A stretch of DNA of 64,000 nt from Halogeometricum pallidum JCM 14848 (GCF_000337095.1 NZ_AOIV01000006.1:125789-189788), one strand, 5' to 3'. Shown: positions 1 to 64,000, numbered from the stretch's first letter. The notes: generated by a model from the sequence alone, not told the origin. Translations and numbers: made by a program.

Positions 1-154
1 CCTCGGGGTCGTGTTCGACCCAGCCGGGTTCCGGATAGATCTGCTCGTGTTTTTTGTAGGCGTTCGCGACGACTCGCCCGTCGTGGTCGAAGACCATGAA
101 ACGGGTTCCGGTCGTACCTTGGTCGATCGCACCGACGTATGTGTTTTCTGTCAT
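1..154 (-). CDS. glpK: glycerol kinase, N-terminal part (runs off left edge)
   Basis: Only the first 51 codons are in the window. From the ATG at 154 (minus strand) the peptide opens [18 protein letters not shown], the FGGY-kinase phosphate-binding start in which DQGTT contacts ATP, and continues to [11 protein letters not shown], a typical glycerol kinase segment. The enzyme phosphorylates glycerol to glycerol-3-phosphate in the cytoplasm, the entry step of glycerol catabolism in haloarchaea. The rest of the gene, and any adjoining glpABC genes, lie outside. An inverted repeat overlaps the likely transcription start (separate entry). Identification is firm for the family; the substrate is inferred from the close match to GlpK N termini. 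Confidence 0.93.
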
Positions 155-206
155 GGTTCGGTCGCGGCACGAATTTTACTCACGGTGCCGCTCTATGCAT
201 AAGAAT
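155..206 (-). promoter_or_regulatory. glpK promoter with inverted repeat
   Basis: On the minus strand an AT-rich box (TTATGCATA, about 193-202) lies roughly 40-48 nt before the glpK ATG, suitable for an archaeal TATA box. Between it and the ATG, 7 bp arms gcggcac (164-170) and gtgccgc (185-191) form an inverted repeat about where transcription would start. By position this could be an operator for a glycerol-responsive repressor, which is inference. Confidence 0.45.
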
Positions 207-646
207 CTCATATGTTCATGATAAACCTTTTCTTCTGCGTCAGTGGCTGACACGACCGGCGGAGAGCGCTTTTCGTTCGCCAAGAAGCGACCTCAGGCGG
301 AGAAAGTCCGTTGAAGGTCTCACGAACGACCCGACGGGGAACGACCGGTTAGGTCTCTAGTCGGGGGTTGCGATGTTCGCGAGCGTACTTCACCCCTTTT
401 TCATTCGAGAGTTGGAGGTACAGATAGAGAATCGTCCAGTGGTTCGTTCGAGAGCGAGTCCGGCCTCGGGTTCCGACTCGAATCCGATGGGTGCGTCTCG
501 GAATCGCGAACGGGGTTCGAACGTACGTTCCGGCACGGCGCCCGAAGCCATCTCGGTATCTGCTCTCCGGATTTCTGGACTCCGTAATATCGTTATTGAT
601 ATTGAGAACCCTAGAATAATATTCCGTGAATGTGTGTGAATAAGAT
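207..646. other. intergenic region upstream of archaellin
   Basis: No convincing gene is seen here. The last 70 bases before 647 are AT-rich (aataatattcc near 614-624; gttattgatattgag near 591-605) and probably hold the archaellin promoter. The open frames in this stretch have random-looking composition and no family signature. Confidence 0.4.
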
Positions 647-1291
647 ATGAACCGAGTGCGCCAGCGGTCGTCGTGCGTCGAACCGAGGGACCGAGGGCAG
701 GTCGGAATCGGAACCCTCGTCGTCTTCATCGCGATGGTCCTCGTCGCCGCCGTCGCGGCCGGCGTGCTGATAAACACCGCCGCGTCGCTGCAGGCGACGG
801 CCGAGGACGTCGGCCGACAGAGCGTCGACCGCGTGGTCAACGGCGTCGAGGTCGTCAGCGCCACCGGTCACGTCACCGGCCAGGCCGACGACGGGGTGCC
901 TAACCGCACGATCGACACCGTCCGTCTCTGGGTACGCCCCCGCGCCGCCGCGGGCGACGTGAACGTCTCTGACCTCACTATCAAGTGGGTCGGGCCGCAG
1001 GCCGCCGAGACGCTCACGTTCGACGGTTCCGGCGCCGCCGCGCCGTCGACGGGCGACGTACACGAGGCGTTCAACGCCAGCCAGAGCCTCGGCGACGGCG
1101 ATCTGATGCTCGAAACCGGCGAGGAGTTCGTCTTCTACCTCAACGCCTCGCAGATAGAAGGCGGGAAGTCGGCGACGCTCGAACGCGGCGACGAGGTCAT
1201 CGTGGAAACGACCGTCTCGGGCGGCAGTACCTCCGTCACGTACCTGCGCGTTCCCAACTACGCCGGAAACGAGACGTACGTTCCCCTCTGA
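647..1291 (+). CDS. archaellin (type IV pilin-like flagellin)
   Basis: This 214-residue protein is the major filament subunit type of the archaellum. Residues 18-40 form the class III prepilin hydrophobic helix starting QVGIGTLVVF. The preceding R16-G17 is the expected prepilin peptidase (PibD) site, leaving a 17-residue leader. The rest is a beta-rich globular domain with five N-glycosylation sequons (N86, N106, N143, N166, N208), as expected for glycosylated haloarchaeal archaellins. There is no second archaellin and no archaellum motor gene nearby, so it stands alone between glpK and a metal regulator. The family is clear; whether it is a main, minor or alternative filament subunit cannot be told. 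Confidence 0.9.
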   Translation: MNRVRQRSSCVEPRDRGQVGIGTLVVFIAMVLVAAVAAGVLINTAASLQATAEDVGRQSVDRVVNGVEVVSATGHVTGQADDGVPNRTIDTVRLWVRPRAAAGDVNVSDLTIKWVGPQAAETLTFDGSGAAAPSTGDVHEAFNASQSLGDGDLMLETGEEFVFYLNASQIEGGKSATLERGDEVIVETTVSGGSTSVTYLRVPNYAGNETYVPL

Positions 1292-1343
1292 GGCGATCCG
1301 CGTTCGGCACCTCACTCGCCGCGCGCCCGTTGTTTCTCGACGG

Positions 1344-1937
1344 TCACTCGGCGCCCGCGCTGAGACGCTCGTACTGTTCGCGGAAGCGCGCCGTGCAGGA
1401 CGAACAGCAGAAGTGGTAGCGCTCGCCGCCGAAGCGGTCGGTCTCCCCCTCGCTCGTCACCGTGTTGCCGCACTCCGCGCAGGTGAGTGCAAACTCGGTT
1501 CCGCCGACGCTCGGCGTCCACTCGGTGTCCGCGACGACGGTCACCTCGTAGTCCGCGACGCGCGCGAGGTCCACCGTCTCACCGAGGGCGTCGCGGACCC
1601 GGTTCGCAGGGAACCGCGCGGAGAACAGGAGTTCGTCCTCGACGGTGGCGAACACGTGTTCGACCGCTTCCGAGGCGCGCAGTGAGTCCCTGACGGCGGA
1701 CATCTCCGTCGAGGGGAGTTCGAGGCGGACCAACACCGGGACTCCCGACCGAAGCTTCGAACGGTCGAGGTCGGCCGTGAACCGCCTGATGACGCCCGAC
1801 TCACGGAGTTTGTCTACCCGGTCGGACACCGCGGGCGGAGAGAGGTCGACCCGCTCTGCGATGTCGCTGAACGGGCGTCGCGCGTCTTCGGTCAGGAGTT
1901 CGAGTATCCGGAGGTCGGTGTCGTCCAGTTCGCGCAT
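1344..1937 (-). CDS. Lrp/AsnC-type regulator with C-terminal TRASH metal domain
   Basis: A 197-residue transcription factor. Residues 3-50 are an Lrp/AsnC winged helix (DTDLRILELLTEDAR, SPPAVSDRVDKL). Residues 65-135 are the RAM/AsnC-like effector fold. Residues 150-185 are a TRASH domain with C153-x2-C156 and C178-x2-C181, plus an extra C177. TRASH modules bind soft metals, and in haloarchaea this combination is usually a copper-responsive regulator near copA. An HMA protein 1.6 kb away supports a copper role, but no CopA ATPase is present here. ATG at 1937 is chosen; a GTG at 1943 would add two residues. Confidence 0.85.
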   Translation of the reverse strand: MRELDDTDLRILELLTEDARRPFSDIAERVDLSPPAVSDRVDKLRESGVIRRFTADLDRSKLRSGVPVLVRLELPSTEMSAVRDSLRASEAVEHVFATVEDELLFSARFPANRVRDALGETVDLARVADYEVTVVADTEWTPSVGGTEFALTCAECGNTVTSEGETDRFGGERYHFCCSSCTARFREQYERLSAGAE

Positions 1938-2181
1938 ACCCACAGTCGACTTTCGGAGTACATAGCGTTTTGCTCACCCTAGCCGAGAGTTATGCGTCCG
2001 ATACCGGGACAAACTTTGGTTTCGAAGGCTCCGGAACGGCCGACCGACGCTTCACTCACGTCCCCCCCGCTTTCCACAGTACCGAATCTACGGCGTTACA
2101 CGGCTTCTACCTCCCGTTTTCGGTACTCTATAACGAAACCACTGTATCGTACACGTATTCGTAGAGGTCACGAAGAACACA

Positions 2182-3393
2182 ATGAACCGTCAACTGACAG
2201 TCGTACTCGTCGCCGTCGTCGGCATCGTCGCCCTCGCGGGCGGTGCGTTCCTCTTCACCGGGCAGAGCGGTGGAGCGAGCGTCGCCCCCGCCTCGGACGA
2301 TGCGGCCGCGGCCGTCGAGCAGTCGACTCCGACGTCACAACCGGGCGAACCGACCGAACAACCGACGGCGACGGACGCCACCACGGCGACCGAATCCGAT
2401 GCGACGGCCGCCAGCGACGCGGACGACGGGTCCGTCGCGCGCGCCAACGAACCGCCGACGGCCGACGCCGGCGAGGACGTGACCGCCCGCGAGTGGACGC
2501 TCACCACCCTCGACGCCACCGGGTCGACCGACCCCGACGGCGACGACGCGAACCTCACCTACGAGTGGACGCAGGTCGCAGGCGAGCAGGTAGAACTCCG
2601 CGGCGCCGACACGGCGACGCCCAAGTTCTTCCCTCCCGAGTCGAAACTGAACACCCAACTCACCTTCGAGGTCACCGTCACCGACTCAGACGGGGCCTCC
2701 GCGACTGATACGGTCGTCATCACCGTCACCGAGTCGAAAGACGACGACGAGGAGACGACGACGAACGCCACCGAGGACGGCAACCAGACCGCTGACGGCA
2801 ACCAGACCGCCGAGGACGACTCGGAGACGGGCGACGACTCGACCGTCGACGACGGCGGTTCGGACGCCGACGACGGCGCCTCCGAGAAGGTGGGCAATGA
2901 CACCATCGCCCGGGCCACGTTCGGTTCGGACTTCGAGGAACTGAACGCCGAGGACGCGGCGACGGTGTACGAACTCTATCTGCGCCAACCCGATGGCGAC
3001 TGGGACCCCGCGTCGGTGCAGACCCGCGAGGAACTCGCCCAAGAGACGTACGGCGACTCCTTCGAGAACCTCAGCTTCGAGGCCCGCGTCGACGTCCAGG
3101 AGAGCTTCGACGCCCAGTTCGGCGACACGGGCGGCGCGCTCTCGAAAGACGAGATATCGCAGGCGAAGTGGGGCCACGACTTCCACAACCTGAGCGTCGA
3201 CTCCGCCGGTCAGATCGTGGAACTGTACGACCGACAGCCGTGGGTCAACGAGGACAACGAGCACATGCCCACCCGCGGGCAGTTGGCGTACCGCATCTAC
3301 GACACCAGCTACGACGCCCCGCTCGAGGGACTGACGCGCGAACAGCGACTCGACATCGAGCGTCGCTACAACGCCCAGTTCGATACCGAGTAG
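2182..3393 (+). CDS. membrane-anchored/secreted PKD-like protein with tandem C-terminal repeats
   Basis: A 403-residue extracellular protein. Residues 5-25 are a signal/anchor helix. Residues 31-90 are a Ser/Thr/Pro/Asp-rich linker. Residues 91-184 are a PKD-like beta sandwich (PPTADAGEDV, DATGSTDPDGDD, LTYEWTQVAG). Residues 186-238 are acidic low complexity with N-glycosylation sequons. Residues 240-400 hold four related helical units, alternating between an A type ending Y-x-RQP (240-270, 322-353) and a B type ending AQF (281-313, 364-400), that is two AB blocks about 82 residues apart. PKD folds usually mediate protein or surface contacts; the repeat module is not one I recognise. It sits between the TRASH regulator and the HMA chaperone. 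Confidence 0.8.
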   Translation: MNRQLTVVLVAVVGIVALAGGAFLFTGQSGGASVAPASDDAAAAVEQSTPTSQPGEPTEQPTATDATTATESDATAASDADDGSVARANEPPTADAGEDVTAREWTLTTLDATGSTDPDGDDANLTYEWTQVAGEQVELRGADTATPKFFPPESKLNTQLTFEVTVTDSDGASATDTVVITVTESKDDDEETTTNATEDGNQTADGNQTAEDDSETGDDSTVDDGGSDADDGASEKVGNDTIARATFGSDFEELNAEDAATVYELYLRQPDGDWDPASVQTREELAQETYGDSFENLSFEARVDVQESFDAQFGDTGGALSKDEISQAKWGHDFHNLSVDSAGQIVELYDRQPWVNEDNEHMPTRGQLAYRIYDTSYDAPLEGLTREQRLDIERRYNAQFDTE

Positions 3394-3514
3394 CGCAACG
3401 AACCTCGCCGGTCTACCCCTTCAGGAAATTTCATTTCTTCGGTTGGAGACGCGACAGAGGTACGGTTCCGTAAAAGAAAGCGAGATAAGACTCAAACGAT
3501 AAGTACGACGTGCG

Positions 3515-3712
3515 ATGACTCAGACACTCACCGTCGAAGGCATGAGCTGTGAGCACTGCGAACAGACCGTCGAAGAAGCGCTCTCGGGCGTCGACGGCGT
3601 CGAATCGGCCTCCGCGGACCGAGACGCCGCGTCCGCAACGGTCGAGGGCGACGCGGACGCCCGTAACCTAGTTGCGGCCGTCGAAGACGCCGGGTACGAC
3701 GCCTCCGCCTGA
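3515..3712 (+). CDS. heavy-metal-associated (HMA) domain protein, CopZ-like
   Basis: A 65-residue single-domain protein with the metal-binding loop GMSCEHCEQ (C12-x2-C15) and the ferredoxin-like beta-alpha-beta pattern of Atx1/CopZ chaperones, ending DAGYDASA. Such proteins bind Cu(I) and hand it to a P-type ATPase or a regulator in the cytoplasm. The TRASH regulator nearby fits a copper-handling context, though no ATPase is in the window. Upstream AT-rich sequence near 3468-3505 can hold its promoter. Confidence 0.9.
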   Translation: MTQTLTVEGMSCEHCEQTVEEALSGVDGVESASADRDAASATVEGDADARNLVAAVEDAGYDASA

Positions 3713-4019
3713 CTCGGTTGGCTCGTCTTGCGGATAAGCCGGCGGCCCTGCGGTTGCGGCGCCGAGTCGCCCGCGCCGCCGAACTCTCGACCCCCCTCGC
3801 TACGAACTCACATACTGTCCGGATACAGACCAGATATCTATTGGTTATATGTACGTCCGGACCGTAGGAAACACTGCGCGTCGAAGTGACACCCACCATT
3901 CGCGACGGTGTTCCATCTCCCCCCCCGGAACTCCCCCCCCACATTCCGTCGCGATTTCGACGCGATACCTTTCGAGAACTCACCCGTCGAGCGCCGGGTC
4001 CGGTTCGAGATACTGCTGA
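3713..4019. other. intergenic region with C-runs inside an inverted repeat
   Basis: No gene is seen. An AT-rich patch (gatatctattggttatatg, about 3832-3850) resembles a promoter without an obvious target. Arms tcgcgacgg (3900-3908) and ccgtcgcga (3946-3954) are perfectly complementary. The 37 nt between them contain two runs of eight C (3919-3926, 3933-3940). The flanking genes converge here, so a terminator role is possible. Confidence 0.4.
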
Positions 4020-4325
4020 TTACTCTTCGTCGTCGTCCTCTCCCTCGCTCTGCGCCGCCTCCACCCGTCCCGCGTACTCCTCTAGCTCGCCGGCCAGCTC
4101 TCGGGCCTGTTCGGCCGTGAGCGTCACCTTCTCGGCGTGGGCCGGCAGGTGTTCGAGTTGACTGTTGTCGAGTTCGAGTTCGAGGCGGACGTGGTCGGGG
4201 TTCTTCCGCGGCGCGGTGACGTTGAGGACGGCGAACGCCTCCTCGGTGAACTCGTGGCTGACGGCTTCGGCGTCTACCATATCGAACGTCGTGTACGCGT
4301 TCACGCGCAGCAGTCTGTTGGGCAT
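4020..4325 (-). CDS. small conserved haloarchaeal protein beside nitrite/sulfite reductase
   Basis: A 101-residue protein beginning MPNRLLRVNAYTTFDMVD and ending in an acidic tail. It has a predicted alpha/beta core (EEAFAVLNVTAPRKNPDHV, VRLELELDN) and a helical second half (LTAEQARELAGELEEYAGRV). I believe it belongs to an uncharacterised haloarchaeal family, but I assign no function. It lies 95 bp downstream of the siroheme reductase on the same strand, so co-transcription is likely. ATG at 4325 is preferred over a GTG three codons upstream. Confidence 0.75.
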   Translation of the reverse strand: MPNRLLRVNAYTTFDMVDAEAVSHEFTEEAFAVLNVTAPRKNPDHVRLELELDNSQLEHLPAHAEKVTLTAEQARELAGELEEYAGRVEAAQSEGEDDDEE

Positions 4326-4420
4326 ACCCCCCATTGTCCGCGGGCGGGCATGTGCGTGACGCTCCGAGAGCGGTGTCGCGTCCGGGAAAAAATCGAGGCG
4401 TCGAACCGAGTCGACCCGCT

Positions 4421-6193
4421 TCAGTCGTCGGCCGACATCGGCGTGTCGTCGGGGTACGCCGGGGCCGGACTGGAGTCCATATCGTCGTCGTCCGAGTAGG
4501 GGTACCACGTCATCTTCGTGTTGTGCATCATCGGGTCCTCGTAGTCCGTCTCCTCGGGTTCGACGTACTCGTCGAGTTCGTCGTCGTCGTGGCGGCCGAC
4601 GAACTCGCGGAAGTTCTCGCCGTCCTCGCGGTTCTCGGCGAAGCGACCGATGAGGTTCGAGATGGCACCGGGCACCTCGTCGACGGGGACGCGCTGGGTA
4701 ACCCAGCGGGCGAACTCCGGTTCCTCGCCGAGGCCGCCGCCGAGACCGATGTCCAGCGCTTCGACGGGTTCGCCGTCCTTGCGCGTCTTCATGCCGCGCA
4801 GGCTGATGTCGGCTATCTGCGGCTGAGCGCAGGAGGCGGTGCAGCCCGAGAGGTGGATGTGGAACTGGTCGATATCGTCCGGAAGGTCGACGTTCTCCTT
4901 GAGCCACCGCGCGTAGCGGACCTGTCGGTTCTTCGTCTCCACGATGGAGAGCGAACAGAACTCGGTCCCCGTGCAGGCGACCGACCCGCGCATGAACGGC
5001 GAGGGGTCGGGCGAGTAGTGGTCCAGCAGGTCCTCCTCGAGGAGGGCGTCGAGGTCCTCCTCGGGGACGTCGGTGACGATGACGTTCTGTCGCTGCGAGA
5101 GGCGGACCTCGCCGGAGCCGTACTCTTCGGCGATGTCGGCGAGTTCGAGCACGTCGTCGGCGCCCATGCGGCCGACGAGGACGTTCAGACCGACGAAGTA
5201 GTTGCCATCCTTCTGTTCGTGGACGCCGATGAGGTCGTTTCGGCCGCCGTTACCGGCGTTATACGTGTACTCCTCGCGGACGTCGCGACCGGCCGTCTCC
5301 AACTCGAAGTCGACGTACTCCTCCTGCAGGGTGTTCCGGACCTTCTCCGGGCCCCACTCGTCGACGAGGAACTTGATGCGGGCGTTGTAGCGGTTCTCGC
5401 GGTCGCCGTTGTCGCGGAACAGCGCCGAGAGGCCGCCGGCCACGTCGGAGACGTTCTCCGGGGGCACCCACACGTCGATGTCGCGGGCGAAGCGCTCCTC
5501 GTTGCGCGCGAGGCCGCCGCCGACTCGGACGTTGAAACCGACCTGCTCCTCGCCGTCGACTTCCTTGTAGGCGGGCTCGAAGGCGAGGTCGTTGATGTCG
5601 CCCTGTCCGGACCCGTCGGCAGACCCCGTGACGGATACCTTCCACTTGCGGGGGAGGTTCGAGTGGTCTTCGTCGCCTTTGAACGTCTCGTTGAGTTCGT
5701 GGATGACGGGCCACGCGTCGACGACCTCCTGGGCGTCCTTGCCGGCGACGGGGTTGCCGACGATGTTTCGCCAGGAGTCCCCGCAGGCCTGCTGGGTCGA
5801 CATGCCGTTCTCCTCCAGCTTTTCGAATATCTCGGGCACGTCCTCGATGCGGATCCAGTGCAGTTGGATGGACTGCCGCGTCGTCCAGTCCGCGTAGGCG
5901 TCGCCGAAGATGGGGTTCGTTCCCGGTCCGCGAGCGTACTCGTCGGCTATCTCGCCGACGACGCGGAGTTGCCCGGGTTCGAGGACGCCGTTCGGCGTGC
6001 CGATGCGCATCATGAAGTACGACTCCTGTCCGTTCCGCTGGTGGTACAGCCCCCACCACTTGAAGCGCTCGAACCAGGCGTCGTGTTCGTCCTCCGGGAT
6101 GCTCTCCCAGCCCTCCTCGGCGAACTCGTACAGATGTTCCCGAATCTCGTTGCCGTACACCTCAGATTTCCACCGCTCTACGTCCGTTGGCAT
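4421..6193 (-). CDS. ferredoxin-dependent nitrite/sulfite reductase
   Basis: A 590-residue assimilatory reductase that uses six electrons from ferredoxin to reduce nitrite to ammonia or sulfite to sulfide. It shows the duplicated NIR/SIR architecture: ferredoxin-like half-domains near 55-130 and 330-400, and siroheme/4Fe-4S regions after each. The cluster ligands are visible as C407-x5-C413 (ACTGTEFC) and C451-x3-C455 (SGCTASC), which also position the siroheme. An acidic, disordered C-terminal tail follows residue 540. No nitrate reductase or sulfate-activation genes are in view, so the substrate cannot be decided from context; haloarchaeal NirA-type enzymes are the nearest match. A TATA-like box lies 80 bp upstream. 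Confidence 0.88.
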   Translation of the reverse strand: MPTDVERWKSEVYGNEIREHLYEFAEEGWESIPEDEHDAWFERFKWWGLYHQRNGQESYFMMRIGTPNGVLEPGQLRVVGEIADEYARGPGTNPIFGDAYADWTTRQSIQLHWIRIEDVPEIFEKLEENGMSTQQACGDSWRNIVGNPVAGKDAQEVVDAWPVIHELNETFKGDEDHSNLPRKWKVSVTGSADGSGQGDINDLAFEPAYKEVDGEEQVGFNVRVGGGLARNEERFARDIDVWVPPENVSDVAGGLSALFRDNGDRENRYNARIKFLVDEWGPEKVRNTLQEEYVDFELETAGRDVREEYTYNAGNGGRNDLIGVHEQKDGNYFVGLNVLVGRMGADDVLELADIAEEYGSGEVRLSQRQNVIVTDVPEEDLDALLEEDLLDHYSPDPSPFMRGSVACTGTEFCSLSIVETKNRQVRYARWLKENVDLPDDIDQFHIHLSGCTASCAQPQIADISLRGMKTRKDGEPVEALDIGLGGGLGEEPEFARWVTQRVPVDEVPGAISNLIGRFAENREDGENFREFVGRHDDDELDEYVEPEETDYEDPMMHNTKMTWYPYSDDDDMDSSPAPAYPDDTPMSADD

Positions 6194-6269
6194 GGTCTTG
6201 TTCCACCCCTAGCGCGGCGTCCCCAAAGAACGCTTCCTCACGTCAACCCTTCCCGGTGCTTTCACATAG

Positions 6270-6282
6270 GAGAATATATTGC
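6270..6282 (-). promoter_or_regulatory. TATA-like box upstream of the siroheme reductase
   Basis: The palindromic octamer aatatatt at 6273-6280 is the only strongly AT-rich element before the reductase ATG (6193). It would place transcription start near 6245-6250 and give a leader of about 50 nt. It lies just past the stop codon of the upstream small gene, so the reductase probably has its own promoter. Confidence 0.5.
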
Positions 6283-6285
6283 CGG

Positions 6286-6597
6286 TTATTGGCCGATTAC
6301 CGGGCGGAGGACGCCCTCGCGGTCGATGTGACGGAACGCGCCGTCGACGATGCGACCGACCGGCATCCACTTCGTCGTCGCGGATTCCCCGCAGGCGATG
6401 CACTGGCCGTAGGCCCGAACCTCGACGGTCCGGCCGTCGACGCCGACGTCGACGAACCCCTCGACGACCATGTCGGTCAGGTCGCATCTGCAGAATTCGC
6501 GGCCCGGGAAGCGCCAGAGTTCGCTCACGCTCACCTTCCGGTCGTCGTTGACCGACACCCACGCGCCGTCGTCCAGGATGCGAAGGGCAACTACCAT
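6286..6597 (-). CDS. small CxC/CxxC protein upstream of the siroheme reductase
   Basis: A 103-residue protein, MVVALRILDDGAWVSVNDDR..., with four cysteines in two pairs (C36/C38 in EFCRCDL and C66/C69 in QCIACGE). These probably form a zinc or iron site in a small beta-rich fold. Neither the N terminus nor the C-terminal segment matches a family I can name. It is on the same strand as and 92 bp upstream of the reductase, which suggests a linked role, possibly redox or regulatory. ATG at 6597 is chosen over a GTG at 6627. Confidence 0.7.
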   Translation of the reverse strand: MVVALRILDDGAWVSVNDDRKVSVSELWRFPGREFCRCDLTDMVVEGFVDVGVDGRTVEVRAYGQCIACGESATTKWMPVGRIVDGAFRHIDREGVLRPVIGQ

Positions 6598-6910
6598 CGT
6601 CGTCGGTACGGGGGCGCGCCACCCCACTCTGACGGCGCGAGCAAACGACGACTCCGTCAGTGACGGTGGATCGACGGAGAAATCGACCTACGTCGGCCGA
6701 TTTCGAACTGCTTCCCGCATCCGAGTTACCAGCAATCGATTCCCCTTTCCCGGAGTAAAGGTACGGATTACTCCCGAAGAGGCGCTTATCCGCGTGCCGC
6801 CCGTTCGACTACTTGATGACCGACACGATAGACCGACCATCTGGTCGAAGACAGCACGTCTCGGCGGACGTCGCGCCCGAACTGTACTCCCGCACCTCTC
6901 TACTCCACGA
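6598..6910. other. divergent intergenic region
   Basis: This separates a minus-strand and a plus-strand gene and should hold both promoters. The AT-richest stretch is around 6728-6775 (gcaatcgattcccctttccc, taaaggtacggattactcc). No conserved ORF, repeat or RNA is seen. Confidence 0.35.
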
Positions 6911-7081
6911 ATGAGTCCCGACCTCGAATCCAACACTGAGACGACCCGCGACGAGGAGCTTTCCGACTCGCCCGACGGCGACGAGGAGACCGAAGACGAC
7001 TACGAGCACCTGAAGTCGCTCGACGACGGCGCCGGCTGCACCGAAATCTGGGAACACCTCTCCGAGGGCCGCGACGAGTAA
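6911..7081 (+). CDS. 56-residue acidic haloarchaeal protein
   Basis: A 56-residue protein whose first 30 residues are acidic and disordered. It ends in a compact segment DYEHLKSLDDGAGCTEIWEHL with a single cysteine at residue 43. Acidic codon usage and GC bias match real genes of the region, and I recall similar tiny haloarchaeal proteins with a G-C-T-E-[IV]-W-E-H core. Function unknown. It starts at the ATG following an upstream frame that lacks acidic bias. Confidence 0.65.
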   Translation: MSPDLESNTETTRDEELSDSPDGDEETEDDYEHLKSLDDGAGCTEIWEHLSEGRDE

Positions 7082-7204
7082 CCCGGTGACGGACACTCGG
7101 TCCGTCCCTCAGTTCACGATGTCTCCCCGCCTCTCTCCACCGACCGCAGACGTTGCCGGGCAGGGAGAGGCTTTTGCCGACCGGACCGTTACTCGAATCA
7201 ACGA

Positions 7205-7942
7205 ATGACGGACGACGAGCGGCCAGCCAACGACGACCACACTGCCGAGGACGGTCGAGCGGCGGGTGTCTCCCCCGAGACCGACGGGGGGCGACGACCG
7301 CTGCCGGCGGACCGCGAAGAACCGGTCGGCCGGCCCGTCGTCCGCGCGGACCCCGCCATCACCGGCGACAGAGCGGACGAAGCCGTCGGCTTCGACCCCG
7401 AGGACCCCGACAGCGTCGCGGAGGCGGCCGACACGGTCCGCGCCTTCTCGGAGAACACCGTCGGCGACGAGGACAACGTGTACATGCTCCGCGGCGCGGC
7501 GGCCTGTGCGGCCCTCGTCCGCGGCGTCGGGTCGTACAAGGCGGCCGCCGAACGCGCCGGCGGCGACGTCTCCGTCGCGTTCATCCGCAAGTGGGCGCGC
7601 GTGCACGACCTCCCGCAGGCCGTCCGTAGATACGTCGCCCGCGGGCGCATCGCGCCGACGGCCGCAAAGCACATCGCCCGCGTCGCCGGTCCCGACCGCT
7701 TCGACCTCGCGTGGGCCGTCCTCGACGGGGATCTGACCGTCCGCGAGGTCCGCCGCGTCGCAAGCGAGGTGAACGACGGCCGTCCGGTCGGGGAGGCGTT
7801 GACCGAACGCGGCGTGCGCTTCGGTCGCGTCGAACTCCGCCTCTCGCCCGACCAGTACCGCGAACTCCGGCGTCGGGCCTCGCTCGAAAATCGGTCGCCG
7901 GGCGATATCGTCGACGACGCCCTCGCGGACTACTTCGACTGA
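7205..7942 (+). CDS. ParB-HTH-like DNA-binding protein
   Basis: A 245-residue protein. Residues 1-75 are a disordered acidic lead. Residues 90-185 are predicted helical with segments reminiscent of the KorB/ParB helix-turn-helix (SYKAAAERAGGDVSVAFIRK, then GRIAPTAAKHIARVAGPDR). The C-terminal 45 residues (VELRLSPDQYRELRRRAS, SPGDIVDDALADYF) resemble a ribbon-helix-helix or CopG-like unit. Together this suggests a chromosomal DNA-binding protein or regulator, but no partner ParA or parS-like site is nearby. Family assignment is by pattern only. Confidence 0.6.
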   Translation: MTDDERPANDDHTAEDGRAAGVSPETDGGRRPLPADREEPVGRPVVRADPAITGDRADEAVGFDPEDPDSVAEAADTVRAFSENTVGDEDNVYMLRGAAACAALVRGVGSYKAAAERAGGDVSVAFIRKWARVHDLPQAVRRYVARGRIAPTAAKHIARVAGPDRFDLAWAVLDGDLTVREVRRVASEVNDGRPVGEALTERGVRFGRVELRLSPDQYRELRRRASLENRSPGDIVDDALADYFD

Positions 7943-8025
7943 TACTGTCGGCCGTAATCTATCGAACGAAGGTACGACGGACAGCGGTGTTCGTGCGAGT
8001 GAAACTGCTGGTTCCGAGAGACGAC

Positions 8026-9321
8026 TTACTCGCTCTTACGGCCGGCAGTGTGAAGGAACCGCGTCGCCGCCTCGACGTACGTCTCCTTCGCCGTCTCTAC
8101 TTCGCCCCACGGAATCGTCTCGTCGGGGAAGTGCGCCTGTTCGACCGTTCCGGGACCGTACACCACGGTCGGGATGCCGGCCGCCACGTAGTGCCGCGAG
8201 TCCGCGCCGTACGTCGCGCCCGTCGGGTCGGTGTCGTCGTGTCCCGTCTCGGCCATCGCCGCGCGGAGCGACTCCACGACCGGTTCGTCGGCGTCTATCT
8301 CGGCGGGTTCGAACTGGATGGTGAACCGCTCGAACGACGGCGGATGCTCGGAGAGCCAGTCGCTCTCTGCGACGACTTCGGCCAACCGCTCCTCGTACTG
8401 CGCCTCCACCTCCTCGACCGTCTCGCCGGGGGCGACGCCGAAGCGCCACTCGGCGGTGAGCGTCCCGGCCACCGACGACGACCACGACCCCGCGCGCACG
8501 ATGCCGACGACGACGGGCCACGGGATAGGGTACTCCTCGTACAGGGGGTGCGAGACGGACTCGCCGCGTTCTGTCTCCAACTCGAAGAACGCCTGTCGGA
8601 TGCGCTCGAAGTGCGGGAGTACGTCCTCGCCCTTCCACCGCGTCGCCGCGTGAGCCGCCCGTCCTCGGACGCGCAGGCGCTTCATCACCGTCCCCTCCGT
8701 CGCCGTGATGCAGCGCAGTTCGGTCGGTTCGGCGACGATGGCGGCGTCGCGGTCGAACGGATAGGGGTTGTCGAGCGCGGCCGCGGCCGCCCCGATGCCG
8801 CCCTCTTCCTCGCCCACGACGGCTTCTACCACCACGCGTCCGTTCGCGCCGTCCAACTCGCCGTTCTCGTCTCGTTCGAGTAAGTCGCGCGCCGCGAAGA
8901 CGCAGGCGCTCAGCCCGGACTTCATATCTGCCGCGCCGCGGGCGGTGAGTTCGGCGCCGCGTTTCCCGTCGGACCAGACCGGTTCGTAGGGGTCCGACGA
9001 CCAGTTCTCCGTGTCCGCGGGCACCACGTCGGTGTGCCCGTTCAGCACGAGCGTCGGCCCCGCGTCGGGGTCGCCGAACTCGGCGACGCCGGCGACGCTG
9101 GGTCGGTCGGTCACGTCTATCACGTCGGGGTCGTCCGGGAACGACGTGTGCGAGGCGAGCGTCTCGGCGTCGGCGGTCCACTCGTAGACGTCGAGGCCGA
9201 ACTCCTCGAACTTCTCGCGGAGCCACGCCTGCGCCTCGGCCTCCTCGCCGTCGGTGGTCTCGAAGCGGAGCAGTCGGCCGACGAACGCCCCCATCGGGGT
9301 GTCGGCGGGATGTTCATCCAT
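8026..9321 (-). CDS. M20 family zinc peptidase/deacylase (ArgE/DapE type)
   Basis: A 431-residue metallohydrolase with the dinuclear zinc signature of the M20 clan: H96-x-D98 in LNGHTDVVP, bridging D132 in ARGAADMKSG, and the E171-E172 pair (general base and ligand) in VGEEEGG. Residues about 200-310 form the inserted dimerisation/lid domain, and a late histidine (EQAHFPDE) fits the last ligand. Such enzymes cleave N-acylated amino acids or small peptides; the substrate cannot be assigned. ATG at 9321 is chosen; the upstream extension depends on a TTG. It ends convergently with the ParB-like gene. Confidence 0.85.
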   Translation of the reverse strand: MDEHPADTPMGAFVGRLLRFETTDGEEAEAQAWLREKFEEFGLDVYEWTADAETLASHTSFPDDPDVIDVTDRPSVAGVAEFGDPDAGPTLVLNGHTDVVPADTENWSSDPYEPVWSDGKRGAELTARGAADMKSGLSACVFAARDLLERDENGELDGANGRVVVEAVVGEEEGGIGAAAAALDNPYPFDRDAAIVAEPTELRCITATEGTVMKRLRVRGRAAHAATRWKGEDVLPHFERIRQAFFELETERGESVSHPLYEEYPIPWPVVVGIVRAGSWSSSVAGTLTAEWRFGVAPGETVEEVEAQYEERLAEVVAESDWLSEHPPSFERFTIQFEPAEIDADEPVVESLRAAMAETGHDDTDPTGATYGADSRHYVAAGIPTVVYGPGTVEQAHFPDETIPWGEVETAKETYVEAATRFLHTAGRKSE

Positions 9322-9444
9322 GGTGCTTCGACCCACGGTGTCACGGTACAAGAGCCTACGCGAGGGCGATTCGTTCGCCGTGAAGTCGCCCGCTTCCCTT
9401 TATTTGTAAACGCTTATCACCGCCCGCCAGTTAGGTGTTTTCGA

Positions 9445-9518
<74 letters not shown>

Positions 9519-9765
9519 TTTTGAGACCCGCGAGCGATAGCGAGCGGTGTCGTAACCCGGAGGGAGAACTGAACCGGGGCGCGGCGCTTCCCGTGGTTCG
9601 TCGGTCTGTCTTCGTTACTTCGAGCCCGAATTAATTCATCCACGATCAGATAAAAATTTCAGCTCTCGTGTCTTGTAGCTTCCTTGAAATCCAGGGTTCG
9701 GACGGTTTAAGACGAAATCAGCCAGAAATCCTTTGTGCGCAACGCGGGATGTGAGTACAGGAACA
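9519..9765. promoter_or_regulatory. spacer and likely promoter of the acidic four-gene cluster
   Basis: The 3' half is AT-rich relative to the window (gcccgaattaattcatccac, gataaaaatttcag). The box ggtttaag around 9702-9709 is about 57 bp before the ATG at 9766, a plausible TATA element for the downstream cluster. No other promoter-like sequence occurs within the cluster, whose genes overlap or nearly abut. Confidence 0.4.
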
Positions 9766-10650
9766 ATGTCAGACACACGCGACCACACCGACGACGACGC
9801 TCTCGCGACGGCACGACCGAACCACAGCCGAGTCCTCGACGAGGAGCGCCTCGTCACCGACGGCGGACAGGCGGAGGATGAGGAGGACAACCAGTCGGAG
9901 TCCGACTCTGACTCTGACTCCGACTCCGGCAGCGAGGGGTCACAGGACGACCAGTCGGAGGGCGACGACGAGTCCGAGGGGGAAGAGACGGAATCCGGCG
10001 ACGACGAGTCCGAGGAGGAAGAGGCGGAGTCCGGCGATAACGGGTCTCAAGAAGGCGAAGACGCGGCCGAAGGTGACCAGTCGGACGAGGAGGGCGAGAG
10101 CGAGGACGGAGCGCTCCACCCCGGTGACGAGTCCCCGCCGTCGCCCGACACGGAGGGCTCTACCTCCATTCTGTTCCTCGACCTGAAGGGGCTCTTCCTC
10201 GAACTCCTCGGTCTGGAAGTCGACCTCGAACGGGTCGTCCTCGAACTGGAGGCGACGCCCGGTTCGGGCAACCTCCTCGGCAATCTGCTGTCGTCCGTTG
10301 CGGGGCTTCTCGACGGCGGCCTCGCAGGCGGACTCCAAGGACTCCTCGGCGACCTCGGAGGCGGACTCCAAGGACTCCTCGGCGACCTGCTGGGTGGACT
10401 CGGTGGCGGGTCGTCGGGAGAGGGCGAGGGCGAGGGCAACGGCGAAGGTGAGGGCGAAGGTAACTCTCAGAACGCGCTCGCGTCGGGGGCGGGTTCCATC
10501 AAAGAGAGCCTGAGCGACGCCTTCGCCGACATCCCGATGGACGAAATCCTGACGTCGGTGCTCAAAGAACTCGTCACTCAACTGTTCGACGACTCCGACG
10601 GCTCCGACGGCTCCGACAAATCGGAGTCGAGTTCGGGGTCTGAAGCATGA
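9766..10650 (+). CDS. acidic protein with GL-rich repeat and 'GNLLGNLL' motif (cluster gene 1)
   Basis: A 294-residue protein without a signal peptide. Residues 33-130 are almost purely D/E/S/G. Residues 134-185 are a hydrophobic segment (ILFLDLKGLFLELLGLEVDL, then PGSGNLLGNLLSSVAGLLDG). From memory it resembles a motif found in secreted bacterial proteins (GNLLCAVAGLLDG). Residues 186-215 are Gly/Leu-rich with GLQGLLGDL repeated at 189-197 and 200-208, an exact 11-residue (33 bp) period. Residues 216-234 are a G/E repeat and 243-275 an amphipathic helix. Such hydrophobic islands in an acidic chain suggest self-assembly or a surface/lipid interface; this is inference. Its stop overlaps the next start by 4 nt. 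No known function. Confidence 0.75.
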   Translation: MSDTRDHTDDDALATARPNHSRVLDEERLVTDGGQAEDEEDNQSESDSDSDSDSGSEGSQDDQSEGDDESEGEETESGDDESEEEEAESGDNGSQEGEDAAEGDQSDEEGESEDGALHPGDESPPSPDTEGSTSILFLDLKGLFLELLGLEVDLERVVLELEATPGSGNLLGNLLSSVAGLLDGGLAGGLQGLLGDLGGGLQGLLGDLLGGLGGGSSGEGEGEGNGEGEGEGNSQNALASGAGSIKESLSDAFADIPMDEILTSVLKELVTQLFDDSDGSDGSDKSESSSGSEA

Positions 10651-10985
10651 GCGACGAGACGCCGGCCGTCAGTGGCGCGTTCGAGAACGTCGACTTCGCG
10701 GAAGTATTCTCCGACACGCCCCTGGCGGACGAGTTCGACGGGGAGTCGACCGCCAGCGAAACCATCGGCGCGTTCGTCGGCCGTCACGTCGGTGCCTGGG
10801 TCGGCGGCGTCGTGGGCACGGCGGTTATCCAGCCGCTTCTGTCCGGCGACGACGAGGAGGAGTCGGCAGACGACGACTCGGAGGCTGAGAACGCGGACGA
10901 CAATGACGACAACGACGACGAGGACGACTCCGACGGCGACAGCGACGAGACGGACTCGTCTACCGACAGGGGTGAGGAGTCGTGA
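10647..10985 (+). CDS. acidic glycine-zipper protein (cluster gene 2)
   Basis: A 112-residue protein. Residues 37-66 form a hydrophobic stretch with glycines at 41, 45, 49, 53 and 57, a perfect G-x3 zipper (GAFVGRHVGAWVGGVVG) as used for tight helix packing in membranes or oligomers. The remaining C-terminal half (67-112) is nearly all D/E/S/N. The motif around residues 29-60 (FDGES...IGxxVG) parallels residues 35-60 of the next protein, so the two probably share a domain. ATG overlaps the previous gene by 4 nt and its stop overlaps the next by 4 nt: translationally coupled. Function unknown. Confidence 0.72.
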   Translation: MSDETPAVSGAFENVDFAEVFSDTPLADEFDGESTASETIGAFVGRHVGAWVGGVVGTAVIQPLLSGDDEEESADDDSEAENADDNDDNDDEDDSDGDSDETDSSTDRGEES

Positions 10986-11800
10986 CCGACTCCTCGGAGA
11001 TGGCGAATCGAATCGCCAACGACGTCGTAGACGAAATCGACGTCGGGTCGGCGCTCACGGGCGGCGACGTAACCGAGGACTTGGACGGAGAGTCGCTCGG
11101 TCGTTCCATCGGCGAGACTGTCGGTGAGACTCTCGGGCGCGTCGTCGGCCGAGGAGTCGTACGGTGGACCCTCTCGAAACTGACGTTCTGGGACGACGAG
11201 GACCCGTCGCTCGCGGGTAAGATCGGTCGCTCGCTGGTCGTTGCGCTCGGCCGGACGCTTCAGAAACCCGAGTTCAAACAGCCCCTCGGCGACGCGTTCC
11301 GGGGCCTCGTCGACCAACTCGAAGAGCGACAGCAGGCGGCCAAGGACGCGGCGGCGGACGCCGGAGAGGAGACGAAGGAGACAGCGGGTGACGCGGCGGA
11401 GCAGGCGAAAGAGACCGCCAGCGATGCCGCAGAGCAAGCGGAGGACTCCGCCGAGAGCGCGGAGGACGCGGCCGGAGACGCGGCCGACGCCGTCGCGGAG
11501 GAAGCCGAGAGCGCGGCCGAGAGACTCGCCGCCGGCGACATGGACGAACTCCGCAAGGAGACCTACCGCGAACTGCTGGAGATGATGGAATACTCGAAGA
11601 TACAGTCCATCGCCAAGCAGTCCGGCGTGAAAGCCAACCAGCAGCGAGACGAGATGATAGACGCCATCGTCGACAACTTCGACGCCGACGAGGACGCCGA
11701 AGACTCCGAGTCCGAGGGTGAGGATAACTCGGACGACGCAGAGGAAGCGAGCGAGGACGAGAGCGAAAGCGACGAGAGCGACGACGACGAATCGTCGTAG
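10982..11800 (+). CDS. glycine zipper + LEA-like 11-mer repeats + SAP/Rho-N-like segment (cluster gene 3)
   Basis: A 272-residue protein. Residues 36-60 repeat the zipper of cluster gene 2, with glycines at 40, 44, 48, 52 and 56. Residues 78-118 are amphipathic helix. Residues 122-187 consist of consecutive 11-residue units (ETAGDAAEQAK, ETASDAAEQAE, DSAESAEDAAG...), the periodicity typical of group-3 LEA proteins and some lipid-surface helices. Residues 186-233 (MDELRKETYRELLEMM, SIAKQSGVKAN, RDEMIDAIVDNF) resemble a SAP or Rho-N helical hairpin that often binds nucleic acid. Residues 234-272 are acidic. Start is GTG at 10982, overlapping gene 2 by 4 nt. The combination is unfamiliar to me. 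Confidence 0.75.
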   Translation: MTDSSEMANRIANDVVDEIDVGSALTGGDVTEDLDGESLGRSIGETVGETLGRVVGRGVVRWTLSKLTFWDDEDPSLAGKIGRSLVVALGRTLQKPEFKQPLGDAFRGLVDQLEERQQAAKDAAADAGEETKETAGDAAEQAKETASDAAEQAEDSAESAEDAAGDAADAVAEEAESAAERLAAGDMDELRKETYRELLEMMEYSKIQSIAKQSGVKANQQRDEMIDAIVDNFDADEDAEDSESEGEDNSDDAEEASEDESESDESDDDESS

Positions 11801-11814
11801 CGACGGGAGACACC

Positions 11815-12807
11815 ATGACCGACTCAGACTCCGACCCCGAACTCGCCGGCGCGTTCGAAGAAGCGGCGGCGACGGCCGAGGAGGTACACGCCGAGAGCGG
11901 CGACGACGAACTCGACGGAGAGGAAGCGGAGACGCTCCGCGACCCCGTCGAGCGACTCGCGGACGCCCTCTCGGAAGCGTCGCTGGAGGAACTGCTCGAG
12001 GTCGCTGGATTCGAGAACGTCCCCGACGACGCCGAACCGGTCGACCTCCCGGCCGCCATCCGCGACGCCGACGCCGACGCCATCGTCGAACTGCGGACGC
12101 TGCTTCAACTGGCCGACCTCGGCGAGTCGTGGTCCGATCTGTCCGCCGAGGAACGGGCCGAACGCGTGGACCGGATCGCCGGCGACGCGCAGGCGGCCGA
12201 CGACGGCGTCGCCCTCGAGGAGTACATCGACCGACTCGGCCACATCCTCGGCGGCGACGGAGCGGACGAGGGAGCCGAGGACGGGGCGGACGAGAACGAG
12301 GGCGAACTGCCCGATGAGGGCTCGGACGAGAGCGAAGACGAACTGTCCGACGACGACCCCGACGAGGAGTCCGCGGCGGAGGAGGACGACGAGGACGCGG
12401 GCACGGTCGAAGCCGTCGTCGACGCCGCCGCCGAGGCGGTGAGCGACGAGGATTCCGACGACGCCGAACGCGACGGTGAGTCGGACGACTCCGGTGGCTC
12501 GGACGGCGAGGACGGAGACGACGAACTCCTCGAACTGGAGGACCACGTCAATCGTCTGCGGCAACTCGTCGGCGACGACGAGAGAGAGACCGAAGCGGAC
12601 GCGGCGGAGGCCGAAGCGGACGCCGCGGACGTCGACGAGGAGGCCGCGGAGGCGGACGCCGTCGAGGACGCCGAGGACGACGAAAAGCGGGAGGACAGTC
12701 CGAGGCAGTCGACATCCGGGTCCCGGGGCCGACTCTCGACGGTCCCCTCCTCGCGGTCGGACATGGGGAAGGCGGGGCGCTTCTCCACCGCGCGCGGCAA
12801 GCGGTAA
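11815..12807 (+). CDS. large acidic protein with basic C-terminal tail (cluster gene 4)
   Basis: A 330-residue protein starting 14 nt after cluster gene 3. Residues 40-145 are predicted helical (VERLADALSEASLEELLEVA, AAIRDADADAIVELRTLL). Residues 148-235 and 255-290 are acidic low complexity. Two similar amphipathic segments occur, 134-147 (LEEYIDRLGHILGG) and 240-253 (ELEDHVNRLRQLVG), suggesting a repeated interaction helix. The last 27 residues are strongly basic with two R-[LF]-S-T units (RGRLSTVPSSRSDMGKAGRF), in sharp contrast to the rest. A basic tail on an acidic protein could contact nucleic acid, the acidic partners or a membrane. Function unknown. Confidence 0.72.
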   Translation: MTDSDSDPELAGAFEEAAATAEEVHAESGDDELDGEEAETLRDPVERLADALSEASLEELLEVAGFENVPDDAEPVDLPAAIRDADADAIVELRTLLQLADLGESWSDLSAEERAERVDRIAGDAQAADDGVALEEYIDRLGHILGGDGADEGAEDGADENEGELPDEGSDESEDELSDDDPDEESAAEEDDEDAGTVEAVVDAAAEAVSDEDSDDAERDGESDDSGGSDGEDGDDELLELEDHVNRLRQLVGDDERETEADAAEAEADAADVDEEAAEADAVEDAEDDEKREDSPRQSTSGSRGRLSTVPSSRSDMGKAGRFSTARGKR

Positions 12808-12832
12808 CCGGCCCCCGATTCTGCTACTCGTT

Positions 12833-14638
12833 CTACTCGTCTTCGAGGTCCAGCAGGTCGGCCGCCTCGTCGAGGTACTCGCCGTACACCGACAGCGCGG
12901 ACTCGATGGGTTCGGGCGAGGCCATGTCGACGCCGGCCGTCTCCAGCACCTCGATTGGGTACCTCGACCCGCCGAGCGCCAGCGCTTCGCGGTAGTCGGC
13001 CGCGGCGTCCTCGCCCTCGCTCAGGATGCGTTCGACGATGGCGACGGCGGCGGAGATACCCGTCGAGTACTGATATACATAGTAGTTATAATAGAAATGA
13101 GGGATGCGCATCCACTCGCGGGCTATCCTGTCGTCGACGTTCGCGTTCGCGTAGAACTCCCCTTTCAGGTCGCCGTACAGTTCGTCGAAGCGGTCGGGCG
13201 TCAACGCGCCCCCGTCCTCTGAGATCGAGTGTATCTGATGTTCGAAGTCGGCGAACATCGTCTGGCGGTACAGCGTCGACCGGAAGCGTTCGAGGTACTC
13301 GTCGAGGACGTGCGTGCGGAACTCGTCGTCCTCGACGTTCTCCAAGAGGTAGTGAGTGAGGAGCGTCTCGTTCACCGTCGAGGCGACTTCCGCGACGAAG
13401 ATGGTGTAGTCGGCGTACTGCCAGGGTTGTTCGTCCTTGGCCAGTTCGGAGTGCAGCGAGTGGCCGAGTTCGTGCGCGAGGGTGAACATCGAGGCGATAT
13501 CGTCCTGGTAGTTCATCATGATGAACGGCTGGGTGTCGTAGGTGCCCGAAGAGAACGCACCCGAGCGCTTGCCCCGGTTCTCGTAGACGTCGACCCAGCG
13601 GTCCTCCAGTCCCTCCTCGACCCGCGACTGGTACGCCTCGCCGAGGGGAGCGACGGCCTCGACGATGTGTTCTTTGGCCTCCTCGTAGGTGACTCCCGGT
13701 CCCTCTTCGCCCGTCAGCGACATGTAGAGGTCCCAGATCTCCAGTTCGTCCACGTTGAGCGCTCGCCGCTTCAGTTCCGCGTGACGGTGGAGGTACTCGA
13801 GGTTGTCGCGGACCGTCTCCACGAGGTTGTCGTACACCTCGACGGGGACGTTCGGACCGTCGAGGGCAGCCTCCCGCGCCGTGTCGTAGCGGCGGGCGTT
13901 GGCGTACTTCACGTCCTTCTTCACGCTGTTTTTCAGCGCGGTACCGACCGAGTTGCGCACGTCCGCCCACTCGTCGTAGAACTCCTCGTGGACCGTCCGG
14001 CGGAACTCGCGGTCGGGGTGTTTCAGCAGTTTCGTGAAGTTACCCTGCGATATCTCGACGTCCTCGCCCTCGGGGTTCTCGACGGTGGGAAACGTCATAT
14101 CCGCGTTCGACAGCATGCCGTAGATGTCGCTCGGGGCGCTGGCGACTTCGCCCAACTCCGCGAGGAGTTCCTCGACTTCGGCCGACCGGGTGTGCGGTTT
14201 CATCCGGAGCACGTCGTCGAAGTAGTGCTCGTACTCGTGCAGTTCGGGTTCCACCTCGAGAAACTCCGATAGTTTCTCCTCGCTCAGTTCCTGTAGCTCC
14301 GGTTCGACGAAACTCGCCGTCGACCGCGCCTCGGAGGCCAGCGACTCCGCCTTCGCCTGCAGCGCTTGGTACTCCTGGTTCCGCGTGTCCTCGGCGCTCC
14401 GCAGGCTACTGTAACTCGCAACTTTCGAGACGTCGCGCATCAGCTCCTCCTCCAGTTCGAGCAGTTCCAACAGCGTTTCGGGGCTCTCGGTCACGCGCCC
14501 CTCGTAGGCGGCGATATCCGGAAGCCGGCTCTGTACGTCCTCGAACGCCGCCTCCCAGTCCTCGTCGCTCGCGTAGATGCTCTCTAAGTCCCACTTGTAC
14601 TCGGCGTCGATGTCGCTCCGCTCGGGAACCGAACTCAT
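12833..14638 (-). CDS. pepF: oligoendopeptidase F (M3 family zinc peptidase)
   Basis: A 601-residue cytosolic metallopeptidase that trims short peptides. The gluzincin signature HELGHSLHSEL lies near residues 388-398 and a downstream glutamate (FVAEVASTVNE) provides the third zinc ligand. The C-terminal segment HFYYNYYVYQYSTG is diagnostic of PepF/M3B and shapes the substrate-binding tyrosines. Length agrees with the family. ATG at 14638 is chosen because the N terminus SDIDAEYKWDLESIYASD matches family starts; an upstream in-frame extension crosses G-rich noncoding DNA and was discarded. It is convergent with the acidic cluster, only 25 bp away. Confidence 0.93.
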   Translation of the reverse strand: MSSVPERSDIDAEYKWDLESIYASDEDWEAAFEDVQSRLPDIAAYEGRVTESPETLLELLELEEELMRDVSKVASYSSLRSAEDTRNQEYQALQAKAESLASEARSTASFVEPELQELSEEKLSEFLEVEPELHEYEHYFDDVLRMKPHTRSAEVEELLAELGEVASAPSDIYGMLSNADMTFPTVENPEGEDVEISQGNFTKLLKHPDREFRRTVHEEFYDEWADVRNSVGTALKNSVKKDVKYANARRYDTAREAALDGPNVPVEVYDNLVETVRDNLEYLHRHAELKRRALNVDELEIWDLYMSLTGEEGPGVTYEEAKEHIVEAVAPLGEAYQSRVEEGLEDRWVDVYENRGKRSGAFSSGTYDTQPFIMMNYQDDIASMFTLAHELGHSLHSELAKDEQPWQYADYTIFVAEVASTVNETLLTHYLLENVEDDEFRTHVLDEYLERFRSTLYRQTMFADFEHQIHSISEDGGALTPDRFDELYGDLKGEFYANANVDDRIAREWMRIPHFYYNYYVYQYSTGISAAVAIVERILSEGEDAAADYREALALGGSRYPIEVLETAGVDMASPEPIESALSVYGEYLDEAADLLDLEDE

Positions 14639-15164
14639 ACCTCCTGAGAGCGACGGTGTCGTGGTAAGCTTTGTCGATTCCACCGCGCCTGCCGCTTGTC
14701 GCAGGTCTCGACGGCGCAACCGCTCGGCTACGGGGGTAGTGTCACGCGAAAGGGAGTGGGGGTGGGGTGGGAAGGAGGGACCGCGGACGACCGAGGCGCC
14801 GTGGTGGGGGGGACGGCGCCGCAGGCCGCATGCAGGCGGGGTTTCAGGGTCGGGGTGGGTGGGGGTGGGGGTGGTGGGGTGTCGAGGGTGCCTACCTGCG
14901 AACCGCGTCGGGGAAGACCGGTCCGCAACGTTCCGACGAACGCCGGCACGTTTCGTGGCACGAACGCCGTCACGCCCGTGCCGCACTCATACCTACTGTC
15001 GATAACATCCTATCAGTGTCGCCTAAGTGGTTTGGGTCCGAGCGGAAACACCCCTCAAAGACGGCAGTCGCTCGACGGTGAGAGGGTGGGGTCGACGGGC
15101 GCCCGCCACGGCGCCCGTCCGTCAAAAACCGATCGAACGGTCGCGTCTCGATACCGGGCAGCGA
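14639..15164. other. long intergenic region with G-rich tracts
   Basis: There is no supported gene in 526 bp. Three G-rich tracts lie on the plus strand: 14752-14779, 14801-14812 and 14847-14879. The last contains GGG/GGGG/GGG/GGGGG/GGGGG/GGGG runs separated by 1-4 nt and so meets the G-quadruplex pattern. Because pepF is on the minus strand, these would be C-rich in the coding strand of its upstream region. The sequence acctcctgagag (14639-14650) directly abuts the pepF ATG and contains GGAGG on the coding strand. Confidence 0.5.
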
Positions 15165-15320
15165 TCAGTGGCGCGTCGCGCGGGCCTCCCGCACGTCACC
15201 ACCGTCTCTGACCTTGTCCTCGCAACTCGGGCACACCCGCGGATTCTTCATGTCCTCTGGGGCGAACACGCGGACGTACTCCGTCGTCACGAACGAACCG
15301 CAGTTATCACACTTCGGCAT
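15165..15320 (-). CDS. 51-residue zinc-ribbon protein
   Basis: The minus-strand ORF encodes MPKCDNCGSFVTTEYVRVF... with C4-x2-C7 and C30-x2-C33, a classic small zinc ribbon, ending DGGDVREARATRH. The size and the spacing of 22 residues between knuckles match a widespread family of tiny haloarchaeal zinc proteins. They are probably nucleic-acid or protein adaptors, but function is not established. It is divergent from the M28 peptidase gene 145 bp away. Confidence 0.85.
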   Translation of the reverse strand: MPKCDNCGSFVTTEYVRVFAPEDMKNPRVCPSCEDKVRDGGDVREARATRH

Positions 15321-15465
15321 CGACCTGTTTTTAGCAGCAATTGTGGATAAAATTTAGGGCCATTACCCGTATGAGCTGTGCTTCTCGGAGCCGTCGGTCG
15401 GCGACGCCTCCGGCCCGTCCGGCCGTCTCCACAACCTCTTTCGCCCTCTCCGGCGACGGCGTGGT

Positions 15466-16800
15466 ATGGACGACCACGACGAGACTGCGAGAGACGCCGC
15501 GCTCGGACGGACGTGGACCGACGACGAACCGTGGGAGTTTCTGACCCGACTGACCCGACTCGGCGACCGGATGGGCGGTAGCGAGGGGGAACGCCGCGCG
15601 GCCGAACTCGTCGCCGACGCCTTCCGCGACGCCGGCGTCCGCGACGTGCGCGAGGAGTCCTTCGAGATGCAGGCGTGGACTCGCGGGTCGTCGGCGCTCG
15701 CGGTGACGACCGAGGACCGCGAGTTCGAGACCGTCGCCCTGCCGTACTCGCCGTCCGGCGACGTGACGGGCGAACTCGTCGACGTCGGTCACGGCACGCC
15801 CGACGAGGTGGACGAACGGGACGTGGCGGGGAAGATAGCCGTCGCCTCAACGACGACGCCGCCGGGCGGCCGGTTCGTCCACCGCATGGAGAAGTTCAGC
15901 TACGCCGTCGAACGCGGGGCGGAGGCGTTCGTCTTCGTCAACCACGTCCCCGGGCAACTCCCGCCGACCGGGTCGCTGAAGTTCGACGGGGAGGCGGCCG
16001 CCCCCGCCGTCGGCGTCAGCAAGGAGTCCGGGGGCTGGTTGACCGACTACGCCGAAGAGAGCGCCGAGGCGCGCCTGACCGTCGAGGCGGAGACGGCCGA
16101 CGGCGAGAGCCGAAACGTCGTCGGACGACTCGGACCGGACACCGACGAAGAGGTCGTCCTGCTGGCGCACTACGACGCCCACGACATCGCCGAGGGCGCC
16201 CTCGACAACGGGTGCGGCATCACCACCGTCGTCACTGCGGCGCGAATCCTGGCCGAACTCGACCTCCCGGTCGGCGTCCGTGTCGCCGGCGTCGGCTGCG
16301 AGGAGACGGGGCTGACCGGCGCGGAGCACCTCGCGTCGGATCTCGACCGCGACCGCATCAAAGCCGTGGTGAACGTCGACGGTGCGGGGCGGTTCCGCGA
16401 CCTGGTGGCGATGGCGCACACCTCGGAGGCGACGGCGGACGTCGCCCGGACGGTGGCCGACGAGACCCGACACCCGATTCAGGTGCAGTCCGAACCCCAC
16501 CCGTTCAGCGACCAGTGGCCGTTCGTCCGAGCGGGCGTCCCCGCCCTCCAACTCCACAGCGACAGCGGCGAACGCGGTCGCGGGTGGGGCCACACCCACG
16601 CCGACACTCGCGACAAGGTGGACGACCGGAACATCCGAGAGCACGCCATGCTCGCGGCGCTCTTGGTCGAGGAACTAGCCGGGAGAGACTTCGAGAAACT
16701 CCCCCGACTCGACGCCGACGAACTCGCCGACGCCTTCCGCGCGGCCGACTTCGAGACGGGGATGCGCGCCGCGGACCTCTGGCCGGCCGAGTGGGAGTAG
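15466..16800 (+). CDS. M28 family zinc aminopeptidase-like protein with PA domain
   Basis: A 444-residue enzyme. Residues 20-110 begin the M28 fold, 110-210 carry a PA-type insert (AGKIAVASTTTPPGGRFV, GAEAFVFVNHVPG), and the catalytic part follows. H235-x-D237 (LAHYDAHD), D247 (ALDNGCG), the E-E pair in GCEETGLTG and a late histidine (GHTHADTRD) give the co-catalytic zinc site. Such enzymes remove N-terminal residues or cleave dipeptides. There is no signal peptide, so it is probably cytoplasmic, in contrast to many secreted relatives. It is convergent with truA, 9 bp away. Confidence 0.87.
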   Translation: MDDHDETARDAALGRTWTDDEPWEFLTRLTRLGDRMGGSEGERRAAELVADAFRDAGVRDVREESFEMQAWTRGSSALAVTTEDREFETVALPYSPSGDVTGELVDVGHGTPDEVDERDVAGKIAVASTTTPPGGRFVHRMEKFSYAVERGAEAFVFVNHVPGQLPPTGSLKFDGEAAAPAVGVSKESGGWLTDYAEESAEARLTVEAETADGESRNVVGRLGPDTDEEVVLLAHYDAHDIAEGALDNGCGITTVVTAARILAELDLPVGVRVAGVGCEETGLTGAEHLASDLDRDRIKAVVNVDGAGRFRDLVAMAHTSEATADVARTVADETRHPIQVQSEPHPFSDQWPFVRAGVPALQLHSDSGERGRGWGHTHADTRDKVDDRNIREHAMLAALLVEELAGRDFEKLPRLDADELADAFRAADFETGMRAADLWPAEWE

Positions 16801-16809
16801 AGCCGGGAC

Positions 16810-17628
16810 TCACTCCTCGCCTTCCCCGACGCCCGCGCGAATCCGCCCGGCGACGCGGGCGCGAACGAGTCCGTCTCGGCGTCGCGACTCGAAGATGTCT
16901 ACGGCGCTCTCGGCGGCCTGCGGGTCGCGCTCGAACGTCAGGGCCGGGTAGACCACCCGTTCGAGCAGGAGCGGTTCCGGCGGCGCGGCGGGGACGGCCT
17001 CGGCCCCCGTTAGCGGTTCGGGGCCGAGAACGTCCTTGACGGAGGCCGGCGACCGGTCGCCCGCGGCGACGCCGTGGACGAGGCTGACGAGGCGGCGGAC
17101 GAGTTCGTAGGAGAATCCGTCGGCGGCGACGCGCACGACGAGGAACTCCCCGTCGGGGTCGACGTCCACCGAGAGGTCCCTGACCGTCCCGTCGTCGTCG
17201 CCGGTGAGGTTGTGAAAGTCGTGTTCGCCGGAGAGGGCGTCGGCCGCCGCACGGGCGAGTGCGGGGTCCGCGTCCGGCGCGTACCGGTCGTAGACGTACT
17301 CGCGGCGGACCGCGTCGTGGGTCGCGTGAAAGTCCTCGGGGGCGTCGGCGGCGGCCCACGCGCGGACGTCGGCGGGCAGTTCCGCGTTCAGCGCGCGCGG
17401 CGTGCACCACTCCGGGCAGTCGAACCCGACGGTCTGGCCGAGGGCGGAGACGCCGGCGTCCGTCCGACCGGCGGCGGCGTAGCCGGGCGGTTTCCGGTCG
17501 GCCTCGGCGTCGAACGCGCCCAATCGGTCGAGGGCGTCGAACAGTTCGTTCTCCACCGTCGGCACCGACGGCTGACGCTGGAAGCCGTAGAACGGGCGGC
17601 CGTCGTAGGCGATTCGGAAGGCGCGCAC
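16810..17628 (-). CDS. truA: tRNA pseudouridine(38-40) synthase TruA
   Basis: A 272-residue enzyme that isomerises U38-U40 in the anticodon stem-loop of tRNAs. The catalytic aspartate is D57 within GRTDAGVSALGQ, and the N-terminal RAFRIAYDGRPFYGFQRQPS is the conserved TruA opening. C-terminal motifs (HDFHNLTG, GFSYELVRRLVSLV) also fit. The GTG at 17628 is chosen since residue numbering then starts exactly at the conserved MRAFRIAYDG; the frame is open 25 codons further upstream, but that sequence is unlike the family. Confidence 0.93.
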   Translation of the reverse strand: MRAFRIAYDGRPFYGFQRQPSVPTVENELFDALDRLGAFDAEADRKPPGYAAAGRTDAGVSALGQTVGFDCPEWCTPRALNAELPADVRAWAAADAPEDFHATHDAVRREYVYDRYAPDADPALARAAADALSGEHDFHNLTGDDDGTVRDLSVDVDPDGEFLVVRVAADGFSYELVRRLVSLVHGVAAGDRSPASVKDVLGPEPLTGAEAVPAAPPEPLLLERVVYPALTFERDPQAAESAVDIFESRRRDGLVRARVAGRIRAGVGEGEE

Positions 17629-17803
17629 GAACTCCGCTCGGCGTCGTTCGGCCTTATTCTCCACGATTTCGGCGTGAGGTTGTATATACAGCCCAAAGAA
17701 CAAACCGCGTTTGAACTAATTTTCCCATCATAATGGCTCGAAAGTTACGTCTCGGTTACACTCCGCCGTCCGAGTCGGGCGGAGGGGCGGAGAGGTGCGG
17801 CGG

Positions 17804-19252
17804 ATGAGCCGACCGAACGTCGTCGTCACCGTCGTCGATACCGTCCGCGGCCGCGACACGGTGCCCGCGTCGTCGTCCCCGATGTCGACGCTCGGGGACA
17901 TTGCGGCGTCAGGAACGGAATTCACGAACGCCTTCTCCGCGGCGCCGTGGACCCTCCCCTCGCACGCCTCGCTGTTTACCGGCGTCTATCCCTCCCAGCA
18001 CGGCGCGCACGGCGACCACACCTACCTCGACGACTCCCTGCGAACGCTGGCGGAGGCGTTCCGCGACGACGGCTACGAGACGGTCGGCGTCTCGAACAAC
18101 ACCTGGGTGACGGAGGAGTTCGGTTTCCACCGCGGGTTCGACACGCTCCGGAAGGGCTGGCAGTACATCCAGTCGGACACCGACCTCGGGACGGTCACCC
18201 GCGCCGAACACCCGATGGCGAAACTCCGCGCCGCGAGCGACCGCCTGTTCGACGGCAACCCGGTGGTCAACGCGGTGAACCTCGTCTACGACGAGTTGGC
18301 CAACGGCGACGGCGCCGAACGCGCCACCTCGTGGGTGGAGTCGTGGCTCGGCGGCCGGGACGCGGAGCCGCCGTTCTTCCTCTTTTTGAACTACGTCGAA
18401 CCGCACGTCGAGTACCGCCCGCCGCGCGAGTACGCCGAGCGGTATCTCCCCCCCGATACGACGTACGACGAGGCGATGACGCTCCGGCAGGACCCCCGGG
18501 CGTACGACGTGGGAGAGTACCGACTGAACGACCGCGAGTTCGAGATACTCCACGCGCTCTACCGGGCTTCCCTCGCCTACACCGACGACCACATCGCCCG
18601 CGTCCGCGACGCCCTCACGGCCGCCGGCGAGTGGGAGGACACGATATTCGTCGTCCTCAGCGACCACGGCGAGAACATCGGCGACCACGGCTTCTTCGGC
18701 CACCAGTACAACCTGTACGACTCGCTGTTGCACGTCCCGATGGTGTTCCACGGCGGGCCGTTCGAGGAGGGACGGCGCGACGGCCTCGTCCAGACGCTCG
18801 ACGCCGCGCCGACGCTCCTCGACGCCGCGGGCGTCGAAGCGCCCGAGTTCCGCCGACAGATGCACGCTCGGTCGCTCCACCCCGACGCCGACTCGGACCC
18901 GCGGGACGCCGTCTTCGCGGAGTACGTCGCCCCGCAACCGTCGCCCGACAGACTCGCGGAGCGATTCGACGAGATTCCCGACCGCGTCCGCGAGTTCGAC
19001 CGCTCGCTCCGCTCGGTCCGGACGGACGAGGAGAAGTACGTGCAGGCCTCCGACGGCAACGAGTGGTTCTACCGCGTCGACCGCGACCCGGACGAGACGT
19101 GGAACCGCGCGTCGGGCAACGAGGAGCGGACCCGACTGCTCTCGGACCGACTCGACCAGTGGCTGGACTCGTTCGACCACGCGGAGCAGAGCGGCGAGGT
19201 GTCGATGACCGACTCGACCCGGGAGCGACTCTCGGACCTCGGCTACCTGTAG
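17804..19252 (+). CDS. sulfatase/alkaline-phosphatase-fold hydrolase with Thr at the nucleophile position
   Basis: A 482-residue alkaline-phosphatase-superfamily enzyme. The metal-binding start reads NVVVTVVDTVRGRD, the nucleophile loop AAPWTLPSHASLFTG and the late metal site VLSDHGENIGDHGFFGH. At the position where sulfatases carry formylglycine-precursor Cys or Ser (C/S-x-P-S-R), this protein has T50 followed by L-P-S-H. It may therefore use threonine directly, as nucleotide pyrophosphatases do, and cleave a phospho- rather than sulfo-ester. Substrate unknown. GTG at 17795 is an alternative start. It is convergent with a second family member, separated by 4 bp. Confidence 0.82.
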   Translation: MSRPNVVVTVVDTVRGRDTVPASSSPMSTLGDIAASGTEFTNAFSAAPWTLPSHASLFTGVYPSQHGAHGDHTYLDDSLRTLAEAFRDDGYETVGVSNNTWVTEEFGFHRGFDTLRKGWQYIQSDTDLGTVTRAEHPMAKLRAASDRLFDGNPVVNAVNLVYDELANGDGAERATSWVESWLGGRDAEPPFFLFLNYVEPHVEYRPPREYAERYLPPDTTYDEAMTLRQDPRAYDVGEYRLNDREFEILHALYRASLAYTDDHIARVRDALTAAGEWEDTIFVVLSDHGENIGDHGFFGHQYNLYDSLLHVPMVFHGGPFEEGRRDGLVQTLDAAPTLLDAAGVEAPEFRRQMHARSLHPDADSDPRDAVFAEYVAPQPSPDRLAERFDEIPDRVREFDRSLRSVRTDEEKYVQASDGNEWFYRVDRDPDETWNRASGNEERTRLLSDRLDQWLDSFDHAEQSGEVSMTDSTRERLSDLGYL

Positions 19253-19256
19253 TTTC

Positions 19257-20687
19257 TCAGCGGAACGTCTTCGGTACCCACTTTCCGAGCGGGTCCGCAA
19301 CTTCGTCCATCCACTCCGCCAGCGTCTCCTGTAGTTCCCGCTTCTCGTCCTCGTAGTGCGGGTGGTCCACGAGATTCCGCAGTTCGTGGGGGTCCGTTCG
19401 CAGGTCGTACAGTTCGTTCCTGTCGGGCCCGTTGTAGACGAACTTGTAGCGCTCCGTTCGAAGCATCCGCTGGGAGTAGAGGCCGAACTCGTCGCCGTGG
19501 TACTGCGCGTAGACGGAGTCGGGCCAGTCGTCGGGTTCGTCGCCGGCGAGGAGGGGGAGGAGGCTGCGCGCGTGGAGTTCACTGGGAACCTCGGCGTCGG
19601 CCCACTCGAGGAACGTCGGCATCAGGTCCTGCAGGCGGACGAACGCGTCGATCTCGTCGACCGTCTCCCGCGTGGGGTCGCGGACGACGAGCGGAATCCG
19701 ATAGGTCTGCTCGTACATCAGCGGCCCTTTGTTGAACTGGCGGTGCGACCCGGTGAAGTCGCCGTGGTCGGCGGCGTGGACGACCGCCGTCTCCTCGTCG
19801 AGGCCGTGCGCTTCGAGGGCGTCGAGTATCCGGCCGACCTGGTCGTCGATGAACGTCATGAAGCCGAAGTACTTCGCCACCAGTTCGGCCCACGTCTCCC
19901 AGTCGAACTCCTCGACGCCGCGGTACCGGGTGTACTCCTCGTGGACCCGCGGTTTCCCCTCGAACGTCTCGGCGTAGGAGGGCCACGGGTCGATGTCGTC
20001 GGGGTCGTACATCGAGGCGTAGGGTTCGGGCACCACGTACGGGTGGTGCGGGCCGAGGAAGTCCGTCCGGTGGAAGAACGGCGCGTCGCCCCCTTCGGCC
20101 CGGCGTTCGATGGCGTCTATCGTCAACTCCGCGAGGAAGTACGTCCGCGTCGCCTCCGGCGGGAGCGACGTCGTTCCGGAGACGACCATCCCGCCCTCCC
20201 CGTCGTCGGCGTAGACGGCGTCCTCGACCGTCTCCTCGCCGACGTCGAGCGATTCCCGGTAGCGCTTGTAGCGCGTGTCCAACGCCTCGTCGTGGTGGTC
20301 GTCGCTCCCGCCGAAGTACTCGAAGCCGAACGACTCGGGGCCCCTGGTCCGCCCGACGTGCCACTTGCCCGCGTAGCCGTTCTCGTACCCCGACTCGGCG
20401 AGCAACTCGCCGAACGTGGGGAGGTCCTCCGGCAGGTCCGTCCGGACGGCGTCGGCCTCGTGACTGTTGTTCAGCATGCCGTGGGCGTGCGGGTACAGAC
20501 CGGTGAGAAGCGACGCCCGCGCGCTGGTACAGATGCTCACGGGCGTGTACGCCCGGTCGAACCACGTCCCCTCGTCGCGGAGTCGGTCGAGGTTCGGCGT
20601 CTCGACGGGAAGGCCGTCCGGGGCGAGGAGGTCCGCGCGCTCTTGGTCCGTGAGAAGGAACAACACGTTGGGGCGCGTGTCGGTCAT
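19257..20687 (-). CDS. sulfatase with intact formylglycine motif
   Basis: A 476-residue sulfatase. The start RPNVLFLLTDQERAD supplies metal-binding Asp. The nucleophile motif is C53-T-S-A-R57 in SICTSARASLLTG, consistent with conversion of C53 to formylglycine. GYAGKWHVG gives the conserved lysine, and HAADHGDFTGSH the second metal site. Unlike its convergent neighbour it keeps the canonical cysteine, so it should hydrolyse sulfate esters. No signal peptide is visible, so a cytoplasmic location is inferred. The ATG at 20687 is preferred to a TTG two codons earlier. Confidence 0.88.
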   Translation of the reverse strand: MTDTRPNVLFLLTDQERADLLAPDGLPVETPNLDRLRDEGTWFDRAYTPVSICTSARASLLTGLYPHAHGMLNNSHEADAVRTDLPEDLPTFGELLAESGYENGYAGKWHVGRTRGPESFGFEYFGGSDDHHDEALDTRYKRYRESLDVGEETVEDAVYADDGEGGMVVSGTTSLPPEATRTYFLAELTIDAIERRAEGGDAPFFHRTDFLGPHHPYVVPEPYASMYDPDDIDPWPSYAETFEGKPRVHEEYTRYRGVEEFDWETWAELVAKYFGFMTFIDDQVGRILDALEAHGLDEETAVVHAADHGDFTGSHRQFNKGPLMYEQTYRIPLVVRDPTRETVDEIDAFVRLQDLMPTFLEWADAEVPSELHARSLLPLLAGDEPDDWPDSVYAQYHGDEFGLYSQRMLRTERYKFVYNGPDRNELYDLRTDPHELRNLVDHPHYEDEKRELQETLAEWMDEVADPLGKWVPKTFR

Positions 20688-20841
20688 ACTCAATGACGAA
20701 TCCGCGGCTCGTGGTATATCTGACGGCCGATTAGCCGGACTAAGCAGTCACGGCTCTCCCGTGCGTGCGGCCGAGAATAACCTCGAAAGTCCCGCCCGCG
20801 GTGGTTCTTCGTTCGTTGTCGCGCGCGTCCGACTCAGTCGC

Positions 20842-22137
20842 TCACGCGAAGTCGTCGTACGTCGGTCGCTCGCGGTCGCCCGGGAAGTCCTCGACGGGCG
20901 CGGTGGTCTGGTCGCCGCTCTCCATATCCTTCACCGTCACCTCGTCGTTCGCTAAGTCCTGTTCGCCGACGATGACGACCGTCTCGGCGTTCACGGAGTC
21001 GGCGTAGCCCATCTGCGCGCCGAAACTGCGGCCGGCCACGTCCGTCTCGACGACGTTGCCGCCGTCGCGCAGGTCGCGGGCCACCCGGGAGGCGACGCCG
21101 CGCGTGTCGCCGACGGTGAGCACGTAGTAGTCGGTCCGCAGTTCCTCGTCGGGCCAGACGCCCGCGCGTTCACAGAGCAGTTGGAGGGTCGCGTCGCCGA
21201 GGGCGACGCCGACGGCAGGCGTCGGTTGACCGCCGAACTCCTCGATGAGGTCGTCGTAGCGGCCGCCGCCGAACGCCGCGCGCGAGACGTCGCCGGTGGA
21301 GTCGAAGCACTCGAAGACGACGCCCGTGTAGTAGTCCAGACCGCGGGCCGTCGTCAGCGACACCTCGCAGAACTCGCCCGCGCCGAAGTCTTCGGCGGCG
21401 GCGAGCACGTTCCGGAGGTTCTCGACGGCGTCGGCCACGTCGTCGCCGCCGAACTCGGCGATTTCGTCGAGGTCGCCCGCGGCGATGAGGTCGTCGAACT
21501 CGCGGGCCTGATCGTAGGAGAGGCCGGCGTCCGAGAGCAGACCGAGGTACTCCTCGTCCTCCACCTTCGCGCGCTTGTCGACGGCGCGGACGGCTTCGCG
21601 GGTGTCGACGTCGGCGTCGAAGGAGTCCAGCAGGCCGCCGAGGATGTCGCGGTGGGAGACGCGGAACTCGAAGTCCTCGCCCGTGAGACCCAGCGAGGTG
21701 AGGGCGTCGGCGGCGACGGCCAGCACCTCCGCGTCCGCCTCGGGTTCCGAGGAGCCGAACACGTCGACGTTCGTCTGGTAGAACTCGCGGAAGCGCCCCT
21801 GCTGAACCTGCTCGAAGCGCCAGAACGGACGCGTGGAGACCCATTTGATGGGCTTGGACAACTCCTGCTGCTTGGCGACGACCATCCGGGCCACGGTCGG
21901 CGTCAGTTCCGGCGTCAGCGATACCTCGCGGCCCCCCTTGTCCTCGAAGGCGTACAGTTCCTCGACGATTTCCTCGCCGCTCTTGTCGACGTACATCTGC
22001 GTCCGTTCGAGCGTCGGCGTCCCTATCTCGCGGAAACCGTACCGTGCCGCCGCGTCCTCGACGGCGTCGAACGTCCGCCGCCGGGCGGACATCTCCTCGG
22101 GGTAGAAGTCGCGAAATCCCTTGAGTCGGTCGTACAT
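20842..22137 (-). CDS. hisS: histidyl-tRNA synthetase
   Basis: A 431-residue class II aminoacyl-tRNA synthetase that charges tRNA-His. It starts MYDRLKGFRDFYPEEM, typical of HisRS. Motif 2 (RPFWRFEQVQQGRFREFYQ), the HisA signature around ARGLDYYTGVVFE and motif 3 (GGGRYDDL... AVGVALGDATLQLL) are in order. A C-terminal anticodon-binding domain follows after residue 330 (YYVLTVGD, VETDVAGRSFGAQMGYAD). Length is normal. It is transcribed in the same direction as the transporter and PP-loop genes upstream, but with 72 bp spacing. Confidence 0.95.
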   Translation of the reverse strand: MYDRLKGFRDFYPEEMSARRRTFDAVEDAAARYGFREIGTPTLERTQMYVDKSGEEIVEELYAFEDKGGREVSLTPELTPTVARMVVAKQQELSKPIKWVSTRPFWRFEQVQQGRFREFYQTNVDVFGSSEPEADAEVLAVAADALTSLGLTGEDFEFRVSHRDILGGLLDSFDADVDTREAVRAVDKRAKVEDEEYLGLLSDAGLSYDQAREFDDLIAAGDLDEIAEFGGDDVADAVENLRNVLAAAEDFGAGEFCEVSLTTARGLDYYTGVVFECFDSTGDVSRAAFGGGRYDDLIEEFGGQPTPAVGVALGDATLQLLCERAGVWPDEELRTDYYVLTVGDTRGVASRVARDLRDGGNVVETDVAGRSFGAQMGYADSVNAETVVIVGEQDLANDEVTVKDMESGDQTTAPVEDFPGDRERPTYDDFA

Positions 22138-22209
22138 GGGCGGCGATTCGGGGGTCGCGCGCTTGAAACTGTTGAACGCGGACGCCGCCGCCCGGCCGCT
22201 GACCGACCG

Positions 22210-23139
22210 TCAGAACGGGAGCGCGGCCGCGACGTCGCCGAGGGAGCGGAAGCCGCCGCCGACGGCGATGAGGGAGACGCCCGCGACGGCCAGCACCGCC
22301 GCGACGAGTCGGATGCCGAAGTCGCGTTCGCGCAGGAGTACGCCCCCGAGAATCACGGCGACGATGGCCTGCGTGTTGATGATGGGCGAGGCGACGCTCG
22401 CGGGGACGAGCGCGAACGCCGCCGAGGTGATGTGTTCGCCGAGAGCGACGAGGGCTCCCATGGCGGCGAACCGCGGTAGCGCGTCGCGAACGCTCGTCCA
22501 CCGGCGGAGCGCGACGGGCAGGACGGCCACCCCGGCGGTGACCAAAACGGCGGGCACCCAGGCGGTCGTGGGGATGGCGAGTTCCTGCAGTGCGACGCGT
22601 TTTCCGACGTCGCTGACGGCGTAGCACGCGGCGCTGGCGAGGGCGAGTTGCGCGGGTCGGGAGTGAACGGCCCGTCGGAGAGGGTCCGCGAGCGACCCGC
22701 CCCGGTAGTTGGCGACGTAGACGGCCAGCGTCGCCACGACGACGCCCGCGATCTGGAGCGGTCCGAGAAACTGGTTCAGGAGGACGATTTCGATGGGGAG
22801 AACGAAGACGGGAGCGAGCTTGTTGATGGGCGCGACGTAGGAGACGTCCCCGTCCGCCAGCGCATCTAAGAACAGGACGAACGCGAGGCCGACGAAGGCG
22901 CCCGTTCCGGCGACGACGCTGACGCCGAAGAGGCCCAGTTCGCCGAGCGTCGGTACCGACCCGAAGTCGGTCTGCGTCGCGGTGACGGGCAGATACCAGA
23001 GGATGGCGAACGCGTTGACGACGACGGTGACGACGGGACCGGGGTAGCCGCCGAAGTGCTGTTTGAGGAGGAAGATGTACACGCCCCATATGAGGGCGGC
23101 GACCACGGAGTAGAGGATACCAGGTTCGAGAGCGACCAT
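22210..23139 (-). CDS. EamA-type drug/metabolite transporter
   Basis: A 309-residue polytopic membrane protein with about ten hydrophobic helices in two EamA repeats. The first starts YSVVAALIWGVYIFLLKQHF and the second begins near residue 155 (QLALASAACYAVSDVGKRVA). The helix 4 region LFLDALADGDVSYVAPINKL and the terminal repeat motif ASPIINTQAIVAVILGG are typical of DMT permeases. It probably exports a small metabolite or amino acid; the substrate is not predictable. Confidence 0.86.
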   Translation of the reverse strand: MVALEPGILYSVVAALIWGVYIFLLKQHFGGYPGPVVTVVVNAFAILWYLPVTATQTDFGSVPTLGELGLFGVSVVAGTGAFVGLAFVLFLDALADGDVSYVAPINKLAPVFVLPIEIVLLNQFLGPLQIAGVVVATLAVYVANYRGGSLADPLRRAVHSRPAQLALASAACYAVSDVGKRVALQELAIPTTAWVPAVLVTAGVAVLPVALRRWTSVRDALPRFAAMGALVALGEHITSAAFALVPASVASPIINTQAIVAVILGGVLLRERDFGIRLVAAVLAVAGVSLIAVGGGFRSLGDVAAALPF

Positions 23140-23194
23140 TACGGGGTCGGTACCCTTCTCGGGCCAAGAGTCGTTCGACTCGCGTCTCGGCGGC

Positions 23195-23785
23195 TCACTT
23201 CAGCCCGCGGACGTACGTCTGGTTGTGGTCGGGAAACACGTGCGAGACCGTCTCCTGACCGTGCTCCTCGGCGATGAGCGCGCGGAGTTCGCCCTCGTAG
23301 TCACCCTTCGATATCTCCTCTGAGGGGCCGCTCTCCACGTCGAGGGTGGCGTCGACCATCCTGTCGACGGCGCGCCGGCCGAACCCCGAGAGGGGGGCCA
23401 GGTAGTCCACGTCGTGACGGTCCTCAAGGCTCTGGGCCTGCGCCCGCGAGACGGTCGGCACTCGGTCGTCGCGGCGCGTTCCGTCGGCGACGGCGACGAC
23501 GTCCAACTCCGCGACGCGTTCGAGAGCGTGTTCGTGGACGCGTTGGATGCCGTTGCGGGGGTAGCCGTCCTCGACCATCCGCGCGACGGCCTCCTCGGCC
23601 ACCTCGCGGTCCAGTTCGACGCTGTCGAACTCGTAGCCGAGTCGGTCCGCGGCGTCCTGCGCGTGAATCCAGTCCTCGGTGACGCCGAACCGGGCGGTGA
23701 CGAGCGTCACGTCGTAGAACGAATCGAGTAGGAGGGCGGCCAGCGTCGAGTCCTTCCCGCCGCTGTAGAGGAGCGCGAGGTCCAC
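23195..23785 (-). CDS. PP-loop ATP pyrophosphatase family protein
   Basis: A 196-residue protein with the nucleotide-binding PP-loop LLYSGGKDSTLAALLL at its N terminus, typical of enzymes that adenylate a substrate (tRNA thiolases, asparagine synthase, diphthamide ligase). Later conserved-looking parts are VAVADGTRRDDRVPTVSRAQ and YLAPLSGFGRRAVDRMVD. It lacks cysteine clusters and an RNA-binding domain, and is shorter than TtuA-like thiolases. The substrate is unknown. It ends 5 bp from the PDCD5 gene on the same strand, and S19e lies beyond, a translation-linked neighbourhood. Confidence 0.75.
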   Translation of the reverse strand: MDLALLYSGGKDSTLAALLLDSFYDVTLVTARFGVTEDWIHAQDAADRLGYEFDSVELDREVAEEAVARMVEDGYPRNGIQRVHEHALERVAELDVVAVADGTRRDDRVPTVSRAQAQSLEDRHDVDYLAPLSGFGRRAVDRMVDATLDVESGPSEEISKGDYEGELRALIAEEHGQETVSHVFPDHNQTYVRGLK

Positions 23786-23790
23786 GCCGC

Positions 23791-24150
23791 CTATCGCCGC
23801 CGGATGTTGAAGCTCTTCGAGTCCGGTTGGAGCTCCTTCAGCAGCCCCTTCATCTGCTCTTCGTCGATGCGGTCCTGGATGCGTCCGCTCTGTGCGAGGG
23901 CGGTGAGCTGCTTTTTGACCTTCTCGGCGAACTCGGGCTTCGACATCTCGACCGCGTTGAGTCGCTGGCGGGCGCCGTCGGTGAGATGCTGCTTGAGCAG
24001 GGCGTCCTGCTGGGCCTCCGCCTGTTCGCGGGCGGCGTCCTGTGCGGCCTCGTTACCCTGACCGCCCTGCCCCCCGGCCTGCTCCTGCAGTTCCTGCATC
24101 TTCTCTTGTCGGAGCTTCTCCAATCGCTCGTCGTCTGGGTTCCCGCTCAT
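23791..24150 (-). CDS. PDCD5-family DNA-binding protein
   Basis: A 119-residue homologue of eukaryotic PDCD5/TFAR19. It has an N-terminal basic/acidic helix ([18 protein letters not shown]), a Gln/Ala-rich linker, and a three-helix core ([52 protein letters not shown]) ending in the basic tail FNIRRR. Archaeal members bind DNA and are nearly always encoded next to rps19e, as here. Exact cellular role is unresolved. Confidence 0.93.
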
Positions 24151-24259
24151 ACGTACAGATTCGCTCGCGTTTTTGAAAACGATTACGGACGAGACGCGGC
24201 GAAGCTGACACTCTCGGCCTTCGTGATTCTGAAAATCGGGCGTCGCGGCCCTCGGAGAA

Positions 24260-24715
24260 CTACGCGTAGCGTTCGAGTTCCGGCCGGTCGAGCGATTCGA
24301 ACACGTCGGCGGCGGCGTTGTCGAGGAAGCTGCGACCCTCGTCGGTGACGAGGCGGCCTTCGCCCTGCGCCGTGCGGATGAGTCCCTCTTCTTCGAGTTG
24401 CTGGAGGATGGTTCGGATGATGTTCTTGCTGCCGGTGTCGGCGTGCTTGCCCGAAACGACGTAGCGGTTCGAGCCGCGCTTGCGGCCGCCGTACTCCGTC
24501 GAGAGGCGGTCGACGCCGACCGGCCCGTTCATGGCGACCTTGCGGAGCAGCGACGCCGCGCGGACGTGCCAGAAGTCCTCCTGCTGGGGCGGGAGCTCTT
24601 TGGTCTGTCCCGTCTTCGCGTAGTTCATCCAGTCGGCTGCTTCGATGCGGTCTTCGAGGCGCTCAGCGACGTCCTCAATGAGGTCGTCGGCCGGAACGTC
24701 GTAGAGGGTTACCAT
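24260..24715 (-). CDS. rps19e: 30S ribosomal protein S19e
   Basis: A 151-residue archaeal/eukaryotic-type small-subunit protein. Signature segments are [38 protein letters not shown], the basic loop [12 protein letters not shown] and the winged-helix part [17 protein letters not shown]. It helps 3' maturation of 16S rRNA and sits on the 30S head. A TATA-like tttaaa box (24743-24748) is 28 bp before the ATG, implying leaderless or nearly leaderless transcription. Confidence 0.97.
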
Positions 24716-24739
24716 CTTGCGTCGATATTCTGGATGGCG

Positions 24740-24750
24740 TCGTTTAAAGC
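24740..24750 (-). promoter_or_regulatory. TATA-like box of rps19e
   Basis: The tttaaa at 24743-24748 lies 28 bp upstream of the rps19e ATG, the distance expected for a leaderless haloarchaeal transcript. Confidence 0.5.
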
Positions 24751-24802
24751 CATCGTATCGCCGCTACGGCGGGTGTGGCACCGTCTCACGCCGGACGACG
24801 CC

Positions 24803-25837
24803 TCACGACGAACTCCGGAGACTGATCCACCCCATCACGCCCCCGCCGAGCAGCGTCGGCACCCAGTACACCGCCCCGCGGAAGACGACGACGGCGGCGG
24901 CCGCGATGGATTTGGTGACGGCCGGCAACGGCGCGGCGAGGAGGAGAGCGACGAGAACCGTCTCGATGCCGCCGGCGCCCCCGGGAAGGGGGGTCACGCC
25001 CGCGATGGCGCCGATGGGGACGACGAGCATCGCGACGGACAGCGGGATGGGAACCCCGATAGCCCGGAAGGCCAGCCACAGTCCGACCATCTGGCAGAAC
25101 CATCCGAACGTCGAGGCGCCGAGCGCCAACGCGAGGCCCCGCGGGTTCGTCGCGATGCGCTCGATGGCGCGGAAGAAGCCGTTGACGCGGCGCTCGATGC
25201 CCTCTTCGGTCGGTACCGGGACGCGCGGGACGTACTTCGCCACCGTCCGGACGGCGGGGGTGAACGCCGAGACGGCGCGGGATTCGAGCCGGTAGCGTCG
25301 CTGCCACGCGAGGTAGGCGGCGGCCGGCACCGTCACCGCGAGGACGACGACGACGACGAGGGCGAGCAGCAGGTCGCGGTTCGTCCCGAGCGTAATCTCG
25401 CTCGCGTAGTAGGCCGCGCCGACGAGGGCGATGGTGATGGAGGGGACGAAGTTCAGCGTGTCCACGCTGGCGATGGCCGCGAGGCTCGTCTCGTACTCGG
25501 CGTCGGCCGACCGCGAGATGAGGTAGGCGGTCACCGGCTCCCCGCCGGCCTGCCCGAACGGGGTGATGTTGTTCGAGAACATCGCCCCCGAGAAGACGAA
25601 AAACGACTTCGCCAGCGAGAGTTCGACGCCGAGGACGCCGAGGACGGTCCGGAGCGCGAAGCTCCACGCTACTAACCACGCCAGCGTCGCGACGACGACG
25701 AGGGCGACGATGGAGTAGTCGGCCATCTGCAGCGTGTCGACCAACTTGTCGACGCCCGCGAAGTAGAACAGCAGCGCGAACACCGCGAACGCGCCGAGAA
25801 AGCCCAGAATCGTGGCGCGGAGGTTCTCGCGAGCCAT
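24803..25837 (-). CDS. UPF0104/lysylphosphatidylglycerol-synthase-like membrane protein
   Basis: A 344-residue protein with about eight transmembrane helices, starting MARENLRATILGFLGAF. The family signature around residues 85-105 (FSNNITPFGQAGGEPV) and the P-x-P-G-G-A-G-G motif near residue 300 (GVTPLPGGAGGIETVLVALL) match the AglD/UPF0104-type integral membrane family. Archaeal members include flippase-like or glycosylation-linked proteins; the true substrate here is unknown. The in-frame upstream extension to 26059 overlaps thiL and was rejected. Confidence 0.85.
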   Translation of the reverse strand: MARENLRATILGFLGAFAVFALLFYFAGVDKLVDTLQMADYSIVALVVVATLAWLVAWSFALRTVLGVLGVELSLAKSFFVFSGAMFSNNITPFGQAGGEPVTAYLISRSADAEYETSLAAIASVDTLNFVPSITIALVGAAYYASEITLGTNRDLLLALVVVVVLAVTVPAAAYLAWQRRYRLESRAVSAFTPAVRTVAKYVPRVPVPTEEGIERRVNGFFRAIERIATNPRGLALALGASTFGWFCQMVGLWLAFRAIGVPIPLSVAMLVVPIGAIAGVTPLPGGAGGIETVLVALLLAAPLPAVTKSIAAAAVVVFRGAVYWVPTLLGGGVMGWISLRSSS

Positions 25838-25954
25838 GTCCCGTACCTCGGGGGAGAACGCAATCAACCCATCGAAACCGCACGCCGGCGTGCGAACGAC
25901 TGACGCACGCTCCGCGACGGCGAGGTTTTTGTTCGTCGACGCGGAGGACCGCAC

Positions 25955-26833
25955 ATGGACGAACGCTCGGCGCTCCGCCTTCTCGCGGCGGACCTCCCGG
26001 ATGCGGGCGACGACGCCGCCGTCGTGGACGGACTGGTGATAACCACCGATATGCTCCACGACTCGACGGACTTCCCCGCGGGGACGACGCGCTACACCGC
26101 CGGGTGGCGCGCCGTCGCCGCCTCGCTGTCGGACGTGGCCGCGATGGGCGCCGACGCGACGGCGGCCGTCGCCGCTTACGGCGCGCCGTCGCTCGACGAG
26201 ATGGAGTTACGCGATTTCGTCACCGGCGCGCGCGAGGTCTGCGAGTCGGTCGGAGCCGACTACGTCGGCGGCGACTTGGACATCCACGACGAGTTCACCG
26301 TCGCGACCACCGCCCTCGGCGAGACGGATACCCCCCTCCGCCGGGCCGGAGCATCGCCCGGCGACGTGGTGTGCGTCACGGGCGCTCTGGGTCGGAGCGC
26401 GGCCGCCCTCCGCGCGTTCGAGGCGGACGACGACGAACGGGCGAACGACCTTTTCCGGTTCGCCCCCCGCGTCGGCGCCGGCGTCGCCCTCCGCCCGTAC
26501 GCGACAGCGATGATGGACTCCTCGGACGGCCTCGCCCGCTCGCTACACCAACTCGCGGAAGCCTCCGACTGCGGGTTCGCCGTCGAGTGGGACCGCCTCC
26601 CGGTTCACGACGCCGTGACCGAGTACGCGGCGGACGCCGCCGACGAACGCGAGATGGCCGCCGCCTTCGGCGAGGACTTCGAACTCGTGTTCACGCTCCC
26701 CGCGGACGCCGTCGGGGCGGCGCGGTCGGCGCTCTCGGTGCCGCTGACGGTTCTGGGCGACGTGACCGACGGCGGCGTCGTCGCCGACGGCGATCCCCTC
26801 CGAGACGAGGGGTACACGCACGCGGACGACTGA
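25955..26833 (+). CDS. thiL: thiamine-monophosphate kinase
   Basis: A 292-residue enzyme that phosphorylates TMP to thiamine pyrophosphate, the last step of thiamine cofactor synthesis. The Mg-ATP motifs are visible: GDDAAVVDGLVITTDMLHD, SLSDVAAMGADATAA, VGGDLDIHDEFTVATTALG, and MMDSSDGLARSLHQLAEASD. No thiamine riboswitch is seen. Divergent from the UPF0104 gene, it ends 17 bp from the convergent site-2 protease gene. Confidence 0.93.
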   Translation: MDERSALRLLAADLPDAGDDAAVVDGLVITTDMLHDSTDFPAGTTRYTAGWRAVAASLSDVAAMGADATAAVAAYGAPSLDEMELRDFVTGAREVCESVGADYVGGDLDIHDEFTVATTALGETDTPLRRAGASPGDVVCVTGALGRSAAALRAFEADDDERANDLFRFAPRVGAGVALRPYATAMMDSSDGLARSLHQLAEASDCGFAVEWDRLPVHDAVTEYAADAADEREMAAAFGEDFELVFTLPADAVGAARSALSVPLTVLGDVTDGGVVADGDPLRDEGYTHADD

Positions 26834-26850
26834 GTCACTCCCCCTCGGCG

Positions 26851-27990
26851 TCACATCGTCGTTATCTCGATGGGGACGAGGAGGAAACAGAGCGCGCCGA
26901 GCACGAACGTGAGGACGCCCAGCGCCATCCGTGAGGTGCCGATGGGCGAGTCGTCGACGGGGTTCGCCGGGCCGCGGTAGGCGATAGCCACGGAGAGCAG
27001 TCCCCAGAACGCCCACAGGCCGACCGACTCGTTGAGGGTGTACCCGCGGACGTAGTGGAGGTAGGCGGCGAGTCCGAACAGGACGACGGGCACGACCGCC
27101 GCGATTCGCTCCTGCGCCTCGCCGAACATCGCGCGGACGATGTGGCCGCCGTCGAGTTGGCCGACCGGCAGGAGGTTCAGGACGGTGAAGAACATCCCGA
27201 CCCACCCGCCGATGACCACCGGGTGGACGGCCACCGTCGGGTCGTCGTAGCCCGTCGGCCGACCGAGCGCCGCGGCGATGAGGTCCAGCAGCGGCGGATT
27301 GTTGAAAACGATGACCTGTCCACCTTCGCGCACCAGCGACTCGGGGACGCTCATCGGCGCCAGTAAGAGGCCGACGGCGGTGACGACGACGGTGGCGACC
27401 AGACCGGCGAGGGGGCCGGCGACGCCGATGTCGAACAGCGCTTTCCGGTCGGGCATCTGCCCGCGCATCTGGATGATGGCGCCCATCGTCCCGAACGGGA
27501 AGATGAACGGGACCAGATACGGTAGCGAGACGTCGACGCCGTGGTAGCGGCTGGCGACGTAGTGGCCCAGTTCGTGCGTCGTCAGCACGCCGAGAACGGC
27601 GGCCGTGAACGGCCACGCCTGGAGGACAGCGAGGGGGTTCGCCCGAACCTCGGCGAACGGGATGTGGTACCACATGAGTGCGCCGACGACCATCGTCGAG
27701 ACGACGGTCGCGAGGAACAGCGCGACGTTTTTCCAGGGGATGCCGTCGACGCCGGGCGTGACGGGGCGGGCGACGACCACGTCCTCGCGGCCCGACGGCG
27801 CACTGGTGACGTGAATCTCGTATCCCGCGTTCCGAAACGCCGGCCACACCTCCCGAACGAGCATGCGCTCCGGCACCAGCGACTCGCCGTAGTAGAGGAC
27901 GTGCTCCCCGTCGCGGCGGGTCTCGTGGAGGTTGAAGACCGACTGAAGGGCCTCGACCGGCGGGAGTTCCACCGAATCGCCAGAATCCAT
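26851..27990 (-). CDS. site-2 protease family membrane metallopeptidase (M50)
   Basis: A 379-residue intramembrane zinc peptidase. Residues 1-85 are a soluble N-terminal domain. The catalytic helix carries H139-E-L-G-H143 (TTHELGHYVASRYHG) and the third ligand D280 lies in LNLLPVGQLDGGHIVRA. About seven hydrophobic helices are visible. S2P enzymes cut transmembrane segments of regulators or signal peptides within the bilayer. There is no PDZ insert, unlike the second S2P at 33.2 kb. Start at 27990 because the upstream frame has atypical arginine/proline composition. Confidence 0.92.
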   Translation of the reverse strand: MDSGDSVELPPVEALQSVFNLHETRRDGEHVLYYGESLVPERMLVREVWPAFRNAGYEIHVTSAPSGREDVVVARPVTPGVDGIPWKNVALFLATVVSTMVVGALMWYHIPFAEVRANPLAVLQAWPFTAAVLGVLTTHELGHYVASRYHGVDVSLPYLVPFIFPFGTMGAIIQMRGQMPDRKALFDIGVAGPLAGLVATVVVTAVGLLLAPMSVPESLVREGGQVIVFNNPPLLDLIAAALGRPTGYDDPTVAVHPVVIGGWVGMFFTVLNLLPVGQLDGGHIVRAMFGEAQERIAAVVPVVLFGLAAYLHYVRGYTLNESVGLWAFWGLLSVAIAYRGPANPVDDSPIGTSRMALGVLTFVLGALCFLLVPIEITTM

Positions 27991-28189
27991 CGAAACGGGA
28001 TACGTCGCTCTCTCGTATAAACTTCGTGCCGGGGGAATGCGGAGGAAGGTGGGTGACGGTCGGGGACCGTCGGGTATCGGCGGCGGGGGCGGCCACCGAC
28101 GCCGAGTTCGAGCGCCGATTCGAGTCCGGGTCGAGCGGAGCGTCGACCGAACGACTGTTGCTATCCGCGAGTTCCGCAGGGCGGTGCGG

Positions 28190-28447
28190 CTACGCCGCGG
28201 GGGCCACGCGCCACGTGGTCGCACTCGTGTACGACCACTTCTCGATGGTGAGTTCGGTCGCGGAGTCGGTGAGCTTCACCATCAGCGCGCCGATCTCCTT
28301 CGGGGAGAGATCGACTTCGTCCGCGATGAACTTGGATTTGAAGTACATCTCGCCGTCCTGTGCCTTCTCCTGAAGGTACTGCTTCAGACGGTCTTCCTTC
28401 GAGAGCTCGTTCGCGGCGTCGTGGGAGGGGTTCGCAGTTGCGCTCAT
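28190..28447 (-). CDS. small winged-helix-like haloarchaeal protein
   Basis: An 85-residue protein. The middle (MYFKSKFIADEVDLSPKEIG ...) has a helix-turn-helix pattern, FIADEV followed by SPKEIGALMVKL, and the C-terminal EKWSYTSATTWRV could form the wing. It is likely a small DNA-binding or adaptor protein conserved in haloarchaea. Promoter box aatataaa (28487-28494) lies 40 bp before the ATG. No target can be named. Confidence 0.75.
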   Translation of the reverse strand: MSATANPSHDAANELSKEDRLKQYLQEKAQDGEMYFKSKFIADEVDLSPKEIGALMVKLTDSATELTIEKWSYTSATTWRVAPAA

Positions 28448-28764
28448 CTTTGTGTCACCTCACTTCTCCGTAAGCCGTCGGGGGAGAATATAAAGTGGTG
28501 AACGCTAGGGGTAATTCGGCCGATTTCAACCGTAAACCGTCGAAAAGCGTCGCTCCAAAACTCGCTCAGGAGGACGCAGATAGTTCACAACCGCTTCTAA
28601 CTCTTTATTGCGACCTCACACTGGATGATATTCACCGGACCGGAATTCGGGTGTCATCCGGATGTTACCGGACTACAGTAGGCAAAACCTTCCTGTTGGT
28701 GGCCGGGGACGGACCGCCGCGGCGACGCGCGTCAGTCGTTCGTCCGACGCGTCCGCGGCGGTCG
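28448..28764. other. intergenic region: promoter and terminator-like hairpin
   Basis: Contains the TATA-like aatataaa (28487-28494) for the small winged-helix gene on the minus strand. At the other end, immediately past the MoaE stop, gaccgccgcgg (28712-28722) and ccgcggcggtc (28753-28763) form perfect 11 bp arms, extendable by about 6 bp with one bulge. Nothing else is supported between them. Confidence 0.5.
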
Positions 28765-29544
28765 TCACCGGTCGTGGACCCAGAAGTTCTCCTCGACGGT
28801 CGTCTCCTTTTTGAAGATGGGCACTTCGTCCTTCAGGCGGTCGATACCGTCCTCGACGGCGCGGAACGACTCGCCGCGGTGACCCGCGAGGACGACAACG
28901 AACACGATGTCCTCGCCGTCCTCGACGACTCCCGTCCGGTGGAACATCGTCACCTCGTAGACGCCGTCGCGGTCGGCTATCTCGGACTCGATTTCGCGCA
29001 TCTTCTCCTCGGCGACGCCCTCGTACATCTCGAACGTCAGCCGCGTCGTCCGCGCGTCGTCCTCGGCGTCCTTCGCGCGGACGCGCCCGGTGAACGTCGC
29101 TATCGCGCCGGCGCGGTCGGCCCGCGGCGACCGCTTGACCCGTTCGACGAGCGTCGACAGCGTGACGTGCGGGTCGCTCGCCTCGGCGGCGGAGACCGCC
29201 TCGTCGACGTCGACCCTGTCCGCGTCGGGGGCTTCGAGGACGACGTTCGCCGCGTCCGCGCCCCCGATAGCGACGGTGGGAACGGCGGCCTCGGGAAAGC
29301 CCGAGAGCAGGGCGTAGTCGTGTCGCGCCGACAGGTCGTCCAGCAGTCGCTCGAGGTCCGGGTCCGCACCCGCGGCGCGCCACGAGTCCTCGCTCAGCGC
29401 GTAGGCGCCGTCGACGCCGTCCGGACGGGGGGACATCTCTGCCCCGTCGGACGATTCGACCGTCGCCACGCGGCCGTCGAGACGAGGGGCGACCCGTTCG
29501 AGGAGCGGGGTCGCCCCCGGACCGACGGCTCCGAGCACGTGCAT
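28765..29544 (-). CDS. moaE: MobB-like/MoaE fusion: molybdopterin synthase large subunit
   Basis: A 259-residue fusion. Residues 145-259 are MoaE, which with MoaD inserts the dithiolene sulfurs into precursor Z. They contain FTGRVR, FEMYEGVAEEKMREIE, FHRTGVVEDGEDIVFVVVLA, GHRGESFRAV and the active-site region PIFKKETT...FWVHD. Residues 1-110 resemble a MobB-like P-loop domain (MHVLGAVGPGATPLLERV, YALLSGFPEAAVPTVAIGG), but the Walker A lysine is absent (GPGATP in place of GxGKT), so nucleotide binding is doubtful. Such fusions occur in haloarchaea. No other cofactor genes are nearby. Confidence 0.85.
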   Translation of the reverse strand: MHVLGAVGPGATPLLERVAPRLDGRVATVESSDGAEMSPRPDGVDGAYALSEDSWRAAGADPDLERLLDDLSARHDYALLSGFPEAAVPTVAIGGADAANVVLEAPDADRVDVDEAVSAAEASDPHVTLSTLVERVKRSPRADRAGAIATFTGRVRAKDAEDDARTTRLTFEMYEGVAEEKMREIESEIADRDGVYEVTMFHRTGVVEDGEDIVFVVVLAGHRGESFRAVEDGIDRLKDEVPIFKKETTVEENFWVHDR

Positions 29545-29654
29545 ACTCGACACCCGGCGTGCGACGTGCTTTACGCTGTCGACTCCCCTTCCGTCGCTCC
29601 CGGTGACTTACCACTCGCCGAACACCCGTCCGACCCGCCGACCGTCTCGGTTGA

Positions 29655-29667
29655 CAACCCTTAAGCC
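29655..29667 (+). promoter_or_regulatory. promoter box of pyrH-lysS
   Basis: The cccttaagccc around 29658-29667 is about 28 bp upstream of the pyrH ATG, a TATA-like position compatible with a leaderless transcript for the pyrH-lysS pair. Confidence 0.45.
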
Positions 29668-29690
29668 CGATTCGCGGCAACGACGGTCCA

Positions 29691-30410
29691 ATGAGAGTCG
29701 TCGTTTCTATCGGAGGTAGCGTGCTCGCGCCGGACTTAGACGCTCGGCGCGTCGAGGGTCACGCCGAGGTCATCGAGAGACTCGCCAGAGAGGGCGTCGA
29801 ACTGGGGACCGTCGTCGGCGGCGGCGGCGTCGCCCGGGACTACATCACCGCGGCGCGGAACCTCGGTGCGAACGAGGTCCAACTGGACCAGATCGGTATC
29901 GACGTGACGCGCATCAACGCGCGCCTCCTCATCGCCGCCCTCGGGCCGAAGGTGGACCCGAAGGTGGCGCACGACTACGAGGAAGCCGGCGACGCCATCC
30001 GCCGCGGCGACATCTCCGTCATGGGCGGTATCATGCCCGGGCAGACCACCGATGCCGTGGCCGCCGCCCTCGCCGAGTACGTCGACGCCGACCTGCTCGT
30101 CTACGCGACCAGCGCCGACGGCGTGTTCGACGCCGACCCGAACACCGACGAGAGCGCGACGCGCTACGACCAACTCTCCGCCTCCGAACTCGTCGACGTC
30201 ATCGCGCCGCTGAGCCGCGACGCCGGCGCCTCCGCGCCCGTCGACCTCCTCGCCGCCAAACTCATCGAGCGCTCGCGGATGCGAACCATCGTCTTGGACG
30301 GCACGGACCCCGAGCGCATCGAACACGCGGTGATGCGCGGCGACCACTCCGGCACCGACATCATCCCCGACGGCACCGACGACGAACCGAGCTACTGGGC
30401 GCAGCGATAG
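29691..30410 (+). CDS. pyrH: archaeal UMP kinase
   Basis: A 239-residue amino-acid-kinase-fold enzyme that phosphorylates UMP to UDP. The N-terminal VVVSIGGSVLAPDL is the phosphate-binding start and TVVGGGGVARDYI the glycine loop. LIAALGPKVDPKVAHDY and TTDAVAAALAEYVDADLLVY fit the archaeal UMPK group rather than bacterial PyrH. lysS begins 4 bp after its stop, so the two form an operon. Confidence 0.94.
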   Translation: MRVVVSIGGSVLAPDLDARRVEGHAEVIERLAREGVELGTVVGGGGVARDYITAARNLGANEVQLDQIGIDVTRINARLLIAALGPKVDPKVAHDYEEAGDAIRRGDISVMGGIMPGQTTDAVAAALAEYVDADLLVYATSADGVFDADPNTDESATRYDQLSASELVDVIAPLSRDAGASAPVDLLAAKLIERSRMRTIVLDGTDPERIEHAVMRGDHSGTDIIPDGTDDEPSYWAQR

Positions 30411-30414
30411 AGAG

Positions 30415-32118
30415 ATGAGCGACGACTCCACCCGCGACGCCGCCGAGTCCGACGGCGACGACGCGCCGGACGCCGCCGGCGTCCCCGACGCGACCGAACC
30501 GACCGACGGCGACGACACCGAGCACCGCGCGTTCTGGGCCGACAGCGTCGCCGACGAGATAGAGGCGCGCGACCCGGAGGAACCGATAGTGATCAAAGGC
30601 GGCGTCTCCCCGTCGGGCGTCGCCCACCTCGGCAACTTCAACGAGATAATGCGCGGCTACTTCGTCGCCGAGGTGCTCCGCGAACGCGGCCGCGAGGTCC
30701 GACAGGTGTTCACGAGCGACGACAAGGACCCGCTCCGAAAGCTCCCCCGCAAACTCGCGGACACCGAGGGCAACATCGTCGGCCTCGGCGACGTCGACGC
30801 CGGCGCCCTCGGGCGCAACCTCGGCAAGCCCTACACCGCCATCCCGGACCCGTTCGGCGAGGCCGACTCGTACGCCGCCCACTTCGCGAACCTGCTGAAG
30901 GCCGACGCCGACCGACTCGGCGTCCCCGTCGAGATGATATCCAACACCGAGCTGTACGCCGACGGCGCGTTCGACCCCGTCGTCGAACGCGTCCTCTCCG
31001 ATATCGAGAACGCCCGCGCGGTGCTGAGCGAGTACCAGCGGAAGGTCGACGGGGAGTACGTCCCCTTCAATCCCGTCTGCGGGGAGTGCGGGAAGATAAC
31101 CGAGACGGTGACGGACATCGACCCCGACGCGGGGACGGTCGACTACGTCTGCACCGACCTCACCGTCGGCGACGAAACCATCGACGGGTGCGGCCACGAG
31201 GGGACCGCGACCTTCAGAGAAGGAAAACTGCCGTGGCGCTTCGAGTGGCCCGGCCAGTGGCAGGTGCTCGGCGTCGACTTCGAGCCCTTCGGAAAGGACC
31301 ACGCCGAGGGGTCGTGGCCCTCCGGCGAGGACATCGCGCGCAGCGTCCTCGAAATCGAACCCCCCGTCCCGATGACCTACGAGTGGTTCACGCTGAACGG
31401 CGAGGCGCTCTCCTCGTCGGCCGGCAACATCGTCACCGTGCCCGAAATTCTGGAGTTGCTCGAACCCGAGGTTCTCCGGTACTTCTTCGCCCTGGACCCG
31501 CGGAAGGCGCGTAACCTCGACTTATCTCGATTGGACCAACTGGTCGACGACTTCGACCGCTTCGAACGCGCGTACTTCGGCGGGGTGGACGACGAGACTC
31601 TCACCGCCTTCGCCGAACGGGCGTACCCGTTCGTGGTCGAGGAGGTGCGCGAGGAACGCGTCCGCCTCCCGTACACGTTCGCCGCCGTCCTCGGTATGAC
31701 CGACGACCGGGAGGTGCGCGTCGAGATGGCGCGCAACGAGGGTCACTTCGCCGAGGACACCCCCGAGTGGGCTATCGAGGAGGCGCTCGAACGGGTCGAG
31801 AAGGCCCGCGCGTGGGCCGAGCGGATGGACAACGCGTACAACTACCGCCTGCAGGTCGAGATGCCGGACGTCCACCTCGAATCGGACGTGGAGACGGCGT
31901 TAGACGAACTCGCCGACTTCGTCGACGCCGGCCACGACGGCGACGAGATTCAGGGGGAGATATACGAAACGGCGAAGCGGCACGACCTGGAAGTGAGCGA
32001 CCTGTTCGGCGCGGGCTACCGCCTGTTCTTCGACCAACCGCAGGGCCCCCGCCTCGGCGAGTTCCTCGGCGACTTAGACCGGACGTTCGTCGTGAAGCGA
32101 CTCCGGCGCGCGGAGTAG
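30415..32118 (+). CDS. lysS: lysyl-tRNA synthetase, class I
   Basis: A 567-residue class I LysRS, the archaeal type unrelated to the class II bacterial enzyme. The HIGH-equivalent is SGVAHLGNFNE and the KMSKS-equivalent SSSAGN within GEALSSSAGNIVTVP. A zinc-binding insertion has CGECG and later paired cysteines (CTDL...CGHEG). The C-terminal helical region binds the anticodon. A 35-residue acidic extension precedes the core. It is co-transcribed with pyrH. Confidence 0.96.
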   Translation: MSDDSTRDAAESDGDDAPDAAGVPDATEPTDGDDTEHRAFWADSVADEIEARDPEEPIVIKGGVSPSGVAHLGNFNEIMRGYFVAEVLRERGREVRQVFTSDDKDPLRKLPRKLADTEGNIVGLGDVDAGALGRNLGKPYTAIPDPFGEADSYAAHFANLLKADADRLGVPVEMISNTELYADGAFDPVVERVLSDIENARAVLSEYQRKVDGEYVPFNPVCGECGKITETVTDIDPDAGTVDYVCTDLTVGDETIDGCGHEGTATFREGKLPWRFEWPGQWQVLGVDFEPFGKDHAEGSWPSGEDIARSVLEIEPPVPMTYEWFTLNGEALSSSAGNIVTVPEILELLEPEVLRYFFALDPRKARNLDLSRLDQLVDDFDRFERAYFGGVDDETLTAFAERAYPFVVEEVREERVRLPYTFAAVLGMTDDREVRVEMARNEGHFAEDTPEWAIEEALERVEKARAWAERMDNAYNYRLQVEMPDVHLESDVETALDELADFVDAGHDGDEIQGEIYETAKRHDLEVSDLFGAGYRLFFDQPQGPRLGEFLGDLDRTFVVKRLRRAE

Positions 32119-32161
32119 TTTCGGCCTCCCGGAACGCCCGGTCGAACGGGCGCGACGCGCC

Positions 32162-32698
32162 TCAGTTCTCCTCGATGGCGTCGATGACGACCATCCCGAC
32201 GACGGCGAGTCGGGGGTCGATGTCGCCCGTGACGTCGATGTTGTATTTGTCCCGGAACGACAGCGACTCGCTCACGTCGCCCAGTTTCTCCCCGGACGGC
32301 GAGACGATGTCGTAGTTGAACGGGATGAGCGTCGTGACGTGCCGGCGCGCTAACGCCATCACCGCGTTGTCCTCGGTGACCGTCGCCACGGTGTCTCCGT
32401 CCGGTCCGAGCAGTTCGTACTCGTGTTTGAAAAAGGACATCACGCTCCGCCTGACGGAGCCGATTCGCTCGCCCGTCTCCGAGTCGACGACGTCGTACGC
32501 CGAGGCGATGTCGAGGATGCTTCCGGCCTTCACGCGGAAGCGCTCCTCGTCCGAGTCGGGGTCCGTGAATCGGAAATCCTCCTTCAGGCGGAACCGCTTC
32601 TGCGCGGACTCCAGAATCGCCGTGTCGCCCTCGTAGATGCGATACTTGTTACCGAGCCGAAGCTTCTGTCGCACTTCGTAGTGGGTGCCGTCGAACAT
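32162..32698 (-). CDS. LURP-one-related (tubby-like fold) protein
   Basis: A 178-residue protein, MFDGTHYEVRQKLRLGNKYR..., composed of alternating beta strands with phrases typical of LURP-one-related proteins (AILESAQKRFRLKEDFRFTD, SILDIASAYDVVDSETGERI, SFFKHEYELLGPDGDTVATV). These form a small beta barrel around a central helix and may bind membranes, as in scramblase-like folds. Function in archaea is unknown. Start chosen at the ATG where the domain begins. Confidence 0.82.
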   Translation of the reverse strand: MFDGTHYEVRQKLRLGNKYRIYEGDTAILESAQKRFRLKEDFRFTDPDSDEERFRVKAGSILDIASAYDVVDSETGERIGSVRRSVMSFFKHEYELLGPDGDTVATVTEDNAVMALARRHVTTLIPFNYDIVSPSGEKLGDVSESLSFRDKYNIDVTGDIDPRLAVVGMVVIDAIEEN

Positions 32699-32859
32699 TC
32701 GTCCGGAGAGATTCGTCGCTCTCGGGGATAGTGTTTCGGGGAGGAGCGCGGGCAGATTTATTGCGGCCTCTCGCGTACGGTCTGACCTGTGCCGGGCTTT
32801 CGGACGGGAGCGGGCGTCTTCGGTTCCCCGTTCGCACGCCGGCGCGGAGGACGACACAG

Positions 32860-33123
32860 ATGGCACTCATCGAACTCAACCTGGGGCGCGGACAGGGCGA
32901 CGAAGACAGCGGGGATGCGGCCGAGGCGCGACCCGACGGGGCGGAAGAGTCGACATCGTCTCGCGGGCGACGACTGCTCGGCGGGGCGTTGGTCGTCGCC
33001 GTCGCCGCCGGCGCCGGTTACGCGGCGTATCGCCGTCGGCGCGCGATGCGGGACGACTCGGAGTTCGCCGAGATAGAATTCGACGACGGGGCGACGGAAG
33101 CGGTCGAATCCAGCGAAGAGTAG
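32860..33123 (+). CDS. small single-pass membrane protein
   Basis: An 87-residue protein: acidic N-terminal 35 residues, a basic patch SSRGRRLLGG, one hydrophobic helix (ALVVAVAAGAGYAAY, about residues 42-57), then RRRR and an acidic tail. Topology by charge would keep the basic RRRR side in the cytoplasm. It lies 46 bp upstream of a site-2 protease on the same strand and could be co-expressed with it or even be a substrate, which is speculation. I do not recognise a family. Confidence 0.6.
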   Translation: MALIELNLGRGQGDEDSGDAAEARPDGAEESTSSRGRRLLGGALVVAVAAGAGYAAYRRRRAMRDDSEFAEIEFDDGATEAVESSEE

Positions 33124-33168
33124 CGACCAACCCGAACGTCTTTCAGCGCTGACTCCCTTCTTCCGACG

Positions 33169-34980
33169 ATGAACACCCTAGTGTGGGTTCTCCTCGGTAT
33201 CCTGGCGTACTCCGCCGCCGCCCTCCTCCTGCGTCGGTACGGTCTGCTCCCCTCCTCGGTCAGCATCCAAGGCCCGTTCACGACCGTGCACACGAAACGG
33301 GGGCGCGACTTCATCGACTGGGTCGCCACGCCCAAGCGCTTCTGGCGGGCGTGGACGAACTTCGGACTCGGCGTCACCCTCGTCATCATGGTCGGGATGT
33401 TCCTCTTCCTCCTCCTGCAGGGGCTGTTCATCCTGCAGAACCCGCCGGAACCCTCGGCCGTCAACCAGCCGCAGAACTTCCTCGTCATCCCCGGCGTCAA
33501 CGACTTTCTCCCCCTGTCCGTCGCCCCCGAAATCGTGTTCGGCCTCCTCGTCGGACTCGTCGTCCACGAGGGGGGCCACGGCATCCTCTGCCGCGTCGAG
33601 GGCATCGACATCGATTCGATGGGCATCTTCCTCTTCACGCTGCTCCCCCTCGGCGCGTTCGTCCAACCCGACGAGGAGAGCCAGCAGAACGCCGACCGCG
33701 GCGGCAAAACCCGGATGTTCGCCGCGGGCGTGACGAACAACTTCGCGGTCACCATCGTCGCGTTCGCCCTCCTCTTCGGACCGGTCATCGGCTCTATCGC
33801 CGTCGCGCCCGGGATGGCGGTGCAGGGCTCTTACGACGGGTCGCCCGCCGCCGCGGCCGGAATCGGACAGGGCGACCGGGTCACGAGCGTCGCCGGGACG
33901 CCCGTGACCAACGAGTCGACGCTGGATGCGGCGCTCGCTTCGACGGACGAGCGGACCGTTCAGGTCGAACTGAACGGGGGTGACAGCGCCGCAGACCGCG
34001 AGACGCGGACGGCGACGGTCCAGCGGTCGCTCATCGTCGCGGGTTCGGTCGCGGACAACCCGGCGAACCTCTCGGTCGGCGAGGAGCCGATAACCGTCTC
34101 GGAGGTGAACGGCACGCCCGTCCACACGCAGTCGGGCTTCTCCGAAGCCGTCGGCGGGAGTAAGTTCGCCACCCTCACCACCTCGCGCGGCACGGTCACC
34201 ATCCCCGTTGGCGCGTACGTCACGCGGGTGTCCGCGGACGGACCGCTGGCGAACGCGGGCGCGCCGACGGACGGGAGCGCAATCGTCACCGCCATCGACG
34301 GCGAGCGCGTGACCTCCTCGTCGGACTTGGACCGCGTCCTCGACGGGACGCGACCCGGCGAGACGGTGCCCGTCGAACTCTACGACGACGGCGAACTGTC
34401 GACGTATCAGGTGACGCTCGGTGAGAACCCCAACGACGGCGGCGGGTTCCTCGGCGTCGGCCTCTTCCCGGGGACGAGCGGACTGCTCCTCACCGACTTC
34501 GGCGTACAGCCGTACCCCGCGGGCACGTACGTCGCCCTCCTCGGCGGCGACGGCGGCCCCGGCGCGGGGAGCGTTTCGGGCGCCCTCGCCGAGTCGCCGC
34601 TCAGCGCCGTGTACGTGGCGCTCATCCTGCCCCTCGCTTCTCTCGTCCTCGGCATCCCGAACTTCCCGGGCTTCACGGCCAGCGTCTCCAACTTCTACTC
34701 GGTGTCCGGGCCGCTCGGTTTCCTCGGGTCGAACGTCTTCCTCCTCGCAAACATCTGCTTTTGGATGGCGTGGATAAACCTCCAACTCGGGATGTTCAAC
34801 TGCATCCCGGGTTACCCGCTGGACGGCGGACGCATCCTCAGAACCAGCGCGGAGGCCCTCGTCTCCCGCCTGCCCGTCTCCGAACCCTACACCGTCGTCC
34901 GCACAATCACCACGGGCGTCGGCGTCACGATGCTGCTGTCGCTGTTGTTGCTCGTGTTCGGGCCGACGGTGCTGAACTGA
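33169..34980 (+). CDS. site-2 protease (RseP-like) with PDZ-like inserts
   Basis: A 603-residue intramembrane zinc protease. H133-E-G-G-H137 (VVHEGGHGILCRVEG) sits in a membrane helix and D552 in NCIPGYPLDGGRIL is the third ligand. Between them are two PDZ-like regions (about 215-300, SPAAAAGIGQGDRVTSVAG; and about 355-425, GPLANAGAPTDGSAIVTAID). These are similar in placement to those of bacterial RseP, which sense cleaved substrates. About seven hydrophobic helices are visible. Likely role: regulated intramembrane proteolysis of an unknown substrate. Confidence 0.92.
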   Translation: MNTLVWVLLGILAYSAAALLLRRYGLLPSSVSIQGPFTTVHTKRGRDFIDWVATPKRFWRAWTNFGLGVTLVIMVGMFLFLLLQGLFILQNPPEPSAVNQPQNFLVIPGVNDFLPLSVAPEIVFGLLVGLVVHEGGHGILCRVEGIDIDSMGIFLFTLLPLGAFVQPDEESQQNADRGGKTRMFAAGVTNNFAVTIVAFALLFGPVIGSIAVAPGMAVQGSYDGSPAAAAGIGQGDRVTSVAGTPVTNESTLDAALASTDERTVQVELNGGDSAADRETRTATVQRSLIVAGSVADNPANLSVGEEPITVSEVNGTPVHTQSGFSEAVGGSKFATLTTSRGTVTIPVGAYVTRVSADGPLANAGAPTDGSAIVTAIDGERVTSSSDLDRVLDGTRPGETVPVELYDDGELSTYQVTLGENPNDGGGFLGVGLFPGTSGLLLTDFGVQPYPAGTYVALLGGDGGPGAGSVSGALAESPLSAVYVALILPLASLVLGIPNFPGFTASVSNFYSVSGPLGFLGSNVFLLANICFWMAWINLQLGMFNCIPGYPLDGGRILRTSAEALVSRLPVSEPYTVVRTITTGVGVTMLLSLLLLVFGPTVLN

Positions 34981-35004
34981 CGCGGCGGGGGTGAGCGGAG
35001 GCGC

Positions 35005-35526
35005 TCAGTCCTCGGACTCGATTCCCTGCTTCTCGTAGAACTCCTCGGGCGTCCCGTCGATTCGCTCGAACGTCCCGAAGTCGCGTTCGTGGTGGCGGAT
35101 GAGCTGTTCGATGATCCACGAACTGAACGTCTCATCGAAGCGCCAGGCCCCCTCGGGCGCTTCCACCTCGAAGCGGTCGTCGGTGGCGAAGGCGACGTAG
35201 ACGTGGTAGAACCCGAGGATGATGTCCGCGAACTCGGCCGCCTTTCCGCCCGACTCGCGCCGCTTCCCTTCGAGTTCCTCGCGGCCGGCGTCGGTGAGCT
35301 CGAAGTACTTCCGGTCGGACTCCTCTTCGCGTTCGATTCGAGCGGCCCACCCCTCCTCTTCGAACTTGTAGAGGATGGGGTACACCGAGCCGTACGAGGG
35401 TTCCCAGTGGCCACCGCTGATGTCGTTTATCTCCTTCAGTATCTCGTAGCCGTACCGCGGCTTCTCCTCTAGGAGTTCGAGCACGAGGTACGAGATGAGT
35501 CCCTTCGGGGGACCACTCTTCCGCAT
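35005..35526 (-). CDS. PadR-family transcriptional regulator
   Basis: A 173-residue winged-helix regulator. It starts MRKSGPPKGLISYLVLELL, followed by the PadR signature YGYEILKEINDISGGHWEPS and YPILYKFEEEGW, with wing residues REEESDRKYFELTDAGREEL. The C-terminal 80 residues are helical and probably mediate dimerisation. It is divergent from pitA (143 bp between starts), making it a candidate regulator of that gene and of itself. The ligand is unknown. Confidence 0.9.
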   Translation of the reverse strand: MRKSGPPKGLISYLVLELLEEKPRYGYEILKEINDISGGHWEPSYGSVYPILYKFEEEGWAARIEREEESDRKYFELTDAGREELEGKRRESGGKAAEFADIILGFYHVYVAFATDDRFEVEAPEGAWRFDETFSSWIIEQLIRHHERDFGTFERIDGTPEEFYEKQGIESED

Positions 35527-35669
35527 GAAGCGTCAGTTCCGGGTCGCTCTGTGAAAGGGTTTCGGTCACGAGTGAAATTTCCGGTTTGTGTCAGGTTTCG
35601 GGCGGGTACGCGCGTCGGACGCCGGGCGGACTCGCAACTCCCATACGGGAGAAACCCCAACTCTCGCAC

Positions 35670-37265
35670 ATGCCAGAAGCCCCACCGACGGACGAGGGTT
35701 GGTACGTCCTGCACGACTTCCGAAGCGTGGACTGGGACGCGTGGCGCGAGGCGCCCGAGCACGAACGGGACCGCGCCGTGGGCGAGGGCGTCGAGTACCT
35801 CCGCGCGCACGAGGCCGTCGAGGACGCCACCGAGGGCGACTCGGCCGTCTTCTCGGTTCTCGGTCACAAGGCGGACCTGCTCGTCGTCCACTTCCGACCG
35901 ACGCTGGACGACCTCTCGCGGGCGGAGCGCCGGTTCGAGCGCACCTCGCTGGCGTCGTTCACCGAGCAGGCGACCTCGTACGTCTCGGTCACCGAGGTGT
36001 CGGGGTACGTCTCGCGGGAGTACTTCGAGGACGAGGACGCCGACATCGACGAGGGTCTGCGCCGCTACATCGAGGGGAAACTCACGCCCGAGATTCCCGA
36101 GGACCAGTACGTCTCCTTCTACCCGATGTCGAAGCGCCGCGGCGAGACGCACAACTGGTACGACCTCGCCTTCGAGAAGCGCGCGGAGATGATGTCCGAG
36201 CACGGCGACACGGGGCGGGAGTACGCCGGGAAGATAAAGCAGGTCATCGCCTCCTCCGTCGGATTCGACGACCACGAGTGGGGCGTGACGCTGTTCGCCG
36301 AGGACCCCGCCGAGATAAAGAACATCGTCTACGAGATGCGCTTCGACGAGGCGTCCTCGAAGTACGGCGAGTTCGGGCAGTTCTACGTCGGCCGCCGATT
36401 CCCGCCCGCGGACCTCGGCGCCTATCTCGAAGGCGAGTCCGTCCCCACCGCCGAGGCCGAACGGGCGGGCGACTCCCTGCACGGCGAGAGCGCCCACGGC
36501 GCGCACGCGGAGGGCGAACCCGGCCACGGCCACGGGTCCGCACACGGCCACGCGCACGGCGACGGCCCCCACGACGGGGGCCACGGCGGTTCGCACGGCG
36601 GCGGAGGCGGCGGACACGCACACGGCGACGCGCCGCACGGTGAATCGTCCGAGTCGTCCGATCGGAACGCCGACACCGTCGACGACGGCATCCGCGGCGA
36701 ACTGGAGGACCTGAACATCTACGCCGGCAAGCCGCACGGCGAGGACGTGTACGCGACGGTGCTGTACTCCGAGGCCGACACCGACGAACTGTTCGACGAG
36801 GTGGACGGTCTGCGGGGCAACTTCGACCACTACGGCACGCACGTCAAGACGGCGCTCTACGAGGCCCGCGGGGGCGACCGGACGGCCGTCGTCTCCATCT
36901 GGGACACGCAGTCGGCCGCGGAGACGGCCGCCGGGTTCCTCTCGGAACTCCCGAACATCGTCTCCCGCGCGGGCGAGGAGTCCGGGTTCGGGACGATGGG
37001 GATGTTCTACACGGTCAAACCCGACTACAGAGATGACTTCGTCGAGAAGTTCGACACCGTCGGCGGCGTCCTCGCCGACACCGAGGGCCACCAGGAGACG
37101 GACCTGATGGTCAACGTCGAGGACGAGAACGACATGTTCATCGCCAGCCAGTGGACCTCCCAAGAGGACGCGATGGGCTTCTTCCGGTCGGACGCCTTCC
37201 GCGACACGGTCCAGTGGGGCCGCGACGTCCTCGCCGACCGACCGCGCCACGTCTTCCTCGCGTAG
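35670..37265 (+). CDS. pitA: PitA-type chlorite-dismutase-like/ABM fusion with His-rich linker
   Basis: A 531-residue fusion known from haloarchaea (PitA of Haloferax). Residues 1-250 are a chlorite dismutase/HemQ-like heme-binding domain: GREYAGKIKQVIASSVGFDD, EWGVTLFAEDP, YEMRFDEASSKYGEFGQFY. H178 (MSEHGDTGR) lies where the axial heme histidine of HemQ is expected. Residues 271-325 are a linker with more than a dozen histidines in H-G/H-A pairs, a likely metal-binding stretch. The C terminus (about 345-531) contains an ABM-type ferredoxin-like domain. Proposed roles are heme metabolism or quenching of oxidants; the activity is not proven here. The divergent PadR gene may regulate it. Confidence 0.9.
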   Translation: MPEAPPTDEGWYVLHDFRSVDWDAWREAPEHERDRAVGEGVEYLRAHEAVEDATEGDSAVFSVLGHKADLLVVHFRPTLDDLSRAERRFERTSLASFTEQATSYVSVTEVSGYVSREYFEDEDADIDEGLRRYIEGKLTPEIPEDQYVSFYPMSKRRGETHNWYDLAFEKRAEMMSEHGDTGREYAGKIKQVIASSVGFDDHEWGVTLFAEDPAEIKNIVYEMRFDEASSKYGEFGQFYVGRRFPPADLGAYLEGESVPTAEAERAGDSLHGESAHGAHAEGEPGHGHGSAHGHAHGDGPHDGGHGGSHGGGGGGHAHGDAPHGESSESSDRNADTVDDGIRGELEDLNIYAGKPHGEDVYATVLYSEADTDELFDEVDGLRGNFDHYGTHVKTALYEARGGDRTAVVSIWDTQSAAETAAGFLSELPNIVSRAGEESGFGTMGMFYTVKPDYRDDFVEKFDTVGGVLADTEGHQETDLMVNVEDENDMFIASQWTSQEDAMGFFRSDAFRDTVQWGRDVLADRPRHVFLA

Positions 37266-37659
37266 TCGGAGTTTTCGGAACTCTCAGCCGCGCACGCCGT
37301 TCGTGCGAGACGCTCGGACGCCTGAATTTTTCGCGGCGTCGCGCTCTACGGTGGAGTTGGTTCGAATAGAAACGGGGGGTGCGGCGGGTGGGCCGCCGCG
37401 GGGGGAACACTGGAGATGTTCGAAGTCGAGACGACCGCGCAGTGAAGTGCCTACCGTCCGACCGGCGCCTACCGCCGAGACGATGCCTACCGCCCGACTG
37501 ATGCCTACCGCGGGCGGCGCCTACCGCTGGTCTCTCGCGCCCCCGGCCTCGGGCCGGGAGGCGTACTCGGTACGAGGCGTCCCGCCGACTTAGCTATGGG
37601 GCGCGTACGTCGGGCTGAATCGGACCATTAACGGGCGTAACGACCCATTACACCCGGTT
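37266..37659. other. intergenic region with 18 bp tandem repeat
   Basis: No gene is supported in this 394 bp. Its main feature is the short tandem repeat listed separately at 37448-37526. The rest is GC-rich sequence between the convergent pitA and pantoate kinase genes. Confidence 0.45.
37448..37526. repeat. five-copy 18 bp tandem repeat with CCTACCG core
   Basis: The core [tc]gcctaccg occurs at 37448, 37466, 37484, 37502 and 37518, giving spacings of 18, 18, 18 and 16 bp. The half-units between cores are less conserved (tccgaccgg, ccgagacga, cccgactga, cgggcgg). It lies in noncoding DNA, too short and irregular to be a CRISPR, and looks like a minisatellite or a set of protein-binding iterons. 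Confidence 0.75.
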
Positions 37660-38448
37660 TCAGCGGAGGTGTGCGCCCTCGTTCGTAATCCGCGTCTCCT
37701 CGGGCAGGACGCCCTCGACGCCCGTCGCGAGCACCGTCTCGCCGACCATCGCCATCGTCGCGGCGCCGCCCGCCTCGGCGACCCGTCCGACCGCCTCCTC
37801 GACGGCGGGCGTCGGTAGTCCGGTCCGCCGGGCGAACGTCCACGCCGTCTCGAACCACGTCTCCAAGGGCTCCTCGGGGTCGAACGACGCGAGGGCGCCG
37901 CGTCCGGCGTCGGCGACCCGCGCCATCGACGCCTCGTCGCCGAGGACGGACTCCGTGGCGATTCCGCCCGTCGAGACGTACTCGATTCGGTCGTCCCGTT
38001 CGACGCGGTTGCGCCCGTCCCCGTCGCCGGTGTTCCACGCGAGGCCGGCGCGGTCCTGTACGAACACGTCGCCGAGGCCGGTGCCGGCGGCGACTTCCGC
38101 GCGGTGGGCGGCGTCGACGGCCGCCTCGCGCGAGAGGCCCAACTCGAAGGCGGCGTTCGCGGCGAGGGCCGTCGCCAGCGTGGCGGCACCGCTGGCGCCG
38201 AACCCGCGACCGACGGGAATCTCGGCGTCGAGTTCGACCACCGCCGCGACGTTCAGCGAGTCGAGGACTCCCTCGACCGGTTCGAAGTCGGTCGCCTTGC
38301 CGTCGAGTCGGACGGTCGTCTCGGCGGCCGGTTCGACCGTCGCGCGGACGCCGTCCTCCACGGCGAAACTGACGCCGAACGACCCCTCGCCGTCCTCCCG
38401 CGGGGCGAAGACGGTGGTGACGCTCCCCGGCGCGTACGCTGTCGGCAT
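37660..38448 (-). CDS. pantoate kinase (GHMP family)
   Basis: A GHMP kinase that phosphorylates pantoate in the archaeal route to 4'-phosphopantothenate and CoA. It starts MPTAYAPGSVTTVFAPRED. The glycine-rich GHMP loop is PVGRGFGASGAATLATALA, and the archaeal signature AAGTGLGDVFVQDRAGLAWN follows. Length (262 residues) fits. A GTP-dependent dephospho-CoA kinase at 60.4 kb belongs to the same pathway. It is the last gene of a minus-strand group with a small membrane protein and an aldo/keto reductase. Confidence 0.9.
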   Translation of the reverse strand: MPTAYAPGSVTTVFAPREDGEGSFGVSFAVEDGVRATVEPAAETTVRLDGKATDFEPVEGVLDSLNVAAVVELDAEIPVGRGFGASGAATLATALAANAAFELGLSREAAVDAAHRAEVAAGTGLGDVFVQDRAGLAWNTGDGDGRNRVERDDRIEYVSTGGIATESVLGDEASMARVADAGRGALASFDPEEPLETWFETAWTFARRTGLPTPAVEEAVGRVAEAGGAATMAMVGETVLATGVEGVLPEETRITNEGAHLR

Positions 38449-38507
38449 GGTGTCGGGGTCGAACGGAGCGCTGGTAAGCGTGCCGCAGTCGGCGAAGTTC
38501 CGACCGT

Positions 38508-38696
38508 CTACGCCGCGGCGCGCCGCGACAGCAGGTAGCCGACGACGCCGAACAGCCCCGTCAGGAGCGTCAGGCGGTCCCACGGGGCGGGGTCGACGCC
38601 GCGTCCGTCGGCGTCGCGTCGCACCCACGCCGCGAGGGCGACGTGGACGACGACGGTCGGTCCGACGAACGCCTTCGCCGCTCGGCGTGCGGTCAC
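38508..38696 (-). CDS. 62-residue membrane protein
   Basis: Two hydrophobic stretches (AFVGPTVVVHVALAAWV, residues 9-25; and LTLLTGLFGVVGYLL, 43-57) separated by a charged loop RRDADGRGVDPAPWDR, with a basic C terminus. It fits tightly between the aldo/keto reductase stop (4 bp gap) and pantoate kinase on the same strand, which supports a real gene. It is a two-helix membrane protein of unknown function. Confidence 0.65.
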   Translation of the reverse strand: MTARRAAKAFVGPTVVVHVALAAWVRRDADGRGVDPAPWDRLTLLTGLFGVVGYLLSRRAAA

Positions 38697-38700
38697 GGCG

Positions 38701-39777
38701 TCAGTCCGCCGAGTTCCGCGGTCCCGCCGAGGGCTGTTTGTCGATGCCGGCGGCGGCGATGTCGTCGCCGTCCACCGAGGAACGCAGCGAGTCCATCCCG
38801 TCCTCGCGGCCGATGCCGAAGTTGTCGGCGTACAGGTCCTTCACGCGGGTCAGCTCCTCGTCGCTCAGTTTCGGCACGTCGGAGGCGGCTGCCCACTCGG
38901 TGATGTCCTCGCGCGTGTGGAACGTCGGCGTGACGCTCGCGACGGCGTCGTGGCTCAGGAGGAACGCGATGGCGGCCTGTCCCATCGTGCGCTCGCCATC
39001 CCGTTCGAGGAAGCGCAGGGTCTCCAGTTTCTCCCAGCCCGTCTCGTACCACGCGTCGGGGCGGAAGCCGCGGTGGTCGTCCAAGTCGTGACCCGTCTCG
39101 GGCGTCACTTGCTCGTTCAGGAGGCCCGAGGAGTGCGGCACGCGCGGGATGAGACTCGTCGAGGAGTCGGTGCGCTCGATGGTGTCGAGGAAGTGCTCGC
39201 CGACCTCCTGTTCGAAGACGTTCCAGACGAGTTGCAGGGAGTCGAACTCCTCGGCGATGGCCATATCGCCCTCGGCCAACCAGCCGATGGACGGACCGAG
39301 CGCCCAGCCGACGGCGTCGACGAGGCCCTCCTCTTTCAGTTCGTCGAGGGCCTCCAACACGTCCTCGTCCACTTCATCGACGTTCGCGTTGTGGAGTTGG
39401 AGCAGTTCGACGTGGCCGACGCCGAGACGGTCGAGGCTCTTCTCCGTCGCCGAACGGACCCACTCGCCCGTCATCTCCTTCGGGAGTTCGCCGTGGCCCG
39501 CCTGCGGGTGGTTGTAGAAGTCGTAGCCCACCTTCGTCCCCAGCGTCACCTCGTCGCGGTACTCCGACACCGCTTCCCCGACCACCCGCTCGCTCTCGCC
39601 GTGGCCGTACACGTCGCCGGTGTCGAAGTAGGTGATCCCCTCCTCGATGGCGTGGTGGATGAGGTCGATGGAGTCCTGCTTCGTCCGGTCGCCCCACCAG
39701 TCGGTCCCGACGACCCACGCGCCGAACCCGACCTCGCTGACTTCGACGTTCGAGTCGCCCAGCGTCCGATAGTGCAT
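38701..39777 (-). CDS. aldo/keto reductase
   Basis: A 358-residue NADPH-dependent oxidoreductase of the AKR fold. The start MHYRTLGDSNVEVSEVGFGA is typical. The catalytic tetrad is visible as Asp and Tyr in FDTGDVYGHGESE, Lys in LGTKVGYD and His in LQLHNAN. C-terminal motifs for cofactor binding (MGQAAIAFLLSHDAVASVTP) are present. Carbonyl substrate is unknown. Probable first gene of the operon running to pantoate kinase. Confidence 0.9.
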   Translation of the reverse strand: MHYRTLGDSNVEVSEVGFGAWVVGTDWWGDRTKQDSIDLIHHAIEEGITYFDTGDVYGHGESERVVGEAVSEYRDEVTLGTKVGYDFYNHPQAGHGELPKEMTGEWVRSATEKSLDRLGVGHVELLQLHNANVDEVDEDVLEALDELKEEGLVDAVGWALGPSIGWLAEGDMAIAEEFDSLQLVWNVFEQEVGEHFLDTIERTDSSTSLIPRVPHSSGLLNEQVTPETGHDLDDHRGFRPDAWYETGWEKLETLRFLERDGERTMGQAAIAFLLSHDAVASVTPTFHTREDITEWAAASDVPKLSDEELTRVKDLYADNFGIGREDGMDSLRSSVDGDDIAAAGIDKQPSAGPRNSAD

Positions 39778-39898
39778 GTTTCGGGGTTGGACGCCCGGTC
39801 ACTTAGCCCGAACGGTTCGGCGGTCGAAAGGTCCCGGACCCCGAACCATCCCCGTCCACGACCGCCCAAGTACGAAACCCCGAGTTAATATTTGATGA

Positions 39899-42079
<2,181 letters not shown>

Positions 42080-42094
42080 CGGGCCGCGACCGAT

Positions 42095-43393
42095 TCAGTA
42101 GTACCGGAAGCCGTCGGCGTCGTCGGCCGCACCCTCGAACGGGTCGGACGGAAGCGACTCCCGGGCGAGGGGGAGGTGACCGTGCCCGAGCGTTCCGAGC
42201 ACCCGCGTCCGCGTGCCGTCCACCCCCACGCGCACCGTCGGGGCGAGCGTCCCGCCGAACCGTCGCATCTGTTCGTCCTCCGGGAGGAGGGCCACGTCGT
42301 CCATCGACGGTCGGTCGTAGTCGAAGTAGTTGAAAAAGGAGGTGACGAGCAGTTCGTCGCCGTGGTCGTACGCGAGCCACGAGTACGCCTGGAACGGCGC
42401 GTTCGCGGGGTTCGTCAGCACCATCCCGTGCCCGTTCAGCGGTTCGTAGTCGCCCCGCAGTCCGTCGGCGACGAATCCGTACAGCGCGTCGTAGCCCTCG
42501 ACGCCGGGGGCGAACGTGTGGTGGTGGCTGGAGACGAACAGGTAGTACGTCCCGTCGCGGACGACCAGGTGGGGCCGTTCGAGTTCCTGGTTGACGCAGA
42601 CGGCGTCGAGGAGGGGCGGCCGGAGTTCGAAGTCGGTGGGGTCGCCCGTCGGCGAGTGCGCGAGGCCGACGCTGCCGTTGAACTCCTGTTGCGCCGCGTC
42701 GCCGCCGCAGGCGTCCGACCCCTCGGGGACGGGCGTGTTCGCCTCGAACAGCAGGTACGTTTCCCCGTCCTCGTCCTCGAAGAACCACGGGTCGCGGAAC
42801 GTGTACGTCATCCCGCGACTCTGCGCCTCCCGTTCGTACCACTCGCCGTCGGGTTCCAGGAGCACCGAGTGCTCCCACGGACCGTCGAGTTCGACGCCGT
42901 CGCCGTCGTCGCCGGGCGAAATCGTCCCGCCCTCCGCGAGAGCGATGCGCTGGGAGTACGACAGGTCCGCCTCGTCGGCCTCGCCGGCGGCCGTGTAGTA
43001 GACGTACACGTCCCCGTCATCGTGGAGGGCCGACCCGGCCCACTGCCGGGAGCCGAGCATCCCCGTCTCGAAGACGCGGCCGCCCGTCTCCCAGGACTCT
43101 CCGTCCGCCGAGTAGAAGTATCGCAGCGTCGCCACGTCGTGCCGTTTCCCCGGGAGGAGGTCCGACGAGGACGTCAGCGCGACGATAACGCGGCAGCCGT
43201 TCACCTCCGCGGGCGACCCGTCCCGGTCGCGGAGCCACCAGGTGTCCCAGACGTGCAGGCCTTCGTCTAAACGCTCTGACGGGGGGTAGATTATCGGTGC
43301 TACGTTCGTCTCCTCGCGTCGCAACGCCGTCGCGTGGTCGCGCGTCCACGCCGACCGACCGTCGGGCGCGTTCGGACCGTCGTCGCCGCTCAT
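42095..43393 (-). CDS. GH68 fructosyltransferase (levansucrase-type)
   Basis: A 432-residue GH68 enzyme that transfers fructose from sucrose to water or a growing fructan. Catalytic triad by motif: nucleophile D50 (HVWDTWWLRD), transition-state D201 (TFRDPWFFED), acid/base E272 (QELERPHLV). Length is close to other archaeal GH68 proteins. No N-terminal signal is visible, although bacterial levansucrases are secreted; export by another route or a cytoplasmic role is possible. It converges with the GH32 gene, leaving 15 bp, a compact sucrose/fructan pair. Confidence 0.9.
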   Translation of the reverse strand: MSGDDGPNAPDGRSAWTRDHATALRREETNVAPIIYPPSERLDEGLHVWDTWWLRDRDGSPAEVNGCRVIVALTSSSDLLPGKRHDVATLRYFYSADGESWETGGRVFETGMLGSRQWAGSALHDDGDVYVYYTAAGEADEADLSYSQRIALAEGGTISPGDDGDGVELDGPWEHSVLLEPDGEWYEREAQSRGMTYTFRDPWFFEDEDGETYLLFEANTPVPEGSDACGGDAAQQEFNGSVGLAHSPTGDPTDFELRPPLLDAVCVNQELERPHLVVRDGTYYLFVSSHHHTFAPGVEGYDALYGFVADGLRGDYEPLNGHGMVLTNPANAPFQAYSWLAYDHGDELLVTSFFNYFDYDRPSMDDVALLPEDEQMRRFGGTLAPTVRVGVDGTRTRVLGTLGHGHLPLARESLPSDPFEGAADDADGFRYY

Positions 43394-43560
43394 ACCGCTA
43401 CTACCCGTAACTCCGTGAAGTGACCGTCGGTATCCACTCGTTTACTACACCAGTGGTGATTCTTTGCGGACGCTCAGTCCGTTGAAATGGACTTTCCGCG
43501 GTTCGCCGATGTGTACACACAACCGAACGGATTAGTTCGATGGGGACGAAGCGACGTTCC

Positions 43561-44493
43561 ATGACGAAAGTCCACGTCTCTCTCCCCGCGGAGGCGGAAC
43601 GGAACGTGCAGGCGTTCATCGACGAGGTGGACGAACGACTCTCCTCGGCGGAGGACACGTGCGAAGTGGTCACGGAGACGCTCGTGGACCTCCACGGCGA
43701 CCGGGCGGCGTACGAACGGTGGCAGGCCGGGAAGGACCTCTCGGCCGCCGAACGCGTCCGCCTGCAGGGGTACGACCCCTGTAACGCGACGCTGGAGTCG
43801 GAATACTACGCCGAGAAGGACGAAGAGCGGTTCGAGGAGTCGAAGTATCTCCAGTGGCTCTGGCGGCAGTTCGACGCGACGCCGATGGCCGACAACATCC
43901 ACTTCGCGCTTCGATTCCGGCAGATGCTCGCCGACCACCTGTTCGAGGAGTGCGGGGAGAACTGCCGGTTCTTCAAGGGTATCTCGTTCACCTACGGGCA
44001 CAATATCTCCGTCGGGGACAACACCGTCGTCCACGACGACGTCCACCTCGACGACCGGGGGAAACTCACAATCGGGGACCGCGTCTCCATCTCGGACGGC
44101 GTCCACCTGTACAGCCACGACCACGACGTGGTCGACCAGACCGAGATACGGAACTTCCACACCGTCGTCGAGGACGACGCGCGCGTCACCTACGACGCGA
44201 TGGTCCGCGCGGGCATCCGTGTCGGGACCAACAGCGTCGTCGGCGCGCGTTCGGTCGTACAGGGCGACGTGCCCGCCCACCACATCGTCGCGGGCACGCC
44301 GGCCAAGAGCATCCGCGTCAAGCCCGGGTGGGAGTCCGTCGCCGACGCCGTCGAGGACCGCCTCGTCAACCGGCAGGACGAACGCGAAATCGAGTACGAC
44401 CTGCCAGAAGACCTCGACGCGTTCGACGAGTTCGGTCGGACGCTGACGCCGCCGGACGTCCCCGACGCGCCCGGCACCGAGTCCACCGACTGA
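43561..44493 (+). CDS. hexapeptide-repeat acyltransferase
   Basis: A 310-residue protein whose residues about 120-250 form a left-handed beta helix of hexapeptide turns (ISVGDNTVVHDDVHLDDRG, LTIGDRVSISDGVHLYSHDH, IRVGTNSVVGARSVVQGDV) and end with IVAGTPAKSIRVK, as in maltose/galactoside O-acetyltransferases. The H-x-H-D histidines are candidates for the catalytic base. A helical N-terminal 110 residues precede. The acceptor is unknown; the location after the GH32/GH68 genes hints at sugar acetylation. Start at ATG 43561 rather than seven codons upstream. Confidence 0.85.
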   Translation: MTKVHVSLPAEAERNVQAFIDEVDERLSSAEDTCEVVTETLVDLHGDRAAYERWQAGKDLSAAERVRLQGYDPCNATLESEYYAEKDEERFEESKYLQWLWRQFDATPMADNIHFALRFRQMLADHLFEECGENCRFFKGISFTYGHNISVGDNTVVHDDVHLDDRGKLTIGDRVSISDGVHLYSHDHDVVDQTEIRNFHTVVEDDARVTYDAMVRAGIRVGTNSVVGARSVVQGDVPAHHIVAGTPAKSIRVKPGWESVADAVEDRLVNRQDEREIEYDLPEDLDAFDEFGRTLTPPDVPDAPGTESTD

Positions 44494-44558
44494 CGGTCGC
44501 CGCCCGACTCCGAGCGGGCTCCCGAAAGGTAAAGTGCCTTGGCAACGAATAGCACGAT

Positions 44559-44876
44559 ATGGACCCGTGGGGATGGATCGTGGTCTACGCCGTCGGCCTC
44601 GCGATACTCCAGCTACTGGTGTATCGGTACCTGCTCAACGGCGACGACGAGGTGGGGTACGACCGGGTGTTCGGTGACAGGGACGACCGGCCCGACTCCG
44701 TCGCCTCCGGAAGCGACCGCGGCGGTCCGACCCGCGCGGCCCGCCTCGCGGCGCCCACCCGTAGCGAACGCCCCGGCGAGGACGCCGACGGCCGGTACTG
44801 CCCCCGGTGCGGCACGATGAACGAACCGGACCCGACGTTCGACCGCTGCTGGAACTGCTCGAATCGACTCGCCTGA
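44559..44876 (+). CDS. membrane-anchored zinc-ribbon protein
   Basis: A 105-residue protein: one N-terminal transmembrane helix (WIVVYAVGLAILQLLVYRYL), a charged disordered middle, and a C-terminal zinc ribbon with CPRCG and CWNCS. Such TM-plus-ribbon proteins are frequent in haloarchaea and their role is unknown. Followed by the Nmad3-like gene, possibly co-transcribed. Confidence 0.78.
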   Translation: MDPWGWIVVYAVGLAILQLLVYRYLLNGDDEVGYDRVFGDRDDRPDSVASGSDRGGPTRAARLAAPTRSERPGEDADGRYCPRCGTMNEPDPTFDRCWNCSNRLA

Positions 44877-44953
44877 CTCGACGGGCCAATCTCCCGGCCC
44901 TGTCCGGCGACCAACGAGACGCGCTTATCCGTTCGGGGCGCGCCGAAACGCTC

Positions 44954-45700
44954 GTGACCAGAGCCGTCGCCATCAACGTCGCTGCCAACGGCACGCTCCC
45001 GGGCGTCCGCGGCCCCGTCTACCCCGACGGGACGTTCGCGTACGTGCCCATTCCCGAGCGAGAACCGACGCGCCCGGACGCGTCGGTGCCGACGTACGCG
45101 AACCTCGACCCGCCCGTCGAACTCCCCGAGTCGGTCCGCGACGCCCGCGTCCACCTCGACCCGGAGTTCGCGGGCTACCCCCACTGCGAGCGCCACACCT
45201 ACGGCGACGAGCATGGGGTGAAGGCCGGTCCGCTCTCCCGCCTCGACGCGGGCGATTGGCTGTTCTTCTACGCCACGCTGGATTTCCATGCGGACCCGTC
45301 CGACGCCGCCGACGCGACGGACGCCGCGGACTACCTCGCGCCGGAGTGGGGCGCGTACGTCATCGGCGGCTTCGAGGTGGACCTCGCGCTCACCCCCGAG
45401 GAGTACGAGTCGCTCCCCGAGTCGGAGCGCGCCCGCTTCGCCAACAACGCGCACGTCAAGCGGGAGACGTTCGACGCCGAGGTGTTGGTCGCGGGCACCG
45501 ACCGCTCGGGGCTGTTTGACCGCGTCGTCCCCTTCTCCTCGCCCGAAGCAGGGGCCGAGGCCAACCGCATCGTCACCGACCTCTCGAACGACTCCGGGAA
45601 GGGCCCGTGGTGGCGGCGCGTCCTCCGCTTCGACGCCGAGGCGACGGCGACGCTCCTCGAACTGGTCGAGTCGAGGGAGTTCGGACCGTATCTCGACTGA
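44954..45700 (+). CDS. Nmad3-like protein (putative nucleotide modification-associated)
   Basis: A 248-residue protein whose N terminus, VTRAVAINVAANGTLPGVRG followed by PVYPDGTFAYVPIPE, resembles the Nmad3 family (nucleotide modification associated domain 3). Later there are H-rich and acidic patches (GYPHCERHTYGDEHGVKAG, FFYATLDFHADP) and a C-terminal helical segment. Nmad families were named from association with base-modification systems; their chemistry is unproven. GTG at 44954 is chosen because the domain starts there; an upstream ATG at 44807 would overlap the zinc-ribbon gene by 70 nt. Confidence 0.62.
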   Translation: MTRAVAINVAANGTLPGVRGPVYPDGTFAYVPIPEREPTRPDASVPTYANLDPPVELPESVRDARVHLDPEFAGYPHCERHTYGDEHGVKAGPLSRLDAGDWLFFYATLDFHADPSDAADATDAADYLAPEWGAYVIGGFEVDLALTPEEYESLPESERARFANNAHVKRETFDAEVLVAGTDRSGLFDRVVPFSSPEAGAEANRIVTDLSNDSGKGPWWRRVLRFDAEATATLLELVESREFGPYLD

Positions 45701-45766
45701 ATAGTGTCTAGATAGTAAACATTCTCCAAAGCGAATGCTTTTGTCCTCCGGCGGGGAGTCCCCGTC

Positions 45767-46228
45767 ATGGATGGATGGGAGTCCCCGCTCTCGCGCCGTC
45801 GCCTCCTCGCCGCCACCGCGGCGGGCGCGGCGGCCATCGCGGGGTGCGGGGGGACGAACGCGCGAAACGAACGGGCCGCGGCCCGGAAGAGCATGGGGTA
45901 CGTCCGCGTCGTGAACGAGGACGCGACGGACCACACGGTGCACGTCATGGCCGAACGGGAGGAGGAGGTGGCGTTCTGGTCGTCGTACGACCTCGGCCGG
46001 GCTACCAGCGCCTCCTCGCCGCTTCCGGTGGAGGGGCCGTGGGTCGACGACGGCGGCGCGTACACGCTGTACTTCCGCCTCGACGACGGCGAGGAGTGGA
46101 CGACGTTCGACACCGCGAGCACCGACTCCGACTGCTACGGGTTGGAGGTGCGCATCGAGGACGACGGCCTCGGCCTGTGGACCGAACAGCAACCGGCGGT
46201 GTGCCGGACGGAGACGACCACCGAGTAG
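45767..46228 (+). CDS. Tat-exported lipoprotein, unknown function
   Basis: A 153-residue protein with a twin-arginine signal S9-R-R-R-L-L followed by a hydrophobic alanine-rich stretch and a lipobox AIAGC27, so export by Tat and lipidation at C27 are predicted. The mature part is a small beta-sandwich-like domain (MGYVRVVNEDATDHTVHVMA, YTLYFRLDDGEEWTTFD). Many haloarchaeal lipoproteins use this route. No family assigned. Confidence 0.8.
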   Translation: MDGWESPLSRRRLLAATAAGAAAIAGCGGTNARNERAAARKSMGYVRVVNEDATDHTVHVMAEREEEVAFWSSYDLGRATSASSPLPVEGPWVDDGGAYTLYFRLDDGEEWTTFDTASTDSDCYGLEVRIEDDGLGLWTEQQPAVCRTETTTE

Positions 46229-46270
46229 CGACTCGGGGTGGGAGCGTCCGGGAGTAATGCGACGACCGGA

Positions 46271-46370
46271 GGGAGTGCGCCGACCGGGAGTTTCGGAAAC
46301 GAGCGGAGCGAGTGACCGAAACGTCGACGGAGGACCGAGGCGAGTCCGTCGGAAATTGAACCCCAGTAGC
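46271..46370 (-). repeat. partial, broken copy of tRNA-Gly 3' half
   Basis: The 19 bp gggagtgcgccgaccggga (46271-46289) exactly repeats the tRNA-Gly 3' acceptor and flank at 46482-46500. After an unrelated 60 bp, ggaaattgaaccccagtagc (46351-46370) resembles the adjoining T-arm part of the tRNA (ggaattgaaccc). It therefore looks like a degraded copy of the 3' half of the gene. The intervening DNA is rich in GAGCGAAGCGAGC-like palindromes. Confidence 0.6.
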
Positions 46371-46486
46371 TCGCTTCGCTCGCTCCCTGATTCGATTCCC
46401 TCGGCCCGCATCTCTTCGCTCCAGTAGACTCGGAGCCTTCGGCTCCTCGTCCGATTCCGTTCAGAAGATGCGACAAGCGGGGGGAG

Positions 46487-46557
46487 TGCGCCGACCGGGA
46501 ATTGAACCCGGACTATTAGCTTGGGAAGCTAATGTCCTACCATTGGACCATCGGCGC
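46487..46557 (-). tRNA. tRNA-Gly (anticodon CCC)
   Basis: A 71 nt cloverleaf on the minus strand. Acceptor GCGCCGA/TCGGCGC is fully paired with discriminator A. The anticodon stem TTAGC/GCTAA encloses TTCCCAA, giving CCC. D arm and T arm (CCGGG-TTCAATT-CCCGG) are normal. Fragments of both ends are repeated in the flanks. Confidence 0.96.
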
Positions 46558-46603
46558 GCTTCGTTTCACTCGCGCTTCGGGGTCAACCTCGCTTCGCTCG
46601 CTT

Positions 46604-46670
46604 GACCATCGGCGCTCACTTCGTTCGCTCCGTGCATCACCTCACTGCGTTCGGTGACGCATCGGCGCGC
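46604..46670 (-). repeat. partial repeats of tRNA-Gly 5' end
   Basis: The 12 bp gaccatcggcgc of the tRNA 5' end (46546-46557) recurs at 46604-46615, and catcggcgcgc (46549-46559) recurs at 46660-46670. They are separated by cgcttcgctcg-type palindromes. They look like remnants of duplication or recombination at the tRNA. Confidence 0.55.
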
Positions 46671-46814
46671 AACTGTAGATAGTTCTCCGGTCACACTTCA
46701 ACGTAGCGTTTCACCGACCTCCGTCCCGCCGCGGGACCGGAAACTGAACGCGCGTCCACGGAACTCCGTCGACGGGTGTTTATTAGTTCTCCGAGGTGGT
46801 AGCCTCGCCTGATT

Positions 46815-47642
46815 ATGGAAACCACCGTGCTGAGCGACACTGCTCCGTTGGACCTCCGCCTCTCGCCGGACGAACTGGAGACCACGCGCGACCACATCCT
46901 CGAATTCCTCCGGAGCATCGTGGACGACGCCGGCGCCGAGGGCGCCGTTCTCGGCCTCTCCGGCGGCATCGACAGCACGACCGTCGCCCACCTCGCCGTC
47001 GACGCCCTCAGCCGGAAGAACGTTCACGGGGTGGTGATGCCGAGCGAGGTGAACACGGATCAAAACATGAGCGACGCCGAACGCGTCGCCGAGGACCTGG
47101 GTATCGAGTACGACGTGGTCGAGATTCAGCCCATCGCTGAGGCCTTCTTCGACGCGTTCCCCGAAGCGGCCGACGACCGACTCGCCGCCGGAAACGTCTA
47201 CGTCCGAACGCGCGGCGTGCTGAACTACTTCGTCGCCAACGCCGAGGACAAGGTCGTCCTCGGGACTGGCAACCGCTCCGAGGGGTTGACGGGCTACTTC
47301 ACGAAGTACGGCGATCAGGCGGTCGACTGCAACCCCATCGGCAACCTCTACAAACAGCAGGTGCGGCAGTTGGCCGCCGCGATGGGCGTCGACGAGGACC
47401 TCGTGATGAAGACGCCGTCCGCGGAGATGTGGGAAGGCCACAGCGACGAGAGCGAGATGGGGCTGGATTACGACACGCTCGACGCCATCCTCGCGATGCA
47501 CGTCGACGGACCGCTCTCGAAGTCGGCCACCGTCGACCACCTCGGCGTGACCGACGACCAGGTCGACAGGGTCGTCGAACTGTACGAGAGAAGCGAGCAC
47601 AAACGGCACATGCCGCCCGCGCCGGAACCGCTCGACATCTGA
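46815..47642 (+). CDS. nadE: NAD+ synthase
   Basis: A 275-residue ATP-PPase that amidates nicotinic acid adenine dinucleotide to NAD+. PP-loop AVLGLSGGIDSTTVAHLA, and the NadE signatures VLGTGNRSEGLTGYFTKYGD and CNPIGNLYKQQVRQLA are clear. It has no glutaminase domain, so ammonia is the likely nitrogen donor. An AT-rich sequence (tttattagttctcc near 46779-46792) provides a promoter candidate. Confidence 0.95.
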   Translation: METTVLSDTAPLDLRLSPDELETTRDHILEFLRSIVDDAGAEGAVLGLSGGIDSTTVAHLAVDALSRKNVHGVVMPSEVNTDQNMSDAERVAEDLGIEYDVVEIQPIAEAFFDAFPEAADDRLAAGNVYVRTRGVLNYFVANAEDKVVLGTGNRSEGLTGYFTKYGDQAVDCNPIGNLYKQQVRQLAAAMGVDEDLVMKTPSAEMWEGHSDESEMGLDYDTLDAILAMHVDGPLSKSATVDHLGVTDDQVDRVVELYERSEHKRHMPPAPEPLDI

Positions 47643-47796
47643 GCGGGCGCGCCTCCCGCGCCTCCCGGACACGGCGACGACCCGCACCGGACGCGAACGT
47701 GCCGTCACACGGCGCGAATCCCCCGTCGTCTCTCGCTCGCGGTCCGGGACGGCTTCGAGCGATTGTTTCTCGACCGACTACCCACTCAGTTCTCTT

Positions 47797-48510
47797 TCAT
47801 TCTCGCCCGCCCTCTCTCGTCTCCCGGATGTCGTCGACGTATCGCCCGTGTAGTCGAGCGAACGCCTCGGCCTCGGCCCGTTCGCGCGTCTCGTCGTCCG
47901 CGTCGTCGCGCAGGCGTTCCTTTATCGCTCTGAGCGCGTCCGGGCGGTTCCCGGCTATCTCGTCGGCGACGGACCGCGGGTCGTCGACGACGCGGGAGAC
48001 GAGTCCCATCCGCCGGGCTTCCTCCGCGTCCACGGCGCGGCCCGAGAGCGCGAAGTCCAGCGCCTCGCCCTCGCCGACGATTCGGGGGAGGCGGACGGTG
48101 CCGCCCCACGCGCCGAACAGGCCGAAGCGGACGCCCGGTTCCGCGAACGTCGCCCGCGGGGTGGCGACGCGCACGTCGCAGGCGAGGGCGAGTTCGACGC
48201 CCCCGCCGCGGGCCGCGCCGTCGATTCCGGCGACGACGACGGCCGGCGCGTCGGCGATGGCCGTCGCGACCCGTTGGCCGCGGCGGGCGAACGCCTCAGG
48301 GGCCTCGAGGGTCGCCACGCTGTCGAGGTCCGCGCCGGCCGAGAAATGCCCGCCCGCCCCGCGGAGGTAGACCACCGGCGTCGCCTCGGGGTCCGCGCCC
48401 GCCACGGCCGCCGCCAGTTCGTCGAGGTCCGCGGGCCGAAGCGCGTTCCGTCGCTCGGGTCGGTCGACCGTCACGACGCGAACCGGTCCGTCCGCCGTCG
48501 TTCGAATCAT
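47797..48510 (-). CDS. enoyl-CoA hydratase/isomerase family protein
   Basis: A 237-residue crotonase-fold protein. Oxyanion-hole segments are GAGGHFSAGADLDSVATL and AGIDGAARGGGVELALACDV. Glu in GGGVELAL occupies the general-acid region, while the second catalytic Glu region reads FAEPGVRFGLFGAWGGTVRL. The presence of an SAGADL loop supports acyl-CoA binding. Exact reaction (hydratase, isomerase or other) cannot be fixed. It is divergent from the next gene by 60 bp. Confidence 0.85.
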   Translation of the reverse strand: MIRTTADGPVRVVTVDRPERRNALRPADLDELAAAVAGADPEATPVVYLRGAGGHFSAGADLDSVATLEAPEAFARRGQRVATAIADAPAVVVAGIDGAARGGGVELALACDVRVATPRATFAEPGVRFGLFGAWGGTVRLPRIVGEGEALDFALSGRAVDAEEARRMGLVSRVVDDPRSVADEIAGNRPDALRAIKERLRDDADDETRERAEAEAFARLHGRYVDDIRETREGGRE

Positions 48511-48570
48511 AGGCGTCCCTCCTGCGCGTTTTCCAAAGGTCTTTGCCCTTCCCGCCGTAACTCTCGGCTA

Positions 48571-49248
48571 ATGGACGACGCCGTGCGGGCCCGCAATGCC
48601 GCGCGTGAGGCGCTCGACGATATCGAGCCAGACCGCCTCCGTGAGGTGTTGTTCGACCGCCTCGCCGACGCCTCGATGACGCCGGGTGCGCTGACGATTC
48701 TGAGCGCCCGTGCGCTCGAACCCGGCGCGGACGCCGACGCCGATGGCCTCGCCGAACGCGCCGCGGGCGTCCAACTCATCTACGAGGGCCTCCGACTCAC
48801 GCGCACCTTAGCGCACGAGGAACCGTGGCTCAGCGGCGACGACGGGGACATCACCGGCGACTTGGACGTGGTCGCCGCCGACGTGCTGGTCTCCCGGGGA
48901 TTCTACGTGCTCGCTCGGACCGACGCCGCCGACCGCGCCGTCGAGGTGGTCCGCGCGTTCGGCCGCGATCAGACGCTCCGCCGGAAGCAGGACGCCGCCA
49001 ATACCGCCGACCGGAACCTCGAAGCGGACATCTTCACCCTCGCCGTCGTCGCCGGGACGACGGCCGTCGGCGGCGACGCCCCGCCCGCACTGCTCGAATA
49101 CGCCGCCGAACTCGCCCGCGAGTGCGACGCCGAGGAGACCCTCCCGCCCGCGACGACGGCGTTCTCCGATGCCACCACCGAGCGAATCGCGTCGCTGTCG
49201 GTCACCAGCACCACGGACGACCGGGTGCCGTCGTCGGCGGACCGGTGA
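48571..49248 (+). CDS. polyprenyl-synthase-like protein lacking the aspartate motifs
   Basis: A 225-residue helical protein. The segments AAGVQLIYEGLRLTRTLAHE and LDVVAADVLVSRGFYVLART align by pattern with the H-x2-S/T-L-x-H-D-D and A-G-D-x-L helices of trans-prenyl diphosphate synthases. The Mg-binding DDxxD is replaced (HEEPW), so it is probably not catalytic and may be a partner subunit, as in heterodimeric synthases. I believe this is a haloarchaeal family of unknown function; the fold assignment is inference. Confidence 0.6.
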   Translation: MDDAVRARNAAREALDDIEPDRLREVLFDRLADASMTPGALTILSARALEPGADADADGLAERAAGVQLIYEGLRLTRTLAHEEPWLSGDDGDITGDLDVVAADVLVSRGFYVLARTDAADRAVEVVRAFGRDQTLRRKQDAANTADRNLEADIFTLAVVAGTTAVGGDAPPALLEYAAELARECDAEETLPPATTAFSDATTERIASLSVTSTTDDRVPSSADR

Positions 49249-49330
49249 CTCTCGGTCGCGTGGAACTCCGTGACGTAGGCGGGTCGAATCGAAACGCCTA
49301 AAGACGAATCCGGACAACGACTGTATGCGT

Positions 49331-49402
49331 GCCTGGGTAGCTTAGCGGTAAAGCGCGTCCTTGGTAAGGACGAGAGCCCGGGTTCAAATCCCGGCCTAGG
49401 CT
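49331..49402 (+). tRNA. tRNA-Thr (anticodon GGU), attachment site of the element
   Basis: A 72 nt cloverleaf. Acceptor GCCTGGG/CCTAGGC pairs with one G-U. The anticodon stem CGTCC/GGACG encloses TTGGTAA (GGT). The T arm is CCCGG-GTTCAAAT-CCCGG. Its 3' third is repeated at 52795-52814. A hairpin tgcgcc-tgc-ggcgca follows directly at 49403-49417, probably a terminator supplied by the element. Confidence 0.96.
49377..49396. repeat. attL-like repeat inside tRNA-Thr
   Basis: This 20 bp part of the tRNA-Thr 3' end matches 52795-52814 except at position 49382 (G versus A). Integration in a tRNA 3' end keeps the tRNA functional, as here. Confidence 0.8.
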
Positions 49403-49480
49403 TGCGCCTGCGGCGCAGACTGTAATTGGCAGACAGCGCCCTTCTAGCATAAGTTTATCGCCTATTAGCGGCAGGAAGGC

Positions 49481-49550
49481 CACCCGTTTTCCGGCACGTT
49501 TCACCGGCAAACGGTGCCGGGAAAGGACACCCGTGAGCGCAGTCACCCGT
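49481..49550. repeat. element hairpin and three CACCCGT copies
   Basis: ccggcacgttt (49491-49501) and aaacggtgccgg (49509-49520) pair as an 11 bp stem with one bulge and a 7 nt loop, extendable by the flanking tttt/gaaa. The heptamer cacccgt occurs at 49481, 49528 and 49544 around it. It could be an excision/replication site or a terminator for the leftward genes. Confidence 0.5.
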
Positions 49551-49619
49551 CTGCGTGCGGTGGTTTCAGAGAATGAGCCGGTGTGACCGAATCTCATAGC
49601 AAGATATTACTTTTGGTTA

Positions 49620-50015
49620 TTACTGTGGCGCATTCCCTATAGGGTCGGTTTGTCGGAATCGCTGAATCGGACGGAAAACGTCACCACAACGTGAATTGTT
49701 CCTCTGTAGTTGACCCAAGAAGTAGACTCTTGCAGACTCGCCATCGGGAGCGGGAACGATAGTAGGGTGATAACAGAAGGCGTTTAGAGAGGTCTCGCCT
49801 TTGCCTATCGTCTCTACCTCTATCGGTCGGGATTCCATCTCGGGTTCGGTGTCGAACTCGCCGGTCACATCTGATACGAAGAAGGATACGGTCACTTCGT
49901 CGGAGTCATATTCTGCGGGAAGGAGGCTCACGCTATCGGCGTCAATGGGTATCTTGACGGTGTCTCCCACGGTGGCCCGAACCGACCGCCACCGATGGGG
50001 GATGGGTTCAATCAT
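49620..50015 (-). CDS. element protein of unknown function
   Basis: A 131-residue protein, MIEPIPHRWRSVRATVGDTV..., with a strand-rich middle (VKIPIDADSVSLLPAEYDSD, EVTVSFFVSDVTGEFDTEPE) and a basic C terminus. No signal peptide or known domain. It is downstream of the cyclin-box gene on the same strand with a 101 bp gap and likely in the same transcript. Start at the ATG where coding character begins; the upstream frame is arginine-rich and implausible. Confidence 0.55.
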   Translation of the reverse strand: MIEPIPHRWRSVRATVGDTVKIPIDADSVSLLPAEYDSDEVTVSFFVSDVTGEFDTEPEMESRPIEVETIGKGETSLNAFCYHPTIVPAPDGESARVYFLGQLQRNNSRCGDVFRPIQRFRQTDPIGNAPQ

Positions 50016-50116
50016 TGGGGTCGCTCTCGGTGGGTAGCGGACATAAGCCTGTCTCGTGTTCGGTAGCCCAATCCTGCGGGAACGCGCCGTCAATCCCGAA
50101 TAGGACGCTCCGTGGC

Positions 50117-50818
50117 TCAGATGGCCTCCTGAAGGGATACTTGGGCATCCAATACGTCCGAACCCTCGAAGCCGTCTGAGGCTTCTGGGTCGTCGTATTC
50201 GGGGGGTGTCAACGTCCCTACCACCAGTTCCTCTTCGTCCTCCTTCTCCACCATAGATAATACTGGACGGTTTATATACCCCTCCCCCCACCGGCTCCGT
50301 GCAAACCGGTTCTGTACCTTGCCATAGAGTCGGTGCCGCTGGCGCTCCGTCAGGCCAAGTCCGTCTGCGAGTTCTCGGAACGAAATTTCCGCGTTCGCCT
50401 CACCACAGGCAGGGTGAGTCTGTCGAATATCTCTCTCGTCAGAGTGGACGAGGTACGTACAGATGGCCCACGCTACGAACCGCTTGTCGATACCCCACTT
50501 GCGGAGGTCTTGGGAGAGAAAGAAGGAGACAGCGCGTTCCCGCTGAATCCGGCTCAGTTCGAGGCGAGCGGCGTAGTGTTCGATGAGGTTTCGGTTCTCG
50601 ACGTAGGTGTAGTACGAGCCGTTGTACCACTTCGGCCCGTTCCGTTTCCCGGCATCGACCTCGTCCTGATACTTCCAGTAAGCCCCCTTCCGAAGGTAGA
50701 GATAGTCCGCTCGGAAGTAGTCGTTCGCTTCCGACCAACCCTCGTAGCCGATTCTGGTCTCTCTGCGGGTGTCGGTCTTGACGAGATGCGTCGCTGTGTC
50801 TGTGGTTGCTATGGACAT
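50117..50818 (-). CDS. putative TFB/cyclin-box-like or rpo-epsilon-like regulator of the element
   Basis: A 233-residue protein. Residues 25-60 contain SEANDYFRADYLYLRKGAYW. Residues 80-175 look like a cyclin-box bundle (RLELSRIQRERAVSFFLSQD, KRFVAWAICTYLVHSDERD, then ISFRELADGLGLTERQRHRL with an HTH-like end). The C-terminal 50 residues are acidic. It recalls the haloarchaeal proteins annotated as RNA polymerase epsilon subunit; this is from memory and unverified. A transcription-factor-like role in controlling the element is inferred. ATG at 50818. Confidence 0.6.
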   Translation of the reverse strand: MSIATTDTATHLVKTDTRRETRIGYEGWSEANDYFRADYLYLRKGAYWKYQDEVDAGKRNGPKWYNGSYYTYVENRNLIEHYAARLELSRIQRERAVSFFLSQDLRKWGIDKRFVAWAICTYLVHSDERDIRQTHPACGEANAEISFRELADGLGLTERQRHRLYGKVQNRFARSRWGEGYINRPVLSMVEKEDEEELVVGTLTPPEYDDPEASDGFEGSDVLDAQVSLQEAI

Positions 50819-51253
50819 AGTACTCCGGGGCCACCGGGACGCGCCGCTCAGCACCGTTCTCTCGGTAGTTCCCCCCTCCCGACTGCGTCAGCGGATATAG
50901 CCCTGCTGAAGTAGGCAACCGGAGCCGGGCATCTGGACGCCGAACCAACACCGTCTCTCCGGACGAATAACGCCTTCCCGCCGCATATAGCACGCCGAGA
51001 AGCCCTTACGCGCCCGAAGAAATTCCCATCACCGCGAGGCAGGTAACGTAGGTCAGGAAGCCCCCTTCCAGAGTGGTGTAATAACCGGCCCGGCGTTCCC
51101 GCTGGGTTCGACTCGGTTGAGCGCAGTCCTTTGCCTATGAAGGATTGCGGGTAGTCGGGCGTTGGGTAGGTGAACTGAGCGAAATCCGCCTTGTAGTGTT
51201 CATAGTCTTTAGCCATCAGAAAACACTTAATGACTCTCTTAGTTGTGTGGCCC
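50819..51253. other. element intergenic region
   Basis: Apart from the doubtful ORF, this 435 bp holds the divergent promoters of the cyclin-box gene (leftward) and the lipoprotein gene (rightward; acttaatgac at 51225-51234 lies about 22-30 bp before its GTG, fitting leaderless transcription). No repeats stand out. Confidence 0.35.
50848..51216 (-). CDS. doubtful element ORF
   Basis: A possible 122-residue product starting MAKDYEHYKADFAQFTYPTP, whose first 30 residues look natural but whose remainder (rich in Arg, Gly and Ser without hydrophobic pattern) looks like noncoding frame. A start near 51216 would be divergent from the lipoprotein gene. It may be a short or frameshifted gene rather than the full frame. 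Confidence 0.25.
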   Translation of the reverse strand: MAKDYEHYKADFAQFTYPTPDYPQSFIGKGLRSTESNPAGTPGRLLHHSGRGLPDLRYLPRGDGNFFGRVRASRRAICGGKALFVRRDGVGSASRCPAPVAYFSRAISADAVGRGELPRERC

Positions 51254-51652
51254 GTGAAGTCACGAATTGGTTCCCTGTTGCTACTTGCCCTGCTGGTCAC
51301 TTTTGCCGGCTGTGCAGGGATTGGTAGCACCGGCCCTGACGTTACCGAGGAAGAAGCGAGAGAACAAGCGCTCAGCGCTGAAGAAACTCGTGTAACCCAA
51401 GCGTTGGAGAACGCGAGTTACGTCACCAGCAGTAGCGTCGGTACCTACGCCGAACCCAACGCAACCGTCGTGAACAGCAACAGTTCGGGCGTCGAAGTTC
51501 GGGTGAAAATGCCGTATTCGTATGAATACAGTTGTGAGAGCGGTTCCAGCGGGGCGGTTGACGGTCTGAAAACGAACGTGGTCTATCAAGTGACTGATTC
51601 CACCGTTTCCGTCACGACAATCACAGAGAACATACGAAACGCCTGTGCCTGA
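51254..51652 (+). CDS. element-encoded lipoprotein
   Basis: A 132-residue protein from GTG 51254: MKSRIGSLLLLALLVTFAGC is a signal peptide with a lipobox (TFAGC20). The mature part is Ser/Thr/Asn-rich with a helix (EEEAREQALSAEETRVTQAL) and strands, plus several N-glycosylation sequons and two further cysteines. Export to the membrane surface is predicted. Surface lipoproteins on mobile elements may act in entry exclusion or attachment; here that is speculation. An ATG at 51230 gives a less typical leader. Confidence 0.7.
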   Translation: MKSRIGSLLLLALLVTFAGCAGIGSTGPDVTEEEAREQALSAEETRVTQALENASYVTSSSVGTYAEPNATVVNSNSSGVEVRVKMPYSYEYSCESGSSGAVDGLKTNVVYQVTDSTVSVTTITENIRNACA

Positions 51653-51677
51653 ACACATATCGGGCCGCTGTTCAGAT

Positions 51678-51706
51678 TCCCCCTTTGCTAACGGGGTGAA
51701 GGGGGA
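51678..51706. terminator. bidirectional terminator-like stem
   Basis: tccccctt (51678-51685) and aaggggga (51699-51706) form an 8 bp stem with a 13 nt loop between the stop codons of the convergent lipoprotein and integrase genes. Confidence 0.45.
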
Positions 51707-51713
51707 TACGGGC

Positions 51714-52721
51714 CTAAATGTCCTTGACGTAGTCTCGCCGTCGTTCCGCCTTCTCGGCGCTTGAACCCTTGTCGTAGTGCTTATCCAGCACCTTCCCGCT
51801 CATATTGACTCGCTCCCCAGTCACGTCCTTAGGCTGTCCCGCGTTCCGCGCCGCCGTGACATAGCCCCGACGTAGGGCGTGGGGGCTGACCGAGCCGGGA
51901 CACTTACACGAGCCATTCCACGACATAGCCTCGCAGGTCTCGGGTTCCCGGTCGAACGGGCAGTTCCCGCCGTTGTAGTAGCAGGGACGAGTCGCCGTGT
52001 AGACGTACCGCTGAATGGTCGTCTCCACGATGCGCCCACTCTTGGACGTCAGGAGCGGCTCTCTGGCGTGGTCGTCGGTGACGTCCTTCCGGTTCATATC
52101 GATGTAGTCGCGGACGACGTCGGCCACCTCTGGGGTTATCAGCACGTCCCGCTCGCTCCGTTCCTTGTTCTTGAGCGGCGTCCCCTCTGTGGGTCGGTGG
52201 CGGAGTTCCAGCGCCGGACGGCCTTCGTCAAAGTCTCCGAGGTCAAGCGCCCGAAGACCGCTAAGACGCATCCCGGTCTTCCAGAGCAGTAGCAGAGTGA
52301 CGTGCCGGTTGCTGGCGTATTCGTACTTCCCGAGAAAGTCCAACAACTCGGAGGCTTCGTCCCGCGTGAGGAGGTCGTCACAGATTTCGTCGTTCTCGCT
52401 GACAGAGGGAATCCGAACCATATCCGCCATCCCGCGCGGGACAGCCGTGATGTGTTCGCAGAACTCGATGAACTGCTTGATGGTCATCATATCCTGCCGT
52501 GCCGTGATGACCTTGACCTTGGACAGCCGGAACTCCTTGTACCGCTGGATGAGTTCGCTGTCGAGGTCGTTCAGGTTCGTGAGTTGCTGGTCGTCCAGCC
52601 AGTCGCAGAACTGGCGCAGGGACGTGCGGTAGTTCTTGAGCGTCTTCCGGGTGACGCCCGGCTTCTTGTCGTTGAGGAATCGGTTCTTGGCTTCGTGCGG
52701 CGGCGTTGGTTTCAGGCTCAT
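51714..52721 (-). CDS. tyrosine recombinase (integrase)
   Basis: A 335-residue XerC/phage-type integrase. Residues 1-105 are the SAM-like core-binding domain. Catalytic residues by motif: R152 (KTGMRLSGLRAL), a lysine near 183-186 (TPLKNKERSERD), H281-x2-R284 (SPHALRRGYVT) and nucleophile Y316 (VLDKHYDKG). Between them is a cysteine-rich insertion with C247, C254, C263, C272 and C274, seen in other haloarchaeal integrases and possibly a zinc knuckle. The gene is 73 bp from the distal att repeat, as expected for the recombinase that inserted the element. The frame is open further upstream, but the family start is the ATG at 52721. Confidence 0.92.
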   Translation of the reverse strand: MSLKPTPPHEAKNRFLNDKKPGVTRKTLKNYRTSLRQFCDWLDDQQLTNLNDLDSELIQRYKEFRLSKVKVITARQDMMTIKQFIEFCEHITAVPRGMADMVRIPSVSENDEICDDLLTRDEASELLDFLGKYEYASNRHVTLLLLWKTGMRLSGLRALDLGDFDEGRPALELRHRPTEGTPLKNKERSERDVLITPEVADVVRDYIDMNRKDVTDDHAREPLLTSKSGRIVETTIQRYVYTATRPCYYNGGNCPFDREPETCEAMSWNGSCKCPGSVSPHALRRGYVTAARNAGQPKDVTGERVNMSGKVLDKHYDKGSSAEKAERRRDYVKDI

Positions 52722-52794
52722 AGGCTGTCTGGGTACAGCCTGCGTAAACGGGTCGTCCGGGTACACAGGGCGTGAAACGCCCGGTGGACGAGAC

Positions 52795-52814
52795 CCCGGA
52801 TTCAAATCCCGGCC
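52795..52814. repeat. attR-like repeat
   Basis: Second copy of the 20 bp tRNA-Thr-derived repeat (one mismatch to 49377-49396), followed by gtattcttttttcccc. Confidence 0.8.
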
Positions 52815-52895
52815 GTATTCTTTTTTCCCCGTTTTTGGCTTTCCGTTGAATAAGCAAGTACCACCACTAACCCTCCTCGAACGCAACCACGAGAA

Positions 52896-53753
52896 GTGAG
52901 CCAGACCCTCGAACTCCCCGAATCCGAATCGGAACCACAAGAGACCGAAAGCGGTTCCATCTTCTTCGTCGGGACGGCCACCGTCATCGTCCGCTACGCC
53001 GGATTCACAATCCTCACGGACCCGAACTTCCTGCACAGCGGCGACCACGTCCACCTCGGCTACGGCATCCGCTCGGAACGCAAGACCGACCCAGCCATCG
53101 ACATCGAGGACCTGCCGGAGGACCTCGATTTCGTCCTGCTGTCGCACTACCACGGCGACCACTTCGACCGAATCGTCGAGGAGAAATTGGACAAGGACCT
53201 CGCCATCGTGACCACCGAGCACGCGTCCAAGGAACTCGCGGAGAAGGGGTTCCGCAAGACGTACGCCATGGACACCTGGGAGGAGGTGACCGTCCGGAAG
53301 GGCGAGGCGGAACTCGACGTCACGTCGACGCCAGGCCGACACGGCCCGCGGGTGGTCGAGAAGGCCCTCCCGCCCGTCATGGGCAGCGTGCTCGAATTTC
53401 GCCCGGCGGGGGCGGGCGAGGGACCCTCCTTTCGCCTGTTCGTCTCGGGCGACACGGTGATGTACGACGAGTTGGAGGAGATTCCCGAGCGGTTCCCGGA
53501 CATCGACCTCGCGCTGTTGCACCTGGGCGGGACCGAAATCCTTGGCGTCCTCCTGACGATGGACGCCGAACAGGGCGTCGAGGCCGTCGAACTGTTCGAC
53601 GCCGACGAGAACGTCCCCATCCACTACGACGACTACGAGGTGTTCCGGTCGCCGCTGTCCGATTTCAAAGAGGCCGTCGAGGCGGCGGGTCTGGAAGACA
53701 GAGTGGCGTACGTGGACCGCGGGGACACCTATCGGTTCGAGGCGTCCGACTGA
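52896..53753 (+). CDS. metallo-beta-lactamase-fold hydrolase
   Basis: A 285-residue MBL-fold protein beginning at GTG 52896. Motifs: TVIVRYAGFTILTDPNFLHS, the zinc site LLSHYHGDHFDR (H-x-H-x-D-H), a further ligand region TPGRHGPR, FVSGDTVMYDEL (Asp ligand) and PIHYDDYEVF (last His). The layout resembles UlaG/YtnP-like L-ascorbate-lactonase relatives and NAPE-PLD type hydrolases. Substrate not predictable. It is the first chromosomal gene after the integrated element; the insertion lies about 80 bp upstream of its start. Confidence 0.86.
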   Translation: MSQTLELPESESEPQETESGSIFFVGTATVIVRYAGFTILTDPNFLHSGDHVHLGYGIRSERKTDPAIDIEDLPEDLDFVLLSHYHGDHFDRIVEEKLDKDLAIVTTEHASKELAEKGFRKTYAMDTWEEVTVRKGEAELDVTSTPGRHGPRVVEKALPPVMGSVLEFRPAGAGEGPSFRLFVSGDTVMYDELEEIPERFPDIDLALLHLGGTEILGVLLTMDAEQGVEAVELFDADENVPIHYDDYEVFRSPLSDFKEAVEAAGLEDRVAYVDRGDTYRFEASD

Positions 53754-53818
53754 AGAGAGACGCGCTCTCGAAACCGAACTCCCGAGAGGAAAAACCGAAC
53801 CGCCGGCACGCCACCCGT

Positions 53819-54439
53819 CTACCGAAAGTCCTCGACGAACCGTTCGGGCATCCGTTCGACCACGTCCTCGGGCATCGCGTCCACCGTCGTCTGGGCGACG
53901 ACGACCATCGGCTTTCTGAGCAGCACGTAGACGGCCGAGACGCCGAGGGCGACGTAGACGCCCGTCTGGATGGGGCCGTCGAAGGCGTATATCGCCGGCA
54001 GGGCGAACAGCGTCGCCGCCAGCAGGTCCTCGGGGGCGCCGTCGTAGCGGATCCACCGGCGCGGGGGAATCCAGCGCTTGTGGTAGTGGCTGTAGACGGC
54101 GCGCTCCGAGGTGCCGAGCCACGGCTTGAGTTCGAGGCCGCCGCCGAAGGCGTCCATCACCGAGTGTAGCGCCGCGGCGGCGAGAAAGAGCGCCACCGAC
54201 AGCGTCAGCGTCGTCGGCGCGAACGCCGCGACGAGCAGTGCGGGCGCGGCGAGGGCGCTGAAGTAGACCGGAAAGTGTAGCGTCTTGCGGTGCCCCGCGT
54301 AGAGGTCGAAATCGGGAAACAGCCCGCCGAGCGCGGCGGCGAGTACGGGAATCGGCGTCGTGCCGGCGGCGCTCTCGGGGAACACTGCGGCGACGACGAC
54401 CGCGAGCACGACCCCGGCGAGGGCGTGCGTGGTAGCCAT
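53819..54439 (-). CDS. membrane-bound metal-dependent hydrolase-like protein (DUF457 type)
   Basis: A 206-residue protein with four to five hydrophobic helices and conserved polar motifs in the membrane-proximal loops: N-terminal THALAGVVLA, then LGGLFPDFDLYAGHRKTLHF and ALHSVMDAFGGG. The His/Asp residues fit the YdjM/DUF457 metal-dependent hydrolase pattern. Target unknown. Two consecutive ATGs (54439, 54442) can start it. It is divergent from the next gene. Confidence 0.8.
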   Translation of the reverse strand: MATTHALAGVVLAVVVAAVFPESAAGTTPIPVLAAALGGLFPDFDLYAGHRKTLHFPVYFSALAAPALLVAAFAPTTLTLSVALFLAAAALHSVMDAFGGGLELKPWLGTSERAVYSHYHKRWIPPRRWIRYDGAPEDLLAATLFALPAIYAFDGPIQTGVYVALGVSAVYVLLRKPMVVVAQTTVDAMPEDVVERMPERFVEDFR

Positions 54440-54558
54440 CATTGGACTGACCTATGCCGAAGGACGGAAAAACAGTTTCGCGTCCCGTGTTAGCACGCCG
54501 AGTGAGCGGCTATCGACGTAAAGCGAGGTTTATCGGCACCCCTCGCGAAGGACGGGGC

Positions 54559-55197
54559 ATGAGGTGGCGACTTCCGCCGAACGTCGGTTCGCTGGCCGCG
54601 GGAGGGATGCGACTGGCCATCGCGGGTATCCTCGGCGTCGGCCTCGCTACGCTGAACGCCAGCATCGTCATCAACGCCGCGGGCGCACTGGCCATCACCT
54701 ACCTCCCGGCGTTTCTGAGTCGGGACTGGGGTATCCGCCTCTCCCCGTCGCTCACGCTGTGGGTGACGGCCGCCGTCCTGCTTCACGCCCTCGGCATGCT
54801 GGGTCTGTACGACGACCTGTGGTGGTACGACCACCTCACGCACACGCTGTCGGCGATGCTTGTCGCCGCCGTGGGCTACGCGGCGACGCGCGCCGTCGAC
54901 GAGTACAGCGACGCCGTCTACCTCCCGCACCGGTTCCTGTTCGTCTTCATCCTGACGTTCACGCTCGCCGTCGGCGTCCTCTGGGAGGTGCTGGAGTTCT
55001 TCACCCGCCTCGCGGCCGACTACTTCGGCATCGAGGCCGTCCTCGTCCAGTACGGCCTCTCGGACACCATCGTCGACTTGGTGTTCGACACCGTCGGCGC
55101 CCTCATCGTCGCCCTGTTCGGGACGAAGACGCTGTCGGGCGTCGTCGACGCCCTCCACCAGCGTCTGGAGGACGCCCGGACCGAACGCCCTCAGTAG
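54559..55197 (+). CDS. integral membrane protein resembling YjdF/DUF2238
   Basis: A 212-residue protein with about five transmembrane helices. The polar motif WWYDHLTHTLSAM, a glutamate-containing helix GVLWEVLEFFTRLAADYFG and the end GLSDTIVDLVFDTVGALI match the YjdF/DUF2238 layout. Function unknown. Start at 54559 is supported by the basic-residue-then-helix topology; the longer upstream frame has no such pattern. Confidence 0.72.
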   Translation: MRWRLPPNVGSLAAGGMRLAIAGILGVGLATLNASIVINAAGALAITYLPAFLSRDWGIRLSPSLTLWVTAAVLLHALGMLGLYDDLWWYDHLTHTLSAMLVAAVGYAATRAVDEYSDAVYLPHRFLFVFILTFTLAVGVLWEVLEFFTRLAADYFGIEAVLVQYGLSDTIVDLVFDTVGALIVALFGTKTLSGVVDALHQRLEDARTERPQ

Positions 55198-55286
55198 CGT
55201 CCTCCCGCGGTCGTCTCCTGACGCGTCTCCCGTCGCACCTCCCGTCGGGTCTACGCTTTTATCCTCCGCCGCCGTCAAGTACGTGT

Positions 55287-55961
55287 ATGAAGGTTGTTAT
55301 CGTGGGGTACGGTCGTGTCGGCGCGCGGACCGCGCTCGTATTGCGAGAGGAAGGCCACGACGTGACGGTGGTCGATAACGACGAACGGAAGGTCGAACGG
55401 GCCGAAGAGGCCGGGTTCGAGGTCATCGAGGGCGACGGGAGCAACGAGGCCGTCCTCCGTCGCGCGGGCGTGGAGGACGCCGACGCCGTCGGCGGACTGA
55501 CCGGCGACCCGAACGTCAACTTCGCGGCCTGCATGATCGGCAAGGAGTTCGGCTGTCGGGCGGTCATGCGCGTCAGCGAGGACTACCGGCAGGAGATATA
55601 CGAACGCTACGCCGACGACGTGGACGACGTGGTCTACCCCGAACGCCTCGGCGCGGCCGGCGCGAAGACGGCGCTCCTCGGCGGCGACTTCAACGCCATC
55701 GGCGAGTTGACCGAGCAGTTGCGCCTCTCGATGCTCGTCGTCCCCGAGGGGTCACCCGTCGTCGGCCGAAAGGTCGCGGACATCGACCTCGGCGCCGACG
55801 GACGCATCTACGCGCACGGCAGGTCCAGAGAGCCGATGACCATCCCGCTGCCGGGGACGACCGTCAAGGCGGGCGACAGACTCGCCCTCGTCGCGGACCG
55901 CGACCAGTTCGAAGACGTCCGGCGCGTCCTCTTGGGTGAAGAGAGAAAGGGGAACGTGTAG
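55287..55961 (+). CDS. TrkA/KTN potassium-transport regulator
   Basis: A 224-residue cytosolic regulator of a K+ channel or Trk transporter. Residues 1-125 are a Rossmann TrkA-N domain (MKVVIVGYGRVGARTALVLR binds NAD(H)/ATP, with acidic D30 region VVDNDERKVE). Residues 140-218 are a TrkA-C domain (LSMLVVPEGSPVVGRKVADI, VKAGDRLALVADRDQ). No membrane subunit (TrkH) is adjacent, so it works with a transporter elsewhere. Confidence 0.9.
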   Translation: MKVVIVGYGRVGARTALVLREEGHDVTVVDNDERKVERAEEAGFEVIEGDGSNEAVLRRAGVEDADAVGGLTGDPNVNFAACMIGKEFGCRAVMRVSEDYRQEIYERYADDVDDVVYPERLGAAGAKTALLGGDFNAIGELTEQLRLSMLVVPEGSPVVGRKVADIDLGADGRIYAHGRSREPMTIPLPGTTVKAGDRLALVADRDQFEDVRRVLLGEERKGNV

Positions 55962-56325
55962 ACGCGCGGCGCCACGGGGGTGCGACGCCGCGCCCACCGT
56001 CGGAGTGCCGACCGACGGCGGTGAGTCGGGCGCGCGAGTGGGGGGATGGGAACTGAGGCCGTCAGCCGTCGGTGTCCGCAGTAGATGTCCGTCCGACCGC
56101 GCGGTATCGCGCGGTCGAGGGAGCAGACGTGCGGACGCCGCGGTGGCGCGCCCGCCGGAGGGTGCTCGTCCCGAAACTTAAATCCGCGTCAGACGGACGG
56201 GAGACGCCGCGCTGCCGCGAGAATCACTTCGCTCCGACTGCCGTCCCCGACCGCCGCGGACCTCTCGCGTCGGTCCGCGTCCCCCGACCGTCACACTTCT
56301 GTGCGCGTCGCCGCAACTCGACTTC
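55962..56325. other. intergenic region with perfect palindrome
   Basis: No gene supported. gaccgcgcg-gtat-cgcgcggtc (56095-56116) is a perfect 9 bp stem with a 4 nt loop. aaacttaaatcc (about 56174-56185) is a TATA-like candidate, 145 bp ahead of the small gene at 56326. Confidence 0.45.
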
Positions 56326-56427
56326 ATGGAGACGTGGGACGCGCTGTTCGAACGCGCGGCGACGTACGGCGTCGAGGAGGAGGCGATACGGGAGACGCTC
56401 GGTTCGCGGCGCGAGGGCGATGACTGA
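56326..56427 (+). CDS. 33-residue acidic protein overlapping the PIN-like gene
   Basis: Short ORF METWDALFERAATYGVEEEA... (33 residues), predicted as one amphipathic helix pair. Its stop overlaps the start of the next gene by 8 nt (ATGACTGA), a strong sign of translational coupling. The arrangement resembles small antitoxin-like partners before PIN proteins; identity unproven. Confidence 0.6.
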   Translation: METWDALFERAATYGVEEEAIRETLGSRREGDD

Positions 56428-56902
56428 CCCGACCCCCGACCCTTCACCGGCCCGCGTCGTCGCCGACGCGGACGTGTTAGCCGCGGACCTCCTCGTCGGC
56501 GGCAACGCGCGCGAGGCGCTCGACCGCCTCCGCGAGCACTCCTGGACGACGCTGGTCGCGAGCGACCCGCTCTTAGACGACGCCCAGGCCGTCGTTGCCG
56601 ACCTCGCCGACGCCGACCTCGCGGCCGACTGGCGCGACCGCGTCGCGGCGTGGCGCGAACCGGTCGAGCATCCCGACGGCGACCACCCCGCCCTCGCCTC
56701 CGCCTACCGCGGCGGCGCGATGCACGTCCTCTCGTTCGACGACCGCCTCACCTCCGCCCGCGCGGCGGCCGAACTCGGCACCCGCTTCCCGGTCAGCGTC
56801 CGCGAACCGAAGGCGTTCGCCTCGCTGTTCGACGCGGCCAGCCTGTACGAGGAAGTCGTCGGCGGCGAGTACGAGGGCCCCGACCGCGACCCGCGGGCGT
56901 AG
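56420..56902 (+). CDS. PIN-like domain protein
   Basis: A 160-residue protein whose N-terminal ARVVADADVLAADLLVGG is like the first Asp-containing strand of PIN domains. Further acidic positions follow: D in TLVASDPLLDDAQAVVADL and MHVLSFDDRLTSARAAAEL, the latter like the C-terminal Asp motif. This may be a ribonuclease, but the canonical four acids cannot be assigned with certainty. Coupled to the tiny upstream gene by an 8 nt overlap. Confidence 0.65.
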   Translation: MTDPTPDPSPARVVADADVLAADLLVGGNAREALDRLREHSWTTLVASDPLLDDAQAVVADLADADLAADWRDRVAAWREPVEHPDGDHPALASAYRGGAMHVLSFDDRLTSARAAAELGTRFPVSVREPKAFASLFDAASLYEEVVGGEYEGPDRDPRA

Positions 56903-57051
56903 CACTCGCGTTCGCTGGAGGCGGTATCAGCCGCGTCGATCTCGGGACTCGCTTACGGAACTATCGTCGAATGCGAGGCGTTCGACTGACTCCGAACGCT
57001 CGCTGCGCTCCCGCTCGGACCGCCGATAGACTCGCATCGCTCGTCTATCGA

Positions 57052-57086
57052 GGTTTGCCTCGCTCACTCCGTTCGCTCGGCAAACC
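57052..57086. terminator. hairpin at the end of rdgB
   Basis: ggtttgcc (57052-57059) and ggcaaacc (57079-57086) are perfect arms spanning the rdgB stop codon. The loop and neighbouring bases carry GCTCACTCCGTTCGCTCG-type palindromes that recur elsewhere in the window. Confidence 0.4.
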
Positions 57087-57702
57087 ACTCCCCGAACTTC
57101 GCCAGCGCTCGTCCCCGATGCGACACCGCGTTCTTCTCCTCGGAGTCCATCTCCGCGAACGTCGTCCCCTCGTGTTCGAAGACGGGGTCGTAACCGAATC
57201 CGCCGTCGCCGCGCGGCGGGACGATGCGCCCGCGGACGGTCCCCGCGAACAGTTTCACCGGCAGCGTCTCCGTCTCCTCTTCGCCCCGTTTGGCGCCGCG
57301 CGCGGCGGCGGCCGTCCGGTCGTCTCGGTCGACGGGGTCCGGACTCGCCTCGAACCCCCCGCCGTCGCAGTACGCGAGGACGCAGCGAAACGCCGCGCGG
57401 CGCGGGTCGTCGAGTTCGCGGTCGGCCAGTCGGTGCACCGCCTCGACGCCGAGGGTGTCCTCCGCGTACGAGGAGTATGGACCGGGAAAGCCCCCGAAGC
57501 CGTCGATGAACAGGCCGGCGTCGTCGACGAGCACCGGTTCGCCCGCGTGGCGGTACGCCTCGCGCGCGCCGTGGGCCGCGATGGGCCCGAGTTCCGCCGC
57601 CTGCACCTCGGTGTAGTCGTAGTCCAACTGCTCGACGGGTCCCTCGAGATACTGTAGCGCCTCCCGCACCTTCCCCGGGTTCGTCGTGACGTATCGAAGC
57701 AT
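57064..57702 (-). CDS. XTP/dITP diphosphatase (RdgB/HAM1)
   Basis: A 212-residue house-cleaning pyrophosphatase that removes non-canonical purine triphosphates. The N-terminal RYVTTNPGKVREALQYLE, PVLVDDAGLFIDGFGGFPGP with the catalytic Asp, and the C-terminal SHRGRALAKFGEW are diagnostic. A 40-residue insertion (about 118-150, Arg/Glu rich) is longer than in bacterial RdgB. It ends close to the PIN-like gene, in convergent orientation. Confidence 0.93.
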   Translation of the reverse strand: MLRYVTTNPGKVREALQYLEGPVEQLDYDYTEVQAAELGPIAAHGAREAYRHAGEPVLVDDAGLFIDGFGGFPGPYSSYAEDTLGVEAVHRLADRELDDPRRAAFRCVLAYCDGGGFEASPDPVDRDDRTAAAARGAKRGEEETETLPVKLFAGTVRGRIVPPRGDGGFGYDPVFEHEGTTFAEMDSEEKNAVSHRGRALAKFGEWFAERTE

Positions 57703-57768
57703 CTACCGGGGAGTCGCGGCGGTTCGGAGAAAGATGCGTCGGTGTCGGTCGTTCCGACTGTCTCGCGT

Positions 57769-58056
57769 TCAGTCGACGATGACTTCGACGGGGCCGTCGT
57801 CCTCGTCGTCGTCGTCTTCGAGGTCCGAACCGGGCGCGGAGGAACTCCGCTCCTGCCAGAGGAGGACGGCGACGACGGCGACGACGATCCACGACCGCCA
57901 GTTCGCGAGGTTCAGCGTGTAGCCGACGCCGAACGGCTTCTTCACGAGCATCTTCTGCCCGGGCTTCCAGTACGACGACAGCATCCGACCGAGCGACGGA
58001 CGCTCGAAGTTGTACGGCACGCCCAGAATCTCGCCTTTTTGCGGCTTGTCTGCCAT
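57769..58056 (-). CDS. small membrane protein (DUF5808-like)
   Basis: A 95-residue protein beginning MADKPQKGEILGVPYNFERP. The N-terminal GVPYNFERPSLGRMLSSYW and KPFGVGYTLNLANWRSW blocks match, from memory, the haloarchaeal DUF5808 pattern. A single hydrophobic helix (IVVAVVAVLLW) is followed by an acidic tail. Function unknown. Confidence 0.7.
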   Translation of the reverse strand: MADKPQKGEILGVPYNFERPSLGRMLSSYWKPGQKMLVKKPFGVGYTLNLANWRSWIVVAVVAVLLWQERSSSAPGSDLEDDDDEDDGPVEVIVD

Positions 58057-58145
58057 GTGAGTTCGGTACAGCCGCGCCGGATAAATCGTTTTGGTCCGAA
58101 CGGAGTGCGTTCGCGCCGTGCGATTCTACTCGCGGGCCCGACCCT

Positions 58146-59837
58146 CTATTGGTACCGACCGCGCCCCTCGACCTGTCGGAGGCGCGTGAGGGCGTCCTCG
58201 TCGTCGCCGGACTGCGTCCGATGGGCCGACCGTCGCCCATCGACGTCGCCGTCGTCTCCGCGCGCGACGGACGCGTAGCCCGCCTCGAACGCCCGACACA
58301 GCGGTTCCGGTTCGTCGGCGGTCCCCTCGACGCTCTGTTCGAAGACGTGCAAGTCCATCGCGTGGTCCTCGACGTGGCCGGTGTGGTAGCCGAGTCCGAA
58401 GTCGAGGAGGTACACCCGGTCGCCGTCGACGCGGACGTTCCGCGTCGTCGGGTCGCCGTGGACGAACCCCGCCCCGTGGACGGCCGCGAGATGTTCGCCC
58501 ATCGTCCGGCAGCGCTCGGCCGTCAGCGCCTCCGCGAGGTCCGACTCGCCGACGTACTGGAACACGATGGTGCCCTCGGTCGGGTCCACGTCGCGGACGA
58601 CGGGCGTGGGGACGCCCGCCCGGCGCGCGAGACTCGTCAGGCGCGCCTCCGCCCGGGTCCGCTCCGTCCGGAGCCGGTCGTCCAGTTCGGGGTGCCGGTA
58701 CGTCTTCGGGACGCGCCGCTTGACGACGCTGTCGGCCTCGAACGTCACCGTCGCCTCGGCGCCGCGCACCTCGCTTCCGCCGGGCGCCGTGGCTCCGGTC
58801 GCCGACGGATTCGCCGTCGCCGGGTCGCGGGCGACGGACTCCTCGTCGTCGCGCCACGTCACCGGCACCCGGTCCGGCCGGAAGTTCGGGTCGACGGCCG
58901 ACTCCGGGACCGAGAGCGTGTCGCCGGCGGCCAGCATCCGCGCGCCGAGGACGGCTATCATCCCCGCGTTGTCGCGGAGAAAGCGCGGTTCGGGCGCGTA
59001 GAACTCCGCGCCCCGTTGCTCGCACATCTCCGCGAGCATCTCCCGCAGGCGCGCGTTCTGTCCGACGCCGCCGCCCAAGACGAGTTCGTCCGTCCCCGTC
59101 AGCGACAGCGCTCGCTCGGCGACTTCGGTCAGCATGGCGAATATCGTCTCCTGCAGGCCGCGGCAGACGTCCTCGACGGGGACGCCGTCGTCGTAGGCGT
59201 CCTTCGCGGCGGACATGATGCCCGAGAAGGAGAAGTCCATCCCCTTCACGACGTACGGCAGGTCGTGGTAGTCGCCCTCGGCGGCCGCCTCCTCGACTTT
59301 CGGACCGCCGGGGTGGGTCCACCCGACGTGGCGGGTGAACTTGTCGATGGCGTTGCCGACGCCGGTGTCCATCGTCTCCCCGAGGACGCGGTAGCGGCCG
59401 TTGTGGTAGCCGAGTAGGTGGGCGTTCGCGCCCGAGGCGTTCAGACAGACCGGCGAGTCGAACCCCGAGCCGTGGCGGCCGATTTCGAGGTGTGCGACCA
59501 TGTGGTTGACGCCGAGGAGGGGAACGTCGAGCGTCTGCGCGAGGGCGCGCGCGGCCGTGCCGACGATGCGGAGGCAGGGGCCGAGTCCGGGGCCGCGCGA
59601 GAACGCCACGCCGTCTACGCCCGCGCCGTCGCCGTCGTTCGTCTCCGCGGCGCGTTCGAGCACCGTCGAGACCACCTCCGGAATCGCGTCGCCCATGTGC
59701 TCGGCCGCCTCGCGCGGGTGGATGCCGCCGCTGTCGGGTTCGTACGGGTCGGACTCGATGAACACCTCTCCGGTCTCCGAGTCGAAGAGCGCGGCGCTGG
59801 CGGCCCAGGCGGTGCCTTCGATACCTACGATGCGCAT
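58146..59837 (-). CDS. Kae1-Bud32 fusion of the KEOPS complex
   Basis: A 563-residue bifunctional protein of the KEOPS complex, which installs N6-threonylcarbamoyl on A37 of ANN-decoding tRNAs. Residues 1-330 are Kae1 (ASKHA fold) with the metal histidines H112-x3-H116 (NHMVAHLE), SRGPGLGPCLRIVGTAARAL and VLGGGVGQNARLREML. Residues from about 355 are the Bud32 atypical kinase, with HGDPTTRNVRV (catalytic loop, near 457) and LLDFGLG (metal-binding). Fusion is common in archaea. An acidic tail ends the protein. S24e lies upstream on the same strand. Confidence 0.95.
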   Translation of the reverse strand: MRIVGIEGTAWAASAALFDSETGEVFIESDPYEPDSGGIHPREAAEHMGDAIPEVVSTVLERAAETNDGDGAGVDGVAFSRGPGLGPCLRIVGTAARALAQTLDVPLLGVNHMVAHLEIGRHGSGFDSPVCLNASGANAHLLGYHNGRYRVLGETMDTGVGNAIDKFTRHVGWTHPGGPKVEEAAAEGDYHDLPYVVKGMDFSFSGIMSAAKDAYDDGVPVEDVCRGLQETIFAMLTEVAERALSLTGTDELVLGGGVGQNARLREMLAEMCEQRGAEFYAPEPRFLRDNAGMIAVLGARMLAAGDTLSVPESAVDPNFRPDRVPVTWRDDEESVARDPATANPSATGATAPGGSEVRGAEATVTFEADSVVKRRVPKTYRHPELDDRLRTERTRAEARLTSLARRAGVPTPVVRDVDPTEGTIVFQYVGESDLAEALTAERCRTMGEHLAAVHGAGFVHGDPTTRNVRVDGDRVYLLDFGLGYHTGHVEDHAMDLHVFEQSVEGTADEPEPLCRAFEAGYASVARGDDGDVDGRRSAHRTQSGDDEDALTRLRQVEGRGRYQ

Positions 59838-59868
59838 TGAGAATACGTTCGCGTTCGGGGCGGCCGAA

Positions 59869-60186
59869 TCAGGCCTCTTCGGCTTCCGCTTCGGCGTCGC
59901 CCTCGTCCGCTTCGATCTTGTTCCGGTCGAGCATGTAGTCCTGCTCGACGTCGCGGGCGAACTCCGGCGAGGTGTACACCTTCGCGTAGCCGGCCGTCTT
60001 CCGCATGCCGAACTTCGTGTTCAGCGCGTGGATGACGACTTCGTCGGAGTCTTTGTTCAGTTTCGCCGCGAGGCTGTCGCGGACCGACAGACGGGAGGGG
60101 GTGGCGTCCTCGTGGGTGACCTCGAACCGAACGTCCGTCCGGTGCAACATGGGATTTTCCTCTTCGGAGATGACTTCGATTTCCAT
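59869..60186 (-). CDS. rps24e: 30S ribosomal protein S24e
   Basis: A 105-residue archaeal/eukaryotic small-subunit protein: MEIEVISEEENPMLHRTDVR, KDSDEVVIHALNTKFGMRKT and AGYAKVYTSPEFARDVE are typical, with an acidic haloarchaeal tail. It precedes kae1-bud32 by 31 bp. The zinc-ribbon S27ae, frequently encoded in this gap in archaea, is absent here. Confidence 0.95.
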   Translation of the reverse strand: MEIEVISEEENPMLHRTDVRFEVTHEDATPSRLSVRDSLAAKLNKDSDEVVIHALNTKFGMRKTAGYAKVYTSPEFARDVEQDYMLDRNKIEADEGDAEAEAEEA

Positions 60187-60351
60187 AGTCAGTTGGGCTA
60201 GAATCCTCTCGAAAGGAGTAAAAGGATTTCGAAGGGCCGAGATACCGGTACGGAGACGTTTGCACCGCTCTCGGCCGTCGACCCGTTCGCGAGAAGCGTC
60301 GGTGGTATCGGCGTCAGTCCGCTCTCGACGCCCGTCTCCCGCGCCCGCGAC

Positions 60352-60885
60352 TCACCCTTCCGCCAGCGCGATGAGCGCGTCGGCGTCGCCGTTCATCCGC
60401 CGCAGCAGCGACCGCATCTCGGCCTTCGACTCAGCGGTCACCTCGACCAACACCATGCCCTCGTCGGGTTGGCCGTAGACGACGCTCGCGCCGACGGGCG
60501 CCGAGAGCACCGCCGGCAGCGTCGCCAAGTCCTCCTCGCCGTCGACGACGACGGTGACGGGACCCGTCTCGTCCAACGCGTCGCGGACGGCGACGACCAG
60601 CGCCTCGGTTATCTCGCCGGCCGGGTTGCTCACGTCGCGGCGCGACTCGGGGTCCGACAGCGCGCGCCGTATCTCCTCTGCGACGGCGCTCCGCTTCGTC
60701 AGGCCGTCGACGACGGCCACGTCCGGCGCGCGGCCGAACTCGCGGAGGTGGTAGGTGACCACGTCGCCGACGGCGACGAGGGGCGCCTCGGCGTCCGCCG
60801 CGTCGAGCAGTCGCTCGACGTCGGTGTGGAGGGGGCCGAACGGCTCTTTGAACTCGCCTCTGAGGTCCGCCGGAAGTTCGAGCAT
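60352..60885 (-). CDS. GTP-dependent dephospho-CoA kinase
   Basis: A 177-residue enzyme of the archaeal DUF359 family that phosphorylates dephospho-CoA with GTP, the last CoA step. Motifs: PLVAVGDVVTYHLREFGRAP (nucleotide and substrate region), VVDGLTKRSAVAEEI, PVTVVVDGEEDLATLPAVL and SVVYGQPDEGMVLVEVT. Lies just upstream of spt4 and rpoE on the same strand, with S24e following. Together with pantoate kinase at 37.7 kb it belongs to the same CoA route. Confidence 0.9.
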   Translation of the reverse strand: MLELPADLRGEFKEPFGPLHTDVERLLDAADAEAPLVAVGDVVTYHLREFGRAPDVAVVDGLTKRSAVAEEIRRALSDPESRRDVSNPAGEITEALVVAVRDALDETGPVTVVVDGEEDLATLPAVLSAPVGASVVYGQPDEGMVLVEVTAESKAEMRSLLRRMNGDADALIALAEG

Positions 60886-60891
60886 CGCCCG

Positions 60892-61089
60892 TCAGCGAAC
60901 CTTCAGCGCGTAGCCGCCGGCCTCGTCCACGTTCATCTCGGTCGCTATCTCGCTCGTCTCGGGGTGCGTGATGACGACGTAGCCGGCCCAGTCCTCCGTA
61001 AGGCTCGACGAGCCGCAGTTCTCACACGCTTGCGAGTCGGGCATGTTGATGTAGTGGCACTCGCGGCAGGCGAGACGCGGCTTGGCCAT
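60892..61089 (-). CDS. spt4: transcription elongation factor Spt4
   Basis: A 65-residue protein with a zinc knuckle, C9-x2-C12 and C22-x2-C25 (RLACRECHYI, CENCGSSSL), and the dimer strand TEDWAGYVVITHPETSEIA. It pairs with Spt5 to stabilise transcribing RNA polymerase. It is immediately adjacent to rpoE (start codon follows its stop) as in other archaea. Confidence 0.95.
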   Translation of the reverse strand: MAKPRLACRECHYINMPDSQACENCGSSSLTEDWAGYVVITHPETSEIATEMNVDEAGGYALKVR

Positions 61090-61668
61090 CTACTGACCCT
61101 CCGCTTCCGTCGTCGCCTCGGTGGTCTGGCGGTCGGCCTCGAGCCAGCCGTGTTTGCCGAGACCGGGCTGTTTCGCCGTGAGTCCGATCTTCGAGTCGCG
61201 CGGGTTGCGCTCGTCGATGCTCTTCGTGACGACGCGCACCCGCACGGAGTCGCCGACGCCGAGCGTTCGGTTCGACTCCGTCGAGGCGAGCTGCTGGTTC
61301 TCGCCGTCGTAGGCGAGGTATTCGTCGGATATCTGCGAGACGTGCAGCAGACCGTCGACGGGTCCGATGCCGACGAAGGCGCCGAACTCCACCACCTCGA
61401 CGACCTGCCCGTCGATGACCTCCTGCATGTCGGGGTCGAAGGTGAGGGCGTCGAACTCCGCCTCGTAGTAGACGCCTGCCCGTCCGGGCAGCACCGTCCC
61501 TTCGCCGATGTCGTGTACGTCGACGACGCTCACGACGCTCCCGACTTCTTCGTCCATCCGTCCTTCCAGCTTGTCCTGCAGGAGTCGCCTGACCCGTAAG
61601 GGGGTCACGTCAGCGAGATGCTCCGGCGGAACCTCCACTGTGTCTTTGAGTCGTACCCGTTTGTACAT
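61090..61668 (-). CDS. rpoE1: RNA polymerase subunit E' (Rpo7)
   Basis: A 192-residue Rpo7 subunit of archaeal RNA polymerase, forming the stalk with Rpo4. Residues 1-80 are the tip domain (MYKRVRLKDTVEVPPEHLAD), and residues about 80-160 an S1/OB domain (GQVVEVVEFGAFVGIGPVDG, LHVSQISDEYLAYD) that contacts the emerging transcript. Spt4 and the CoA kinase follow on the same strand, while a PIN gene precedes by 7 bp. Confidence 0.95.
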   Translation of the reverse strand: MYKRVRLKDTVEVPPEHLADVTPLRVRRLLQDKLEGRMDEEVGSVVSVVDVHDIGEGTVLPGRAGVYYEAEFDALTFDPDMQEVIDGQVVEVVEFGAFVGIGPVDGLLHVSQISDEYLAYDGENQQLASTESNRTLGVGDSVRVRVVTKSIDERNPRDSKIGLTAKQPGLGKHGWLEADRQTTEATTEAEGQ

Positions 61669-61675
61669 CGTAGTG

Positions 61676-62119
61676 CTAAGGCTCTGTTATGTCCAGTTTG
61701 TTGCGCCCCCTTATACCGATTACCCGTACGCTGCGTTCGAGCAGTCGGTCGCGAAGGGGTCTGTCGTTCGTGACGACGTAGTCGACCCCGCGCTCTGCGA
61801 GTTCCACCACGGCGTCGTCAGCGTACGTCTCCTCGGCGTCGACGACACGACATCGGTCGGCGGCGAGGTCCGACCCGACGCTCGCCGCGACGGCCTCGGT
61901 CCCGCCCCCCGCGGAGAGTTTCTCCAACTCCCTCACGACGGGTTCCGGGACCACGAGGTCGGCGTTCGCGGCCAGCAGTCGGTCGAGTTCCTCGAACACC
62001 CGGACGTCGAGTTCCACGGGCATCATCAGCGCGTTCGTGTCGAGCAGCACCGTCGTCGCTGCCCGCTCTGCGCCCGGGTTCGTCTCCGAGTCCGTCCGGT
62101 GTCGTGTCTCCGTCGTCAC
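61676..62119 (-). CDS. PIN-domain protein (FAF1/UTP24-like)
   Basis: A 147-residue protein starting at GTG 62119, which overlaps the aIF2 gamma stop (GTGA). The PIN acids are visible: D in [20 protein letters not shown] in [14 protein letters not shown], and D-D in [13 protein letters not shown] with [17 protein letters not shown]. The layout resembles rRNA-processing nucleases (FCF1/UTP24) more than VapC toxins. Its place between aIF2 gamma and rpoE supports a housekeeping RNA-processing role, which is inference. Confidence 0.85.
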
Positions 62120-63348
62120 TTGAGGGTCCCGATACCGATGAGGCGCCATCGAGCGCCGACGCGGCGGTTGATGGCTATCTTCGCACCCTCGGCGGCGCAA
62201 ACGGGGCGCTTCAGCGAGACTTCGGCCTCGCCCGAGCGCGCACTCGTCACCGCGCCGACGGTGGTCGCCGTGCCGACGGTGAGCATCAGCGGCTCGCCCG
62301 TCGATATCTCGTCGATGGTCTCCTCGTCCTCGCCGACGACCCGTTCGAGCAGTTCCACGTCCATCGTGAACTCCTCGCGCGTCGGCGGTAGCGTCTCGGG
62401 TTCGCCCGCGACCTGTCCGGCGAGGGCGTCACCTTTCGTCAGGCTCGGGTCGAGACCGGTCCCGACGCCGCAGAGGCCGCCGGGTCGCACCTCGTCGGTC
62501 ATCTGCCCGCCGGCCTGCAGCGAGCGGATTTCGGTCGTGATGGGTCGCCACTCGGTCTGTCCGCCTTCGTCGACCTCGCGGCCGGGGCGGAGTTCGATCT
62601 CCTCGCCCTGCGAGAGTTTCCCTTCGACGACCGACCCGCCGATGACGCCGCCGGAGAGATCCTCCCACGTCGTGCCGGGTCGGTTGATGTCGAACGACCG
62701 CGCGGTGAACATCCGCGCGGCCTCCGTCTCGTCGCGCTCGGGCGTCGGAATCTCGCGCTCGATGGCGTCGATGAGGAGGTCGATGTTGACCTCCTGCTGG
62801 GCGCTGATGGGGACGATGGGGGCGTCCTCGGCGACCGTGCCCTTCACGAACTCCTGGATCTGTTCGTAGTTCTCGACCGCGCGGTCGCGGTCGACGAGGT
62901 CGACCTTGTTCTGGGCGACCACGATGTTGTCGATGCCGATGATATCGAGCGCCATCAGGTGCTCTTCGGTCTGCGCCTGCGGGACCTCCTCGGTCGCGGA
63001 AACGACGAGGACGGCACCGTCCATGATGGCCGCGCCCGAGAGCATCGTCGCCATGAGCGTCTCGTGGCCGGGCGCGTCGACGAACGATACGGTTCTGAGA
63101 ACGTCGGTCTCCTCGCCGTCTTCGTCCGTCTCCTCGACGGTGTAGCACTCCGGCGGATCGATGCCGGGAATCTGTCGGAACGTCGCGTCTGCGTAACCGA
63201 GGCGGATGGAGATGCCGCGTTTCATCTCCTCGGAGTGCTGGTCGGTCCACGACCCCGACAACGCCTGCACGAGCGTCGTCTTTCCGTGGTCGACGTGACC
63301 GACGAGTCCGATGTTCACCTCCGGTTGCTGTGGATTTTGTGTCACCAT
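62116..63348 (-). CDS. translation initiation factor aIF2 subunit gamma
   Basis: A 410-residue GTPase that carries Met-tRNAi to the small subunit. G1 motif [19 protein letters not shown], the switch region [14 protein letters not shown]3 [11 protein letters not shown]4 [10 protein letters not shown] and G5 SAQQEVN are visible, followed by two beta-barrel domains. The zinc-knuckle CxxC found in some orthologues is reduced here to one cysteine (ECYTVEE). The ATG at 63348 has GGAGG a few bases upstream (63352-63356). A GTGA overlap couples it to the PIN gene. Confidence 0.95.
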
Positions 63349-63489
63349 TGACCTCCTGAGAGTAATCTTGGGGAAGTTTCGCCCCGAACGACTGATAAAG
63401 TTGCTGTTCTCGTGCCGTTCGAGTGCGTCGCGTGCCACCGAGACACGCATTAACGCGCGATTCGTCCCGTCAGCGTCCCCCGCCCGACG

Positions 63490-64000
63490 TTACTCGACGC
63501 GGCGCATCAGGCCGAACAGTTCCTCTCGGTACGCGTCGGGCGTCAACCCGAGGTCGATGTCCACGCTGAGGTCGATGGCCGCCGAGGGCGACTCCGTCAC
63601 CTCGCGCGCGAAGTTCGCCGCCGGGTAGGCGCCGCCGGCGACGAGCACCGAGTCGCTCGCTATCCACGCCGCGAGGTGGCCCGCGACGGGTATCTCGCCG
63701 CCCTCGATGGTTATCGGCTCCGCGCCGACGTCGACGCTGAAGCCCTCGAAGGCGTACGCCGCCTCGTACTCCGTCAGGCGGGCCGAGGCGCCCGAGGCCA
63801 CCTCGAACGTCCCCGTGTCGACCTGTTCGACCGGCCCGAGGCCGGCCTCCTTCAGGCGCGCCTCGAACTGCGCCCGCGACTGCGACTCCACCTGACCGAG
63901 CAGTTCCTTCCGGCCCGCGCCGGCGGGCAGACTCGTCAGGTCGGGGTCGAACGTCACCCGCGAGGCGAAGAACGTGGCGAACTGACCGGACGCCTGCCCG
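63490..64000 (-). CDS. partial haloarchaeal protein, N terminus beyond right edge
   Basis: The minus-strand frame is open from the right edge to the stop at 63490, and the residues upstream of the first GTG/ATG (SGQFATFFASRVTFD...) continue into unseen DNA, so the start is not in the window. Visible 170 residues: a helix with basic charges (GRKELLGQVESQSRAQFEAR), strand-rich middle (YAFEGFSVDVGAEPITIEGG, AWIASDSVLVAGGAYPAANF) and LGLTPDAYREELFGLMRRVE at the end. It might be an exported DUF6517-like protein; low certainty. Confidence 0.6.
   Translation of the reverse strand, partial: GQASGQFATFFASRVTFDPDLTSLPAGAGRKELLGQVESQSRAQFEARLKEAGLGPVEQVDTGTFEVASGASARLTEYEAAYAFEGFSVDVGAEPITIEGGEIPVAGHLAAWIASDSVLVAGGAYPAANFAREVTESPSAAIDLSVDIDLGLTPDAYREELFGLMRRVE

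Follow-up and report, generated by a model that had tools for sequence, protein, structure and literature searches.

In archaea, tRNA genes have already been described as sites of small cryptic integrated elements and of integrase islands that carry restriction genes (PMC6563490, PMC7921747, PMC11078007). The archaeal cryptic integrated elements (CIE) of Krupovic et al. 2019 (PMC6563490) are small, possess an integrase and att repeats and are devoid of virion and conjugation genes, and the smallest of them, with a length of 2.6 kb, encodes an integrase, a wHTH protein and two unknown proteins. IGE1-3 of Haloferax gibbonsii LR2-5 (PMC7921747) and the integrase islands of Halorubrum ezzemoulense (PMC11078007) are inserted in or located close to tRNA genes, encode an integrase and restriction-modification cargo and have a low GC content, and the IGEs additionally show duplicated tRNA 3' ends. 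In SNJ2 and other beta-pleolipovirus proviruses, an SNJ2-type integrase is located at one end of a tRNA-integrated element.

Here we analyzed an element with likenesses to all of these systems, which lies in a stretch of 64,000 nucleotides of Halogeometricum pallidum JCM 14848 (hereafter the window). As in CIE, an integrase and att sites were found and virion or conjugation genes were not. In contrast to thaumarchaeal CIE, which have no signature gene, the haloarchaeal set to which it belongs is marked by a cyclin-box gene (CYC), a tRNA-Thr-specific integrase branch and conserved ends. SNJ2-like proviruses differ from this set by their virion genes, the DUF7845 gene and a size of about 15-17 kb compared to about 2.4-11 kb, and CYC was not found in these proviruses. 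In the IGEs (PMC7921747), the integrase adjoins the intact tRNA, whereas in the window element it is located at the far end beside attR. The excerpts consulted make no mention of a cyclin-box gene for IGE1-3 (PMC7921747) or the Halorubrum islands (PMC11078007), and no description of the cyclin-box-marked set was found in the literature searched, to which the SNJ2 integrase paper does not belong. We consider it highly probable that the window copy belongs, in integrated form, to a haloarchaeal family of site-specific elements of compact size (about 2.4-11 kb), and this copy is most likely locked in. The features of the locus are given in Table 1.

Table 1 Features of the integrated element and its borders (positions are counted from the first nucleotide of the window).
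Feature	Position	Strand	Basis
tRNA-Thr(GGT), integration target, attL side	49331..49402	+	ARAGORN, own-genome search
Proximal copy of the 29-bp repeat, attL core, T-arm	49368..49396	+	
Conserved left end	49403..49560	+	alignment of 11 left ends, motifs
UNK, 131 aa, downstream of CYC, same strand	49620..50015	-	weak phrog_23534 match
CYC, 233 aa, single cyclin-box (TFB/TFIIB-like), conserved N-terminal region	50117..50818	-	phrog_12649, alignment, model, fold searches
LIP, small lipoprotein, lipobox FAGC, likely start GTG 51254	51230..51652	+	weak DUF7206 match
INT, 335-aa SNJ2-type tyrosine integrase	51714..52721	-	domain matches, alignment, relatives
Conserved right end	52722..52785	.	alignment, motifs, folding
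Distal copy of the 29-bp repeat, attR	52786..52814	+	
End of older T-arm scar (GTATTC) and T-run; chromosomal, common to the empty G004 locus	52815..52830	+	

The 20-bp direct repeat with one mismatch that an earlier, sequence-only reading had proposed as the border of the element (CCCGGGTTCAAATCCCGGCC at 49377-49396 and CCCGGATTCAAATCCCGGCC at 52795-52814) is exact, although the full repeat is longer and comprises 29 bp with 2 mismatches (27/29 identical). Among 100 sequences of 64 kb simulated with a first-order Markov model, the highest-scoring match to the 29-mer had a mean of 19.5 and a maximum of 22 out of 29 positions, and the distal copy is the sole other match of at least 20/29 on the same strand of the window. 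The proximal copy is the T-arm of a tRNA-Thr(GGT) identified by ARAGORN. A search of the own genome, whose assembly has a completeness of 99.98%, revealed a single copy of tRNA-Thr(GGT), the remaining matches being tRNA-Ala, tRNA-Thr(CGT) and tRNA-Gly. Between the repeats the G+C content is 58% compared to 67% for the window, which is the minimum among its 3.4-kb stretches. The enclosed 3.4 kb encode, as had been predicted, an integrase (INT), a TFB/cyclin-box-like protein (CYC), a lipoprotein (LIP) and an unknown protein (UNK); likewise as predicted, no capsid or replication gene was recognized among these four proteins, nor was any conjugation gene.

A comparison of the syntenic tRNA-Thr locus in relatives, which the sequence-only reading had suggested, revealed a collinear, element-free locus in a genome of the same genus (G004), in which the gene order is kept and the flanks are 90-92% identical. 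Thus, both an att repeat copying the 3' part of a tRNA and an empty site in a relative are present, and together with siblings that use the same att site and the low GC content this strongly supports the assignment as an integrative element in tRNA-Thr. In G004, the tRNA-Thr is directly followed by TTTTAACG, then by a 104-bp spacer with a T-arm palindrome and then by GTTCAAATCCCGGCCGTATTC; the sequence ending in CCCGGCCGTATTC, 104 bp further on, is a truncated, older T-arm copy. A comparable short spacer with a T-arm copy follows the tRNA in G002 and G001. The distal repeat of the window ends in CCCGGCCGTATTC, as does the older scar in G004, while the aligned sibling elements end in CCCGGCCTAGGCT or a one-base variant upstream of it. 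Based on these shared and divergent ends, the 3' part of the distal repeat is an older scar, and the window copy has lost the DNA that separated this scar from the original attR, through either homologous recombination or the integrase. The T-run beyond the distal repeat had been taken for the original tRNA terminator, but this is ruled out by the G004 locus, where the tRNA runs into TTTTAACG instead; the distal repeat ends on the older scar.

Directly after tRNA-Thr(GGT), inserts of about 100 bp were found at L027/L147 (G004), L026 (G001), L022 (G002) and L035 (G013), which contain a T-arm palindrome (GGATTTGA...GTTCAAATCC) and are accompanied by a second copy of the T-arm. They are small scars of earlier integrations or mini-inserts. 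We also considered the T-arm hairpins to be a dispersed repeat, which was rejected: G002 and G004 each have one copy, both at the tRNA-Thr locus. Second partial copies of tRNA-Thr(GGT) are located 0.1-25 kb away in G003, G008, G009, G011, G013, G019, G022 and G029; because such copies occur in many relatives, the locus is a recurrent integration hot spot.

INT contains PF02899 (Phage_int_SAM) and PF00589 (Phage_integrase) above the cut-off, and the catalytic R, K, HxxR and Y are kept, with R152, K184, H281, R284 and Y316 being invariant in the alignment with SNJ2. Its identity is 41.5% over 99% of the protein to the SNJ2 integrase and 43.7% to that of HRPV9 (36-44% when HHPV4 is included), so that it belongs to the SNJ2-type family by the identity criterion (30% or more across a minimum of 60% of the protein; PMC8371274) as well as by domains and catalytic residues. 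In the proposed comparison of the four proteins with pleolipoviruses and plasmids, INT matched pleolipovirus families; the other proteins had no match there, and CYC had none in plasmids. INT had no match in IMG/VR. Four cysteines (247, 254, 263 and 274) are invariant in 12 of 12 aligned integrases including that of SNJ2, which suggests a possible metal-binding insert in the catalytic domain. The same genome encodes a second SNJ2-type integrase (G000:C8:124426-125433, L002), which is 42% identical and has no tRNA within 1.5 kb.

The nine closest INT relatives of named genomes are 83-95% identical and come from Halobaculum, Haloarcula, Halobellus, Haloferax, Natronorubrum, Halorussus and Haloterrigena. 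Eight of the nine reside in elements of 2.4-7.7 kb that are bordered by tRNA-Thr(GGT) on one side and by a copy of the 3' end of this tRNA on the other. These relatives occur in different haloarchaeal families, with full att copies and unrelated cargo. The comparison indicates that this INT subfamily prefers tRNA-Thr(GGT). At the nucleotide level, INT is 94% identical to that of G335, which belongs to another family, and 90% to that of G008 (Halobaculum gomorrense), whereas the flanks are only about 71% identical, from which we conclude that the element has spread horizontally across haloarchaeal families, with its cargo being swapped. Furthermore, CYC is about 85% identical to its counterpart in G398, where the element resides in tRNA-Thr(CGT), while the INT pair shares only 68%, so that the window element is a mosaic.

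The first approximately 160 bp inside the tRNA and approximately 65 bp between INT and attR are kept among siblings. The left end, which is 80-83% identical in the G008 and G064 elements, contains a hairpin (TGCGCC-TGC-GGCGCA) after the tRNA, an invariant TGTAATT (49421) and three ACCCGT motifs (49482, 49529 and 49545). The right end harbors GGGTACA twice (52731 and 52759), AACGGGT as the inverse of the left ACCCGTT, and a hairpin (GGGCG-TGAAA-CGCCC) beside attR, whose stem is altered on both sides in L092. The conserved motifs represent candidate integrase-binding sites, and the left end a candidate integrase-binding arm. The SNJ2 replication operon is put together by circle formation (PMC13107129), which prompted the idea that the left end might provide INT with a promoter in the circle only; inspection by eye revealed no convincing TATA signal there.

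The only profile match of CYC is phrog_12649, and searches against solved structures by sequence profile gave chance hits only. The structure model of CYC, for which 20 homologues were used, has a pLDDT of 75, with values above 90 in the core, and shows one cyclin box at residues 66-179. With Foldseek alone the E-value is about 1, so that the assignment, which had been guessed before and which is structural, is singled out only by the realigned Z of about 10 and the consistency of the list: each of the best 50 structures after realignment is a TFIIB-like factor, a cyclin or a complex that contains one of these (50/50), with Z of about 8-10 over approximately 97 residues (rmsd about 3), and the Z of about 10 is to TFIIB/Brf. 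CYC thus shares the cyclin-box fold with archaeal TFB and eukaryotic TFIIB, but contains one box instead of two, has neither a zinc ribbon nor N-terminal Cys pairs and shows a different conserved N-terminal region. Among viral structure models, a protein of Halogranum tailed virus 1 matched best (E 0.013). No CYC match was obtained in phage records (tblastn), IMG/VR or PADLOC.

CYC is present in 40 of the 391 sampled genomes of the class, including the own genome of the window. In 27 of the 39 other loci, CYC follows the 3' end of a tRNA gene, and in 22 of the 27 a copy of this end with a length of 12-44 bp is present on the far side; in the 5'-side control, no copy of a tRNA end exceeded 10 bp. 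The elements with a far-side copy span 2.9-11.3 kb and reside in tRNA-Thr, Ala, Glu, Val and Lys genes. The ten most divergent loci have no suitably placed tRNA, and two of them are located beside viral-type replication genes. CYC accompanies two different integrase types, and it is not obligatory, since only four of the eight tRNA-Thr siblings that the integrase scan yielded contain it. One of the siblings without CYC (L091:8933-11050, Halobellus sp. Atlit-31R) possesses a GmrSD restriction gene and encodes a primase-like protein that contains an NrS-1 polymerase domain.

We infer that CYC is a DNA-binding regulator, or a replication initiator, of the element. The latter role, i.e. CYC as initiator and not as transcription regulator, is conceivable but doubtful: apart from an integrase, CYC is the only gene that recurs, little more is encoded by the smallest elements (2.9-3.9 kb), and distant homologues adjoin phage-type primase and exonuclease genes; however, its fold is that of a TFB/cyclin box and not a known Rep fold, about half of the tRNA-Thr siblings do without it, and the Halobellus sibling has a primase-like gene of its own.

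Known or predicted antiviral genes were found in about 21 of the 35 elements mapped, comprising type I restriction, Eco57I-type IIG enzymes, Mrr, HNH type IV, DpnII, GmrSD and HsdR-like proteins, a SIR2 protein with a match to PADLOC PDC-S65 and proteins with matches to PDC-S31; two of these assignments are weak, namely those of L078 and L093, where a single HsdR_N-like protein stands alone. The window copy, with INT, CYC, UNK and LIP, is a minimal member, as are those of G398, G093 and a few others. A LIP homologue is located between CYC and INT in the G093 element, and G398 encodes an unrelated lipoprotein with a lamin-tail-like domain; one might guess at a role of LIP in surface exclusion. 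In the G008 and G335 elements, CYC is likewise followed by a homologue of UNK that is encoded on the same strand. In a Haloarcula argentinensis contig (L090:10105-12240), a predicted methylase contains LIHISDGDVYKRQ, which we take to resemble sequencing-adapter read-through and which may be an assembly artefact.

When the flanks of the window copy were joined at all 30 crossover points of the repeat, none was accepted as a tRNA by ARAGORN (0/30), whereas every crossover point restored tRNA-Thr in the six sibling elements (6/6); such restoration is expected of an active element and not required of an integrated one, so that the result concerns mobility only. The distal repeat ends on the older T-arm scar, and hence no crossover restores the single-copy tRNA, which is why the window copy is probably locked in the chromosome. 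Since tRNA-Thr with a GGT anticodon reads ACC and ACU codons and no other copy exists in the genome, loss of the element should be lethal once this loss is fixed. That the copy is still fully mobile, either because excision gives a usable tRNA or because a second tRNA-Thr(GGT) covers the loss, is rather unlikely given the lone gene in the nearly complete assembly and the failure of each crossover point, even though neither INT nor the two ends of the element are damaged, a normal attP would be present on the predicted circle and, haloarchaea being polyploid, sister chromosomes could serve to repair a broken copy of the tRNA. Under polyploidy, transient excision may occur.

In the proposed course of events, the SNJ2-type integrase would recombine a circular form, whose att copies the T-arm and the tRNA 3' end, into tRNA-Thr(GGT), and the tRNA would be kept whole by element DNA after integration. 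In the window copy, loss of the segment between the original attR and the scar 104 bp downstream would have joined these two sites; as a result, the sole tRNA-Thr(GGT) would lack an acceptor stem after excision, and the copy would most likely be locked. Excision, replication of the circle and transfer are presumed steps, and the element would spread without transfer machinery of its own, presumably by haloarchaeal cell fusion, vesicles or helper elements.

Neither a spike nor other virion genes nor Rep-Arvir DUF7845, the known replication initiator of SNJ2 (PMC13107129), were matched among the four proteins. A decayed provirus, i.e. a beta-pleolipovirus with an SNJ2-type integrase that subsequently lost its structural and replication genes, as which IGE3 of Haloferax gibbonsii is described (PMC7921747), would be in line with the integrase identities, but is very improbable, because INT alone matches pleolipovirus families, CYC was not found by tblastn in phage records, and siblings of varied sizes share CYC and the conserved ends with no virion gene recognized among the cargo scanned, which argues for the compact form as a recurring state and not one decay event.

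Beyond the integrated and probably locked family member, we tentatively put forward a bolder scenario, which may well prove wrong: CYC would mark an undescribed, widespread class of defence-carrying haloarchaeal elements and act, being derived from TFB, as the element's own initiator of transcription or replication after circularization, and the window copy would be addictive, its loss being lethal via the only tRNA-Thr(GGT) after the fusion of attR and scar. The signature gene and the tRNA-specific integrase branch turn scattered cryptic islands into a recognizable family, and haloarchaeal antiviral systems can be searched for between tRNA and att sites, also in small members with cargo such as LIP and UNK. 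Moreover, the locked copy would provide a direct test of how an essential single-copy tRNA can fix an integrative element.
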